DNA of 44,723 bases from a virus: positions 1 through 44,723 of the IMG/VR virus record IMGVR_UViG_3300046536_000016; one strand, given 5' to 3'. The translations under genes and the position numbers were made by a program. How positions within the stretch are numbered: position 1 is the stretch's first letter; each line of letters starts with the position of its first letter. Shown here in pieces: positions 1 through 44,723 of the stretch. The notes under the pieces are model-generated. The model worked only from the letters and a program-made list of their open reading frames with translations. It made no database searches and had not been told where the DNA came from.

Positions 1-159
1 CGAGGTAACCTTCCAGAGCTTCGTGATGCCCGTACCGTTCATGTCGAGGTACAGGTAGCTCTCGTGAACAAGGACACCCTCGGAAGCCTCTTGCAACTCT
101 GAGTCACTCTCGTCAAGCAAGGACGCACCGATGTCTTGGAACCGCGTGATCTTCTCGGG
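1..159. repeat. Terminal redundancy, left copy (contig-end overlap)
   Basis: Bases 1-159 are the same as bases 44565-44723 except for one position: A at 127 against G at 44691. The change is synonymous in the portal gene (Gly GGT or GGC). The repeat lies inside the portal coding sequence and joining the two ends restores one unbroken 684-codon frame. It is therefore best read as overlap from a circular or circularly permuted genome rather than a functional terminal repeat like that of T7. Confidence 0.95.
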
Positions 160-927
160 ATCCATGTTCAAGGTATCGTCCGAACCTTCACCGCTAATCT
201 CAGCGATCTTCTTCGGGTCGTAGCCTGCTTTCTTCAGGTCCGACTTGGTCTTACGGGTTCTATGGGATACGAACTCAGCGTCCTCAATCGAGGAAGCCGT
301 GGAGGTGATCAGGAACTCTTCGGGAGGGATATTGACGATCTTGACCTGTGAGCGGTCCACCTTGCGGGTGAGCGTGCCTTCACAGAGGCCTGTCTCTTCG
401 TCGTGCTCGATCTCGATCTTAACTACGTCAGGCTGCTCCGCGAGGAGGTCCGCCTGTTCGATAGGGATATCTTCGAACGTCTCTTCTGCTTCCTCTTCAC
501 ACTCTTCCCAGTAGATCTTAACGATCCCTACGCGGGCGATAAGACCATCGTGGATCAGTTGGGAGAAGATGTTGTAGGAGTCGTTCTGGCGATGGACAAC
601 GTAGTCCGCGTACTCAGTCGCAATCTTCATCGCATCGACATCATTAGCCGTCTGCGGATCGAAGGAGGCGATCTTGTTACCTGCGGAGAAGGTCTCGAGC
701 AGGACAGCCTTGAGGGACTCTACGGCATCGAATACGTCCATCGACACGTACTTACTATTACCTGAGTGCGAGGGCGCAGGCTTAGTCCCCTGGTAATAAT
801 CAAGCACGTTCTGGCGTTCGTCAGAGAGCTTGGAGTCGTAATAGACGGACGAGGTTTTAATCTGGCGCTCGACAAGGACTGCCAACTCTTCCTTCGATAC
901 CGGCTTGAACTTGTCAGCTTTAGCCAT
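1..927 (-). CDS. Portal protein, N-terminal part (codons 1-309 of 684)
   Basis: This is the first part of the head portal, the dodecameric ring at one capsid vertex through which DNA is packaged and ejected. The frame opens with ATG at 927 (MAKADKFKPVSKEEL) and runs off the left edge. It continues at 44565 going down to 43437, giving 684 aa in total, a normal size for long podovirus portals. The early segment has the portal-like pattern LDYYQG followed by SMDVFDAVESLKAVLLETF, then a DPQTANDVDAMKIATEYADYVV helix. The start overlaps the end of the upstream HNH gene by 8 nt. Function is assigned from this pattern, from the length and from the position between terminase and scaffold. Confidence 0.85.
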   Translation of the reverse strand, partial: MAKADKFKPVSKEELAVLVERQIKTSSVYYDSKLSDERQNVLDYYQGTKPAPSHSGNSKYVSMDVFDAVESLKAVLLETFSAGNKIASFDPQTANDVDAMKIATEYADYVVHRQNDSYNIFSQLIHDGLIARVGIVKIYWEECEEEAEETFEDIPIEQADLLAEQPDVVKIEIEHDEETGLCEGTLTRKVDRSQVKIVNIPPEEFLITSTASSIEDAEFVSHRTRKTKSDLKKAGYDPKKIAEISGEGSDDTLNMDPEKITRFQDIGASLLDESDSELQEASEGVLVHESYLYLDMNGTGITKLWKVTS

Positions 928-1384
928 TGTTTAAGTTACTCGTGTGTTGTGTTGTGCAGCCGCTAACGTACTTTGCGACAGCTAAGAAGACCTCGGGGTC
1001 TGTGATGTCTTGTTTGATGATGTTGGCCTTGGTGCATATCCAACACAGGTTTCCGCGTGTGTAGCCTTTCTCCGGAACATACCTGTCAACTGAGGGGCTG
1101 TTCGCCCGCTCTTCGCCGCCAAATATCATTGGGATCTTAAGGATGGGGCATAACCCGTCTGAGGGGTACACGGATAGGAGGTAGTCCACGTCAATATCGA
1201 AGGGAACCGAGGCATCTAATGCCCTCTTCTTAGCGTTGCGCCAAGCGGTGTCCACACGGGTCCGCATCCAAGCAGCGGGACTGACCCATTGCTCCCTTGC
1301 GGACCCGTCGAGTTTGTTCCCTTTCGCGTACTTCAGAAACCGAAAGCCATCGTCGCGGGTATCCCCATACTTACGCTGTTTCAA
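920..1384 (-). CDS. HNH-type homing endonuclease, inserted between terminase and portal
   Basis: A 154-aa protein with an HNH-like core in its second half: a cysteine-containing strand (GLCPILKIPMIFG), then SVDRYVPEKGYTRGNLCWIC and an Asn-rich helix (TKANIIKQDI). This layout is seen in many phage free-standing HNH nucleases, which cut DNA and spread themselves between related phages. The chosen start is TTG at 1384, two bases after the terminase stop; an in-frame TGA at 1397-1399 leaves no better choice, and GAGATG lies upstream as a weak ribosome site. The gene overlaps the portal start by 8 nt. It breaks the usual terminase-portal adjacency, which fits a selfish insertion. It could also assist packaging, as HNH proteins next to terminases do in some phages. 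Confidence 0.75.
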   Translation of the reverse strand: MKQRKYGDTRDDGFRFLKYAKGNKLDGSAREQWVSPAAWMRTRVDTAWRNAKKRALDASVPFDIDVDYLLSVYPSDGLCPILKIPMIFGGEERANSPSVDRYVPEKGYTRGNLCWICTKANIIKQDITDPEVFLAVAKYVSGCTTQHTSNLNNG

Positions 1385-1386
1385 AA

Positions 1387-2955
1387 TTAGATCATCTCAA
1401 AGTAGAAGTCATCCGTAACCGTTATAGGGACGTAGTGGCCTTCGTGAATAAAGTTAGCAATGGCTAGGCTCATAACGCAGTCGTCAAAGCATCCCGCCTC
1501 TGCCTCCATCTTTCCATCGTCAGTGACCACATAGGTCTGACACTCTCTTAAGGTGAGCTTGTCATTCACTGTGACCTCTTTCTCACGGAAGGCCGCCCGC
1601 AACTTATCAATGATGAGGGGCTTAGTCTTTACCGTCGTCCTGAAACCGTACGTGATGGTTTCCTGCTCAGTCTGTTTATCGACAGCGGTTTCAAAGTACA
1701 TCGCAGGGTACGCGAGGTCCTTTCCTAGCCGGGTCGCGGTCAAGATCCCGTGGTTATTATTTTCTACCGCTATCTTTGCTGTGTTGAAGAAGTACCCAAG
1801 CTTCTCAAGGACCGTAGCGAAGTAGTCAGGGTGTACTTGGGACCTATAGACCCCCACCTGCCTCTTCTTGGAGTCTAGGATCTGAGCTACAGACCAGTCC
1901 CCTCCGCGTACCCCCATAGCCACGTCAGCGCCTATGTAGTAGGTTTCTCCTGGATCCACATGGTGGTAGAGAATCAAGGAACCCCGAGGCTGTTCCTCGA
2001 AGTCCTCATTGATCAGTTCCAACCTGGACACAATATCCGGAGCCTGTTCGATAAGACTCTGAAGCTGCTGAGGATGAAACACAGGGCGCCCGGAGGTCAG
2101 GAAAGCTTCGTCGGCGTGGCAGGGGTACTCTTGGTTGAAGAGTTCAATGCCGTTGAGGGCTATCTTCCTACGGCGAAACATCAGTTGCTCGTCATCCAAG
2201 GCGTACTTCTTGACTAACGCGTCTTCCTCTGGGGTCCTTTCGAATCCCTCGGGTACCGGCATGCGGTACTCAAGTTGCACGAACCAGGGTATGAACACCG
2301 CTTCGTATTCGTTGGTGCCATTTACCGCGTTGGTCCATATCTCATGAAAAGGGTTTCCAATGCCATTCGCGGTTGACTCAATGAATACAAAGGTTCCCTT
2401 AGCATTGGGGATCGCTTGCATGAGGCCGTTGATGTTGTCTCTGGCTGTTGCTGGCGGGTAAAAGGCTGCTTCGGAAAGGTGTGCAAGCTGTAGCGTCTCG
2501 CCACGGCCAACACCCTCGCCACCTGCGGTAGCCACCATGTAGGAGCTATCAAGCAGGTCAAAACTCAACTCCTTGCGGGATGAGTACTTAGTGTGGGGTT
2601 TTAGAATCTCAGGACAAGACTCATGGTATCTACGACACATCTCAAAGAGAGCCTTGGTGCTTTCTCCCTGATGGGTCATGACCAGTGATTTGACGGCCTT
2701 ATGTTGGCTTGTCCACCAGTAGAGGATGCCTTCGATGATCGTTGAGAGACCTTGCTGCCGCCCCTTAAGAACCACTACACGCACTTTGCCGGTTGTCTGA
2801 AGTTGGTCGATGACCGTCTTCATGAAAATCTTTTGTGCTGCATTGAGGACGAGGGGCGCGATGGTCCCCTCTTTCGTTCGGATCTTCAGAGCGTGTCGCG
2901 CGTAGAACTCGAAATCCTCATAGAGCCTTTTGCGGACCGCTCTTTGATCACTCAC
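1387..2955 (-). CDS. terL: Terminase large subunit (packaging ATPase and nuclease)
   Basis: The 522-aa motor that pumps DNA into the prohead and cuts it. Visible ATPase motifs are a Walker A variant GRQQGLST at residues 65-72, a Walker B-like stretch LQLAHLSEAAFY near 155-166 and a coupling-type FIESTANG motif. The C-terminal RNase H-like nuclease has YYIGADVAMG (first acidic residue), AVENNNHG and GCFDDCVMSLA (last acidic pair). The start is GTG at 2955, overlapping the upstream gene by 8 nt (GTGAGTGA). The P22-like head gene set and the absence of a T7-style terminal repeat suggest headful packaging, but this is inference. Confidence 0.93.
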   Translation of the reverse strand: MSDQRAVRKRLYEDFEFYARHALKIRTKEGTIAPLVLNAAQKIFMKTVIDQLQTTGKVRVVVLKGRQQGLSTIIEGILYWWTSQHKAVKSLVMTHQGESTKALFEMCRRYHESCPEILKPHTKYSSRKELSFDLLDSSYMVATAGGEGVGRGETLQLAHLSEAAFYPPATARDNINGLMQAIPNAKGTFVFIESTANGIGNPFHEIWTNAVNGTNEYEAVFIPWFVQLEYRMPVPEGFERTPEEDALVKKYALDDEQLMFRRRKIALNGIELFNQEYPCHADEAFLTSGRPVFHPQQLQSLIEQAPDIVSRLELINEDFEEQPRGSLILYHHVDPGETYYIGADVAMGVRGGDWSVAQILDSKKRQVGVYRSQVHPDYFATVLEKLGYFFNTAKIAVENNNHGILTATRLGKDLAYPAMYFETAVDKQTEQETITYGFRTTVKTKPLIIDKLRAAFREKEVTVNDKLTLRECQTYVVTDDGKMEAEAGCFDDCVMSLAIANFIHEGHYVPITVTDDFYFEMI

Positions 2956-3385
2956 TTATCACTCTCTCCAATATTAGAAGGCCCTTCTTCGTTTTGCCGC
3001 AGCGGGACCATCCTGCTTTGATGAAGCAGAATCCAGGGTTCCTTGAGGCAACGCTGTCCGGATGGACGTAGGTGTAATGCCTGCTATTAGGCCAGAGGCA
3101 GTCAGCAATTGCGTCCGCTTGGCGTATGAGTTCGCTGCTAAGGTGCGGGCTTTCGTTACGGAAGACAGCGCAGTTGATGCCTTGTTGTCCACTGTCATCT
3201 ATGAATTTTCTCCAGGCGAAACATGCGTCACCCTTCTCGGTCCTGAGGACTACTTTCTCCCCAGGGCCGATGAAGAGTTTCCGCTTCTTCTTACCTTCAC
3301 TGTGATAGGCCGAGTAGTGGCGCTCATACATAGCAAGGCAGGTCTTATCGCCGTCCTTGGTTAGCCACCACAACGGTTCTGTCAC
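2948..3385 (-). CDS. Unknown protein between terminase subunits, possibly GNAT-like
   Basis: A 145-aa protein. It has a strand-rich N-terminal half (KVVLRTEKGDACFAWRKF), then CAVFRNESPHLSSELIRQADAIADCLWP and a C-terminal half with RHYTYVHPDSVASRNPGFCFIKAGWSRCG. The pattern of a Phe-Arg-Asn-Glu strand followed by a long helix and a Pro-Gly-aromatic segment recalls proteins found beside terminases in other phages that have been compared with the acetyltransferase fold. I do not see a clear acetyl-CoA motif, so the function is open. It overlaps the genes on both sides, 4 nt with the putative small terminase and 8 nt with the large, so it is translated as part of the packaging block. Confidence 0.6.
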   Translation of the reverse strand: MTEPLWWLTKDGDKTCLAMYERHYSAYHSEGKKKRKLFIGPGEKVVLRTEKGDACFAWRKFIDDSGQQGINCAVFRNESPHLSSELIRQADAIADCLWPNSRHYTYVHPDSVASRNPGFCFIKAGWSRCGKTKKGLLILERVISE

Positions 3386-3846
3386 TTATCCAAATCTCCT
3401 GCGATTTCACTGAGGAAATCCTCAGCCTTCTTAACGGTCACGTTGGTCTCCGCTGCGGGCTTGGCCATCGACCACTCAAGGACCGTGCGTGCGAACGCAA
3501 GTTTGTCCTTGGGCAGAAGATCCTTGCGGCGCATTTCGGTGACCACGGTTTCAAATGCTTCCCGAGCCGCCGCATCCTTCGGGATCACGATTCCTTTGTC
3601 TTCCATAGCTTTCACAATTACCTTCGCCTCAGCCGCAGCCTTGGCAATCATTTTCTTTCGACGGTATGCAGAGAAGCCGTCAGTGGCTCCCTTGGGACGG
3701 CCGCCCTTACCTATGGCCAACTTGCGCCATTCGGCCATCTGAGCACGTCCCTCAGGTGTCTTAGCTAACTCCGCGAACCCCGGCGTCTTTGACTTTGGTG
3801 TTCCCTTTGGTCGGTTTGCTCGTGGCTTTTTCTGTTGCTGCTCCAA
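3382..3846 (-). CDS. Putative terminase small subunit
   Basis: A 154-aa basic protein. Residues 1-30 are Lys, Arg and Pro rich, followed by GKGGRPKGATDGFSAYRRKK, which resembles an AT-hook or DNA-recognition segment, then helices (AREAFETVVTEMRRKDLLP) that could form the oligomer core. Small terminases bind the packaging start site and hand DNA to the large subunit. Position just before the large subunit, size and charge support the call, but I see no diagnostic family motif. The start is TTG at 3846, preceded by a near-perfect GGAGG six to seven bases upstream, and an in-frame stop lies only a few codons before. Its first 28 codons overlap the end of the upstream 96-aa gene. Confidence 0.6.
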   Translation of the reverse strand: MEQQQKKPRANRPKGTPKSKTPGFAELAKTPEGRAQMAEWRKLAIGKGGRPKGATDGFSAYRRKKMIAKAAAEAKVIVKAMEDKGIVIPKDAAAREAFETVVTEMRRKDLLPKDKLAFARTVLEWSMAKPAAETNVTVKKAEDFLSEIAGDLDK

Positions 3847-4051
3847 GAGTTCCCTCCAGTTGGGTTACACGTTCACCAATCGAGCGTTGAATCGCTTTCA
3901 AGGTGGCGTCAGCAGACGGGTAGAGGCCTTCATGGGGGAGCCGAAGGAGAACCTCGGTACCAATGACTGCCTTTTCCTTTTCGGTTAGAAAACTCGACGC
4001 GTAGACTTCATCAAACGCCGAGAGTAGGGACAACATTTCTGTTACTTTCAT
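3761..4051 (-). CDS. Unknown 96-aa protein overlapping the small terminase gene
   Basis: The N-terminal two thirds (MKVTEMLSLLSAFDEVYAS, then LTEKEKAVIGTEVLLRL) is helical and acidic to neutral, then a short coiled-coil-like stretch, then a Lys and Thr rich tail. The ATG overlaps the stop of the transglycosylase gene (ATGA at 4048-4051). Its 3' end overlaps the next gene by 86 nt in another frame, a far longer overlap than anywhere else in this operon. The overlap codes for a basic tail in both frames. No function is recognised. A role with the small terminase is suggested only by position. Confidence 0.65.
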   Translation of the reverse strand: MKVTEMLSLLSAFDEVYASSFLTEKEKAVIGTEVLLRLPHEGLYPSADATLKAIQRSIGERVTQLEGTLGAATEKATSKPTKGNTKVKDAGVRGVS

Positions 4052-6306
4052 TTCTTAGGACCATATTTGGTAAGCGGGTGCACCAATTCCTTGATGAACT
4101 TGGCTTCCGTAGGGGTTGCGGACTGCAGGCGACTCTGCACGAGAGCTTCCTTAGCGGCAGTGGTCCTCAAGTTCGCCACTTGTGACGCGAATCCTGCCAG
4201 TTCATCCGTAGGGGCCTTGGATACAGCACGGTCTAACGCCGACCCTGCCTGACGTACGGCCTCTTTATATGCGATAGGATTACGGACAGCCTCAGTTGCA
4301 CTGGAGAGTGCACCTTGGGGACCTTGCATCTGCTTGCCGATGTACCCTTGTTCCTTGAGGCCCCTGAGACCGTTCTGGACAGCGTAGAATGAGTTCTCGT
4401 CAGCGATCTTGCCGGTCCTACGTAGTTCCGTCGCTGCGGGACCAAGTACGGGGTGATTCGACAACGCACGGAGACCAGCGAGGGAATCCTTAGATGTCAG
4501 GTCGAGACCCGAACGGCCCCCTTGGAGTGTCTCTTGGAAACCCCCGCCCAGAGGCATACGAGTTGCCTTGGACATCGCGTTGCGGGACGCTTGGGCCTTT
4601 GCAGCGAGGTCTGCGGCAGTAGCCTGAGCATCTGCAGCGGTTTTTGCTTTCACCGCGTCTGCTGCGGCTTTTACCTGGGCATTCTCCGCATCTTTGGCGA
4701 GTACCTGCCCTGCCTCTGTACCGAATCCAGCGCGGGAAGCGTTCTGAGCCTGTGTAGCTGCGGACTTCGCTTGGAGAACCTTGAGTGCCTGGGCACCCTT
4801 GGATGGTCCGTACTGCTCGAGGACCTTGTCAGCCACCGGGCCTTGCTTGATCAACTTCTGAATGACTGCTTCACGCGTCTCCCGACCACCCGCCGCATTC
4901 ACCGCGAGGTTCCGAAGCGCTTCGATGGGGATCAGGTTACGTGCAGCAACCCGGGCAGCCTTTGCGAGGATGCCGTCAGAGGCAGGCTTGGCTGCAGTCT
5001 GAGCAGCAACGGTCGTCTGCTTATTGATGATTGCAGCAATATCCGGAGGGAGTTTCGCGAGTTGCGCATCACTCAGTGCTTGGCCACGTTGGAGAGCCGT
5101 GCGGATCTCAGGGTCCGCAATGTGATCCATGGCCTGTGCTACATAACCATTACCGATTGCATTCGCCTGCTTGGCGCCAATAGCCTTTCCGCCCTGAGCT
5201 TCTCGACTAGCGAGACCTGTGAGGTCCTGGGTTGCCTCAGCGACCCGACGAGCACCTTCCTCACCATGCTGCTTTACGTACGAGGCGACCTTCTGGGACA
5301 TTGTTGCTGGCATAACGGCAGCGAGGGGACCACCAAGAGCAGCGCCCACACCCGCTCCGACCCCTGCAGACTTAACCTTGTCGACCAGATTGTCGGAATC
5401 GTTGTGACCGAGGCCCGATGCAGCGCCTTCAGCAGCACCTACGCCCGCCCCATAGAGACCCCGGACGACCCTAGAGGCCGTAGCGGGAGCCTGCACAGCC
5501 TTCAGGATGCCCAAGCCCGGTACGGCAGCGCCTGCGAGCCCTCCCACGACCTTTGCACCCGTGGAAGCGTCTTCGTCCTTCTTTCGCTCGTTGGCGAGGT
5601 TCTGGTCGTACGTGGTTCCCTTGGTGCGGCCTGTCAGTTCGTCCATCTTGGCAGCGAACTTGTCAGCGAGACCGAAGGTAGCCGTATCAGCGATATGCCG
5701 AACCGTATCATCGACCTCACGCAACCAACTATGCGGTTCATCAGCCTTGGGTGCAGCAGAATCCGTAGGAGCTACGGGTTTCTTGGCGGCTGAAGGGGCT
5801 TTAGTAGGGGAAACCGTAGGAGCAGCGGGATTCTGTCCTTCAATAGGGGCCGCTTCCCACCAATTACTACCACCTTGGACCCTTCCTGCCACCTGATCGC
5901 CGTACTGCAGCGTATTAGGGGCCTCCGGGTTCCGTGGGTCGCTTACTGCGATACCCTTCTTGGCCTTTTCTATCGCTCCAGGGCCGCCGTAGTAGCCCAC
6001 AGCGGTAAGTTTAGGGTCCCCACCAGCCAGATCATTTAGTTTCTTGAGGTACCGGACACCAGCCCGAGCGTTGTGCTCCGGGTTGTTGATGTCCCACCCC
6101 TTGTCAGCGACTTCGTTGAACGTGTCAGGAAGGATTTGCATCCCGCCCACAGCGCCAGCATTGGAAGTCTTGGTGTTTTTGCCACCAGTGGACTCCTGAT
6201 GATAGACACTGCGGGCAAGATCCGCGACTGCGGGGGAAGCACCTTCAGCATCTGACGCAATATCAATCGTGCTTGCTTTGGGAGCAGCTTCCCACCATTC
6301 AGCCAT
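4048..6306 (-). CDS. Internal virion protein with lytic transglycosylase domain
   Basis: A 752-aa ejection-type protein. Residues 25-135 are a soluble-lytic-transglycosylase-like domain: the catalytic Glu is E38 in the SVYHQESTGG segment, followed by GAVGGMQILPDTF, then NARAGVRYLKKL and YYGGPGAI. The enzyme would cut the peptidoglycan glycan strand as the DNA tube crosses the cell wall. A Pro and Ala rich linker (about 150-190) leads to a long region with several Gly and Ala rich hydrophobic stretches (for example AAVPGLGILKAV) and then Ala-rich coiled coil, as expected for proteins that leave the virion and enter the envelope. It is the third of three consecutive ejection-like genes. It plays the part of T7 gp16 but is shorter. 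Confidence 0.88.
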   Translation of the reverse strand: MAEWWEAAPKASTIDIASDAEGASPAVADLARSVYHQESTGGKNTKTSNAGAVGGMQILPDTFNEVADKGWDINNPEHNARAGVRYLKKLNDLAGGDPKLTAVGYYGGPGAIEKAKKGIAVSDPRNPEAPNTLQYGDQVAGRVQGGSNWWEAAPIEGQNPAAPTVSPTKAPSAAKKPVAPTDSAAPKADEPHSWLREVDDTVRHIADTATFGLADKFAAKMDELTGRTKGTTYDQNLANERKKDEDASTGAKVVGGLAGAAVPGLGILKAVQAPATASRVVRGLYGAGVGAAEGAASGLGHNDSDNLVDKVKSAGVGAGVGAALGGPLAAVMPATMSQKVASYVKQHGEEGARRVAEATQDLTGLASREAQGGKAIGAKQANAIGNGYVAQAMDHIADPEIRTALQRGQALSDAQLAKLPPDIAAIINKQTTVAAQTAAKPASDGILAKAARVAARNLIPIEALRNLAVNAAGGRETREAVIQKLIKQGPVADKVLEQYGPSKGAQALKVLQAKSAATQAQNASRAGFGTEAGQVLAKDAENAQVKAAADAVKAKTAADAQATAADLAAKAQASRNAMSKATRMPLGGGFQETLQGGRSGLDLTSKDSLAGLRALSNHPVLGPAATELRRTGKIADENSFYAVQNGLRGLKEQGYIGKQMQGPQGALSSATEAVRNPIAYKEAVRQAGSALDRAVSKAPTDELAGFASQVANLRTTAAKEALVQSRLQSATPTEAKFIKELVHPLTKYGPKK

Positions 6307-7472
6307 TACGGTTTCCTTCTAGTTGAACCATCAGGCGCCCTAAAGAGGGAACCCGAAGGTAGTGCGGCGTAGTCCGCTTGAGAGTTGATTGCTGGTGCGT
6401 TACCGCTGGAAGCTGAGGTATTAGGCTTGAAACCATCGAGTGTCCCCTTGCTTCTGAGGTGTTCGATAGCGCCTGCCTTGTCCTTCGCCAGTTGTTCAAG
6501 CTCGTCAGCAGCCTGCGAAAGGCGACGAGCATTTTCAGCTTCAGAGAGACGCGGGTTGTACGCACGAGCCATGAATGCCTTACCTTCGTTCTCGGTGTAT
6601 TGAGAACCAAGGACACCTCGGAGACCTGCTTGGACCACGCGTTCAGCACGGTCTTGAAGCGAGGCACCCTCGGGGGTAATGACATCGCGGACACCCTTCG
6701 GCAGGGAACCAACGATGGGACCAGTGGCCGTGTCGGTCTTGCCAAGCTCTCCAGCGAGGTCGCGAAGTTCCTTAACGTTCCCTGCGGTCTGCGCTTCGTC
6801 ACCTGCGTGAGTGAGGGAAGCTTCATCCGCCTTCTTGCCCGAGGCAACCGCTGAGTTCACCTGAGCCTGGAGGACAATTGCGTCTCCCTTGGCCTTCGCT
6901 GCGTCGATCTTTTGTTGGTTGAGGTAGCCTGCGACTTCAGAGTTCTTGACGACCTTCTGAGTCCCGTTGGAGAACTGTAGGAGCGTGAAGGCACCATCAG
7001 CCAGAGGGGTCACCTTAGGCTGGTTGAGTTCCCGATCCTTGTTCGTGCGGTCGTCGTAACCTTGGTTGAAGGCTTGAACACCAGCACCTAGGCCTTCCTT
7101 CAGGTTCCTAGCCCCGAGGAGCGCAGCACCACCATTGATCAGGCCGTCGTAGATCGAGTTCATGTCCTTACGGGGAGCTTGTGGAGCCTGAGGCTGCCCC
7201 ATAGGACCCTGAGGTGCCTGAGGAACCATAGCCTGACCCATAGGACCCTGAGGTGCCTGAGGTTGCCCTTGTTGGCCCGGATCACCCCCCATGTACGCCG
7301 AGAGGGTCCCAGGCTGATTCCGAAGGGCCTGAAGGATGTACGAAGGGACACCTTGGGCCTCAGGGTTCCCATTAGGGTACCCATCGTCCTTGCTCTGCAT
7401 CGCCTCACTGAGCCACGAGGGGAGTTGACCATAGCCGGGATCTTGAGCATCCACGCTAAATTGATTTGCCAT
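6306..7472 (-). CDS. Putative internal virion (DNA ejection) protein with Pro/Gln repeats
   Basis: A 388-aa protein. Residues about 60-100 hold an imperfect repeat built from QAPQGPMGQ, seen about two to three times, which is a flexible Pro, Gln and Gly segment. It is followed by INGGAALLGARNLKEGLGAGV and then a long Ala, Lys and Asp rich helical region. Its stop overlaps the start of the transglycosylase gene (base 6306). Composition and position between two other such genes suggest a protein carried inside the capsid and injected with DNA. I recognise no enzyme motif. Confidence 0.65.
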   Translation of the reverse strand: MANQFSVDAQDPGYGQLPSWLSEAMQSKDDGYPNGNPEAQGVPSYILQALRNQPGTLSAYMGGDPGQQGQPQAPQGPMGQAMVPQAPQGPMGQPQAPQAPRKDMNSIYDGLINGGAALLGARNLKEGLGAGVQAFNQGYDDRTNKDRELNQPKVTPLADGAFTLLQFSNGTQKVVKNSEVAGYLNQQKIDAAKAKGDAIVLQAQVNSAVASGKKADEASLTHAGDEAQTAGNVKELRDLAGELGKTDTATGPIVGSLPKGVRDVITPEGASLQDRAERVVQAGLRGVLGSQYTENEGKAFMARAYNPRLSEAENARRLSQAADELEQLAKDKAGAIEHLRSKGTLDGFKPNTSASSGNAPAINSQADYAALPSGSLFRAPDGSTRRKP

Positions 7473-7480
7473 GGTTTTCC

Positions 7481-8659
7481 TTAACCGTAGAGGTCTTTGT
7501 TATCGAAGGCGTTATCGCCAGTGACGTTGTTGTAACCACCTTCGAGACCTGTGGTACCCGAGTTGCCGAACCCGCCAAGCTTGCCGATAATGCCCGCACC
7601 AGACGCTGCACCACCGAGGGCACCTTGGATACCCGAGGAGACCGGCGAGGAGACTTGACCTGCCACACCCGTGCCACCATAGGAACCGTTGATGATCTTC
7701 ATGTACTTCTGGAGGAGGTCGAGGTTGGTGTTCTGACCTTCGTAGTACTGGTCCTTGTTGGCGTCGAGGTTCGCTTGGTCGTTGGTCTGATAAATGTTGC
7801 CAGCACCAGTGAGTTGGTCGAAGTTGTTGCCGTTGGCCTGTTGAGCAGCCGTGAGGGAACCCACGCCTTGACCATACGCCGTACCAAGTTGCTGGTTGAC
7901 GTTGCTGCGGAGGGCCTGCTGTGTGTTGTACTGGGATTGAGCCGTACTGAGGCCTGTGTTGAACAGGTTGCTACGGATGCTCGAGGAAATGTCAGCGAGA
8001 CGGTCCGAGGCACCACGCTCTGCGATACCTTGGGCCACCCCGGTACGTGAGGAATTCAGGTTACCCGAGCCGGTAGCCGCGAGATTCAACGCAGGGAGTG
8101 TATTTTCATTCAGGTTCCGCACGGTGTCCCTAGAGGCTGCATCGATCATCGAGTCAGCGTAGGGGCTGTTGGCGTACTGGTTGGCCGTATTCAGGAAATT
8201 CTGAGTCTGGTCCGTACCAGCTTGGTCAAATACCGACTGTGCGTTATTGCCGAACTGCTGACCGAAGCCAAGCATCGAGCTACCACTGCCGTACAGACCA
8301 TTGGCGATGTTCTGACCTTGGTTCCCTGCGAACGCTGCGGTACTGTTGGCGCCTTGAGTGGTGTACGGATTGAGACCAGCTACGCGCGGGCCTGTGTAGG
8401 CGCCCGTGGTGGCATCATTCAGGAAGCCTTGGGCCTTATCGTACCCTTGGGTGATGTAAGGCTGCGCTTGGGACCACGGGGAGTTGACGTTCGCTTGCTG
8501 CTGTTGGGCACCTTGGGACGAGCTACTGTCTCCAAAGATGCTCCCTACTGCGCCAATCGCTGCGGAGCCGAGGCTTGCCGTGATCGGATCAATGCCGTAC
8601 TTACGGCCAATCCCCGGAGCAAGGGAAGGCACGAGCATCCTGAGGATTGCTTTGAACAT
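7481..8659 (-). CDS. Putative internal virion protein, Gly/Asn/Gln rich
   Basis: A 392-aa protein very rich in Gly, Asn, Gln, Ala and Ser. The N-terminus (MFKAILRMLVPSLAPG) is followed by a glycine-rich hydrophobic segment ASLGSAAIGAVGSIFG. The middle has repeated NQY, AQSQYN and AYGQG motifs in helical spacing, and the C-terminus is glycine rich (GALGGAASGAGIIGKLGG). Similar proteins accompany transglycosylase-type ejection proteins in many podoviruses. The ATG overlaps the stop of the GNAT gene by one base (TAATG). The role in the virion is inferred from context. Confidence 0.65.
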   Translation of the reverse strand: MFKAILRMLVPSLAPGIGRKYGIDPITASLGSAAIGAVGSIFGDSSSSQGAQQQQANVNSPWSQAQPYITQGYDKAQGFLNDATTGAYTGPRVAGLNPYTTQGANSTAAFAGNQGQNIANGLYGSGSSMLGFGQQFGNNAQSVFDQAGTDQTQNFLNTANQYANSPYADSMIDAASRDTVRNLNENTLPALNLAATGSGNLNSSRTGVAQGIAERGASDRLADISSSIRSNLFNTGLSTAQSQYNTQQALRSNVNQQLGTAYGQGVGSLTAAQQANGNNFDQLTGAGNIYQTNDQANLDANKDQYYEGQNTNLDLLQKYMKIINGSYGGTGVAGQVSSPVSSGIQGALGGAASGAGIIGKLGGFGNSGTTGLEGGYNNVTGDNAFDNKDLYG

Positions 8660-9111
8660 TAGAGTAATACCTTGGTGTAGACAGCCCCACTCTTCCGGTA
8701 GCGCAGGCGCTTGAAGACGGAACCACGGTCCAGGTTGTCCTGAGTGCTGACGACGACCTTCTTCACCCCTGCTTCACGCATGCGAGCTTCGGCATAGCGG
8801 AACAGGTGAACCCCAAGCCAACCTTGGCGGTACTTGGGGAGGATGAAGTAGGAGTCGTTGAAGCAAAACAGGGAGGACGCGTGATGCGGGTGACGGCTGA
8901 GTAGATTCTTGCTATACCCTATGAGCTTCCCGTTATCTCGCACCGTGACAAACAGGAGGATTCCTGAGGTCTCAGCAGCAAGGTAAAAGGCCTCGTTGAG
9001 GAAGAAGGGGATTTCAGCTTGGTCGTAGGCGATCTCTGAGTAGTGTTGCTCCCACAGGGGGCGCATCTCTTCGACGGCTTCACTCCACTTCTCAACTTGG
9101 TAGCTAATCAT
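8659..9111 (-). CDS. GNAT-family N-acetyltransferase
   Basis: A 150-aa protein with the GNAT pattern. There is a central strand FVTVRDNGKLIGYSKN, then a strand FCFNDSYFILPKYRQGWLGVHLFRYAEARM, where the R/Q-x-x-G-x-G/A-like acetyl-CoA loop is replaced by YRQGWLGVHLF, followed by a helix, and late strands VKKVVVSTQDNLDRGSVFKRLRYR. GNAT enzymes move an acetyl group from acetyl-CoA to an amine. Genes of this kind recur in podovirus structural operons, beside tail and ejection genes, and their substrate is unknown. It might modify a host protein or a virion protein. It ends in TAATG shared with the next gene. Confidence 0.8.
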   Translation of the reverse strand: MISYQVEKWSEAVEEMRPLWEQHYSEIAYDQAEIPFFLNEAFYLAAETSGILLFVTVRDNGKLIGYSKNLLSRHPHHASSLFCFNDSYFILPKYRQGWLGVHLFRYAEARMREAGVKKVVVSTQDNLDRGSVFKRLRYRKSGAVYTKVLL

Positions 9112-9129
9112 AGGGGTGTTACTCTCTAA

Positions 9130-9288
9130 TTAAGGTACGTGTACGCCGATCTGCTCAAGTGCAGCCGTGATCGATGCGAGCGTCCGTTCCAGTTTCTTCA
9201 GTTCCTCAGTGAGAAAGAGGGCCTGCGACTGGGGTAGTTGTGGGATGCTCGCGCGTACGTATTTTTCTAAGGGGATCGTGTAGTTCAT
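9130..9288 (-). CDS. Small helical protein, 52 aa
   Basis: A short frame: MNYTIPLEKYVRASIPQLPQ, then SQALFLTEELKKLERTLASI and TAALEQIGVHVP. The ATG overlaps the stop of the large tail gene (ATGA at 9285-9288) and it ends 18 bases before the GNAT start, filling an otherwise empty gap. The second half is a heptad-like amphipathic helix (LTEELKKLERTLASI). Small genes at this place in podoviruses sometimes code for tail assembly factors. Here that is only a positional guess. Confidence 0.65.
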   Translation of the reverse strand: MNYTIPLEKYVRASIPQLPQSQALFLTEELKKLERTLASITAALEQIGVHVP

Positions 9289-11009
9289 CGTCGGCTCAAG
9301 GTCTTGACGTCAAAGTCCATCCCGGAGAATTGGAAGTTGGAGATCGAGTCCGTGCTCACCTTGTAGGCGAGGTAACGACCTGCGACCATCATGTCCAGTT
9401 TGTAGTCCGTTGCGGGACTGTACGTCTGTGTGGAACGGTAGTTCGCAGCCTCAGTCGGGAGATCCGAGGACCCAATTTCAAACTTGAAGACGCCCGTGGA
9501 ATCCTCAAATGAACACTGAGGAACCATGCTCTGTATCAGCTTGTAACCACGGAGACTCGTAGGCAAACCTGAGCCGTCCAGGTCGACCCCTACGCGTTCC
9601 ACATAGGAAGGCTTAAGGACCTCTGGGAGCGCCGGAAGATTAACCAACCCTGCGGTCGGTAGATCAACTGCGAACACTCGGCTATCCGTGATCCCTACGT
9701 TCTGATCGGCCACCGAGAGCATCAAAGGGATCCGAGGAGTCGTAGGCCCAATGAAGCTGGTGTAGGTCGTGTTGTAGAGTTGGTACCCTGCGGTCTCATT
9801 GGGATAGGAGTTGGCGACCAGTACTGCATCCGCCTCTGAACCACCAATGACATTCGGGAGATCCATGAAGGACCAAGTATCCGTCTTGTAGTTGTAGATT
9901 GCCGACTGGTTACAGAAGGCAGCCCCTACATACGCAGCAGAGTCCTGAAGGGTCGGGTAGCAGAAGTGGATCAGGTTAGCTACCGAGTCATGGACCACAA
10001 AGCACAAGGACGTTCTGGTACGGTCCAGTGTGTTGTAAATCCTTCGGCGTACCCGGGAATCCGCGAGGGAGGTCTTGGACATGCCATCATGGCGATAGAT
10101 GTCATTCTCACCAAAGACGAAGTGTTGTCCCTCGACTTCGACCACGCAGTTCGTGTTGACGATCCCGCCATCAAAGGGAAGCCTACGGAACCCAAAGACC
10201 GCTGAGTCCCCTCGGTATTCCATGAGCCAGTTCTGAAGCTGACCATAGATGATGAACGAGTTCCCCAAGGTGAGGCCATCGCGGATCCCTGAGTGCATCT
10301 CAGAGAGCACGTTCTCACCAGCGATGAAGTTCGGGTTGCCTGGGTCCCAGAGGACACCCGTGGAAGCCGTGCCATACTGAAGCGGGTTGCACCACTTGAC
10401 CATCTGCGGGTTGTAATGACCCACACCCTTGCGGATGTTCAGCATGATCGCGTAGTCAAGAAATGACCGGACCACTCCTGCACAGTCCACCCCACCGGTA
10501 GTCCAGTCCCCCGCGAGGGGAACATAGGTGGCATCAGCGAGGATGTTACGGACGTACGGGACCGTATCTTGACGGACCAGGAACGAGAGTGCCCCTACCT
10601 GCGCATGGGACCACACAGCATCCGTGGTGAACACTGAGGACGAAGGCGTTAGGAACGTGAGGTTCCCGTTGGGGTATGCGCGGACAGTACCATCACGATC
10701 ACAGACAAACGGCACCCCTCCAAGGTCTACTTGGTAGTAGGAACCAATGAAGCGGGATGTCGCGGAGCTACCACCATCTGCAGAATCATAGGGGTTCGTG
10801 TTGGAGTCGTAGGATCCTGGGGCTGCGTCATACGTAAGTGCAGAGCGAATAGGATTGAACAACTGCTTGAATACAGGCGCCCGAGTAATCCGGTCTTCAT
10901 CGAAGATGACATTGTTGGCTGCAGAGAAAGCGTTAGGCGGGAGGTCGTACGGGTTGGCATCAGTGATGACCCCCACGCCCCCTAGCTTCCGAAGCGGGAG
11001 AGTCGGCAT
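9285..11009 (-). CDS. Large tail protein (probable tail tube or nozzle component)
   Basis: A 574-aa strand-rich protein. The N-terminus LRKLGGVGVITDANPYDLPPNAFSAANNVIFDEDRITRAP is a recognisable opening for podovirus tail proteins that sit on the connector: a Pro-Asn-Ala-Phe turn, then AANNVIF and DRITRAP. The rest alternates short strands and turns, as in a beta-propeller-like nozzle (GTVRAYPNGNLTFLTPSS, YNYKTDTWSFMDLP). It plays the part of T7 gp12 or a P22 stabilisation protein. Which of these folds it has cannot be told by eye. It starts 4 nt after the downstream collar gene's stop in the operon. Confidence 0.7.
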   Translation of the reverse strand: MPTLPLRKLGGVGVITDANPYDLPPNAFSAANNVIFDEDRITRAPVFKQLFNPIRSALTYDAAPGSYDSNTNPYDSADGGSSATSRFIGSYYQVDLGGVPFVCDRDGTVRAYPNGNLTFLTPSSSVFTTDAVWSHAQVGALSFLVRQDTVPYVRNILADATYVPLAGDWTTGGVDCAGVVRSFLDYAIMLNIRKGVGHYNPQMVKWCNPLQYGTASTGVLWDPGNPNFIAGENVLSEMHSGIRDGLTLGNSFIIYGQLQNWLMEYRGDSAVFGFRRLPFDGGIVNTNCVVEVEGQHFVFGENDIYRHDGMSKTSLADSRVRRRIYNTLDRTRTSLCFVVHDSVANLIHFCYPTLQDSAAYVGAAFCNQSAIYNYKTDTWSFMDLPNVIGGSEADAVLVANSYPNETAGYQLYNTTYTSFIGPTTPRIPLMLSVADQNVGITDSRVFAVDLPTAGLVNLPALPEVLKPSYVERVGVDLDGSGLPTSLRGYKLIQSMVPQCSFEDSTGVFKFEIGSSDLPTEAANYRSTQTYSPATDYKLDMMVAGRYLAYKVSTDSISNFQFSGMDFDVKTLSRR

Positions 11010-11012
11010 TGA

Positions 11013-11558
11013 TTAAACCTTCATGATGTAGGCCAAGGCCATGTACGGAGGGAGCGACGAGTGTTGGTGATCGCCCACGAGATTCGCAGAATGCGTATGG
11101 GACTGAGGGGTAACTGCGGTAATCGCATTGATCCCTACGGCAGCCGCAGCGCTCTGGGTAGTCGTATTGATGACCTCAGTGGTACCGTTGATCGTATGGG
11201 TGTGCGACCCTGCCATACCAGTACTTGAGGCACCACCAGTGGCATTGACCGCATACGAGGACCCCGCACCCGCTACGAACCTATTGCGGAGGTCAGGGGT
11301 CCCATTGGTACCATCACACAGTAGGTACCCGGCAGGGATAGCCACGATGGCCCCAGACCACATCAAGATCACTCCCTTGGGAACCGGGGAGTTCAATTGA
11401 GCAGGGGTGACCGTGACGGGGGCATCCAGGTTCGGGAAGGTGTTCTTCAGGGCCTGCTTGATTACCCGAAGGTGATCGTCAGCCTGAGAGACCGTGTCGG
11501 TACTGTTGGGATTCGCAGGGTTAAGCTGGCTGATGTAGTTAGCTGATTCGAGAGGCAT
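11013..11558 (-). CDS. Tail collar-domain protein, paralogue 2
   Basis: A 181-aa protein with a phage tail collar domain. MWSGAIVAIPAGYLLCDGTNGTPDLRNRFVAGAG is the classic Pro-x-Gly-x-x-x-Cys-Asp-Gly, then Pro-Asp-Leu-Arg-Asn-Arg-Phe pattern. It is followed by HTHT, HTH and HQH clusters, which in related fibres bind metal along the trimer axis. The C-terminus is YMALAYIMKV. It is a shorter paralogue of the next upstream gene, with which it shares the N-terminal PANP to ADDHxRxIK to TFPN block and the IMKV ending. Probable role: receptor-facing fibre or tail tip. Confidence 0.85.
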   Translation of the reverse strand: MPLESANYISQLNPANPNSTDTVSQADDHLRVIKQALKNTFPNLDAPVTVTPAQLNSPVPKGVILMWSGAIVAIPAGYLLCDGTNGTPDLRNRFVAGAGSSYAVNATGGASSTGMAGSHTHTINGTTEVINTTTQSAAAAVGINAITAVTPQSHTHSANLVGDHQHSSLPPYMALAYIMKV

Positions 11559-11564
11559 CTGTAT

Positions 11565-12296
11565 TTACACCTTCATGATGTAGTAGAGGGCGTAGTACGG
11601 ATTCCGAATGTCAATGGAAGCGCCACTCCCGGCATTCCCAATGGAAACGGTGTGGGTATGGTTACCAGCGCCTTGGGACACGATGTCCACGCTATGGGTG
11701 TGTGCCCCTGCGTTCTGAGTGGGAGACTGGAAGCGTCCCGAGGAATACCCGGTACTTACGCTTACGTTGGCACCACCATTGTCCGAACCCGCCTGGACCG
11801 AGCCAAGGTTATTCAGGCCGTGGGCGTGATCGCCATCTCCAGACGTGGGACCCAAGACTCGGTGGAAGTGGTCCCCTGGGTTATCCGTGGATGCGCTGTG
11901 GTTATGCACGGGCATCTGGGACTGCGACAGGGCGATAAACCCGTTACCGCCCGAGTTATTAAGGCCATACGAATTCCCTGCCCCTACGACAAGCCTGTCA
12001 AGGAGATTGGGCGTGGTGATATTACCTGCACCATCACTACGGACCACCGTCTGACCATTACACAGTGCCCACCCTGAGGGGACCGTAGCCCCTACCCACA
12101 TAATGACCGCCCCAATGGGCATCATCGTATTGATAAAGTCCTGAGACAGATTTACAGGACCCGTGACGTTAGGGAAGGTCGCCTTCAGGGTCGACTTAAT
12201 GAGCCGGATGTGGTCATCTGCAAATGCAATGGCATCTGAGCCAAGGGGATTAGCAGGTACGAGACCATTAATATAAGTAGCGGATTCTAATGCCAT
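11565..12296 (-). CDS. Tail collar-domain protein, paralogue 1 (first late gene)
   Basis: A 243-aa collar-domain protein: MWVGATVPSGWALCNGQTVV is followed by TPNLLDRLVVGAGNSYG, then many His-x-His pairs (HNHS, HFHR, HAHG, HTHS, HTHT). It ends NPYYALYYIMKV. It is longer than paralogue 2 because of extra His-x-His repeats. It is the first gene of the leftward late operon. Its ATG at 12296 is preceded by a weak AAAG. About 125 bases upstream is a phage-type promoter candidate on the same strand (12418-12440). Probable role: tail fibre or tip in host recognition. Confidence 0.85.
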   Translation of the reverse strand: MALESATYINGLVPANPLGSDAIAFADDHIRLIKSTLKATFPNVTGPVNLSQDFINTMMPIGAVIMWVGATVPSGWALCNGQTVVRSDGAGNITTPNLLDRLVVGAGNSYGLNNSGGNGFIALSQSQMPVHNHSASTDNPGDHFHRVLGPTSGDGDHAHGLNNLGSVQAGSDNGGANVSVSTGYSSGRFQSPTQNAGAHTHSVDIVSQGAGNHTHTVSIGNAGSGASIDIRNPYYALYYIMKV

Positions 12297-12417
12297 GGGT
12301 ATCTTTGGGTGACTGTGGATACCCTTGGGGTACCTTGGTTTTATCTCTGGGTAAATCTTTAGATAAGACCATTATTAATAACCTATATATAAACTATAGG
12401 GACTTAAGTAAAACCTA

Positions 12418-12440
12418 GGGTCCTTTAGAATCCTCAGGTC
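12418..12440 (-). promoter_or_regulatory. Candidate phage RNA polymerase promoter for the late operon
   Basis: On the minus strand this reads GAGGATTCTAAAGGACCC, with a predicted start at 12423. The CTAAAGG core matches the T3 promoter core (CTAAAGGG), and the same GATTCTAAAG word recurs at other noncoding sites. It lies about 125 bases before the first late gene. A second, weaker copy is at 12446-12456. Confidence 0.5.
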
Positions 12441-12812
12441 TTTAATCTTTAGAATCTAAAGCCCCCCTACCCCCCATAGCCCTTACTGGTCTATTAATGG
12501 TCAATGTAGGGAGAAACTTAGGTGAAACTTGGGTAAAACTTGTGCAACCTTGGGTACCCTTGGGGTCCTTTTGGTTACCTTGGGAATAAAGGGGGTGGGA
12601 TCAACTTGAGGGTACCCGGGGGGGGTCCTAGGGGGTACCTTGGGTTTCTTTGGGAATCTTGGGGACGTTGCTCTCACGCAACAGGTCGAACAACAACAAC
12701 AACGAAAAACCTTTAGGCATTCTTTTGGAAGTGGATCCAAAGAGGACCTAGGGGGTACATCCGGCACCGTGTGGGCACAGCAAGGATCGTGGCTCGAGTG
12801 GGAGCCTGGGCT

Positions 12813-12835
12813 AAGTGCTTGATTCTAAAGGAGAT
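12813..12835 (+). promoter_or_regulatory. Candidate phage RNA polymerase promoter, rightward
   Basis: The plus strand reads AAGTGCTTGATTCTAAAGG with a predicted start at G12830. The GGAGAT that follows would begin the transcript and also act as a ribosome site for the short frame at 12843. The upstream AAGTnCTTGATTCTAAAG block is shared with 35086-35103. Confidence 0.5.
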
Positions 12836-12842
12836 ACATCCG

Positions 12843-12911
12843 ATGAGTTATCTAATGTGGAATCAGGGAACGTTGGTCTACTCATTGGCCATGGGTAGCC
12901 AGGGGCATTAG
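12843..12911 (+). CDS. Possible 22-aa leader peptide
   Basis: A very short frame, MSYLMWNQGTLVYSLAMGSQ then GH. It is listed because a strong AAAGGAG lies eight bases upstream and it sits directly after a candidate phage promoter. It has no recognisable motif, and 220 noncoding bases follow. It may be a real small peptide, or chance use of the GGAG at a transcript start. Confidence 0.3.
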   Translation: MSYLMWNQGTLVYSLAMGSQGH

Positions 12912-13061
12912 GGATAGCTGAGGTATCCATGGTGCACAAATGATTAGGACACTAACGATTCCAAATAGTGAAGGAAGGGGTTCGTGTGTGTTCGACAGGC
13001 GAACGAACCTGAGACCCTTAGTCACCCAAGGCACCTTTTGATCGAAAGTACTAAGTTTCTC

Positions 13062-13090
13062 TTGCACAACCGTACACAACACGTTACATT
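13062..13090 (+). promoter_or_regulatory. Sigma70-like promoter
   Basis: TTGCAC at 13062, a 17-base spacer and TACATT at 13085. It lies about 40 bases before the small membrane gene at 13132. The same TTGCAC-17 layout is seen at 13583 and 33440. Confidence 0.6.
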
Positions 13091-13131
13091 GGAGTCCATG
13101 CAGTAACGACTAACGAACCCAAGGAAACCAA

Positions 13132-13293
13132 ATGAAAACTCTGCGCAAACTCAAGGCAAACGTCGAGTCCGGACACATCGCAATGTTCACCATGATGGTA
13201 ATGCTCGGATGTTGCCTTAGTGCCTTTGGTGGCCTTGTGTATCCCGATACGTTCCTTGGCTCTGTTGCTAAGTTCGCTTTCAACCTTCATTGA
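13132..13293 (+). CDS. Small membrane protein, 53 aa
   Basis: MKTLRKLKANVESGHIAMFT is followed by MMVMLGCCLSAFGGLVY and a short polar and aromatic end. A basic N-terminus plus one hydrophobic span of about 18 residues suggests an inner-membrane protein with its N-terminus in the cytoplasm. AAGGAAA lies upstream of the ATG. It is the first gene after the promoter at 13062, so it would be made early. Function unknown. Confidence 0.6.
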   Translation: MKTLRKLKANVESGHIAMFTMMVMLGCCLSAFGGLVYPDTFLGSVAKFAFNLH

Positions 13294-13309
13294 TTCAAGG
13301 GGAAACCAA

Positions 13310-13546
13310 ATGATCCTATATCAATCCCAAGCTAACGCCGTCGCACAATCAATGTGGGCGTTAAATAATGTGCATGCGGTTGTGGACGTTCGAATCGTCT
13401 TAGATGACGAAGGGGAATACATCAGGGTCCGGGAGTCGGACGTTACAGGGGAAGTGATCGTAAAGCATTACAAGAGAGGTAATGCGGGCGCCCGTGAGGT
13501 CTATACCGATCAGGATGCATTCCTTACCGCGTACAACCTAGCGTAA
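13310..13546 (+). CDS. Unknown early protein, 78 aa
   Basis: Starts MILYQSQANAVAQSMWALNN and continues with strands such as VVDVRIVLDDEGEYIRVRES and GEVIVKHYKRG, then a final helix. It is acidic overall and looks like a small mixed alpha and beta domain. AAGGGGAAACC lies upstream of the ATG, and the gene follows the small membrane gene by 16 bases. No family is recognised. Confidence 0.7.
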   Translation: MILYQSQANAVAQSMWALNNVHAVVDVRIVLDDEGEYIRVRESDVTGEVIVKHYKRGNAGAREVYTDQDAFLTAYNLA

Positions 13547-13582
13547 CCAGAGGAACCCTGTGCAAATAAGTTTAAATAACGC

Positions 13583-13611
13583 TTGCACACCTCTGCACAA
13601 CACGCTATAGT
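13583..13611 (+). promoter_or_regulatory. Sigma70-like promoter before the ArdA-like gene
   Basis: TTGCAC at 13583, a 17-base spacer and TATAGT at 13606. This is one of the closest matches to the sigma70 consensus in the window and lies about 50 bases upstream of the gene at 13663. Confidence 0.75.
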
Positions 13612-13662
13612 TCATCCCATAGCAGCAACGAACCAAACGACCTTAGATACCTGGAGAATCAA

Positions 13663-14091
13663 ATGAGCCACATCGACAACATGCAAGACACCATTGACGT
13701 TCGTGACCTTATCGCCCGTGTTGAGGAGTTACGCGAAACCAGCGATGCTTTGCGCGAAGAGTTTGATTCCATGCCTGAGAATGACGGGGTTGACTTTGCT
13801 ACCTGGGTGCGCAACCAAGTTGGATTCAGTAGCGAAGAGTATGACGAACTGTTGGAGATCGAAGGGTTATTAGATGAGGTGTGCAGTTACGGCGGCGATG
13901 AATGGTATCCCGTGACCCTCATTCGTGACAGCTACTTCACGGACTACGCTAGGGGTATGCTTGAGGATTGCGGAGACATTCCCAAGGGTATCCCTAGCTA
14001 CATTGAGATCGACTGGGAAGCTACTGCCTGCAACATCCGTGTTGATTACTCTTCGGTAGAGATTGACGATGTGACCTACTGGTACCGCTAA
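13663..14091 (+). CDS. Acidic ArdA-like protein, putative antirestriction
   Basis: A 142-aa protein with strong net negative charge. The N-terminal half is an acidic coiled helix (VEELRETSDALREEFDSMPE). The C-terminal half carries IRDSYFTDYARGMLEDCGDI, then DWEATACNIRVDYSSVEIDDVTYWYR. An (E/D)SYFxxYAxxxAxDxG block followed by IDWExAAxxLxxDYxSVxxxxVTYxxR is a pattern I associate with ArdA-like phage and plasmid proteins, which mimic DNA and block type I restriction enzymes. It has its own strong promoter (13583-13611), as expected for a gene needed on entry. Identity with true ArdA is not proved: it is shorter than typical ArdA and the N-terminus differs. Confidence 0.5.
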   Translation: MSHIDNMQDTIDVRDLIARVEELRETSDALREEFDSMPENDGVDFATWVRNQVGFSSEEYDELLEIEGLLDEVCSYGGDEWYPVTLIRDSYFTDYARGMLEDCGDIPKGIPSYIEIDWEATACNIRVDYSSVEIDDVTYWYR

Positions 14092-14123
14092 GTGTTGCAC
14101 AACACACAGTAGGACAGGTCGAA

Positions 14124-14159
14124 ACCCTCTAACACATGAGGGTCTGCGGGTACCACCCG
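14124..14159 (+). other. Two small hairpins after the ArdA-like gene
   Basis: ACCCTC (14124-14129) pairs with GAGGGT (14138-14143), and CGGGT (14147-14151) pairs with ACCCG (14155-14159). There is no T tract, so this may be a processing site or weak terminator rather than a standard intrinsic terminator. The motif GTTGCACAAC lies just before it at 14094-14103. Confidence 0.35.
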
Positions 14160-14192
14160 TACTGATGAGACCAAACAACCAAGGGGAACACC

Positions 14193-14411
14193 ATGCTTAC
14201 ATTCAATCTGGACAAAGACACAGGGATCTTAGAAGTTAAAGAGACTCAAATGTCCTTCCATGCGGACAAGACAACCTATTGGTACTACGACACGACCAAG
14301 TGGCTTAAGTCTTCTACGGGTAAGCAGGGCTCGACCCCTGACCGCGTTATGTCTCCTGAAGACATCAAATGGGTCCAGACCTATTACCTGCCTAAGGTGC
14401 AAGGAGTCTAA
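14193..14411 (+). CDS. Unknown early protein, 72 aa
   Basis: The sequence has MLTFNLDKDTGILEVKETQM, then aromatic-rich TTYWYYDTTKWLK and a helix near the end (SPEDIKWVQTYYLPKV). AAGGGGAACACC precedes the ATG. It is followed three bases later by the next gene. It looks like a small folded domain. No family is recognised. Confidence 0.7.
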   Translation: MLTFNLDKDTGILEVKETQMSFHADKTTYWYYDTTKWLKSSTGKQGSTPDRVMSPEDIKWVQTYYLPKVQGV

Positions 14412-14413
14412 CC

Positions 14414-14800
14414 ATGACAGTCGATCAACTTACCCCTATGCAGCTTGACGAGTTCTTTGAAGCGTATGTGGAGTGTGCCCTTTGGTCGTCCATGGATGAC
14501 GAAGGGGAACCGTTAGATACGTATGAGACCTCTGTCTTCTGCCATAACACTATGCTCAATGACTGTCGCATGTTCACCGATCGTAACTACGATAAGCTGA
14601 TGGAAGCATTGGAACACTCGGGATACACCTTGGCTAAAGCTGGTCATGACTTCTGGCTTACTCGCAACCATCACGGTGCGGGCTATTGGGACAGGGGCCT
14701 AGGCAAAGTTGGCGACAGCTTGGCGTACTCAGCGGAAGTTGAGGGTTCGGTTGATTTGTACGTTGGTGATGATGGTCTAGTTCACTGCCAAGGATACTAA
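14414..14800 (+). CDS. Conserved-looking phage protein, 128 aa, unknown
   Basis: The N-terminal half is helical (LDEFFEAYVECALWSS, then MLNDCRMFTDRNYDKLMEAL). The C-terminal half has GHDFWLTRNHHGAGYWDRGLG followed by SAEVEGSVDLYVGDDG. The second block, with His, Arg, Asn, His and Gly residues, recurs in small proteins of many phages of unknown function, so the gene is probably real and widespread. No catalytic role is known to me. Confidence 0.75.
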   Translation: MTVDQLTPMQLDEFFEAYVECALWSSMDDEGEPLDTYETSVFCHNTMLNDCRMFTDRNYDKLMEALEHSGYTLAKAGHDFWLTRNHHGAGYWDRGLGKVGDSLAYSAEVEGSVDLYVGDDGLVHCQGY

Positions 14801-14803
14801 ACC

Positions 14804-14938
14804 ATGTTCACCCTAGTCCATCGTTTAACAGGCAAAGCGTTATTACGGTTCCTCACACTGGAGGAAGCCTTAGTCGCCCTGCAGGATGCTGCGGTCCCCG
14901 ATCTGTTCTACATCTCTAACGCTGTAACCAATCACTGA
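14804..14938 (+). CDS. Small unknown protein, 44 aa
   Basis: MFTLVHRLTGKALLRFLTLE is followed by EALVALQDAAVPDLFYISNA and VTNH. The frame fits exactly between neighbours (three bases after the previous stop, eight before the next start), which supports translation. It has one amphipathic helix. Function unknown. Confidence 0.55.
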   Translation: MFTLVHRLTGKALLRFLTLEEALVALQDAAVPDLFYISNAVTNH

Positions 14939-14946
14939 GGTACACC

Positions 14947-15237
14947 ATGAAAATCCAATTCAAAGCCAAGATGCAAGCGGTCTACAACATGGACGACACG
15001 GTTTCCTATCAGTACATTGCGGTCCCTACGTTCAAGCGTAGTCATGTGGATATGAACGCAGCACGGAATCATCCTAAGTTTGGCGCATATGCCAACAGTG
15101 ATTTTTTCCCTGGCATGCTGGCACGTATCCGGAAGGACCTTATCCAAGGTTCCCTTGGTCTCCGTATGGACCGCTTGCCGGACAATGTTACTGTGGATAC
15201 CTCTGGGTTCCTGGCTAACGTAACGATTGAGGTATGA
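14947..15237 (+). CDS. Unknown early protein, 96 aa
   Basis: Begins MKIQFKAKMQAVYNMDDTVS, then YQYIAVPTFKRSHVDMNAAR, a middle segment with GAYANSDFFPGML, a helix (ARIRKDLIQGSLG) and a C-terminal strand pair. It looks like a small mixed domain. Its stop and the next start are two bases apart. No family is recognised. Confidence 0.7.
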   Translation: MKIQFKAKMQAVYNMDDTVSYQYIAVPTFKRSHVDMNAARNHPKFGAYANSDFFPGMLARIRKDLIQGSLGLRMDRLPDNVTVDTSGFLANVTIEV

Positions 15238-15239
15238 CA

Positions 15240-15395
15240 ATGACTACTCGCCTTTATCACGTGGTAGTTATGAACGAGCGGACAGGCGTTAAGGTTCGTC
15301 TGAGCGCTTCCCCCGTGACCCATAGCGAAGGCTGTACATGGTTGAGCAAGGTCACTTCCTTTGCCTGGCGTCGTAAGTTTCTGGAGGAAGTTTGA
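15240..15395 (+). CDS. Small unknown protein, 51 aa
   Basis: MTTRLYHVVVMNERTGVKVR, then LSASPVTHSEGCTWLSKVTS and a basic end (FAWRRKFLEEV). Three short strands and a C-terminal helix look plausible. Its last codons contain GGAGGAAG, which acts as the ribosome site of the overlapping next gene. Confidence 0.6.
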   Translation: MTTRLYHVVVMNERTGVKVRLSASPVTHSEGCTWLSKVTSFAWRRKFLEEV

Positions 15396-15574
15396 GACCC
15401 TCCGTACGCCCAGTGACCAAAGCCCTAGAGGCATACTCGCGGGCTATCGAACCAACACCTACACTGATACATGATCTAACCAGGGCACTCGCAGAGGAGC
15501 TAGCGAAGACCATGCAGGGCCCTGTTGAAATACGACTTCCGGGTAACATCCGGATCATTAGGGGGAACCAATGA
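15392..15574 (+). CDS. Small protein, 60 aa, TTG start coupled to upstream gene
   Basis: The TTG at 15392 overlaps the previous stop (TTGA) and has GGAGG four to five bases upstream. The protein is MRPSVRPVTKALEAYSRAIE, then a helix DLTRALAEELAKTMQG and strands PVEIRLPGNIRIIRG. It looks like a helix followed by a small beta unit. The stop overlaps the next ATG (CAATGA). Function unknown. Confidence 0.6.
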   Translation: MRPSVRPVTKALEAYSRAIEPTPTLIHDLTRALAEELAKTMQGPVEIRLPGNIRIIRGNQ

Positions 15575-15774
15575 AAACAAATTCTGAGCGCGACCACAAC
15601 AACTATCTTGTAGTGAAGAAAGGCACGCGTAAGTTTTATATCACGCCCTATGAATCCTTCTACACCGTGCGGGATACCAAAGGGGTGATACAACGCCTTG
15701 CAGACGGTAGACGTGCCTTCGTTCAAACCGAGGACCAAGCTGTTAGGCTTGTTGAGACCGTAGAGTTTGTATGA
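15571..15774 (+). CDS. Small unknown protein, 67 aa
   Basis: MKTNSERDHNNYLVVKKGTR, then KFYITPYESFYTVRDTKGV, and a last helix (FVQTEDQAVRLVETVEFV). GGGGGAACC precedes the ATG, which overlaps the stop of the previous gene. It is the last gene of this rightward block before the terminator-like element at 15786. Function unknown. Confidence 0.65.
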   Translation: MKTNSERDHNNYLVVKKGTRKFYITPYESFYTVRDTKGVIQRLADGRRAFVQTEDQAVRLVETVEFV

Positions 15775-15785
15775 ACACACAGGAC

Positions 15786-15828
15786 ACAAACGAGAGACCC
15801 TAGGTAACCCCTGGGGTTTGTCGTTTGT
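15786..15828 (+). terminator. Terminator-like hairpin, first copy of repeated element
   Basis: ACAAACGA (15786-15793) pairs with TCGTTTGT (15821-15828), and inside it AACCCC pairs with GGGGTT. A 21-base block beginning GAGACCCTAGGTAACCCC is repeated in the next element at 16134. It separates the small early genes from the lipoprotein gene. Confidence 0.55.
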
Positions 15829-15848
15829 AGTCACTGTTGGCGGTTGTG

Positions 15849-15877
15849 TTACCTTACGAGCGCATTCCCCCTAATAT
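15849..15877 (+). promoter_or_regulatory. Weak sigma70-like promoter for the lipoprotein gene
   Basis: TTACCT at 15849, a 17-base spacer and TAATAT at 15872, 18 bases before the ATG at 15895. The -35 match is poor. Confidence 0.35.
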
Positions 15878-15894
15878 CTGACAATCGATAACAA

Positions 15895-16116
15895 ATGAAA
15901 ACTATTCTCATTACCTTGGTTACCCTGGGTTCCCTTTCTTCCCTTTCAGGTTGCGCAGGCTCCACTATGACACCTCAACAGGCTCAAGCTTGGTCTGAGG
16001 GTCTAAGTAGCCTGGGTCAGACTGTGGGAGCCAGTAGGACCAAGTATCGGCAACCGCAAGCACCTAGCTATACCTGCGTGGACTACGGTTCATTCACGAA
16101 CTGTAACCCTAGCTAG
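15895..16116 (+). CDS. Small secreted lipoprotein, 73 aa
   Basis: MKTILITLVTLGSLSSLSGC is a textbook lipoprotein signal: Lys at position 2-3, a hydrophobic core and the lipobox LSGC, with Cys20 as the lipidated residue. The mature part (about 53 aa) has a helix MTPQQAQAWSEGLSSLGQ and ends with two cysteines in YTCVDYGSFTNC. The residue after Cys is Ala, so sorting to the outer membrane is likely. Phage lipoproteins of this size often block infection by related phages. An outer spanin is the other option, but it is far from the lysis genes and not proline-rich. The gene is alone between two copies of a terminator-like repeat and has its own weak promoter. Confidence 0.75.
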   Translation: MKTILITLVTLGSLSSLSGCAGSTMTPQQAQAWSEGLSSLGQTVGASRTKYRQPQAPSYTCVDYGSFTNCNPS

Positions 16117-16133
16117 GCAACCGCAGACAAACT

Positions 16134-16189
16134 AGAGACCCTAGGTAACCCCTGCTTCGCTTGTCGAAGCTTAGGCTTCTCGGGGTTTC
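16134..16189 (+). terminator. Terminator-like hairpins, second copy of repeated element
   Basis: It shares a 21-base block (16134-16154) with the copy at 15793-15813. Here AACCCC (16147-16152) can pair with GGGGTT (16182-16187) around an inner hairpin, GCTTCG with CGAAGC. It lies 18 bases after the lipoprotein stop. Confidence 0.5.
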
Positions 16190-16901
16190 GTGCTTGTGTG
16201 TGCGCTTCCTGTACATCCTGAGGGAAACCTAGGGAGGTACCAGCACGCCAATAGCGCAGCTATGCTCCGCCAGTACGGTTTCTAGGGTCCCGTATGGTGC
16301 TAGGAACCGCTCGGAGACCTCGGGAGCTACATGGGTAGCCTGAGGCTCCCGAACCGCTCAAAAGGGCTGTATTCGGGTCCTAGAGGGGTGCAGGGTAGGA
16401 AAGCTAGGGAACGCTTGCTATCCAAGGGTCTTTTGGCTACGGTGCGCGACCCTCAGCCTAGGCGTTTCTATACCAGTTTTGGGATACGAGAGGGCGAAAA
16501 TGGGGGATTTTTGGGTATTTGGGATTGCTCAGAACGAGCGAGGGTCTGTGGAAGGATGCACAGGGTGCCCTGGAGATACCCAAAATTTGTTTGGGTTTTC
16601 CAATTGATCTATAAAATCCGAAATCGGCCAGCCGTTCCAACTAGAAGGCTTGGAAATATTTTGCTCAAATCTGAGAGTGCCCCCTGGACCCCAAAGGATA
16701 GAGAGAGGAGAGAGACCAATGAGGCTCCCCAAGGGACACGCTCAGATTCCCCTGAAACACAGAGAATCGAGACTCAAACATTGCGTTTAAGGTTTCGGGT
16801 AGAACTTGTGGCTCATTAGGCCGAGTAAGGATCCCGCTTCCCACGGGAATCGCTAGGTTATCTCGGAGCACGTCTCGTCCCCGGTCACTAGACTTACTAC
16901 A
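16190..16901. other. Noncoding region, 712 bp, rich in hairpins
   Basis: No convincing gene is seen. Between 16250 and 16352 there are three hairpins in a row: ATAGC/GCTAT (16251-16263), CGGTTTCTAG/CTAGGAACCG (16276-16309, one mismatch) and CGGGAGC/GCTCCCG (16321-16351). At 16578-16596 ACCCAAA pairs with TTTGGGT, followed by TTT. At 16821-16866 CCGAG/CTCGG encloses GATCCCG/CGGGAATC; on the other strand this structure lies just after the ribonucleotide reductase stop. A 162-codon open frame at 16331-16819 exists, but its Arg-rich composition does not look like a protein. Confidence 0.5.
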
Positions 16902-18887
16902 TCACCGAATCGGGCACGCGCCAGATTTACACTCATCTTCAAGTTCAGCGTCGAGACTATGCACGTTGCTGTTCAAGTCGATAGGCTGCAGGTTCGCAAC
17001 GTATGCTTCGTACTCAGCCTTGGTCACAACCGACTGTGGAATGTAGGCATACCCAAGGTCCTCAGCGGTCATCGTCGGGTCTGTTCGGAACAAAAAACTG
17101 ACGCCGATGTAGTTGTCCCAATTCTCAAGCAACCAATCAATGATTGCAGGGACTTCATCCACACTGTAGCTAATGGTCGAAGAGACGTTCTGTTGACAGT
17201 AGTTAAGCATCAGGAGCTTATAGCGCTCAAGCTGCTCAATAGCAGTCTCGAGGTTCACTTCCATCTCTACACCGTTCTTCACGATCTTGGAGAAAGGCAC
17301 GTTGTCCCATTTCACCGGAAGCGTGATAAGCATTGCTTCGGGATCCATCGGATTCGGGATGACCTTATAACCTGCCGAACGACACAGCGACACGAGCGGA
17401 TCATGCTTCGAGAAGTTGACCTGATTGAAGATGTATCGGCCCAGAGGCTTATGCATCCCTTCAGTACAATCGAAGACCTTGCTCAACGTACCACTGGGCT
17501 TAATTGTCGTGATATTTTTCGGCCTAGGCGTACCAAGTTCATCCGCCATCGAATAGGCGGCATACGTAGCAGTGCGCTGAAGCTCCGAGTAGTCATACGG
17601 CTTCAAGTCGGGGCGCATTGCAATGCCCGTCAAGCCCACGCCACAGAGGCGAAGGAAGTCGTTGTTGCGGTGCCAGTCTTCCTGCAGGATGCCATCGTTG
17701 AGGTCTACACAAGTCTGGCGATAGTTTGCCCTTGCAGCGATCTCAACAGCACGGCGAAGACCTGCGGAATCTCCAAAGAACTTCGAGACATCAATTTCCA
17801 CAAGATTGCAGAACGACTTCGAACCCAAAAGAATTTCACAGCATGGGTTGGTACCAGCGAACCACGGGGCACGCTTGGTCGCTGCCTCGCCATTAATGAA
17901 CCCCGGCTCACTGCCTCCCGCCTCTACCATCAAGTGGAAGATGTGCTCGAGTTCAGCCAGGGTAGGCTTCTTCTTGAACAGCAGGGAGTTGTTCGACTGT
18001 GCTCGTTGCAGGTTGTTGACCCAGAAATCCTTTTTGGCGACTGCGAACTCTTGCCACTCGTCCTGACCGTATTCGAAGATTGCTATCTCTGCGCTGCGAC
18101 GGCTCGATAGAACTGTGCCGAGCCAGTTGGCAATGTCGAGGATGTCGATACGTGTGAGGAGAGATCCAGCGCGACGGTTGAGGATGTGGAAGATTGCTTC
18201 GAGGGCTTTGACGAGTGCGTCATCGCCTGAGGAAATCCATCCGTAACCTTTAAGACGCTCGCCTGCCGGTCGAATCTCTTCGGTACTGACCACAAGTTTA
18301 TGGGCGGCAGTGTGAGGGTGGGCCACCAATTTGCCGACGGCTTTCGCCCAAGCTTCTGCACTGTCTCCGATGTTGATTGTCCAGACGCCATTCTCAAGTG
18401 TCTCCACGTTATGTTCGCGGCCACCCTTGGATGTTCGGGTCGAGCGTTTGAATTCAATTTCAGGAATACGGTTCTGAAAGCCAGTAAGCTGACCAACGAC
18501 CGGGCTGAAGCCAACGCCACAACCTTGCAGCAGCAGCCAGATTGCGTCGACCACATCACGTACCGTTTCGATGCGCAAAAAGCTGCAGTTGAATTGGCTC
18601 GCCTCCCGCTTCTTCGATACGTCAGTGCCACCAAGCCAGTTGGTGCGACCAGACATGGAAACCTTGCGCTCGACCATCAGTTGTCGAAGTTCGCTAAGTT
18701 CCTTGAGTTCGTCTTCGTCGATCAGGTATCCAGCCTTAACGGACGCACGGTCCCAAAGCCACATCTGATGCCCGACCACACGGTCAATCATTTCCTCGAA
18801 AGTCTCGAAGACTGTCCCCTCAGCATTCAGTGGTCGCTGGTAGGTTCGTCGGGCCACAAGCTGTGACCGAAGTGATGCGTTGCTCAT
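16902..18887 (-). CDS. nrdJ: Adenosylcobalamin-dependent (class II) ribonucleotide reductase, monomeric type
   Basis: A 661-aa enzyme that reduces ribonucleotides to deoxyribonucleotides using a 5'-deoxyadenosyl radical from vitamin B12, so it needs no oxygen and no separate metal subunit. Visible motifs are QFNCSFL (first redox cysteine), LLQGCGVGFSPV, GTNPCCEILLGSKSFCNLVE (the Asn-x-Cys-x-Glu active-site triad and the second redox cysteine) and KNITTIKPSGTLSKVF. The tail, CKSGACPIR, supplies the cysteine pair that is re-reduced by thioredoxin. Length and tail resemble the monomeric Lactobacillus type. It is the only minus-strand gene between the early and replication blocks, with its own structured leader. 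It was probably acquired as a unit. Confidence 0.93.
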   Translation of the reverse strand: MSNASLRSQLVARRTYQRPLNAEGTVFETFEEMIDRVVGHQMWLWDRASVKAGYLIDEDELKELSELRQLMVERKVSMSGRTNWLGGTDVSKKREASQFNCSFLRIETVRDVVDAIWLLLQGCGVGFSPVVGQLTGFQNRIPEIEFKRSTRTSKGGREHNVETLENGVWTINIGDSAEAWAKAVGKLVAHPHTAAHKLVVSTEEIRPAGERLKGYGWISSGDDALVKALEAIFHILNRRAGSLLTRIDILDIANWLGTVLSSRRSAEIAIFEYGQDEWQEFAVAKKDFWVNNLQRAQSNNSLLFKKKPTLAELEHIFHLMVEAGGSEPGFINGEAATKRAPWFAGTNPCCEILLGSKSFCNLVEIDVSKFFGDSAGLRRAVEIAARANYRQTCVDLNDGILQEDWHRNNDFLRLCGVGLTGIAMRPDLKPYDYSELQRTATYAAYSMADELGTPRPKNITTIKPSGTLSKVFDCTEGMHKPLGRYIFNQVNFSKHDPLVSLCRSAGYKVIPNPMDPEAMLITLPVKWDNVPFSKIVKNGVEMEVNLETAIEQLERYKLLMLNYCQQNVSSTISYSVDEVPAIIDWLLENWDNYIGVSFLFRTDPTMTAEDLGYAYIPQSVVTKAEYEAYVANLQPIDLNSNVHSLDAELEDECKSGACPIR

Positions 18888-18942
18888 CTCTCTGTACTCT
18901 CTCTGTTAAGCATGTACTGCATTGTGTTGTGTTATTGGGAAA

Positions 18943-19079
18943 AAAGAATCACAAGGGAACCCCAAGGCAACCGAATGGCAGTGCCTAACTCATCCGAGGG
19001 ACCCTAAGTGAGTGCTCGTAGGCGCAGGTATCGGATGATGTTTGTATGGGGGAAGCCTGAGGCTCCCTTGTGATTCTTT
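18943..19079 (-). promoter_or_regulatory. Structured 137-nt leader element before the ribonucleotide reductase gene
   Basis: The ends are a perfect 16-bp inverted repeat: AAAGAATCACAAGGGA at 18943-18958 and its complement at 19064-19079. On the minus strand, the sense strand of the reductase, the 3' arm is followed by a run of T, so the outer stem looks like an intrinsic terminator lying 55 bases before the start codon. Inside, CATCCGA and TCGGATG can pair, and GGGAGCC with GGCTTCCC forms a local hairpin, so competing folds are possible. I do not see the standard cobalamin riboswitch box (GCCACTG); the nearest match is GGCACTGCC. It could be an attenuator, an unknown riboswitch, or a plain terminator. 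Confidence 0.5.
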
Positions 19080-19253
19080 GGGTTCATAAGGACTCTAAGG
19101 GTCCCTAGGTTTATTACATAGTTATTACAATGAGAAACAACCCTAGGTCTTACTTAGGTTTGTCTTAGGGTTACCTAGGGTTTACCTTAGGAATCCCCTA
19201 CCCCTTAGTTGTGCAACTTTGTGGGTCTCTCTCTAATGGTAGGCAAATTACCG

Positions 19254-19276
19254 ATGTCCTTGATTTTAAAGGACTT
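19254..19276 (+). promoter_or_regulatory. Candidate phage RNA polymerase promoter, variant
   Basis: GTCCTTGATTTTAAAGG, predicted start G19271, differs from the other candidates by one base in the core (T for C). It lies in the left arm of the inverted repeat and points toward the RNA polymerase gene, which would give autogenous amplification. Confidence 0.4.
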
Positions 19277-19365
19277 TTTGATTTCACATTTCTGGTCTAT
19301 ATATAGTGTCCTGAGCAGGGTTCCTGAGGGTAACCTGAGGGTCAACTCTAGAAAACCTCTAGCAA

Positions 19366-19388
19366 ATTTCCTTTGAAATCATGCACAT
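19366..19388 (-). promoter_or_regulatory. Candidate phage RNA polymerase promoter, variant, leftward
   Basis: On the minus strand it reads CATGATTTCAAAGGA, predicted start 19371, in the right arm of the inverted repeat. It points toward the ribonucleotide reductase gene. It is a weaker match than the others. Confidence 0.3.
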
Positions 19389-19453
19389 CGGCAATTTGCC
19401 TACCATTGCAGAGAAGGCCTAGTGTCTCCTCAAATTTTTTGTGCAACTCTGAG

Positions 19454-19482
19454 TTGTGTTGCGATGTGAATCAGGCTATACT
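19454..19482 (+). promoter_or_regulatory. Sigma70-like promoter for the RNA polymerase gene
   Basis: TTGTGT at 19454, a 17-base spacer and TATACT at 19477. It lies 35 bases upstream of the ATG and would let host RNA polymerase make the first phage polymerase. Confidence 0.6.
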
Positions 19483-19517
19483 CGGTTCACTGACTCAACG
19501 AACCCACGGAGCAAGAC

Positions 19518-22019
19518 ATGACTGAAATCGCGCTGAACTACGAAGCACAATCCGCCCTGGAAGAGCGTATGTTGGCCAAGGGTGCGGAGCGTTACGAAGG
19601 CAATGCTGAGTTTGCGCACTCCATGGGTGACCTGAGCAAGGCTGAAGAGCGCCTGTTTGAGAACGCATTACCGAAGATGGTCGAGGCTGTTCGTCTCGCT
19701 CACTTTGCGGAGTTGGAGAAGTCCCACCGTGGCGCTCACTTCAAGGCCATGGACAATCTGGACCACACCCTGCTGTCGGGGATTGTGCTCAAGAATGCGT
19801 TCAATACTGCGACGAGCGAAGAGACCCTGACCTCTATGTATGAGGCCATTGGTTTCGAAGTCCGGGTAGCAATTGCGGCAGAGCGTCTGAAGAACGCAGA
19901 CAAGAAGGCCCACAAGAAACTCATGGACCCCCGGATGAATCGGTCGGCCCGTGCGAAGCTTGAAGCTGCTGAGGCTCTGTTAGATCAGTTCCCGGAACCG
20001 GGTGTCGACGCTGACGCTATGGTCGGGATTGGTGCTGGATTGTTCTTCGTGGCGCAACAATCGACGAGCCTCTTCGAGCACTTCGAGAAGACCGACACGG
20101 ACTCTGGTGAAATCCAGATGCGCCTTGGGTTCACCGAAGCTGCCCATGAGGCCCTGCAGAAAGCCAAGGATCGCCAGCAATGGACGGCTCCGGTCTATCA
20201 GGCCATGCTCACGGTCCCGAACCCTTGGGTTGCCTTCGACACTGGTGCATACAATGATGTGCGTGTTGCCAAGACCGTGAAGATTGCTAACACGTTCAAT
20301 CCGATGACCAAGAAGCTGATCGCTGCTGCCATCGAAGGTAATGCTCCGTTCGTTGGTGCTCTCAATGGGATCCAAGAGGTTCCCCTGCGGATCAACCGTA
20401 CGGTCCTCGAGGCCCTGACGTTCTGCCACGATATGCGTATCCCTGTGGGCAAGCTCCCGGGTCCCCGCAAGGCAGTCCCGAAGGATGCTGAAGACAAGGT
20501 GAAGTGGGGTATCCGCAAGGACAACAAGATTTCCAACGCGAAGCATGCGGTGGTGTCTAGGGACCTTGAGGAAGCCAAGCTCCTCGCTGATGTGGAACGC
20601 TTCTTTCAGCCTCACGTTCTGGACTGGCGCAGCCGTGTGTACGCAAAACCCGGCTTCAACCATCAACGTGCTGACTACTGCAAAGGTCTCTTTGAATTTG
20701 CAGATGGTGAGGTCCTGACACAGCGTGGCGTTACGTGGCTGATGTGGAACGTGGCTACGACTTTCGCTATCAAGATCGACGGGCGTGCTCTCGACAAGAT
20801 GCCCTTCGCGGCCCGTGTCCAGTGGACCCAAGAGAACATTGAGATGATCAAGTCCGTAGCAAAGGACCCTATCGCCTCTATGGACGTCTGGAAGATGGCG
20901 GACTCCCCGTTCTGCTTCCTCGCTGCTTGTGTGGCCTTGGCGGGCTATCTGAAGGATCCTACGGGCTATCGTTGCCACCTGCCTATCGCTATCGATGGTA
21001 GCTGCTCGGGTATCCAACACTTCTCGGCAATCATGCGGGACGCTGATGGTGGTGCCCTGGTCAACCTTATGCCCTCGGAACTCCCGCAGGATGTCTATGC
21101 AGCTGTCGCTGCTATCTCGGGCCCCTTGGTCGAAGCTGACCTGAATCACGAGGACGAGAAGATCCGTGGCTTTGCGCAACTATGGCATTCCTACGGCATC
21201 GACCGCAAGGTGACCAAGCGTAATGTGATGACCTACGGCTACGGTTCGGAGGTCTCTGGCTTCGCTGACCAGTTATACGAAGACATCATGGCTATCGATG
21301 ATGAGTCCCGGGCACACTTTGGGGTCACCAAGGACAACTGGCTCGAGATGATGGAGGTAGCTCGCTATTTGGCGAACCACAACATGACTGGCATCAAGCA
21401 GACCGTTAAGGGTGCCCCGCTTGTCATGGAACTCCTGAAGGCAATCGCTGGTGTTCTGGCGAAGGCTAACCTTCCGGTTCGCTGGACTACGCCGATGGGC
21501 TTCCCGGTTCTGAACGCCTACTACAAGCCGACCTTCCAACAGATCAAGACCCTGCTGTGGAACAAGGCCTTGAATGCACCTACGGCCTACAAGCCTAAGG
21601 TTCAGACTGGGTTCTCCAAGGAGTTGAACGCACACAAGCAACGTACCTCGATCAGCCCGAACTTCATCCACTCCTTCGATGCAGCGCACCTTCAACTGGT
21701 CGTGCAGAACTCGAAGGCCGAAGGGATCCATAGCTTCTTATTGATTCATGACTCGTTTGCAGCACTGCCGAACCAGATGGACGCGTTCTCGATGATCGTG
21801 CGTAAAAGCTTGGTCGATATGTACGAAGGACGTGACCCGCTGGAAGACATTCTGCTGACGGCCCGTGCTGACCTTATCGTCACCGGCGAGTCCACCCAGG
21901 ATGAAGAAGGCGCTAAGAAGATCGCCAAGCTCATTAAGGAGTTAGACAAGCTTATGGTTCCCCCGCGTGGCACCTTGGACCTCAACAGCATCCTCGAGTC
22001 CCAATACGCTTTCGCTTAA
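19518..22019 (+). CDS. Single-subunit DNA-directed RNA polymerase (T7 type)
   Basis: An 833-aa polymerase, a little shorter than T7's 883. Key residues are in place: LPIAIDGSCSGIQHFSA carries the first catalytic Asp (D493), DRKVTKRNVMTYGYGS carries Lys567 and Tyr575 (matching T7 K631 and Y639), and LLIHDSFAALP carries His744 and Asp745. The ending LNSILESQYAFA keeps the Phe-Ala C-terminus. The promoter-reading loop (near YKPKVQTGFSKELNAHKQ) differs from T7, so a different promoter is expected. The gene has a host-type promoter and a hairpin terminator after it (22051). It would transcribe the late operon. Confidence 0.97.
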   Translation: MTEIALNYEAQSALEERMLAKGAERYEGNAEFAHSMGDLSKAEERLFENALPKMVEAVRLAHFAELEKSHRGAHFKAMDNLDHTLLSGIVLKNAFNTATSEETLTSMYEAIGFEVRVAIAAERLKNADKKAHKKLMDPRMNRSARAKLEAAEALLDQFPEPGVDADAMVGIGAGLFFVAQQSTSLFEHFEKTDTDSGEIQMRLGFTEAAHEALQKAKDRQQWTAPVYQAMLTVPNPWVAFDTGAYNDVRVAKTVKIANTFNPMTKKLIAAAIEGNAPFVGALNGIQEVPLRINRTVLEALTFCHDMRIPVGKLPGPRKAVPKDAEDKVKWGIRKDNKISNAKHAVVSRDLEEAKLLADVERFFQPHVLDWRSRVYAKPGFNHQRADYCKGLFEFADGEVLTQRGVTWLMWNVATTFAIKIDGRALDKMPFAARVQWTQENIEMIKSVAKDPIASMDVWKMADSPFCFLAACVALAGYLKDPTGYRCHLPIAIDGSCSGIQHFSAIMRDADGGALVNLMPSELPQDVYAAVAAISGPLVEADLNHEDEKIRGFAQLWHSYGIDRKVTKRNVMTYGYGSEVSGFADQLYEDIMAIDDESRAHFGVTKDNWLEMMEVARYLANHNMTGIKQTVKGAPLVMELLKAIAGVLAKANLPVRWTTPMGFPVLNAYYKPTFQQIKTLLWNKALNAPTAYKPKVQTGFSKELNAHKQRTSISPNFIHSFDAAHLQLVVQNSKAEGIHSFLLIHDSFAALPNQMDAFSMIVRKSLVDMYEGRDPLEDILLTARADLIVTGESTQDEEGAKKIAKLIKELDKLMVPPRGTLDLNSILESQYAFA

Positions 22020-22050
22020 TTTCTGCACAACACACTGCAGCACAACATTG

Positions 22051-22069
22051 AGGCCCTACGGGGCCTTTT
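22051..22069 (+). terminator. Intrinsic terminator after the RNA polymerase gene
   Basis: AGGCCC (22051-22056), loop TACG, GGGCCT (22061-22066), then TTT. It lies 31 bases after the stop. Two ACAAC words (22027 and 22042) precede it. Confidence 0.65.
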
Positions 22070-22088
22070 GTCATTTCTAGGACCCCGT

Positions 22089-22223
22089 ATGGACGTTTAT
22101 GCCGAGGACATTCGTATGCCTCTCGACCAAGCAGTAGCCCTCATGGCCCAAGGATTCGATATGAACGAATTCGAAGGTTACTCCCTGATTGACCTCCCGT
22201 TTGACCCTTACTTTGAAGACTGA
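22089..22223 (+). CDS. Small acidic protein, 44 aa
   Basis: MDVYAEDIRMPLDQAVALMA, then QGFDMNEFEGYSLIDLPFDP and YFED. AGGA lies six bases before the ATG, and the frame ends five bases before the SSB gene. It is strongly acidic and lies between the RNA polymerase and the replication genes, where T7-like phages carry small acidic inhibitors of host enzymes such as T7 gp2. No sequence likeness to gp2 is seen, so the function is only a positional suggestion. Confidence 0.55.
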   Translation: MDVYAEDIRMPLDQAVALMAQGFDMNEFEGYSLIDLPFDPYFED

Positions 22224-22228
22224 GACAC

Positions 22229-22768
22229 ATGGCATTTTTCACAACACCCAAAGGCCCCTCGGGCTACAGCAACCTGTTCACTGCGGACACCAAGTTCGAT
22301 CCTGAAGGCAAGTACAAGACCAGCATTACGCTGTCTGAAGAGGCCGCAAAGCCCCTGCTCGACCAGATCGAGGAAGAGCGCCTGGAACTCGGCAAGAAGG
22401 CCAAGACTTCCAAGGGAAGCCCCTACAAGGTCAACGAGGATGGCTCGTACACCTTTACGTTCAAGTCGAAGAAGCAACCGAAGGTCATGGATTCCAAGGG
22501 CAACCTGATCCGCGAAGAGATTCGTATCGGCGGTGGCTCGACCATTCAGGTCCGTGGTTCCTTTGGTACCTATGAAGGATTCGGTGGTGGAGTCTGCGCA
22601 TACCTGAACGAAGTCCGTCTGGTCAAGTTGGTCGAGTCGAGCGCTGACTGGGGCACGGATGACGAAGACGATGATGGCTACGTTGCGGAACCGTCGAGTA
22701 ACCGTAAGGCTCCTCAGCGTGATGAGCAGCCCGAGGAAGAGGAAGCTGACGAAGACGTGAACTTCTGA
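22229..22768 (+). CDS. Single-stranded DNA-binding protein (T7 gp2.5 type)
   Basis: A 179-aa protein opening MAFFTTPKGPSGYSNLFTAD, then KFDPEGKYKTSITLSEEAA, a strand region YTFTFKSKKQPKVMDSKG and GGGSTIQVRGSFGTYEGFGGGVCAYLNEVRLVKLVE, which form the OB-fold. The last 40 residues are very acidic and finish DEDVNF, the typical tail with a terminal aromatic residue that contacts the polymerase and primase-helicase. It coats single strands at the fork and in recombination. Its stop overlaps the next start (TGATG). Confidence 0.92.
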   Translation: MAFFTTPKGPSGYSNLFTADTKFDPEGKYKTSITLSEEAAKPLLDQIEEERLELGKKAKTSKGSPYKVNEDGSYTFTFKSKKQPKVMDSKGNLIREEIRIGGGSTIQVRGSFGTYEGFGGGVCAYLNEVRLVKLVESSADWGTDDEDDDGYVAEPSSNRKAPQRDEQPEEEEADEDVNF

Positions 22769-23178
22769 TGAAGCGCTCATGGGTCACTAAGAAGAACCAT
22801 GGGCTTAAGGTGAAGCAAAAGCTGCGTAGTGGTCTTGAAGAGAAGATCGCTGCGCAGTTGGATGAAGCGGGTATGGCATACGAGTATGAAACTCAGAAGC
22901 TTGAGTACGTAATCCCGCACTCCTACAAACCTGATTTCATTTTAAGCAATGGGATCATTGTGGAGGGAAAAGGACTTTTCGATTCTGCAGACCGCACCAA
23001 GCATCTGGCAGTGAAAGCAGCCCATCCCGAGAAGGACATCCGCTTCGTATTCTCCCGTAGTTCAAGCCCCTTATACAAGGGATCAAAGTCTACCTATGCC
23101 TCATGGTGTGTACGCCACGGCTTCCTTTATTCCGACAAGGTTGTCCCCGAGGCTTGGTTAAAAGAGAGAAAGAAATGA
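22768..23178 (+). CDS. Endonuclease I, Holliday-junction resolvase (T7 gp3 type)
   Basis: A 136-aa protein. The catalytic core is LEEKIAAQLDEAGMAYEYE, then YKPDFILSNGIIVEGKG, giving the Pro-Asp, Glu-x-Lys nuclease motif. After it come AAHPEKDIRFVFSRSSSPLYKGSKSTYASWC and a basic end. In T7 this enzyme cuts branched DNA and helps break down host DNA. It overlaps the SSB gene and its 3' end overlaps the next start by four bases. Confidence 0.93.
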   Translation: MKRSWVTKKNHGLKVKQKLRSGLEEKIAAQLDEAGMAYEYETQKLEYVIPHSYKPDFILSNGIIVEGKGLFDSADRTKHLAVKAAHPEKDIRFVFSRSSSPLYKGSKSTYASWCVRHGFLYSDKVVPEAWLKERKK

Positions 23179-23387
23179 CACAGACTCAGCAAATCCTGAA
23201 GCACCTCCGCAAGGCCGGTTCCATCAGTCAACGCGAAGCAATCATCGACCATAGCATCCAGTCCTTGACACGCCGTATCACGGACCTTCGGGACGCAGGG
23301 TTCAACATCGAATCCCACTGGAAGAAGCACCCGGTCACTGGTCAGTACTACACCCGTTATACCTTGGGTACCCCGGAGATCCTCTGA
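23175..23387 (+). CDS. Small helix-turn-helix protein, 70 aa
   Basis: MTQTQQILKHLRKAGSISQR is followed by EAIIDHSIQSLTRRITDLRD and AGFNIESHW. The helices QQILKHLRKAG, SQREAIIDHSI and SLTRRITDLRDAG form a winged helix-turn-helix typical of short phage proteins. The last part has HPVTGQYYTRYTLG, a beta wing. The ATG at 23175 was chosen over an upstream in-frame start because it follows GAGAGAAAGAA and overlaps the previous stop. It may be a DNA-binding regulator, but its target is unknown. Confidence 0.75.
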   Translation: MTQTQQILKHLRKAGSISQREAIIDHSIQSLTRRITDLRDAGFNIESHWKKHPVTGQYYTRYTLGTPEIL

Positions 23388-23572
23388 TGATCGTCAAGGT
23401 CAAGCACACGAAGAACGGCAACGTGAAGATCACGATGAGCCTCGAGCAGGCTCAGTACCTCCGTAATGGGCTCATTGAGGCCGCCTACGGTGCTGACAAG
23501 TACTCGGGCATGCAGAAAGAGGTCCTTCTTCACATTGATGACCAGTTGGAGAAGGCTGGCGTCACGTTCTAA
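23387..23572 (+). CDS. Small unknown protein, 61 aa
   Basis: MIVKVKHTKNGNVKITMSLE, then QAQYLRNGLIEAAYGADKYS and a helix VLLHIDDQLEKAGVTF. A beta hairpin followed by two helices is likely. The start overlaps the previous stop (TGATG). No family is recognised. Confidence 0.65.
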   Translation: MIVKVKHTKNGNVKITMSLEQAQYLRNGLIEAAYGADKYSGMQKEVLLHIDDQLEKAGVTF

Positions 23573-23588
23573 ACACAAAGAGAGAGAT

Positions 23589-24239
23589 ATGAAAGTAGCT
23601 GACATTGAGGTCAAGCTTTTGGATTCCATGGGTTCGGACCTTAGTGTCGCTAACGTGGCCCGGGTTTCCTTCGACAAGCAACACGATGAGCTGACCGATG
23701 GTGACGTGAAGCTCATCAACTACCTTGCGACCCATGACCACTGGAGTCCGTTTGCACATTGTTACGCCTCCTTCCGGATCAAAGCCCCACTGTTTGTTGC
23801 CCGTCAACTCGTTAAACATCAGGTAGGCCTTAGTTGGAATGAGGTTAGCCGTAGGTACGTGGACAGTGAGCCTGAGTTCTATATCCCGACTGAGTTCCGC
23901 GGGCGTGCTGAGAACGTCAAGCAAGGCTCAACAAACAACCTCCCTAAGAGCACTCAAGAGTGGGCACACTTTACGGTACGTCGCGCCTCCACTGATTCCC
24001 TTCTCGACTACAACAATCTACTGAAGGGTGGTGTAGCCCCCGAGATGGCCCGTATGGTCCTCCCGCTGAACACGATGACCGAATGGATCTGGTCTGGGTC
24101 CCTCATGGCCTTCGCTCGCGTATGCAAGCAACGTCTCGATCCCCATGCTCAATACGAGTGCCGTCTGGTTGCTGAACAACTGGATGAACGGCTTCGTTGG
24201 GCTTTCCCTGAATCAATGGCTGCACTTCTGGATAACTGA
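23589..24239 (+). CDS. thyX: Flavin-dependent thymidylate synthase
   Basis: A 216-aa enzyme that makes dTMP from dUMP using methylene-tetrahydrofolate and FAD. The signature is ARQLVKHQVGLSWNEVSRRY: the serine and arginine positions of the ThyX motif are kept, but the usual RHR triplet is KHQ, a variant I have seen in phage enzymes. DHWSPFAHCYASFRIKAPLF precedes it, and ARMVLPLNTMTEWIWSGSLMAFARV follows in the second half. A purine-rich AAAGAGAGAGATATG gives the ribosome site. With the class II ribonucleotide reductase it gives the phage its own thymidine supply. Confidence 0.93.
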   Translation: MKVADIEVKLLDSMGSDLSVANVARVSFDKQHDELTDGDVKLINYLATHDHWSPFAHCYASFRIKAPLFVARQLVKHQVGLSWNEVSRRYVDSEPEFYIPTEFRGRAENVKQGSTNNLPKSTQEWAHFTVRRASTDSLLDYNNLLKGGVAPEMARMVLPLNTMTEWIWSGSLMAFARVCKQRLDPHAQYECRLVAEQLDERLRWAFPESMAALLDN

Positions 24240-24240
24240 A

Positions 24241-24426
24241 ATGCGCAAAGCAAAACTGCTGGTCGACTTCAGTGAGGTCGATGGTCCCGCGTGGTCCCTT
24301 GGGGCAACCGTGGAAATCGGCCGACTCCTTGAGGGTCTCCTTGGGACCTTCTACGACGTTAAGGCTTCCAATGGGACCCTTGGCTACGTGTATCCCCATG
24401 AAATCGAAATGATTGAGATGGATTGA
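24241..24426 (+). CDS. Small unknown protein, 61 aa
   Basis: MRKAKLLVDFSEVDGPAWSL, then GATVEIGRLLEGLLGTFYDV and KASNGTLGYVYPHEIEMIEM. The ATG is one base after the ThyX stop, and the stop overlaps the region of the next start. It looks like a short alpha and beta domain, perhaps a remnant or a small regulator. Function unknown. Confidence 0.65.
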   Translation: MRKAKLLVDFSEVDGPAWSLGATVEIGRLLEGLLGTFYDVKASNGTLGYVYPHEIEMIEMD

Positions 24427-24427
24427 G

Positions 24428-26038
24428 ATGGAACGCGAAGAGTCCTCACTGATTCGCAAGGGACCGTGCGATGCGTGCGGCTCTAGCGATGCAAATGCCC
24501 TGTACTCAGATGGCCATACGACCTGTTACTCGTGTGGTCACTATGAACGCGGGGATGGAACTGTACCTACAAGAGGAAGAAAGAAAGTGGCTGCAAATCT
24601 GGACGAGTACTCCAATGCCGAAGTTCAAGGCATCCCTCCACGTCTGATCAGTGAGGAAACCTGCCGCCAATTCGGTGTTCGTATCGGCCAGTACGCAGGT
24701 AAGAAGGTCCACATGTACCCGTACATCAAAGACGGCGAAGTGGTGGCCTGTAAGGTCCGTGATGCCAACAAGGAATTCTCCTTCATTGGTGACGCGGCGA
24801 AGCCCCCTATGTTCGGTCAGAACCTGTGGGACAAAGGTAAGAAGATCGTCGTCACCGAAGGCGAGATCGACTGCTTGACCGTATCACAGCTACAGGGTGG
24901 CAAGTGGCCAGTGGTGTCCGTTCCTAACGGTGCCAAGAGTGCCAAGAAGGACATGGCGAGGCAGATGGAGTTCTTCGAGAAGTTCGAAGAGATCGTCATC
25001 ATGTTCGACATGGACGAACCCGGGCGGGAAGCAGCGAAAGCGGTGGCAGAACTGTTCCCCCCGGGCAAGGCTAAGATCGCATCCCTTCCCCTGAAGGACC
25101 CCAATGATTGCCTGAAGGCCAACAAGGGCCAAGAGGTCATCCAGGCCATATGGAACGCGAAGGCGTATAGGCCCGATGGGATCGTAGGTATCTCTGACCT
25201 TTACGATGAACTGGACCGTGAGATCGAGAAGGGTCTCCCGTGGTTCCTCCCGAAGTTGACCGAGTTGACCCATGGTCGCCGTTGGGGCGAGGTCTACGGT
25301 TGGGGTGCTGGTACTGGCATTGGCAAGACAGATGTCTTCACACAGCAGATTGCTTTCGATGTGACCGAGTTGAACCAGAAGGTCGGACTGATCTTCCTGG
25401 AGCAGCAGCCTAAGGAAACCGCAGCACGCGTAGCTGGCAAGGTGAAGGGCAAGAGGTTCCATGTTCCCGACGCCAATTGGACCCGTGAGGAACGCCTCGG
25501 GGCCGTTAAGGAACTCGAGGGCAAGGTGTTCTTATACGATAGCTTTGGGGAGACCGCGTGGGACGTTGTGGCAGCCAAGATTCGCTACATGGCACACGCT
25601 GAGGAAGTCCGCATCTTCTACGTGGATCACCTTACGGCCATGGCGGATACCGCAGATGAGCGCGGCAGTCTCGAGCAGATCATGAAAGAGATGGCAGGAC
25701 TGGCTCAGGAGCTACGAGTCATCATTCATTTCATCTCGCACCTTAGTACACCTGAGGGCAAGAGCCATGAAGAAGGTGGCCATGTGTCCATCAAGCATTT
25801 CAAGGGAGCACGAGCAATCGGATTCTGGAGCTTCTTTATGTTCGGACTCGAGCGAAATCAACAGGCTGAGGATGAAGAGGAACGCAGCACGACAACCCTT
25901 CGAGTACTGAAGGACCGCTATACGGGCCAAGCTACCGGCGCCCTGATTCGACTTGGGTACGACCGGATCACTGGTCGGCTCTATGACAAGCAAAGTGACT
26001 TCACGCCTGAGGCTGACCCTGAGGCTTACACCTTTTAA
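24428..26038 (+). CDS. Primase-helicase (T7 gp4 type)
   Basis: A 536-aa bifunctional replication protein. Residues 14-36 hold the primase zinc ribbon (Cys14, Cys17, Cys33, Cys36). The TOPRIM domain has VVTEGEIDCLTVSQ (Glu144) and IMFDMDEPGREAAKAV. The C-terminal RecA-like helicase has Walker A GAGTGIGKTD (295-301), FYVDHLTAMAD as the Walker B-like strand and the DnaB-like HFISHLSTPEGK and KHFKGARAIGFWSFFMFG blocks. An upstream TTG at 24413 is possible, but ATG 24428 is the better start. It unwinds DNA and makes primers at the fork with the T7-type polymerase and SSB coded beside it. Confidence 0.96.
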   Translation: MEREESSLIRKGPCDACGSSDANALYSDGHTTCYSCGHYERGDGTVPTRGRKKVAANLDEYSNAEVQGIPPRLISEETCRQFGVRIGQYAGKKVHMYPYIKDGEVVACKVRDANKEFSFIGDAAKPPMFGQNLWDKGKKIVVTEGEIDCLTVSQLQGGKWPVVSVPNGAKSAKKDMARQMEFFEKFEEIVIMFDMDEPGREAAKAVAELFPPGKAKIASLPLKDPNDCLKANKGQEVIQAIWNAKAYRPDGIVGISDLYDELDREIEKGLPWFLPKLTELTHGRRWGEVYGWGAGTGIGKTDVFTQQIAFDVTELNQKVGLIFLEQQPKETAARVAGKVKGKRFHVPDANWTREERLGAVKELEGKVFLYDSFGETAWDVVAAKIRYMAHAEEVRIFYVDHLTAMADTADERGSLEQIMKEMAGLAQELRVIIHFISHLSTPEGKSHEEGGHVSIKHFKGARAIGFWSFFMFGLERNQQAEDEEERSTTTLRVLKDRYTGQATGALIRLGYDRITGRLYDKQSDFTPEADPEAYTF

Positions 26039-26052
26039 AGAGAGAGAGAGAA

Positions 26053-26322
26053 GTGATCAACGAACACGATATTGCGGACTTCCAAGAAGAAGAAAACACG
26101 TACCTGCTGGCTGAGTTCCATTCGGTAACTGGGAACGGCGATGCCAAGACGAAGATTGAGAAGGGCTTCTTCAACGAGGCCGCCCTCTGCATCATGCAGG
26201 ACAACCTTGGCTCCCGGTCCTTCGAGAACGATGAGGACATGGTGGTCCTTGACCGTCTCGCGCAGCACACGCTGTACATCATCCTGAAGGCTCGCTTCGA
26301 GGAGCATGCAGATGCCCGGTGA
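26053..26322 (+). CDS. Unknown protein, 89 aa, GTG start
   Basis: MINEHDIADFQEEENTYLLA then EFHSVTGNGDAKTKIEKGFF, a helix MVVLDRLAQHTLYIILKARF and a His and Arg end. Start is GTG at 26053 with a purine-rich AAAGAGAGAGAGAGAA before it. It is acidic and helical and lies between primase-helicase and DNA polymerase. Its end overlaps the next small gene. No family is recognised. Confidence 0.65.
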   Translation: MINEHDIADFQEEENTYLLAEFHSVTGNGDAKTKIEKGFFNEAALCIMQDNLGSRSFENDEDMVVLDRLAQHTLYIILKARFEEHADAR

Positions 26323-26461
26323 TCTCCTTCAACTCATCGCCATCCTGCTTGGGTGCCTTGGGATCGTAGCGGCATTCGTAGGTCTCATCCATTACTACGC
26401 TGACCTTCTGGACAAGGCTTTCAACGTCGACGAGTACCTCGAAGACCCTGACATCAAATAA
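26312..26461 (+). CDS. Small membrane protein, 49 aa
   Basis: MPGDLLQLIAILLGCLGIVA, then AFVGLIHYYADLLDKAFNVD and an acidic tail. One hydrophobic span of about 20 residues is followed by a polar C-terminus. Start at 26312 is preferred to the ATG at 26306 because GAGGAG lies seven bases before it. It overlaps the previous gene by 11 bases. Membrane proteins here are unusual among replication genes, and the function is unknown. Confidence 0.6.
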   Translation: MPGDLLQLIAILLGCLGIVAAFVGLIHYYADLLDKAFNVDEYLEDPDIK

Positions 26462-26470
26462 AGGAACTGT

Positions 26471-28372
26471 ATGCGCGTAACTCTGTTCGATCTCGAGAGT
26501 GATGGACTCTTGCAAGACGTATCGAAAATCCATTGCCTCTCTGTGAAAGATCTTGAAACAGGGGAGCGCCGTAGGTTCACTTCCAAAGGTGGTATTGAAG
26601 GCGGGATTCACTTCCTTCAGAAGGCAGCAGACGAAGGCATACTCGTAGGCCATAACATCATCGGGTACGACATCGCTGTCATCCAGAAGCTGTACCCGTG
26701 GTTCAAGGTCGAGCGCACGAAGGTTGTCGACACGCTGGTCAAGTCCCGCCTGTTCTTCCCTGACCTGAGCACTCGCGATGGTGGCCATGTGAAGGCCAAG
26801 GTTCTCCCGAGTTCCCTTGTGGGTTCCCATAAGCTAGAGGCTTGGGGTTATCGCTTGGGACTCCAGAAAGGTGAGTACGCAACTGACTTCAGGAACCAGT
26901 GGATCGAGAGGAACGTAGGGGTTGCCCTTGAGGAACACCTGTGCTCCCTGACTCCCAAGGCCATCGAGAATCTCGACCAGTCTGCATGGATCACCACTTG
27001 GGGAAAGCAGAACTACCCTGAGGGCCTTGAGTGGCTCGAGTACTCCGAGTCTATGGGTGACTACTGTGACCTCGACGTTGAAGTCACTGAGGCCCTGTAC
27101 AAGCATCTGGAGACCATTGAGTACTCTCAGGAAGCTGTCGACCTGGAGCACGCTGTCCGCTGGTACTGCTCGATGATGGAACGTAGCGGGTGGCCCTTCG
27201 ATGTCCAGGCTGCTGCCAAGCTGTACGCGACCCTTGCTGTAGAGCGTGATGCTATCCGTCAGTTGATGATGGAAACCTTCCCGCCCCTCGTGGAAGAACG
27301 GTTCTCCCTGAAGACTGGTAAGAGACTTAAGGACAAGATCACCGAGTTCAATCCCGGTAGTCGTGACCAGATCGCCCATCGTCTGAAGGTGAAGTACGGA
27401 TGGGTACCCACGGCCTTTACGCCCGCAGGGAAACCTCAGGTAGACGAAACGGTCCTCGAGAAGTTGGACTACCCAGAGGCTCAGGTCCTCGCTCAGTACT
27501 TCCTTTTGGAGAAACGAATTGGGCAGCTTGCGGAAGGTGACAAGGCTTGGCTCAAACTTGAGCACAAAGGCCATATCCATCACTCCATCAATACAAACGG
27601 TGCAGTTACAGGCCGCTGCACTCACTCGTGGCCAAACATTGCCCAAGTACCTTCTGTGTCCGCTTTGTGGGGCAAAGAGTGCCGAGGGCTTTTCACTGTG
27701 CGCCCTGGATTCAAGCAAGTGGGAGTGGATCTATCCGGGATCGAACTGCGTTGCCTTGCCCATTACATGGGTCAATGGGATGGCGGGGAGTACGGACGAA
27801 TAATCCTTGAGGGGGATATCCACACTGTTAATCAACTTGCTGCTGGCCTCCCTACTCGCGACAACGCGAAGACATTTATTTATGGGTGGCTCTACGGGGC
27901 TGGTGACGCGAAGATCGGCTCCATCGTTGGGGCTGGTGCGAAGCGTGGCAAGGAGTTGAAAGAGTCCTTCCTAGAGAAGCTCCCTGCCCTTGGGAAGCTT
28001 AAGAAAGCTGTCGACAAAGCAGCAGACCGTGGGTACCTCATCGGTCTCGATGGTCGTCGCGTTCCTGTTCGTCATAAGCACGCAGCCTTGAACACCCTGC
28101 TCCAAGGTGCGGGTGCTGTCATTGCGAAGCGTTGGCTACTGGAGGTCTGCATGGAAGCGGAGGCCCGTGGCTACAAGTACGGGTGGGATGGTGACTGGAC
28201 CTTGATGGGCTTCATACATGATGAGCTTGCGATTGGTGCCCGCGAGGGTCTCGAGGATGAGATCGGAAAGATGGCCGTCGAGTGTGCAAAGCGGACAGGC
28301 GAGTACTTTAAGTTTAAGTGCGCGGTTGATGCTGAGTACAAGACTGGTTCAAATTGGTCGGAGACTCATTGA
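26471..28372 (+). CDS. Family A DNA polymerase (T7 gp5 type)
   Basis: A 633-aa replicative polymerase. The 3'-5' exonuclease motifs are VTLFDLESDG (Asp7, Glu9), GHNIIGYDIAVI and MGDYCDLDVEVTEAL. Polymerase motif A is VGVDLSGIELRCLAH (Asp420). Motif B is DNAKTFIYGWLYGAGDAKIG. Motif C is MGFIHDELAIG (His583, Asp584). It is somewhat shorter than the 704-aa T7 enzyme. T7 polymerase needs host thioredoxin for processivity, but I do not clearly see a T7-like thioredoxin-binding loop, so this may differ. The stop is two bases before the HNH gene start. Confidence 0.96.
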   Translation: MRVTLFDLESDGLLQDVSKIHCLSVKDLETGERRRFTSKGGIEGGIHFLQKAADEGILVGHNIIGYDIAVIQKLYPWFKVERTKVVDTLVKSRLFFPDLSTRDGGHVKAKVLPSSLVGSHKLEAWGYRLGLQKGEYATDFRNQWIERNVGVALEEHLCSLTPKAIENLDQSAWITTWGKQNYPEGLEWLEYSESMGDYCDLDVEVTEALYKHLETIEYSQEAVDLEHAVRWYCSMMERSGWPFDVQAAAKLYATLAVERDAIRQLMMETFPPLVEERFSLKTGKRLKDKITEFNPGSRDQIAHRLKVKYGWVPTAFTPAGKPQVDETVLEKLDYPEAQVLAQYFLLEKRIGQLAEGDKAWLKLEHKGHIHHSINTNGAVTGRCTHSWPNIAQVPSVSALWGKECRGLFTVRPGFKQVGVDLSGIELRCLAHYMGQWDGGEYGRIILEGDIHTVNQLAAGLPTRDNAKTFIYGWLYGAGDAKIGSIVGAGAKRGKELKESFLEKLPALGKLKKAVDKAADRGYLIGLDGRRVPVRHKHAALNTLLQGAGAVIAKRWLLEVCMEAEARGYKYGWDGDWTLMGFIHDELAIGAREGLEDEIGKMAVECAKRTGEYFKFKCAVDAEYKTGSNWSETH

Positions 28373-28373
28373 G

Positions 28374-28772
28374 ATGGGACGACCTGCAATTGCAATTCGC
28401 TTCGTGGAACTGGATGGAGGCTGTCTGGTTCCCCTCAACATCCGAATGAACCAAGACGGGTACTTCAGGAAGCGCTGGTCCGGTGAGGCTGAAATGTTTC
28501 ACCGGTTCATCTGGCGTGCCCGCAAGGGACCAATCCCTGAAGGCTTCGAAATCAATCACCTGTGTGGTAATCGCGCCTGCCAGAACGTGGAGCACCTTGA
28601 GTGTATCGACGGCACTGAGCATGCGGTGAAGACCAACCTAGAGCGCTACGCCCACATCAATGCAGAGGCCCGGAAGTATTGGGAAGAGACAGGCTGCAAT
28701 GGTGCAACGCTCGCTCGCATCTACGGCCATGTGGCGTATCTCTGGATCCGTAAGTGGAAAGCCCATGGTTGA
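28374..28772 (+). CDS. HNH endonuclease, 132 aa
   Basis: MGRPAIAIRFVELDGGCLVP, then MNQDGYFRKRWSG and a typical HNH core: MFHRFIWRARKGPIPEGFEINHLCGNRACQNVEHLECI, with His in EINHL, Asn in GNRACQN and His in VEHLE. The C-terminal helices (EETGCNGATLARIYGHVAYLW) form a DNA-binding helix-turn-helix. It sits directly after DNA polymerase, a frequent site of free-standing homing endonucleases. The start at 28374 is two bases after the polymerase stop (TGAGATG). Confidence 0.88.
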   Translation: MGRPAIAIRFVELDGGCLVPLNIRMNQDGYFRKRWSGEAEMFHRFIWRARKGPIPEGFEINHLCGNRACQNVEHLECIDGTEHAVKTNLERYAHINAEARKYWEETGCNGATLARIYGHVAYLWIRKWKAHG

Positions 28773-28953
28773 AGAAGTTCTCATGAAAGCCTGGACGGAC
28801 CCTCCGTTCGTCAAGGGCAACTTTGCTCGACAACACGCTCACGAGGTCGCTGCGGCGGCTTCGTTGGGCCTAATTACAACCGAGGTAACCCAAGGGACCT
28901 TTGGAGTCCAGTGGCTTATCACACGAGAAGGCTTGGCGGTACTGAATGGCTAG
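28765..28953 (+). CDS. Small unknown protein, 62 aa
   Basis: MVEEVLMKAWTDPPFVKGNF, then ARQHAHEVAAAASLGLITTE, then VTQGTFGVQWLITREGLAVL. It has a helix-turn-helix-like pattern (ARQHAHEVAAAASLGLITT) with a beta end and could be a small winged-helix protein. Starts at 28765 and 28783 are both possible; 28765 overlaps the HNH stop and is preferred for coupling. Function unknown. Confidence 0.6.
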   Translation: MVEEVLMKAWTDPPFVKGNFARQHAHEVAAAASLGLITTEVTQGTFGVQWLITREGLAVLNG

Positions 28954-29221
28954 GAAACCTAAGGCACCCGATGTATCCGTAACCCCGTACCTCTATGGGG
29001 ACGTGCTCTACATGAGCGTGGATGTGGATGACGTGGAGTACGAGTTTGAGGTGAAGCTGGAGGCCCTGTTCAAGGTGACCGCAGAGACCGTCGACCCGTA
29101 TGACCTCGAGCAAGAACAAGAAGCACTAACGCTGATCTTCGCCCTTGAAGATGGCACACGACAAATTAATGATGCCCTCGGGGCTGATGAACAGGAGTTT
29201 GAAGATGAGCAACAACATTGA
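28946..29221 (+). CDS. Unknown acidic protein, 91 aa
   Basis: MARKPKAPDVSVTPYLYGDV, then LYMSVDVDDVEYEFEVKLEA, and a helix (QEQEALTLIFALEDGTRQI) with an acidic tail. The pattern suggests a beta sandwich-like half and a helical half. It overlaps both neighbours. No family is recognised. Confidence 0.65.
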   Translation: MARKPKAPDVSVTPYLYGDVLYMSVDVDDVEYEFEVKLEALFKVTAETVDPYDLEQEQEALTLIFALEDGTRQINDALGADEQEFEDEQQH

Positions 29222-29582
29222 GTTTCAAGTTGGTGACCGCGTTGAGTTTCTTGAGGACTACTCGAGCAAAGCCAAGCTTGGTGAGCAAGGAACGGTGATC
29301 TGGTCCGATGATGAATTTGTGAGCCTTGACATGGACAATGGTAGTTGTGGTGAGGTGATCTGCTACCACTGGCGAGTGAAGCACGTAGAGGCAACCCCGG
29401 TACCCAAGGAATTCCGATTCTTCCGCCGTAGTGACGCAGCGATTTCCGATATTCCCTATGTGTCCTTCGAGGAAGCCTTGGCGGGCTGGAAGGTCTTCGC
29501 TCAGGATGGGAACGAGGTGGAGATCATCGAGATCATCCCCCACGGGAAGTACAAGGCTGTCCTGAAGATCGAGGAAGCCTAA
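29205..29582 (+). CDS. Unknown protein with SH3-like N-terminus, 125 aa
   Basis: MSNNIEFQVGDRVEFLEDYS is followed by KLGEQGTVIWSDDEFVSLDM, a small SH3-like or KOW-like barrel with the Gly-Asp-Arg-Val strand. The C-terminal half (FRRSDAAISDIPYVSFEEAL, then GNEVEIIEIIPHG) is a second small domain. The ATG at 29205 follows AGGAG by eight bases. It lies next to the exonuclease gene and may bind nucleic acid or protein. The function is not known. Confidence 0.65.
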   Translation: MSNNIEFQVGDRVEFLEDYSSKAKLGEQGTVIWSDDEFVSLDMDNGSCGEVICYHWRVKHVEATPVPKEFRFFRRSDAAISDIPYVSFEEALAGWKVFAQDGNEVEIIEIIPHGKYKAVLKIEEA

Positions 29583-30310
29583 TGCTCCTCCTGATAGACG
29601 CCGACATCCCTTGCTACCGGGCAGCCGCAGCTTGTGAGACCGAGGTCGACTGGGGCGATGATGTCTGGTCGATCTATACCGATGTAGGCAGGGCCAAGGA
29701 ACTCTTCCAAGGCTACATCCAGAAGTTCGTGGATGACACAGGCTGCGATGAACTGAAGCTCTGCTACACCTCCTCGGATAACTTTAGGTCCACGGTCTAT
29801 CCCCCGTACAAAGGGAACCGTAAGTCCCGTAAGCCTGTGGGCTATGGTGCCCTCAAGGAATGGTCCAAGGAACTCTATCCTCACTTCGAGAAACCTACGC
29901 TCGAGGCTGACGATTGCATGGGGATCCTAGCGACCAAGTTCAAGGGTAAGACGATGATCGTCACCATGGACAAGGACCTCAAGACAATCCCCGGGACCCT
30001 TTGGCACCTCGATCAGAAGCTTAACGGCAAGAAGATCCAGGTTACCGATAAGGATGCTTGGGAGTGGTTCCTGACGCAGACCCTCACAGGCGATGTGACC
30101 GATGGGTTCCCAGGGTGCCCTGGTATCGGTCCGGTATCCGCAAAGAAACTTTTGGAAACCAAGGGTGCTAACTGGGACACGGTTAAGCACGCATACATTA
30201 AAGCTGGTCTCACTGAAGACGATGCACTGGTACAGGCGCGATGCGCTCGGATCCTGCATGCCGCTGATTGGGACTTTGAGAAGAGTGAGGTAATTCTATG
30301 GAAGCCATAG
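29582..30310 (+). CDS. 5'-3' exonuclease (T7 gp6 type, FEN-like)
   Basis: A 242-aa nuclease. LLLIDADIPCYRAAAA gives the first acidic residues, RSTVYPPYKGNRKSRKP forms the arch and substrate loop, LEADDCMGILATKFKG and IVTMDKDLKTIPG give the metal-binding Asp residues, and the helix-hairpin-helix-like DVTDGFPGCPGIGPVSAKKLL binds the duplex. In T7 it removes RNA primers and degrades host DNA. The ATG overlaps the stop of the previous gene (TAATG), and the 3' end overlaps the next start by 13 bases. Confidence 0.93.
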   Translation: MLLLIDADIPCYRAAAACETEVDWGDDVWSIYTDVGRAKELFQGYIQKFVDDTGCDELKLCYTSSDNFRSTVYPPYKGNRKSRKPVGYGALKEWSKELYPHFEKPTLEADDCMGILATKFKGKTMIVTMDKDLKTIPGTLWHLDQKLNGKKIQVTDKDAWEWFLTQTLTGDVTDGFPGCPGIGPVSAKKLLETKGANWDTVKHAYIKAGLTEDDALVQARCARILHAADWDFEKSEVILWKP

Positions 30311-30867
30311 TGAAGTCTTGCTTCAACTGCAAACATACAGAGAGAAGCACCGAGGGAACCGACTGTGGAGCCTGTCTTGATTCGCTCGATACGTTCTACC
30401 CCGCTTGGGAAGCCAAGAAGGCTGGCCCGAAGTTCCTCGGTATCAATGACGAGCAGAAGCTCACCCACCCTGACCCCACCGTACAGAAGCATTTGGACAT
30501 CCTGAACCTGACGGTACCTGTGGACCCTGTGGTCACCGAGGGCACCAAGACCAACCAACTGTCCACGGGCATCAAGCACGACCAAGGCAAGGCCCGTATG
30601 TCCCTCTTGGATACCTCGTGGCTCCTCGGGGTCGCTGAGGTCCTTGGGTTCGGTGAGAAGAAGTACGCGGCCCACAACTGGCGCAAGGGTCTCTCTGTGT
30701 CCCGCCTGATGGACGCTGCAGCACGCCACCAAGCAGCCTTCAATGACGGTGAGGACCTGGACCCTGAGTCTGGCAAGAGCCACCTGTACCACGCGTCCTG
30801 CTGCCTGATGTTCGCAAGCTGGATGATCAAGAACCGTCCTGACTTGGACGACCGATGGAAACCTTAA
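30298..30867 (+). CDS. DUF5664-type protein (nucleotide pyrophosphohydrolase-related) with zinc ribbon
   Basis: A 189-aa protein with two parts. Residues 8-26 have CFNCKHTERSTEGTDCGACL, a small zinc ribbon. The second half is a helical domain, GIKHDQGKARMSLLDTSWLLGVAEVLGFGEKKYAAHNWRKG then LMDAAARHQAAFNDGEDLDPESGKSHLYHASCC, the pattern I know as DUF5664. That family is described as a domain of phage dATP/dGTP diphosphohydrolases. It may remove excess purine dNTPs. Together with the MazG-like protein at 31135 it points to control of the nucleotide pool. I do not see a PurZ gene that would suggest a Z-genome. Confidence 0.8.
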   Translation: MEAIVKSCFNCKHTERSTEGTDCGACLDSLDTFYPAWEAKKAGPKFLGINDEQKLTHPDPTVQKHLDILNLTVPVDPVVTEGTKTNQLSTGIKHDQGKARMSLLDTSWLLGVAEVLGFGEKKYAAHNWRKGLSVSRLMDAAARHQAAFNDGEDLDPESGKSHLYHASCCLMFASWMIKNRPDLDDRWKP

Positions 30868-31040
30868 TCAAAGATATGAAAGGCGAGGTGTTCACAGAGG
30901 GCTGTAAGTTCCTTAAGGCGTACACAAGTGGGCGCTCGGCATACCTTCAAGAGTGCGTGGCGAGCCTGAGGAACGGCAAGTTGTACCAAGGCGGTTCCAA
31001 GGTTGCCATCTGGTATCCCGAGCGCTGCTACATCCTGTGA
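30855..31040 (+). CDS. Small unknown protein, 61 aa
   Basis: METLIKDMKGEVFTEGCKFL, then KAYTSGRSAYLQECVASLRN and GKLYQGGSKVAIWYPERCYI. It has a likely beta-rich C-terminus and three cysteines. It overlaps both neighbours, 13 bases with the DUF5664 gene and four with the next. Function unknown. Confidence 0.65.
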   Translation: METLIKDMKGEVFTEGCKFLKAYTSGRSAYLQECVASLRNGKLYQGGSKVAIWYPERCYIL

Positions 31041-31138
31041 AAACCTATCGTTGCTGGTGGTGTTCCCGAGTGATTCCCCTTGGGACCCAGTGCTGCAATC
31101 CCAAAGACAAACACTTTGTAAAGAGAGAAGAGAAATGA
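31037..31138 (+). CDS. Mini zinc-binding protein, 33 aa, GTG start
   Basis: MKTYRCWWCSRVIPLGTQCC, then NPKDKHFVKREEK. The CxxC and CC arrangement suggests a tiny zinc knuckle. The GTG overlaps the previous stop, and the frame stops four bases into the MazG-like gene. Short frames of this kind are easy to miss; the match to the tight overlapping pattern of the block is the main support. Confidence 0.5.
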   Translation: MKTYRCWWCSRVIPLGTQCCNPKDKHFVKREEK

Positions 31139-31446
31139 ACGGATTCAACCTGTATCAAGAGGAGGCCCTGAGCTTCCGTATGCCCTCGGCTGGCGAAGTG
31201 TACGCACTGATTGGCCTGACTGGTGAAGTCGGGGAACTAAACAGCTACCTCGCCAAGAGCATCCGTGACGAGTACGGGCCGGATCCCAAGGTAATCAAGA
31301 AGGAACTTGGTGACATCCTGTGGTTCGTTGCTGCTATTGCTGCGGATGCTGGTCTGAGTCTCGGTTCCATCGCTGAGGGGAACATTGAGAAGCTGCAGAG
31401 TCGTAGTGCCCGAGGAGTCATCTCAGGGTCCGGCGACGACCGCTAA
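31135..31446 (+). CDS. MazG-like nucleotide pyrophosphohydrolase
   Basis: A 103-aa protein. AYALIGLTGEVGELNSYLAKSIRDEY, then KELGDILWFVAAIAADAGLSLGSIAEGNIEKLQSR, is the helical MazG core, with acidic residues (Glu in GEVGEL, Asp in ELGDILW) that bind magnesium. These enzymes split (d)NTPs to monophosphates, and in phages may also lower ppGpp. AAGAGAGAAGAGAA before the ATG is a strong ribosome site. The gene lies after the DUF5664 protein, as a nucleotide pool module. Confidence 0.88.
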   Translation: MNGFNLYQEEALSFRMPSAGEVYALIGLTGEVGELNSYLAKSIRDEYGPDPKVIKKELGDILWFVAAIAADAGLSLGSIAEGNIEKLQSRSARGVISGSGDDR

Positions 31447-31583
31447 TGTTCCAGACCGCCTACCTATGGTGGTCCCTTCCCTTCTGGTTCTGTGTCCCCT
31501 CGCCTACCTATGTCGACTACTGGCAGATGGCGTGTGATCACCATAACCAAGGGAACATCATCCCTAACTTTGCAGGCTGCTAA
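31446..31583 (+). CDS. Small aromatic membrane-type protein, 45 aa
   Basis: MFQTAYLWWSLPFWFCVPSP, then TYVDYWQMACDHHNQGNIIP and NFAGC. The first 18 residues are hydrophobic and very rich in Trp and Phe and could insert into a membrane; the end is polar with three cysteines overall. It is joined to both neighbours by TAATG overlaps. Function unknown. Confidence 0.55.
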   Translation: MFQTAYLWWSLPFWFCVPSPTYVDYWQMACDHHNQGNIIPNFAGC

Positions 31584-31759
31584 TGAAAGACAACGAAATC
31601 AAGACACACCTGCTGGTTGAGGTGGAGACCCTGGAAGAACTTAAAGAGAACGCACTGTTCCTTGAGTGCCTCCGTATGGCTGGTGTCGACAACTGGGATG
31701 GCTACAGTTACGCCCACGGACTCTACCGTGAAGCTACCAAACAAGGGAACCTTCAGTGA
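31583..31759 (+). CDS. Small unknown protein, 58 aa
   Basis: MKDNEIKTHLLVEVETLEEL, then KENALFLECLRMAGVDNWDG and YSYAHGLYREATKQGNLQ. Mostly helical and acidic in the first half. It overlaps both neighbours (TAATG before, GTGA after). Function unknown. Confidence 0.6.
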   Translation: MKDNEIKTHLLVEVETLEELKENALFLECLRMAGVDNWDGYSYAHGLYREATKQGNLQ

Positions 31760-31956
31760 CCACCGTAAAGGAACTCAAGGCGTACCTAGAGACACTCCCC
31801 GAGGACACCGAGGTGAACGTGGCGTGCCAATACTCCGGTAGCTACTACAACGGGACCGAGTGGCGCGACATGAACCTGCACCCTTACGAGGGGAACGTCG
31901 AGTACATCGCAGGGACTGAGGTTGCCCCTGGGACTCTTTACCTAGGGGACGCATGA
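31756..31956 (+). CDS. Small unknown protein, 66 aa, GTG start
   Basis: MTTVKELKAYLETLPEDTEV, then NVACQYSGSYYNGTEWRDMN and LHPYEGNVEYIAGTEVAPG. The pattern TVKELKAYLETLPEDTEV is one seen at the start of many small bacterial and phage proteins with a beta-rich remainder. GTG at 31756 overlaps the previous stop. Function unknown. Confidence 0.65.
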   Translation: MTTVKELKAYLETLPEDTEVNVACQYSGSYYNGTEWRDMNLHPYEGNVEYIAGTEVAPGTLYLGDA

Positions 31957-32135
31957 AGATCATAAAGCGCGGGACCATCCCCGACGAACGGGAGTGGAAG
32001 TTCGATTGCACTTGCGGCACGGTCTTCGAATGCCTCCAGAAGGAAGTAAATGTGCGGCACGACCAGCGCGATGGGAGCTATGCGACCTATGCCTGCCCGG
32101 TCTGCGCCCGCGAGTGCTACGGGAGTCGGAAATGA
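31953..32135 (+). CDS. Small zinc-ribbon protein, 60 aa
   Basis: MKIIKRGTIPDEREWKFDCT, then CGTVFECLQKEVNVRHDQRD and YATYACPVCARECYG. Cysteines in FDCTCG and ACPVC would bind one zinc. Such ribbons may bind nucleic acid or host factors. The ATG overlaps the previous stop (GCATGA). Function unknown. Confidence 0.7.
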   Translation: MKIIKRGTIPDEREWKFDCTCGTVFECLQKEVNVRHDQRDGSYATYACPVCARECYGSRK

Positions 32136-32350
32136 AACTCCGAGGCGACCACAACCAATGCCCTCAGTGCCACGAGTACTTCAACAGTACCGCAGCCTTC
32201 CAGAAGCACCGCGTAGGTGAGTATGGGGTCCCTCATGATCCCCGTAGGTGCCTGAAGGTCTCCGAGATGGTGACCAAAGGGATGGCAAAGAACTCCGAGG
32301 GCTGGTGGGTTACCAGTCTTCGCAACCTAATTCAAATGGATCAAGAATGA
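32132..32350 (+). CDS. Small C2H2-type zinc-finger protein, 72 aa
   Basis: MKLRGDHNQCPQCHEYFNST, then AAFQKHRVGEYGVPHDPRRC. CPQCHEYFNSTAAFQKHR matches a C2H2-like finger, and a later cysteine (RRC) may help. The C-terminal half is basic with GWWVTSLRNL. The ATG overlaps the previous stop. Three zinc-binding mini-proteins (31037, 31953, 32132) occur within 1.3 kb. Function unknown. Confidence 0.7.
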   Translation: MKLRGDHNQCPQCHEYFNSTAAFQKHRVGEYGVPHDPRRCLKVSEMVTKGMAKNSEGWWVTSLRNLIQMDQE

Positions 32351-32535
32351 AAGCATTCGCGTTTCTCCTCATCATCGCCCTGTTCGTGACCAATGTCGCC
32401 GCGTACGTAACGAACGCTGTGTACGTCCTCGGACACTTCTCGGCATCCCTCACGCTCGAGACCATCGTGGCACTCGTGGGTATCCTCGCGGTTCCCTTGG
32501 GTGTCTTTCACGGTGTCTATATCTGGATCTCGTAA
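32347..32535 (+). CDS. Two-span membrane protein, 62 aa
   Basis: MKAFAFLLIIALFVTNVAAY, then VTNAVYVLGHFSASLTLETI and VALVGILAVPLGVFHGVYIW. Two hydrophobic spans of about 17-20 residues flank a short loop. It could be a holin-like or inhibitor protein, but it is far from the lysis genes. The ATG overlaps the previous stop and the stop overlaps the next start. No family is recognised. Confidence 0.65.
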   Translation: MKAFAFLLIIALFVTNVAAYVTNAVYVLGHFSASLTLETIVALVGILAVPLGVFHGVYIWIS

Positions 32536-33086
32536 TGAGTAAGAACGACATCACCATGGATACCCTGAGAACCCGAGGTCCCTCGAAGGAGTATGACGAG
32601 GGATACGCGAGGATCTTTGGTACGAAGATCCCGCAAGCCGAGTGCGCACCGCGTGAGGCGCAACCGGTGGGGCCGAGAACAACGCTCAACTATGACGGCA
32701 CTTTTGATACCACGTGCGCTCATTGCGGTGGAAACGGATGCTTTGCTTGTCTTAAAAGCGCAGCCCCTACGCCTGAGCGTGCGGACGCCGACACAGCGGG
32801 GGCGAAGCCTTGGTGGCACGCACTCGCCAAAGCCGCAGACGCTGTCTCAAAGTCCGCCGATGTTTGGCACGGTTTCAGCATTCAAGACGCGAAAGTGTGT
32901 GTTGATGCGTATCTTGCAGCAAGCGCGAGTGAGCGTGCGGACGCCGGGAAGGATGCGGCGCTGACGGATGAGCGAGCAAAGGAAATCGCGCAACAGGTTC
33001 ACGCAGAATGCTCGCGGATTCCGGGTGCGACGTTCTATAACGCAGCGATCAGCGCCATCGAGCAGGCAGTGAAGGAGCGCAAATGA
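32535..33086 (+). CDS. Unknown modular protein with cysteine cluster, 183 aa
   Basis: The N-terminal half has TCAHCGGNGCFACLK (about 61-75), a compact Cys cluster that could bind zinc. The second half has two stretches that look like short repeats of an acidic helical unit (SASERADAGKDAALTDERAK, then AISAIEQAVKERK). The ending VKERK recurs in shape (VKEPK, KEPK) in the next two genes. Codons here are richer in GCG and GAGCG than in the neighbours. It looks like a recently acquired gene of phage or prophage origin, perhaps from Burkholderiales-type phages. Function unknown. Confidence 0.65.
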   Translation: MSKNDITMDTLRTRGPSKEYDEGYARIFGTKIPQAECAPREAQPVGPRTTLNYDGTFDTTCAHCGGNGCFACLKSAAPTPERADADTAGAKPWWHALAKAADAVSKSADVWHGFSIQDAKVCVDAYLAASASERADAGKDAALTDERAKEIAQQVHAECSRIPGATFYNAAISAIEQAVKERK

Positions 33087-33259
33087 GTAGCCAATGCAAG
33101 CCGGGTGGATGCTCGGCGATCGGATGCGAAGGCGGGTTCTACTGCTTCAATGCGGACGGCACGCCGAAGCCCGATCTGACGCCAGAGCAGCAAGAACAGC
33201 TAGGCGCTGCGCTTGCGCACTACTGCAAGCCTGAGAAGGCAGTGAAGGAGCCGAAATGA
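33083..33259 (+). CDS. Small cysteine-rich protein, 58 aa
   Basis: MSSQCKPGGCSAIGCEGGFY, then CFNADGTPKPDLTPEQQEQL and a helix GAALAHYCKPEKAVKEPK. Five cysteines lie in the first 21 residues and a sixth near the end. It starts on the last bases of the previous gene, whose final codons contain the AAGGAG ribosome site. Function unknown. Confidence 0.6.
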   Translation: MSSQCKPGGCSAIGCEGGFYCFNADGTPKPDLTPEQQEQLGAALAHYCKPEKAVKEPK

Positions 33260-33393
33260 ACGACGAACTCCTGATAGCAGTAAGAAACCTGATCCAGGCA
33301 GCAGATGCCTATCTGGTGGGATACGACGAACCGTCTGACTTGCGCGCAAAGATCGACGCCGCAAGCCTAGCCGCGAACAAGGAGCCGAAGTAA
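33256..33393 (+). CDS. Small helical protein, 45 aa
   Basis: MNDELLIAVRNLIQAADAYL, then VGYDEPSDLRAKIDAASLAA and NKEPK. A short amphipathic helical protein. It is the last gene before a strong terminator at 33399 and overlaps the end of the previous gene, whose AAGGAG serves as its ribosome site. Function unknown. Confidence 0.6.
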   Translation: MNDELLIAVRNLIQAADAYLVGYDEPSDLRAKIDAASLAANKEPK

Positions 33394-33398
33394 GTATT

Positions 33399-33428
33399 AC
33401 CCCTACCCTCACAAGGTGGGGGTTTTTT
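33399..33428 (+). terminator. Intrinsic terminator closing the replication block
   Basis: ACCCCTACC (33399-33407) pairs with GGTGGGGGT (33415-33423) through a seven-base loop, with one G-T pair, followed by T6. It ends the rightward run that started after the RNA polymerase gene. Confidence 0.85.
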
Positions 33429-33439
33429 CGTCAAAATAC

Positions 33440-33468
33440 TTGCACAAACCTACATAACGCATTATTAT
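33440..33468 (+). promoter_or_regulatory. Sigma70-like promoter for integrase 1
   Basis: TTGCAC at 33440, a 17-base spacer and TATTAT at 33463. It lies 11 bases after the terminator and 40 bases before the integrase ATG. Confidence 0.7.
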
Positions 33469-33507
33469 CCTACCTATACCAACGCACCACCGACACGGGA
33501 GACCAGC

Positions 33508-34296
33508 ATGAAAGCCCCTACGACCCTCAAGGAACTCCTGCAGATCGCCAAGAAGCCCCTGTGGCTCGGCAAGGCTTACTGCAGCACGGCCATCACGAAT
33601 GTGGAGGCTTTCATCACCTGTGTCGGTGACCTCCCGCTCAAAGACGTGAAGACGATCCATATCGATGCCTTCGTCGACTCGATGGAAGGTGTTCTGAAGG
33701 ACAGCACGATCAACCGCAAGTTGACCAACGTCCACTCGGTTCTGAAGTACGCCATGGACCGTGACTGGATCAACAAGATGCCCAAGGTCACCTGGAAGTC
33801 CGAGGATAACTCGAGGGTCCGTTGGATCTCTGAGAAGGAAGAAGAGACCATGCTGACCCTTCTGGAATCCTGGGGAGAGCACGAGATCGCAAGGTTCATT
33901 ACGGTCCTCTTGGACACAGGGATGCGCCGTGGTGAGCTACTGAACCTCAAGGAGAAGGACGTGGACGGAGACTGGATCCGCCTGTGGGTGTCCAAGACAA
34001 AGGGCGCAAGGTCGATCCCGCTGTCCGAGCGTGCCAAGGCTTGCCTTACAAAAGGTATGTTTGATGTCAACCTCGGACACCTCAGATCCGTTTGGAGTCG
34101 TCTGAAGGATTCCATGGGTCTCCAAGGTGATGCAGATTTTGTCCTGCATACCCTGCGGCACACTGCTGCTACTAGGACCCTGGCGAAGACGAAGAACGTG
34201 GTGGTCGTACAGAAGCTGTTGGGTCACAAGAACGTTAAGACCACGCTCCGGTACGCCCATTTGTCCGATGATGAGTTGTTGGCAGCCGTAAGGTAA
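33508..34296 (+). CDS. Tyrosine recombinase (integrase 1)
   Basis: A 262-aa enzyme. The N-terminal part is a core-binding, helical SAM-like domain (AITNVEAFITCVG, then STINRKLTNVHSVLKYAM). The catalytic set is complete: Arg140 in DTGMRRGELL, a Lys in SKTKGARSI, His214 and Arg217 in LHTLRHT, His240 in LLGHKNV and Tyr249 in LRYAHL. It is short compared with lambda-type integrases and lacks an arm-binding domain, as in Xer-like and other small recombinases. It has its own promoter, set apart by a terminator. Its DNA target is unknown. Confidence 0.93.
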   Translation: MKAPTTLKELLQIAKKPLWLGKAYCSTAITNVEAFITCVGDLPLKDVKTIHIDAFVDSMEGVLKDSTINRKLTNVHSVLKYAMDRDWINKMPKVTWKSEDNSRVRWISEKEEETMLTLLESWGEHEIARFITVLLDTGMRRGELLNLKEKDVDGDWIRLWVSKTKGARSIPLSERAKACLTKGMFDVNLGHLRSVWSRLKDSMGLQGDADFVLHTLRHTAATRTLAKTKNVVVVQKLLGHKNVKTTLRYAHLSDDELLAAVR

Positions 34297-34428
34297 CGCT
34301 TACTTTATTCATACGAAACGTAGACAAAAATACAACTGTGTTACAAAAAGATTCGTAGGGAATGCCCCTTACAGTCGTATGATTTGATCTCTCCTTTTTG
34401 AAACAACTTGTAACGGACCTTGCTAAGA
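34297..34428. other. Noncoding stretch after integrase 1, possible attachment site
   Basis: An AT-rich 132-bp stretch. CATACGA (34310-34316) and TCGTATG (34375-34381) form an inverted pair around CGTAGGGAATGCCCC. Integrase genes often lie beside their attachment site, so this is one candidate, with no direct proof. Confidence 0.25.
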
Positions 34429-34614
34429 ATGACAACTATTCTCACCGCCCAATTCGCAGTTGGTGGTTCGCTGGTCCTCTCGGGAACTCTCGAGAGCGGC
34501 TACGAGATCTTAGGCTCTGGCGTTGCCCCTATTCACTACCTGTCCATCGAGGATGCGATGGAAGATTTCGGAAGCTATGTGGTCGCACGTACACAGGACG
34601 CACAGGCACATTAA
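34429..34614 (+). CDS. Small unknown protein, 61 aa
   Basis: MTTILTAQFAVGGSLVLSGT, then LESGYEILGSGVAPIHYLSI and EDAMEDFGSYVVARTQDAQA. It has a beta-rich first half and one helix. CGGACC lies upstream and the spacing is loose, so the start is unsure. It sits between the two integrases and could be a regulator of either, but nothing in the sequence shows this. Confidence 0.5.
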   Translation: MTTILTAQFAVGGSLVLSGTLESGYEILGSGVAPIHYLSIEDAMEDFGSYVVARTQDAQAH

Positions 34615-34621
34615 GAAACTG

Positions 34622-34650
34622 TTGCAGGTTATTAAACAAACTTGTACAGT
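34622..34650 (+). promoter_or_regulatory. Sigma70-like promoter
   Basis: TTGCAG at 34622, a 17-base spacer and TACAGT at 34645. It lies about 55 bases before the gene at 34706. Confidence 0.55.
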
Positions 34651-34705
34651 GCAGTGAAGGTTAAGAAAAACCACACCACTTAGACCACTTACAGGGGCGT
34701 ACCAA

Positions 34706-34999
34706 ATGGCAACGAAGACTGCAGAACAACAACTTGCTGATGCCTTGGCAGAGATCCAGAAGTTGAAAGATGCAGCCCGGGAAGAAGCAGCTAGGAAGGC
34801 ACGGTACCCCTGGGAGAACCCTGAGACCGTGCAGGAACAGCAGCGCATGAGCTACAACCTGAAGATCGAGCCAGAGCTATATCTGAAGATCAAGTGGCTC
34901 ATGGAGAACAAGGGCGGCATACGGTCCATGCAGGTGTTCTTCGACCGAGCGGGGAACGAACTGGCTGATAAGTACCTTAAGGAACTTGGGGCAATCTAA
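34706..34999 (+). CDS. Coiled-coil protein with ribbon-helix-helix-like C-terminus, 97 aa
   Basis: Residues 1-40 are a coiled coil (AEQQLADALAEIQKLKDAAR, then EEAARKAR). Residues 49-95 have a strand and two helices: MSYNLKIEPELYLKIKWLM, then GIRSMQVFFDRAGNELADKYL, resembling an Arc/MetJ-type DNA-binding fold. With its own promoter and a place just before integrase 2 it could be a transcription factor or an excision factor. The sequence does not allow a choice between these. Confidence 0.6.
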   Translation: MATKTAEQQLADALAEIQKLKDAAREEAARKARYPWENPETVQEQQRMSYNLKIEPELYLKIKWLMENKGGIRSMQVFFDRAGNELADKYLKELGAI

Positions 35000-35001
35000 G
35001 A

Positions 35002-35171
35002 GACTTAAGTACCACCATGACGGCACACTTCCGGATACACCTTGGGTAACCCCATAGGTAACACCGGCCCGCCCTGATGGTGCTTAAGTCCTTGATTCTA
35101 AAGAGTCTCTGGTACGGTTGGACGCATCTCCTGGGCACCAAGGAAACACCGAAAAAGCCTTTAGAATCAAG
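35002..35171. repeat. Nested inverted repeats upstream of integrase 2, possible attP region
   Basis: In the outer pair GACTTAAG (35002-35009) matches CTTAAGTC (35083-35090), with ACCAT (35014-35018) matching ATGGT (35077-35081). In the inner pair CTTGATTCTAAAG (35091-35103) is exactly complementary to CTTTAGAATCAAG (35159-35171). The 235-bp noncoding interval before integrase 2 (35000-35234) holds these elements and no gene. Confidence 0.6.
35086..35108 (+). promoter_or_regulatory. Candidate phage RNA polymerase promoter, rightward
   Basis: TTAAGTCCTTGATTCTAAAG, predicted start G35103. It shares AAGTnCTTGATTCTAAAG with the copy at 12813. It points to integrase 2, with the ATG 132 bases downstream. 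Confidence 0.4.
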
Positions 35172-35176
35172 CCCAG
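35154..35176 (-). promoter_or_regulatory. Candidate phage RNA polymerase promoter, leftward
   Basis: On the minus strand it reads GGGCTTGATTCTAAAGG, predicted start 35159. It faces the copy at 35086, so it would run antisense to the gene at 34706. It may instead be part of an inverted binding site. Confidence 0.3.
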
Positions 35177-35234
35177 TAAGCCGCTCCGGTCGACCAGAGG
35201 TACCACTGAAGGTCCCCCCGGAGGTCCCTCTGAG

Positions 35235-36506
35235 ATGCGCACCGTGTCTATACCCTACCTCTTTCAGAAGCCGGGTTCAGATGTCTTCTACTACCGGCGC
35301 AAGGTTCCCCTGGCTCTTCGAGAGAAGATCGGGAAGGAACATATTCTGCAGTCACTTCAGACCACCGATCCTCGTGTCGCTCAACAGCGGCTGTCTAAGC
35401 TCGTCAAGCAGACGGAGATCCTCTGGTCACACCTAGGTAACCCCAGTCGCTCAGGGAACCTCAAGATCGCCCTGCAGTACCTCAAGGAGATCGACCTGGA
35501 TCCCGTGGTACCCGAGGAGGCCGCAGTGTGGGCGTGGGAGGATCAGCTTCAGGAGCAGTTTGGTGATGGTCCCCTCCCTGAGCCTCAGAAGACCGCCCTA
35601 GAGGTTGTGCAAGGTACCCGAGCGTTCACCCTGCAGGATTCCCTCGACCAGTACAAGGAAGCACGGCCCAATGGCATCGAAAGAGCCGAGAGGGCCTATA
35701 GGTATCTCAGGGAATACCTGGGGAGCGATAGGGAACTGAACAAGATTCGTCGTACGGAAGTGAACGGGTTCGTCCAGTTCCTTTTGGACAAGGACATGAG
35801 CACCACATCGGTGCAGAGGTACCTTGCGCCTCTAAAGGCATCCTTCAGTCGAGCCATCCGGGAGAATGAATTGAACCTCGAGAATGTCTGGTCACGCGTA
35901 GAGATCCCTGAGTACGGGAAGGATGTTCAGAAGCGAGAAGTGTTCACGGTCGCTGAACGCAAGCTACTCCTGAAGGCTATCGATGAGCACGGCCCTGACA
36001 CCCTCAGGTCGATCTTGGAAGTGATCACGGAGACTGGTGCGAGACTGGCTGAGATAGTCGGATTGTCCAAGGATGACCTAAGGCTCTACGAACCGATACC
36101 TTACATCCAGCTTAAGGAACACCCTTGGAGAACCCTGAAGACTCCCGGGAGCACCCGTAGGATTCCCCTGTCCGATAGGGCACGGAGGTCTCTGTGTGAC
36201 GCTGTGAGCCGCTCGCACGATGCTGTCCTTGTCTACCCGCAGTACTGTACATACGAGGGGTGCAATGCGGACTCAGCCAGTGCAGCGGCAGTCAAGTGGA
36301 TCCGAAGTCGTGAGGGTCTCAAGGGATCCAAGCTCGGGGTCCACAGTCTCCGACACGGTATGAAGGATCTGCTGAGAAGCGTGAAGTGTCCCATGGAAGC
36401 TGCGGACCAGATCATCGGACATTCGACTCCGGGCATGGGAGCAAACTACGGCGAAGGGTATTCGCTGGAAGTCCTGTATGAGTATGTAGTGGCTGCTACA
36501 AAGTAA
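35235..36506 (+). CDS. Tyrosine recombinase (integrase 2) with DUF6538-like N-terminus
   Basis: A 423-aa enzyme. The N-terminus PYLFQKPGSDVFYYRRKVPLALREKIG is the DUF6538-like start of many integrases, followed by a SAM-like core-binding domain (about 140-225). The catalytic residues are Arg270 in ETGARLAEIV, His370 and Arg373 in VHSLRHGM, His396 in IIGHSTPGM and Tyr405 in ANYGEG. A candidate Lys lies near LKTPGSTRR. ATG 35235 is taken as the start because homology-like sequence begins there, although an upstream frame opens at 35118. It ends in a bidirectional terminator. Two different integrases in one phage of this type are unusual. Confidence 0.92.
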   Translation: MRTVSIPYLFQKPGSDVFYYRRKVPLALREKIGKEHILQSLQTTDPRVAQQRLSKLVKQTEILWSHLGNPSRSGNLKIALQYLKEIDLDPVVPEEAAVWAWEDQLQEQFGDGPLPEPQKTALEVVQGTRAFTLQDSLDQYKEARPNGIERAERAYRYLREYLGSDRELNKIRRTEVNGFVQFLLDKDMSTTSVQRYLAPLKASFSRAIRENELNLENVWSRVEIPEYGKDVQKREVFTVAERKLLLKAIDEHGPDTLRSILEVITETGARLAEIVGLSKDDLRLYEPIPYIQLKEHPWRTLKTPGSTRRIPLSDRARRSLCDAVSRSHDAVLVYPQYCTYEGCNADSASAAAVKWIRSREGLKGSKLGVHSLRHGMKDLLRSVKCPMEAADQIIGHSTPGMGANYGEGYSLEVLYEYVVAATK

Positions 36507-36508
36507 CG

Positions 36509-36557
36509 AAAAAGACCCCTCAGGGAACCCATAACGGGAACCTTGAGGGGTCTTTTT
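36509..36557. terminator. Bidirectional terminator between integrase 2 and the late operon end
   Basis: AAAAAGACCCCTCA (36509-36522) pairs with TGAGGGGTCTTTTT (36544-36557), a 14-bp perfect stem with A5 on one side and T5 on the other. It works on both strands and separates convergent transcripts. Confidence 0.93.
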
Positions 36558-36565
36558 GTTTCGTA

Positions 36566-36889
36566 TTACAGATAACTAACAGCCAGCACTTGGCCCGTGC
36601 CAGGGACGATGACGAGTCCTTTGTCGAACGGGAAGTTAAGGGACACCGAGGCGCCCAAGGTATTCGGGACCGCAGCAATCTGGTTGGCAACTGCAGCCGC
36701 ACCTGTCGTGGCAGCATCGTTGACCGTGCCCACAGTGGTACCCGCTACAATCGTCGTGAGTGTCCCAACACGGCCAGGGCCTACCTTGATCAACTTGGCA
36801 CCACTGGTGATATTGAATGCAGCAACCTCGCCCGTGACCGGGATGACCTTCTCGATGTTGGCACCCATGACCGTCATTGTCTTAGCCAT
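36566..36889 (-). CDS. Small virion-like protein, 107 aa
   Basis: MAKTMTVMGANIEKVIPVTG, then EVAAFNITSGAKLIKVGPGR, then VGTLTTIVAGTTVGTVNDAA and NQIAAVPNTLGASVSLNFPF. This Gly, Val and Thr rich pattern of short strands suggests a small all-beta protein, such as a decoration or fibre-type virion protein. It is the last gene before the terminator of the late operon, after the lysis genes. No family is recognised. Confidence 0.65.
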   Translation of the reverse strand: MAKTMTVMGANIEKVIPVTGEVAAFNITSGAKLIKVGPGRVGTLTTIVAGTTVGTVNDAATTGAAAVANQIAAVPNTLGASVSLNFPFDKGLVIVPGTGQVLAVSYL

Positions 36890-36897
36890 GAGGGTCC

Positions 36898-37074
36898 TTA
36901 CTTGGTCGACTGTTCAGCACGGACCACAGCAGCGACAGCCGCAATGGCTGCACCGATCTGCGTAGCTGCGCCGCCAACGTCACCATGCAGGCCCAACGAG
37001 GGAGCCGCAAGTTGTGCAAGGACGGCGAGGCCAGCCCACGTCGAAGGTTCTTTGAGTCGTGCAAGAAAATCCAT
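36898..37074 (-). CDS. Small hydrophobic protein, 58 aa, putative holin
   Basis: MDFLARLKEPSTWAGLAVLA, then QLAAPSLGLHGDVGGAATQI and GAAIAAVAAVVRAEQSTK. Two hydrophobic spans (STWAGLAVLAQLAAPSLG, and GAAIAAVAAVV) are separated by a Gly-rich turn. The layout of an N-terminal Lys-Glu-Pro-Ser-Thr-Trp segment followed by such spans is typical of small phage holins. AAGG lies before the ATG. It lies in the lysis block and would make a hole in the inner membrane. Two holin candidates stand next to each other here. Confidence 0.65.
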   Translation of the reverse strand: MDFLARLKEPSTWAGLAVLAQLAAPSLGLHGDVGGAATQIGAAIAAVAAVVRAEQSTK

Positions 37075-37083
37075 GGTATTACC

Positions 37084-37308
37084 TTAATGTAGGATGAGCT
37101 TCAGGATGGTTTCCTTGAGGCCCAGTGTGCTCAGTGCGAACACGAATCCACCCCCATAGAGGGCGTACTTAATTTGTAGGAGGGTTTTCTCGATAGCATC
37201 GAGACTTCTCCCGAATACTTCTTGGTTGTCGCGCAAGGTCTTGAGGCCTTCGTCCGTAGCGTCTGCACGGAACTCCAATCGAGAGACGCGGTTGTCGATG
37301 TCTGTCAT
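37084..37308 (-). CDS. XhlA-like holin or antiholin, 74 aa
   Basis: MTDIDNRVSRLEFRADATDE, then a coiled coil (GLKTLRDNQEVFGRSLDAIE) and a single membrane span ALYGGGFVFALSTLGLKETI. An N-terminal heptad helix followed by one C-terminal span fits the haemolysin XhlA family, found beside lysozymes in many phages. The ATG overlaps the lysozyme stop (ATGA). Which of the two small proteins is the true holin is not clear. Confidence 0.7.
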   Translation of the reverse strand: MTDIDNRVSRLEFRADATDEGLKTLRDNQEVFGRSLDAIEKTLLQIKYALYGGGFVFALSTLGLKETILKLILH

Positions 37309-37775
37309 GCTGCTCTCTGCTGTTGGGTAAAGTCTGCGCCGAGCAGGAACTCAGCCATCTCTCCGCTTCTTCGTTTTGTAAGACCAGCCATTACCTTGCC
37401 AGCCGCCATGTTCCACTTAAGGAACTCCTTGGCTGCCCCTTCGATATCCCGTGCATTCAGCTTCTTGAGCAGAGTGCTATGGTCGAAGTTCCCTTGGCCT
37501 ATGTTGTAGATTAGGGAAATCAGGGCAGCCCTCTCTTCGTCTGTCAGTGGTATCTTTACTTCAGGGTCCACGAAGGCACCAAGGACCTCTATGCGCTTCC
37601 TGAGGTCATCGTCAGCCTGTGCCTGGGTCCATAGGGTTCCCTTGGTGATCCCCTTCCCTGTCGCACCGTACCCGACGGTCCAAGGTGCTCCACCTGTCGC
37701 AGGATCAGGGTATGCAGTTAGCTTGCACCCCTCGAATCCCGTGATGAGACCGAAGGCTAGTTCACGCCATGCCAT
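37305..37775 (-). CDS. Phage lysozyme (endolysin, GH24)
   Basis: A 156-aa muramidase that cuts peptidoglycan at the end of infection. The catalytic triad is in GFEGCKLTAYPDPATGGAPWTVGYG: Glu15, Asp24 and Thr33. The middle KIPLTDEERAALISLIYNIGQGNF and RRSGEMAEFLLG are typical of T4/P22-type lysozymes. No signal peptide or SAR anchor is seen at the N-terminus (MAWRELAFGLITGFEG), so it should need a holin for release. It is flanked by the XhlA-like gene and a small unknown gene. Confidence 0.93.
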   Translation of the reverse strand: MAWRELAFGLITGFEGCKLTAYPDPATGGAPWTVGYGATGKGITKGTLWTQAQADDDLRKRIEVLGAFVDPEVKIPLTDEERAALISLIYNIGQGNFDHSTLLKKLNARDIEGAAKEFLKWNMAAGKVMAGLTKRRSGEMAEFLLGADFTQQQRAA

Positions 37776-37778
37776 TTG

Positions 37779-38000
37779 TTAGTCCTTGATAATTGCCTGC
37801 GCTCCCTCATCGGCCTCGAGGGACTTCAGACAGTGGTCTTTCTCCACGTAATCAAGGAGACGACAGAGCACGCAGCCCCAACGCTTCCCCTTAAGCATTG
37901 CCTTGGCGGCACGGCTAGAGAGGGTCTCGTCAGGGTCCCCTAGGAGGAACGTATTGATGAATTGGTCAAGAGAGACCAAGAGGTTCCAGAGGTACTTCAT
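37779..38000 (-). CDS. Small protein next to lysozyme, 73 aa
   Basis: MKYLWNLLVSLDQFINTFLL, then GDPDETLSSRAAKAMLKGKR and WGCVLCRLLDYVEKDHCLKS. The N-terminus is amphipathic or membrane-associated, then GDPDETLSSRAAK and a Cys-x-x-Cys segment. I know similar small genes beside phage lysozymes, with no proven function. The start is taken as ATG 38000, two bases after the previous stop, with GGA upstream, rather than the TTG at 38006. Confidence 0.7.
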   Translation of the reverse strand: MKYLWNLLVSLDQFINTFLLGDPDETLSSRAAKAMLKGKRWGCVLCRLLDYVEKDHCLKSLEADEGAQAIIKD

Positions 38001-38002
38001 GG

Positions 38003-38422
38003 TCAATCCAGCGGGAACGGAGGGAGCAGCGAGGGGACCTCAGCGACCGTGGGGAAACTACGGTGACCCGCTTGGACCTCAGCGAGGATGGAGTAGGCCG
38101 AAGCCCACACCTGAGAACGCCACGCACGGAACGCTTGGCCTTCCTCTTGGAACTTAGGGACCGAGGGTTCCTCAGCGTACGTCACGGCAGTCGTGAGGTT
38201 GTCGTAGTGGTACGCTTGGGCCTTGGTGTCCATGATCGACTGCACGGTGTCCGTGAGGAGACGCTGGAGGTCCACGGGGGAGACTGAGGGGGCCGTGGGG
38301 GTGTTGCCGCTGTTCTTCCACACGAGGTAGAGGACATAGTCGGTGTTCCCAAGGTCCTCGGGGATGTAGGCACCATCAGCATCTCGTATGACCCCGCCTT
38401 TAGGATTGATTGTGTAGGTCAT
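38003..38422 (-). CDS. Putative tail-fibre assembly protein, 139 aa
   Basis: MTYTINPKGGVIRDADGAYI, then PEDLGNTDYVLYLVWKNSGN, then helices VDLQRLLTDTVQSIMDTKAQ, YDNLTTAVTYAEE and FRAWRSQVWASAYSILAEV. An N-terminal beta region and a helical C-terminal part that follows a fibre gene by two bases fits fibre assembly chaperones. It could also be part of the fibre. The stop is next to the gene at 38000. Confidence 0.6.
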   Translation of the reverse strand: MTYTINPKGGVIRDADGAYIPEDLGNTDYVLYLVWKNSGNTPTAPSVSPVDLQRLLTDTVQSIMDTKAQAYHYDNLTTAVTYAEEPSVPKFQEEGQAFRAWRSQVWASAYSILAEVQAGHRSFPTVAEVPSLLPPFPLD

Positions 38423-38424
38423 GA

Positions 38425-40149
38425 TTAGAATTCCGCGTTAGCTGTGTAGTGAAAGGAGATACGAGACACCGCCGCCGCGAATATCTTGAAGACCTTAGTG
38501 GTCAGATTATCGACTGAAGAACTTGAGACACCGTTCGTGATCCCATCTGTCGAGATCTTCCCCACAGCCCCCAACGAGTCATAGAAGGTAACCGAGGGGG
38601 CAGCCCGCATCTCAACAGGAAAGCGCACCAGATTAATTGTATTAGGACTGGATGCCCCACCCCCGGTGGCCTCAGCGATCCCGCCAGTGAAACCAAGGTT
38701 GGTCCCTGCCGCAACGCCATCGGAGTATGACTGCTGGTAATACCTCATACACAGGCTACGTTCTTGAGCGTACGAGCGCCGATCAAACGGGGTGGCTACG
38801 GTTCCCGCTTCAAGCTGGACATCGGTAATGTGAAGGCCTGCGTTCAACGTCCCTGCCCAATTGGTAAGCCCGGGGACAGTGAAGAAATTCCCCGCGACCC
38901 ACGTATTAGTGGAACTTGTTTGGAGCGAGCCGGTATTGAGTCCCCCAATTGTCAGGGCGAGGCCTGCAGCGTTAGACTGAGGAATGGTTGCACCTGAGGG
39001 AATCGCGGGGAACGTTACTGAAACCCTTTGTCCTACATTAACAGTTGGAATGGCGAACGTTTGAACGCAAGAATAACCACCAGGCCCATCCCGAAGGGCA
39101 ACCGCGAACGTACCTGGGATCGTGCTACGGACTGTAAAGCCTACGGTAACCTGCTTCCCGATAAGATCATAGGCGTTAACCCCCTCAATAACGTGCTTGT
39201 GTGCCTGGATGTTGTTGCCACCAGTCAGGTTTGTAGCCGCAACGGTAGCTACGCAATTGTTAAAGGGCTTAAGGACCCCAGTCTCGTCGGCTAGAGAGGT
39301 CTGAGAAAGAGTGAGGGTTCCTCCCCCACTGTTAGCGGCCTGCCACCTGTCGCACTGTCCGTACCCCGAACTACCCGTAGTCACAGCTAAAGCGGGCCGC
39401 TGTGTAACCCTCATGTCCCCGTTGATGATCCTGTTGCGACCAGCAAGGGATGCCGTAAAGTTCTGAGCCACGAGAGCCGAAGCTGCCGCAGCGTTCTGGC
39501 TGGTCAGGGCATTACCTTCAGAGGTTGCCGCATTGGCTGCACTGGTAGCCGCTGCATTCTTGGAACTAAGGGCATTGGTCTCGCTGGTTGCCGCATTGCC
39601 TGCGCTAGTTGCCGCTGCGTTCTTCGAGGTGTTCGCTGAGGTTGCCGATGCAGCCGCATTGGTCTCGCTGGTCCCTGCGTTCACCTTGCTAGTGTTCGCT
39701 GCAGTTGCCGAGGCTGCCGCGTTTGTTTCGCTAGTCCCCGCTGCATTCTTCGAGGCCAGGGCTGCACTTGCGGAAGCTGCAGCGTTCGTTTCGCTTACCG
39801 AGGCTTGACCCGCAGCGGTACCAGAGGTCGAAGCACTCGCGGAAGCTGCGGAAGCAGATGATGCCGCATTGGTTGCCGAGGTCTGAGCAGCAGTGGCAGC
39901 AGCATTCGCAGCAGTGATAGCCGTGTTAGCTTGGGCCAAGGTATCATTGGCCTGTTGTGCGAGGCCAGCTACGTTCCCCTCAGAGATCGCAGCGTTAGAC
40001 GCAGAGGCAGCAGCGGACACAGCGGCAGCTTGGGCAGCTTGGGAATCCGCAGTACTCGCGGTCAACTGAGCCTGCAGAGCGTCGACCAACTGGTCCGTAG
40101 TGTTATTCTCAGGGAACGTCGATTCCCCGTTAAAGAAACTGGTGGTCAT
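38425..40149 (-). CDS. Tail fibre with long Ala/Ser/Thr/Asn coiled repeat
   Basis: A 574-aa protein. After a short N-terminus (MTTSFFNGESTFPENNTTDQ) there are about 200 residues of Ala, Ser, Asn and Thr repeats, built from units like SETNAAASATAANTSKNAA, which form a trimeric coiled-coil shaft. From about 235 onward (ASLAGRNRIINGDMRVTQRP) there is a beta-rich head with carbohydrate-binding-like features: YGQCDRWQAANSGGGTLTLS, then GTVATPFDRRSYAQERSLCMRYYQQS. The GRNRIINGDM and DxxxRRSYAQER motifs recur in phage fibres. It would bind the host surface. The ATG overlaps the stop of the adaptor gene by one base. Confidence 0.85.
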   Translation of the reverse strand: MTTSFFNGESTFPENNTTDQLVDALQAQLTASTADSQAAQAAAVSAAASASNAAISEGNVAGLAQQANDTLAQANTAITAANAAATAAQTSATNAASSASAASASASTSGTAAGQASVSETNAAASASAALASKNAAGTSETNAAASATAANTSKVNAGTSETNAAASATSANTSKNAAATSAGNAATSETNALSSKNAAATSAANAATSEGNALTSQNAAAASALVAQNFTASLAGRNRIINGDMRVTQRPALAVTTGSSGYGQCDRWQAANSGGGTLTLSQTSLADETGVLKPFNNCVATVAATNLTGGNNIQAHKHVIEGVNAYDLIGKQVTVGFTVRSTIPGTFAVALRDGPGGYSCVQTFAIPTVNVGQRVSVTFPAIPSGATIPQSNAAGLALTIGGLNTGSLQTSSTNTWVAGNFFTVPGLTNWAGTLNAGLHITDVQLEAGTVATPFDRRSYAQERSLCMRYYQQSYSDGVAAGTNLGFTGGIAEATGGGASSPNTINLVRFPVEMRAAPSVTFYDSLGAVGKISTDGITNGVSSSSVDNLTTKVFKIFAAAVSRISFHYTANAEF

Positions 40150-40760
40150 TAATACTCCGAGCCGTAGGCAGGTTCCATCGCTTGCGTGCTCTGATCGGTA
40201 TCCGTGAGACGGCTCTGCTCTTCTACTTCGGCATAGAGGATTTCGTACTTGGTCTCGAAACCAGTGACACGATCGTCAACGAAATAATCTGCCCCGAAGG
40301 CGAGCGCACAGTAGATCAAAAGGTCCGCAAGGACTGTGGTGAAGAGGTTGGTGTCGGTGTCATTGACCAGTGCAGGCTGTGCGCCGTAATAGATCATGTA
40401 GACCGAGGTACCCAAGGGAACTGCAGGCTTCATCAGGTACGACCCTGCGACCCGGCAGTAATATCGGGGTTGACCGGATTCCTTAGGGAGACTCAGGAAG
40501 TGCCCCAAATCTTTATTGCTCAGGAGGACATCTCCGGAGTACATATGTTTCAACGAGAGGAAGTCAAAAGGGATGACGATCTCGTCTTCTACTGTGAGAG
40601 CATTACCAGTGGATACACTGATCTTCTCTTGACCTGGAGAACGCAGGGTGCGCTCAATCCGGGTTTGGGCCATGTTGATAAAGTCATTCGCCAACTCGTC
40701 CGTGCAGTCGTTACGATTGAGAAGACCTTTTACCTTGGCGCGGATTTGTTGACGGTTCAT
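40149..40760 (-). CDS. Head-tail adaptor protein
   Basis: A 203-aa protein. MNRQQIRAKVKGLLNRNDCT and then ELANDFINMAQTRIERTLRSPGQEK is a helical start typical of the adaptor proteins that sit below the portal ring, followed by strands (ISVSTGNALTVEDEIVIPFD, then MYSGDVLLSNKDLGHFLSLP) and a last helix with YCALAFGADYFVDDRVTGFETKYEILY. It plays the part of P22 gp4 or a T7-type gp11. The ATG overlaps the stop of the next gene upstream (TAATG). Confidence 0.8.
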   Translation of the reverse strand: MNRQQIRAKVKGLLNRNDCTDELANDFINMAQTRIERTLRSPGQEKISVSTGNALTVEDEIVIPFDFLSLKHMYSGDVLLSNKDLGHFLSLPKESGQPRYYCRVAGSYLMKPAVPLGTSVYMIYYGAQPALVNDTDTNLFTTVLADLLIYCALAFGADYFVDDRVTGFETKYEILYAEVEEQSRLTDTDQSTQAMEPAYGSEY

Positions 40761-41056
40761 TAGACTTGCTTTCCAGTTGTCATAAAGTATTCAAGACCTT
40801 CAGCCTTCAGCTTCGCCACAATGCGAGCATTCGACTCTGACCAAAAGTCAAAGCCTTCGCTGATCCACTTCTCCACCACGCATACGGGGATGGAAGCTAC
40901 GCGCTGACTTTCGGTCTCGCGGACACTCATGGATTCATTGCGCTCTGCTGCAAGGCGGTCTAGGAACTTCGTGGGGATTTGCTGGACGCGCTCAATGATG
41001 TGGCCGTCCGTGTTCTCACTGATCGAGCGACCAATGTCGTGGTATTGAGTTGTCAT
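40760..41056 (-). CDS. Unknown protein after the capsid terminator, 98 aa
   Basis: MTTQYHDIGRSISENTDGHI, then IERVQQIPTKFLDRLAAERN, then a Glu and Ser rich segment and a helical end (WISEGFDFWSESNARIVAKL, with EYFMTTGKQV). It starts just after the terminator that follows the capsid gene, so its transcript probably needs read-through or a separate start. An upstream in-frame extension to 41236 overlaps the terminator and the capsid gene and is rejected. Helical, acidic and polar; function unknown. Confidence 0.65.
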   Translation of the reverse strand: MTTQYHDIGRSISENTDGHIIERVQQIPTKFLDRLAAERNESMSVRETESQRVASIPVCVVEKWISEGFDFWSESNARIVAKLKAEGLEYFMTTGKQV

Positions 41057-41063
41057 CGGGAAT

Positions 41064-41104
41064 AAAAAAGCCCCGTGCCACCGAGAGTAGGAGCAGCACA
41101 GGGC
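41064..41104 (-). terminator. Intrinsic terminator after the major capsid gene
   Basis: On the minus strand GCCCTGTGC (41104-41096) pairs with GCACGGGGC (41078-41070), one G-T pair, followed by T6 (41069-41064). It lies about 80 bases after the capsid stop. T7 also places its main terminator directly after the capsid gene. Confidence 0.85.
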
Positions 41105-41183
41105 GTAAAGGAATTTGGATGGAACCCCGAAGGGTCCCAAGGGTGTAACTAGGCCATGTGAACTAACACGGCCCTGTGATTCA

Positions 41184-42119
41184 TCACGGAATCGTCGGGT
41201 TCGTGCCCGTGAGGCCGATGATGGCAGCCGATGCACCGTAGTTGACGTGCTTCAGGCCGAACTCACCAACGATCTGCTCGCGGTGACCGTCACCCGTGAT
41301 AGCCAGCGGGTTGCGGAACCAGTTACGGAGGACCGTGGTCTTCCAGTTAGCCGGATCGAACAGGAGTGCCGAGTCAGCCTTCTGGAAGCGGTTGATCACA
41401 ACCTTCTGCTCACCGAACGGCGACACGTACAGGTCCACCACGTTGACGATGGCCTTATCAGCACCGAAGTCGCGCAGACGACCAGCAGCAGCCGAGAAGC
41501 CAGCAACGATCAGCGAGTCAGCAGGCTTGATCATGAGGAACTTAGCTTCACCACCGTTCTCATACAGCTTCTGGTTAGCCGAGAGGATGTCCGCTTCAAC
41601 CAGGGCAGCCGGGGTTGCCGTGTGGTCAATCGTGTTCGCTGCGTTGATCAGCTTTGCACCGTTCACGTCCGTACCCCAGACGCTACCGAACTTGCGAGCA
41701 ACGGCTTCCGAGCCAACCACTGCGGTCGTCGCGAGACCAACATAGGCGTACTCGAGGTCACGCTTGGCTTCTGCCGACTTCTTACCGAGTTGGTATGCCA
41801 ATTCCTTAGCACGACCATACGTCGACACCGTGTCAGCCGTGTTCGACACCTTCACAGTCTTCTGGAAGATCTGGGTCGTGTTGGCACGCATTTGGGTTGC
41901 AGCAAGCGTGCTATCAGCAGCATCAGCACCTTCAAGCACTGCGCTCGACGACACCGTTGCCAGTGCATCTTCCTGCCATTGATACAGCGTGTTCGAAGCC
42001 TTGTCGTTCTTGACCAGCGTGGTGAACGGGGTCAGCGTCGGGCTGATATTCGAGATCACGTCGCTGATGTCTTCCTTCTTGCCAACCTGATCGTACGTCT
42101 TGAATGCGGTATTGCTCAT
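41184..42119 (-). CDS. Major capsid protein (DUF5309-like)
   Basis: A 311-aa protein that would form the icosahedral shell. It opens MSNTAFKTYDQVGKKEDISD, then VISNISPTLTPFTTLVKNDKASNTLYQWQEDALA. This Pro-Thr-x-Thr-Pro-Phe start, with Trp-Gln-x-Asp, is characteristic of DUF5309 capsid proteins seen in several podoviruses. The middle (MRANTTQIFQKTVKVSNTAD, then GRAKELAYQLGKKSAEAKRDLEYAYVG) holds the E-loop and spine helix. The C-terminus ends GLTGTNPTIP. It follows the scaffold gene and is followed by a strong terminator, fitting high expression. AGGAAC lies before the ATG. Confidence 0.9.
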   Translation of the reverse strand: MSNTAFKTYDQVGKKEDISDVISNISPTLTPFTTLVKNDKASNTLYQWQEDALATVSSSAVLEGADAADSTLAATQMRANTTQIFQKTVKVSNTADTVSTYGRAKELAYQLGKKSAEAKRDLEYAYVGLATTAVVGSEAVARKFGSVWGTDVNGAKLINAANTIDHTATPAALVEADILSANQKLYENGGEAKFLMIKPADSLIVAGFSAAAGRLRDFGADKAIVNVVDLYVSPFGEQKVVINRFQKADSALLFDPANWKTTVLRNWFRNPLAITGDGHREQIVGEFGLKHVNYGASAAIIGLTGTNPTIP

Positions 42120-42150
42120 GGTGTTATGTTCCTAAATGGAGAGAGAGAGA

Positions 42151-43176
42151 TTAGTCCTGCGCCCAACGTGCCAAGAAGGCTTCCGCTGCGTCATCCGTAG
42201 TGCCCGAAGCTTTCAATCGCTTCATCTGGGCTGCGGCCTTGTTGACCTGGACATCTCGACCTGAGGTAGTCTTGGTGGTCTTGAGGACCTTCTTCGGTGT
42301 CACAACTTTCTTCTTCGTGACAACGGCCTTAGCCTTATCGTGGTTCATGGCCTTGTGGATCAATTGGATTGCCACAGGGTCCACCAACTCATTGATCATC
42401 GCCTCCGGGAGACCTTGGGAGATCGCGTATTCACGCACGGAGTTGTATGTGGCTTGGTTCCAGCCGGGGATCTTTTCCTTCAGTACCTTGACGGCCTCTT
42501 TGGCCTGGGTCTGGAGGAAGGTTTGGCGCTGCGCATTCGCATCCTTCACGAACGTGTCAGCTTCCTGAGAGATGAACTGAAAGTCTTCATAGGCAGCTTG
42601 GGCCTCAGCACGAAGGGCAGCGAACTGATCGCCATCCAACTGCTTACTTGCCACGAGCATGTCAATCTTCGAGTACGGTTCCCAACGAGCAGCGGCCTTT
42701 TCATAGACTCGTTGCATCTGGGCTGCCAGCTTCTTACCGTTCTCTTCGACCTGCTTACGCTCTGCTGCTACTGCTTGGGACTTCGTCGTCAGTGCTGCTT
42801 CCTGACCGTAGAGTCGCTTCAGATCCTTGACGGATACCTCGTGCTCCTTGTCGCCAACTTTGATCTTGACCTTGACGGCATCCGAGGTATCTTTGGTTTC
42901 CTCGGGGGCATCTTCTTCTTGATCTTCATCGTCCGACTCGGAGTCCGTTTCTTCAGGGTCCGTTTCGTTATCTTCTTCGGTTTCTTGGTCTTCTTCAGCT
43001 TCAGTCTCGACCGTCTCATCATCGGTTTCGACTTCGTCTTCCTCAGGGCTTTCGGATACCTCTTCAGGGTCCTCTTCGCTCCATCGAGACAAGAAGGCTT
43101 CTGCTGCGTCGCCTTCGGTGTAATTGAGGGCGGCAGCGGTGTTGCTGTCGACGCCCGATTGGGTAGTCGTGGTCAT
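42151..43176 (-). CDS. Scaffolding protein with a repeated capsid-facing motif
   Basis: A 341-aa acidic protein that would guide capsid assembly and leave before packaging. Residues about 35-95 are almost all Glu, Asp, Thr and Ser, followed by VKVKIKVGDKEHEVSVKDLK and a long helical coiled coil (AVAAERKQVEENGKKLAAQM). A ten-residue motif, DAAEAFLSRW, lies at 23-32, and DAAEAFLARW at 329-338. The same words at both ends are likely to touch the capsid. The start is ATG 43176 with no strong ribosome site. It lies between the portal region and the capsid gene, as expected. Confidence 0.85.
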   Translation of the reverse strand: MTTTTQSGVDSNTAAALNYTEGDAAEAFLSRWSEEDPEEVSESPEEDEVETDDETVETEAEEDQETEEDNETDPEETDSESDDEDQEEDAPEETKDTSDAVKVKIKVGDKEHEVSVKDLKRLYGQEAALTTKSQAVAAERKQVEENGKKLAAQMQRVYEKAAARWEPYSKIDMLVASKQLDGDQFAALRAEAQAAYEDFQFISQEADTFVKDANAQRQTFLQTQAKEAVKVLKEKIPGWNQATYNSVREYAISQGLPEAMINELVDPVAIQLIHKAMNHDKAKAVVTKKKVVTPKKVLKTTKTTSGRDVQVNKAAAQMKRLKASGTTDDAAEAFLARWAQD

Positions 43177-43184
43177 ATTGGGTT

Positions 43185-43430
43185 TTACTCTTCAGTGGGT
43201 TTAAGTAACTGGTTCTTTTGGTAGACCCAGTCAGTGAGTTCTGCGGTGATGCTCTGTAGTGCTCGGATCTGGAAGTAAGCAATCTCTCGCTTCTCCTTGT
43301 CTTCCGGAGCACTCATCGTCATCACGTTGAGTTGTTCGTTGTATAGCTCGTTGATGGCGACCGTGAAGGCCTCTGTTTCCAGAAGCACCTCAGCGGCTGT
43401 GCCACGTTTGAGCGTGAGTTCTTCGCTCAT
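43185..43430 (-). CDS. Small helical protein between portal and scaffold, 81 aa
   Basis: MSEELTLKRGTAAEVLLETE, then AFTVAINELYNEQLNVMTMS, then KREIAYFQIRALQSITAELT and a final short helix. It is acidic and mostly helical and lies seven bases after the portal stop. Short genes at this place are common in podoviruses. Its role in assembly is not known. Confidence 0.7.
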   Translation of the reverse strand: MSEELTLKRGTAAEVLLETEAFTVAINELYNEQLNVMTMSAPEDKEKREIAYFQIRALQSITAELTDWVYQKNQLLKPTEE

Positions 43431-43436
43431 TGGGGA

Positions 43437-44723
43437 TTAGTTAGGGGAGACGATTGCCTTGGCAGACGCAGGATCAGCCGCAGCCATTTCCTTAGCCTGT
43501 GCCATCTCTTCAACAGCGATAGCAGCCTTGGACGTGACTTCGTATTCCTTGATGTCAAGCTCGCGTTGCTTGCGGACATTCTCGAGTTGAACCTTGAGGC
43601 GGTCGATGTCGGATTGAACCTGCTCGATACTGATGTGACCTTGGACCTTGGACTGCGAAGTCTGAGCAACACTTTCTTGCACAGCGACCTTGCGTTCCTC
43701 GATCTCCAATTCCTTCATCTTGATCGGATCAGGCTGCTGCGGCGGGAGTGTCTTCGGATCCGTGAGGACCAGTTCGACTTGCTTGATACCCATCTTCTCG
43801 ACGTACATCCGTGCGAGGTTGTATCGGTTCTGTTCACCAAACATGCGGGCATTGTTCGGATCCTGTCCAAGGACCTGACCGATACCTAGGATCTTCTGGG
43901 CTTCCTTCTGCTGCTCATTGGCCCCAAGGTGAAGCTCGATGGTGCAAGTGACTTCCTCGGTCCACTCCTCAACAGAGACAGGGACGAAGTTGCCAGCGAC
44001 ACGGATCACCTTCTGTTGCTTCTCGTTCTGGATGACCAGACGGTAGACCTCGAGATACAGAGGCTTAATGAACTGGTTGGCGAAGTTACGGGCCATGATC
44101 TTCTCGCGTTGCTGCGAGAGGGACACGAGACCTTCGACCATTCCCTGTGCGTTCTGCTTGGACAGGGCATCCTTATTGAGACCTTGGGACAGCTTCGAGA
44201 CACCAGTGACCTCTTCCTTCTCCTCATCGAGAAGCTGGAGCGTCTGGAACACGAAGGGGTTCAGCCCAGGCTGCGGGAGCGGGATCAGGCCATCAGGACG
44301 GGTAACGTTGACCAGACCACCAATGCGGTTCTCTAGGAGTTCCTTGGGGTTCGTCAGGGCACCCTTAACCACCATCATGCGGGGGTTATTGGTGATGACC
44401 GTGTGGTCCAGGATGCCTCGGGTCAGTACAGTCCGTGCGTTCTGCGTTGGGATCACTCGGGCTGCATAGTTCGAACCATAGAATGCATGGGGAACCGGAG
44501 TCGGACAGAAGTGCAGGAACGGCTTCTTCTCTACCTGTTCCTTGTCGAGGATCACCGAACCAGCCGAGGTAACCTTCCAGAGCTTCGTGATGCCCGTACC
44601 GTTCATGTCGAGGTACAGGTAGCTCTCGTGAACAAGGACACCCTCGGAAGCCTCTTGCAACTCTGAGTCACTCTCGTCAAGCAAGGACGCGCCGATGTCT
44701 TGGAACCGCGTGATCTTCTCGGG
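43437..44723 (-). CDS. Portal protein, C-terminal part (codons 257-684 of 684)
   Basis: The rest of the head portal that starts at 927. The frame enters from the right edge without a start codon and ends at 43437. It carries SYLYLDMNGTGITKLWKVTS, then HFCPTPVPHAFYGSNYAARV and a helical segment (MVEGLVSLSQQREKIMARNF) that would form the stem and barrel, then a Gln and Glu rich C-terminus (QEAQKILGIG, EELEIEERKVAVQE). Bases 44565-44723 repeat 1-159. The internal TTG at 44684 is not a start. Together the two pieces give 684 aa. Confidence 0.85.
   Translation of the reverse strand, partial: PEKITRFQDIGASLLDESDSELQEASEGVLVHESYLYLDMNGTGITKLWKVTSAGSVILDKEQVEKKPFLHFCPTPVPHAFYGSNYAARVIPTQNARTVLTRGILDHTVITNNPRMMVVKGALTNPKELLENRIGGLVNVTRPDGLIPLPQPGLNPFVFQTLQLLDEEKEEVTGVSKLSQGLNKDALSKQNAQGMVEGLVSLSQQREKIMARNFANQFIKPLYLEVYRLVIQNEKQQKVIRVAGNFVPVSVEEWTEEVTCTIELHLGANEQQKEAQKILGIGQVLGQDPNNARMFGEQNRYNLARMYVEKMGIKQVELVLTDPKTLPPQQPDPIKMKELEIEERKVAVQESVAQTSQSKVQGHISIEQVQSDIDRLKVQLENVRKQRELDIKEYEVTSKAAIAVEEMAQAKEMAAADPASAKAIVSPN
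44565..44723. repeat. Terminal redundancy, right copy (contig-end overlap)
   Basis: This is the right copy of the 159-base overlap with the left end, with G at 44691 where the left copy has A at 127. The single difference is synonymous in the portal gene. Confidence 0.95.

Follow-up and report, generated by a model that had tools for sequence, protein, structure and literature searches.

Why should a phage scaffolding protein carry nearly the same ten residues close to each of its two ends? The control of capsid size and shape by separate scaffolding proteins is a long-standing problem, in part since most of the scaffold appears disordered in procapsid maps. It is raised again by one gene in the window, that is, the whole 44,723-nucleotide stretch that we analysed (IMG/VR record IMGVR_UViG_3300046536_000016, positions 1 to 44,723). 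The gene and its neighbours are located as follows.

42151..43176, minus strand: head scaffolding protein, 341 aa (PHROG 3927, PHROG 9013, synteny, Foldseek)
41184..42119, minus strand: major capsid protein (MCP), SU10 type (PF17236, E 1.5e-73)
43185..43430, minus strand: small 81-aa protein between portal and scaffold, without the motif (weak match to PHROG 8161, E 5e-4)
43437..44723, minus strand: portal protein, SU10 type, 5′ end beyond the window (PF23899, E 2.8e-103)

The window protein belongs to a known scaffold family

The first-pass annotation had named the product of this gene a scaffolding protein, and profile searches bore this out. The ORF matched the PHROG 3927 head scaffolding protein at E 5.3e-32, with residues 15-336 covering profile positions 16-340 of 342, and also matched PHROG 9013 at E 4e-24. 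The gene lies between the SU10-type portal and the SU10-type MCP gene, directly upstream of the latter, in the order portal (PF23899), small ORF, scaffold, MCP (PF17236) and SU10-type adaptor. The synteny from portal to MCP was found in most annotated relatives, and those with the matching order include phiEco32, Salmonella 7-11, LUZ24, tf, Venkman and phiM5, whose homologue carries a scaffold annotation. Foldseek searches against predicted viral structures returned scaffolding proteins of the family, including those of KSP100 and Aeromonas phage 4_4572. The PDB holds relatives of the window MCP (7z45, 9ny2), while profile and fold searches there recovered no recognisable scaffold relative (none at E < 0.001 in the fold search). 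We conclude that the window protein is a typical representative of a scaffold family already known, of the SU10/LUZ24/phiEco32 capsid type.

The neighbourhood showed some variation among relatives. A small ORF of ~70-85 aa is present between portal and scaffold in most annotated relatives, and it often overlaps or abuts its neighbours. The gap between scaffold and MCP measures 513 bases in the relative L052 (positions 2482-2994), compared with ~6 to 90 bases in other relatives. Several elongated-head phages, namely L069 (7-11), L080 (GAP52), L169 (BUCT695) and L175, have at least two adjacent genes annotated as or matching MCP after the scaffold.

The two motif copies are nearly identical

The two copies of the motif were located near the termini of the scaffold.

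43081..43110, minus strand: N-terminal copy DAAEAFLSRW, aa 23-32 (sequence; within a predicted helix, aa 21-33)
42163..42192, minus strand: C-terminal copy DAAEAFLARW, aa 329-338 (sequence)

They share 9 of 10 residues and, in the DNA, 26 of 30 bases; no other pair of 10-residue segments in the scaffold matches as well. When the end segments were shuffled 3,000 times, the maximum match was 7/10, reached once; the near-identity described in the first-pass annotation is exact and lies beyond all shuffles. A profile of C-terminal copies, run against the window in six frames, gave the two copies scores of 34.6 and 23.6, the next best match reaching 9.4, and no third copy was found in any frame of the window.

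Both copies are kept across most of the capsid family

We read the ORF immediately upstream of the MCP gene at 134 loci; of the 115 distinct sequences obtained, most were scaffolds of the family. All close homologues carried both copies, nearly unchanged, and both were found from near-identical relatives down to scaffolds 20-40% identical. This outcome favours the first-pass annotation, which had named the loss of a copy in close homologues as evidence against its reading. Distant relatives carried an A-A-x-x-hydrophobic helix at both ends, with residues specific to each lineage, and elongated-head relatives carried another shared motif at both ends, unlike that of isometric-head relatives. 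Examples are given below.

LUZ24: N-terminal EAAEAFGDLL, C-terminal EAAAALFSSL
Venkman: N-terminal DAASAIEGML, C-terminal DAAAIFENFI
L095: N-terminal SAADKILGLL, C-terminal DAQSAILGML
L086: N-terminal PTEAILQRWE, C-terminal IADLIMSRWE
7-11 (elongated head): N-terminal NFNFFDLED, C-terminal SFNFLED
BUCT695 (elongated head): N-terminal SFDFTSLDD, C-terminal AFDFLED
Vp_R1 (elongated head): N-terminal DVFSSLDD, C-terminal DVFNALVD

For 105 of 131 scaffolds (80%, with 22% expected by chance), and for 19 of the 31 representatives below 50% identity, a profile built from C-terminal copies only had its best non-C-terminal match among residues 1-65. In a minority of distant members, one end lacked an obvious copy. 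The double-ended pattern, which the first-pass annotation had regarded as peculiar to this phage, is instead the normal state of the scaffold family, since all close homologues retain both copies and most distant ones have them in a form specific to their lineage. Judged by its distribution among these sequences, the paired motif is old and has been kept across most of the SU10/LUZ24/phiEco32 MCP family.

Two further groups of scaffolds were observed in this comparison. Elongated-head scaffolds of the phiEco32/Grimontviridae type (L068, L069, L079, L080, L170, L171, L178, L179) have F-x-F-L-E-D or similar at the C terminus and a related F-x-F-x-x-L-D-D near the N terminus. Candidate scaffolds of ~134 aa upstream of distant SU10-type MCPs (L060, L062, L063, L064) end in G-N-V-E-G-M-L-K-S-K-x-x-x-x-F, which resembles the C-terminal copy only; an N-terminal copy was not evident in them, and they are possibly one-ended relatives.

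The likeness of the copies is kept at the protein level

The close DNA of the two copies had been taken as a sign of either a recent copy or selection for identical binding. In the window, 7 of the 9 identical residues share a codon, compared with 3.9 expected (P 0.023). Over 55 scaffolds, the codon was shared in 107 of 238 identical residue pairs, and codon usage predicts 103.9 (sd 7.3), M and W being excluded from the test. Because the excess vanishes over these relatives, the DNA likeness of the window copies is weak evidence, and a recent DNA copy is ruled out by the codon sharing together with the wide phylogenetic spread of the pair. These comparisons indicate that the likeness is kept by selection on the protein and not by recent DNA copying.

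The two ends match within lineages

Had the ends evolved independently after one separation, a scaffold's own C-terminal copy should be no closer to its N-terminal copy than foreign C-terminal copies are. Among the 31 representatives below 50% identity, the N-terminal copy scored 19.7 against its own C-terminal copy and 14.0 against foreign ones (z 6.6). This own-minus-foreign excess of 5.7 compares with 1.05 in a shuffled-composition control, and interior-segment controls against the N- or C-terminal ends gave nothing comparable. The excess was also found among ~12 representatives below 30% identity (median p <0.0005), and it was weaker with ~7 representatives (median p 0.006-0.011). F28/F334 and the equivalent residues were identical in 81% of own pairs versus 34% of foreign pairs. 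L29/L335, R31/R337 and W32/W338 also matched in a lineage-specific manner, the matched positions being those of the hydrophobic face and the last turn, while the two motif alanines, shared by most lineages, were uninformative. Residues that are rare, R-W for example, occurred jointly at both ends of the same lineages. In several elongated-head phages, the scaffold's own other end scored no higher than foreign ends.

Joint shifts of the two ends were examined on a tree of 101 capsid proteins. Independent contrasts at position 7 gave 3.5 pairs shifting the same way versus 1.1 shifting oppositely, of 10, which was not significant, and in the branchwise test on the same tree co-change was no more frequent at matched than at mismatched positions. 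Parallel replacements on the same branch were found only at position 7 (F to I twice, F to L once, and F to L with F to I); at least one joint shift is uncounted because the fixed alignment misplaces the N-terminal motif of elongated-head phages. The permutation p-values above are thus support for a pattern that arises from a handful of deep events, not from dozens of independent ones. Selection for identical binding, as earlier suggested, is favoured by the within-lineage match of the ends, with the small number of independent joint shifts as a caveat.

The two ends differ in predicted context

An AlphaFold2 model built on 71 aligned scaffolds gave the following anatomy between and around the motif copies.

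42877..43077, minus strand: acidic disordered tether, aa 34-100 (composition; pLDDT <50 over aa 35-97)
42322..42873, minus strand: core of a beta hairpin (aa 102-115) and long helices (aa 116-285) (AlphaFold2, pLDDT 85-93 over most of the helices)
42262..42321, minus strand: basic low-confidence linker, aa 286-305 (composition; low pLDDT at about aa 291-305)
42157..42261, minus strand: C-terminal helix-turn-helix, aa 306-324 and 327-340 (AlphaFold2, pLDDT 74-80)

In this model the N-terminal copy lies in a lone helix (aa 21-33, pLDDT ~65) at the end of the ~70-residue acidic tether, which holds 40 D/E and 1 K/R in its 67 residues. In the helix-turn-helix, the second helix is the C-terminal copy; G325 at the turn is at least 90% conserved, and aa 285-326 hold 12 K/R and 1 D/E. 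The contexts of the two ends are unlike, with a helix-turn-helix and a basic linker at one and a lone helix and an acidic linker at the other.

A putative two-ended grip on the capsid

In the systems described so far, scaffolds are attached to the shell by one end. A study of D3 generalises that 'one end of the scaffold' joins the capsid backbone helix (PMC12749128), and in SPP1 the MCP carries attached scaffold density at its N-arm helix and at the amino end of its spine helix (PMC6813328). A single MCP site receives a common terminal motif, a helix and hook, from both the 80alpha scaffold and SaPI1 CpmB (PMC5644958). We propose that the scaffold studied here, which has a short amphipathic helix of one kind at each end, probably grips shell proteins by both. 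By analogy with P22, SPP1 and 80alpha, the MCP is a plausible partner of the motif, which would make the pair a capsid clamp, and we lean somewhat towards a reading in which both ends bind the same MCP site, with one scaffold chain bridging two MCP subunits. Under this mechanism, both copies would bind one site, most likely on the MCP inner face, formed by the N-arm and the P domain spine helix. With this arrangement a single chain could engage two MCP subunits simultaneously, and a scaffold dimer four; such multivalent holding would raise avidity and space the capsomers during prohead assembly, and release of the scaffold would follow remodelling of the MCP site on expansion. A broader proposal, to which we give slightly less than an even chance, is that the two-ended clamp is the ancestral scaffold design of the whole SU10/LUZ24/phiEco32 capsid family, and that its ends track one changing capsid site and were switched together to another motif in elongated-head phages.

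We also modelled scaffold and MCP of L026 as one read-through chain (~30-aa linker, 124 rows), a modelling device and not a natural protein, for which confidence values but no coordinates or inter-domain errors were available. Confidence at the motifs was ~54 for the N-terminal and ~74 for the C-terminal copy, compared with ~65 and 77-80 in the scaffold alone, so that it showed no rise, and the model located no binding site. Correlation of motif divergence with MCP divergence named no specific MCP site, since the scores of control scaffold segments equalled or exceeded those of the motif. MCP aa 86-115, at the end of the predicted spine helix, was considered as the site from partial Mantel peaks and rejected, as control segments gave equal or higher values elsewhere. 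The proposal is further weakened by the small number of joint shifts on the capsid tree, by the minority of distant members in which one end lacks an obvious copy, by the elongated-head phages whose own ends score no higher than foreign ones, and by the unlike contexts of the two ends.

Three other explanations were weighed against the proposed bridging of MCP subunits. The copies might bind related but different partners, the tethered N-terminal helix taking the portal or an internal virion protein and recruiting it to the growing prohead. The two ends do differ in context and charge, N-terminal copies are more variable than C-terminal copies in elongated-head phages (our own comparison and PMC4281155), and a portal contact has been proposed for the P22 scaffold hooks in addition to their binding of coat protein (PMC12005531). 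With different partners, however, there would be no reason to expect the copies of one lineage to stay alike, and we consider this reading rather unlikely. That within-lineage matching is also predicted if the copies pack homotypically, so that the N-terminal end of one scaffold meets the C-terminal end of the next and builds a core lattice without MCP contact; scaffolds are also known to form dimers and higher oligomers (PMC12005531). In solved systems, however, the terminal helix binds coat protein and other helices oligomerise (PMC5644958, PMC12005531), and the copies here are short, with the N-terminal one on a disordered tether, so that we regard self-association as distinctly unlikely.

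The least probable of these readings, in our judgement, is that Ala-rich amphipathic helices are simply common at protein ends and that the close match in the window is a chance peak with no shared partner. It agrees with the non-significant tree-based co-change tests and with the finding that most lineages have no more than the A-A-x-x-hydrophobic core in common. A chance peak would leave unexplained that the C-terminal profile finds the N-terminal end in far more scaffolds than chance predicts, that the own-versus-foreign excess survives the composition and interior controls, and that rare residues such as R-W stand together at both ends of the same lineages.

Comparison with other scaffolds

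The proposed bridging of MCP subunits by both ends can be set beside several known systems. The PHROG 3927/9013 family with SU10-type MCP (SU10, phiEco32, 7-11, LUZ24, tf, phiM5) is like the window in gene order, sequence family, fold prediction and both terminal motifs, the latter in recognisable form, but its members are annotated as scaffold only. The SU10 paper detected the scaffold in particles by mass spectrometry and, in the sections consulted, describes an N-terminal helix that differs between isometric and elongated heads, with the paired terminal motif unmentioned in those sections (PMC4281155).

P22 gp8 has a helix-turn-helix at its capsid-binding C-terminal end, and the window scaffold likewise has one at its extreme C terminus. 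We know of no N-terminal copy of the C-terminal end in gp8. In gp8 the C-terminal end is the one to which capsid binding is ascribed, with Arg293/Lys296 and the coat N-arm making the contact (PMC12005531). Profile and fold searches of the PDB found no homology between the two scaffolds; the modelled C-terminal helix-turn-helix of the window protein appears P22-like in form, and kinship with gp8 is unsupported. The 80alpha scaffold and SaPI1 CpmB also use a short terminal helix motif twice on one MCP site (PMC5644958), but the copies lie on two competing proteins and not at both ends of one. SPP1 gp11 and phi29 gp7 resemble the window scaffold in having terminal helical hooks at the capsid-binding end, and differ in that MCP binding is assigned to the N-terminal end (PMC6813328).

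In the literature searched, mostly outside subscription journals, we found neither the paired terminal motif nor its wide conservation or lineage matching. The new element is that a scaffold carries a helix of the capsid-binding type at each end; the protein family itself is known. If the broader proposal is true, scaffold function would depend on MCP subunits being bridged bivalently, and not on a single end that binds the capsid. The paired motif offers a simple geometry, in which a flexible linker with two binding ends and a fixed reach would connect a pair of capsid subunits. As the pair can be recognised from sequence in a large phage family whose members have isometric or elongated heads, the role of a second grip in head size becomes addressable, and two matching peptides provide an internal control for mapping the capsid-protein site.

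Elsewhere in the window, positions 38425-40149 encode a tail fibre-like protein whose N-terminal half contains long Ala/Ser/Thr/Asn-rich repeats with units of the TSETNAAASA type.
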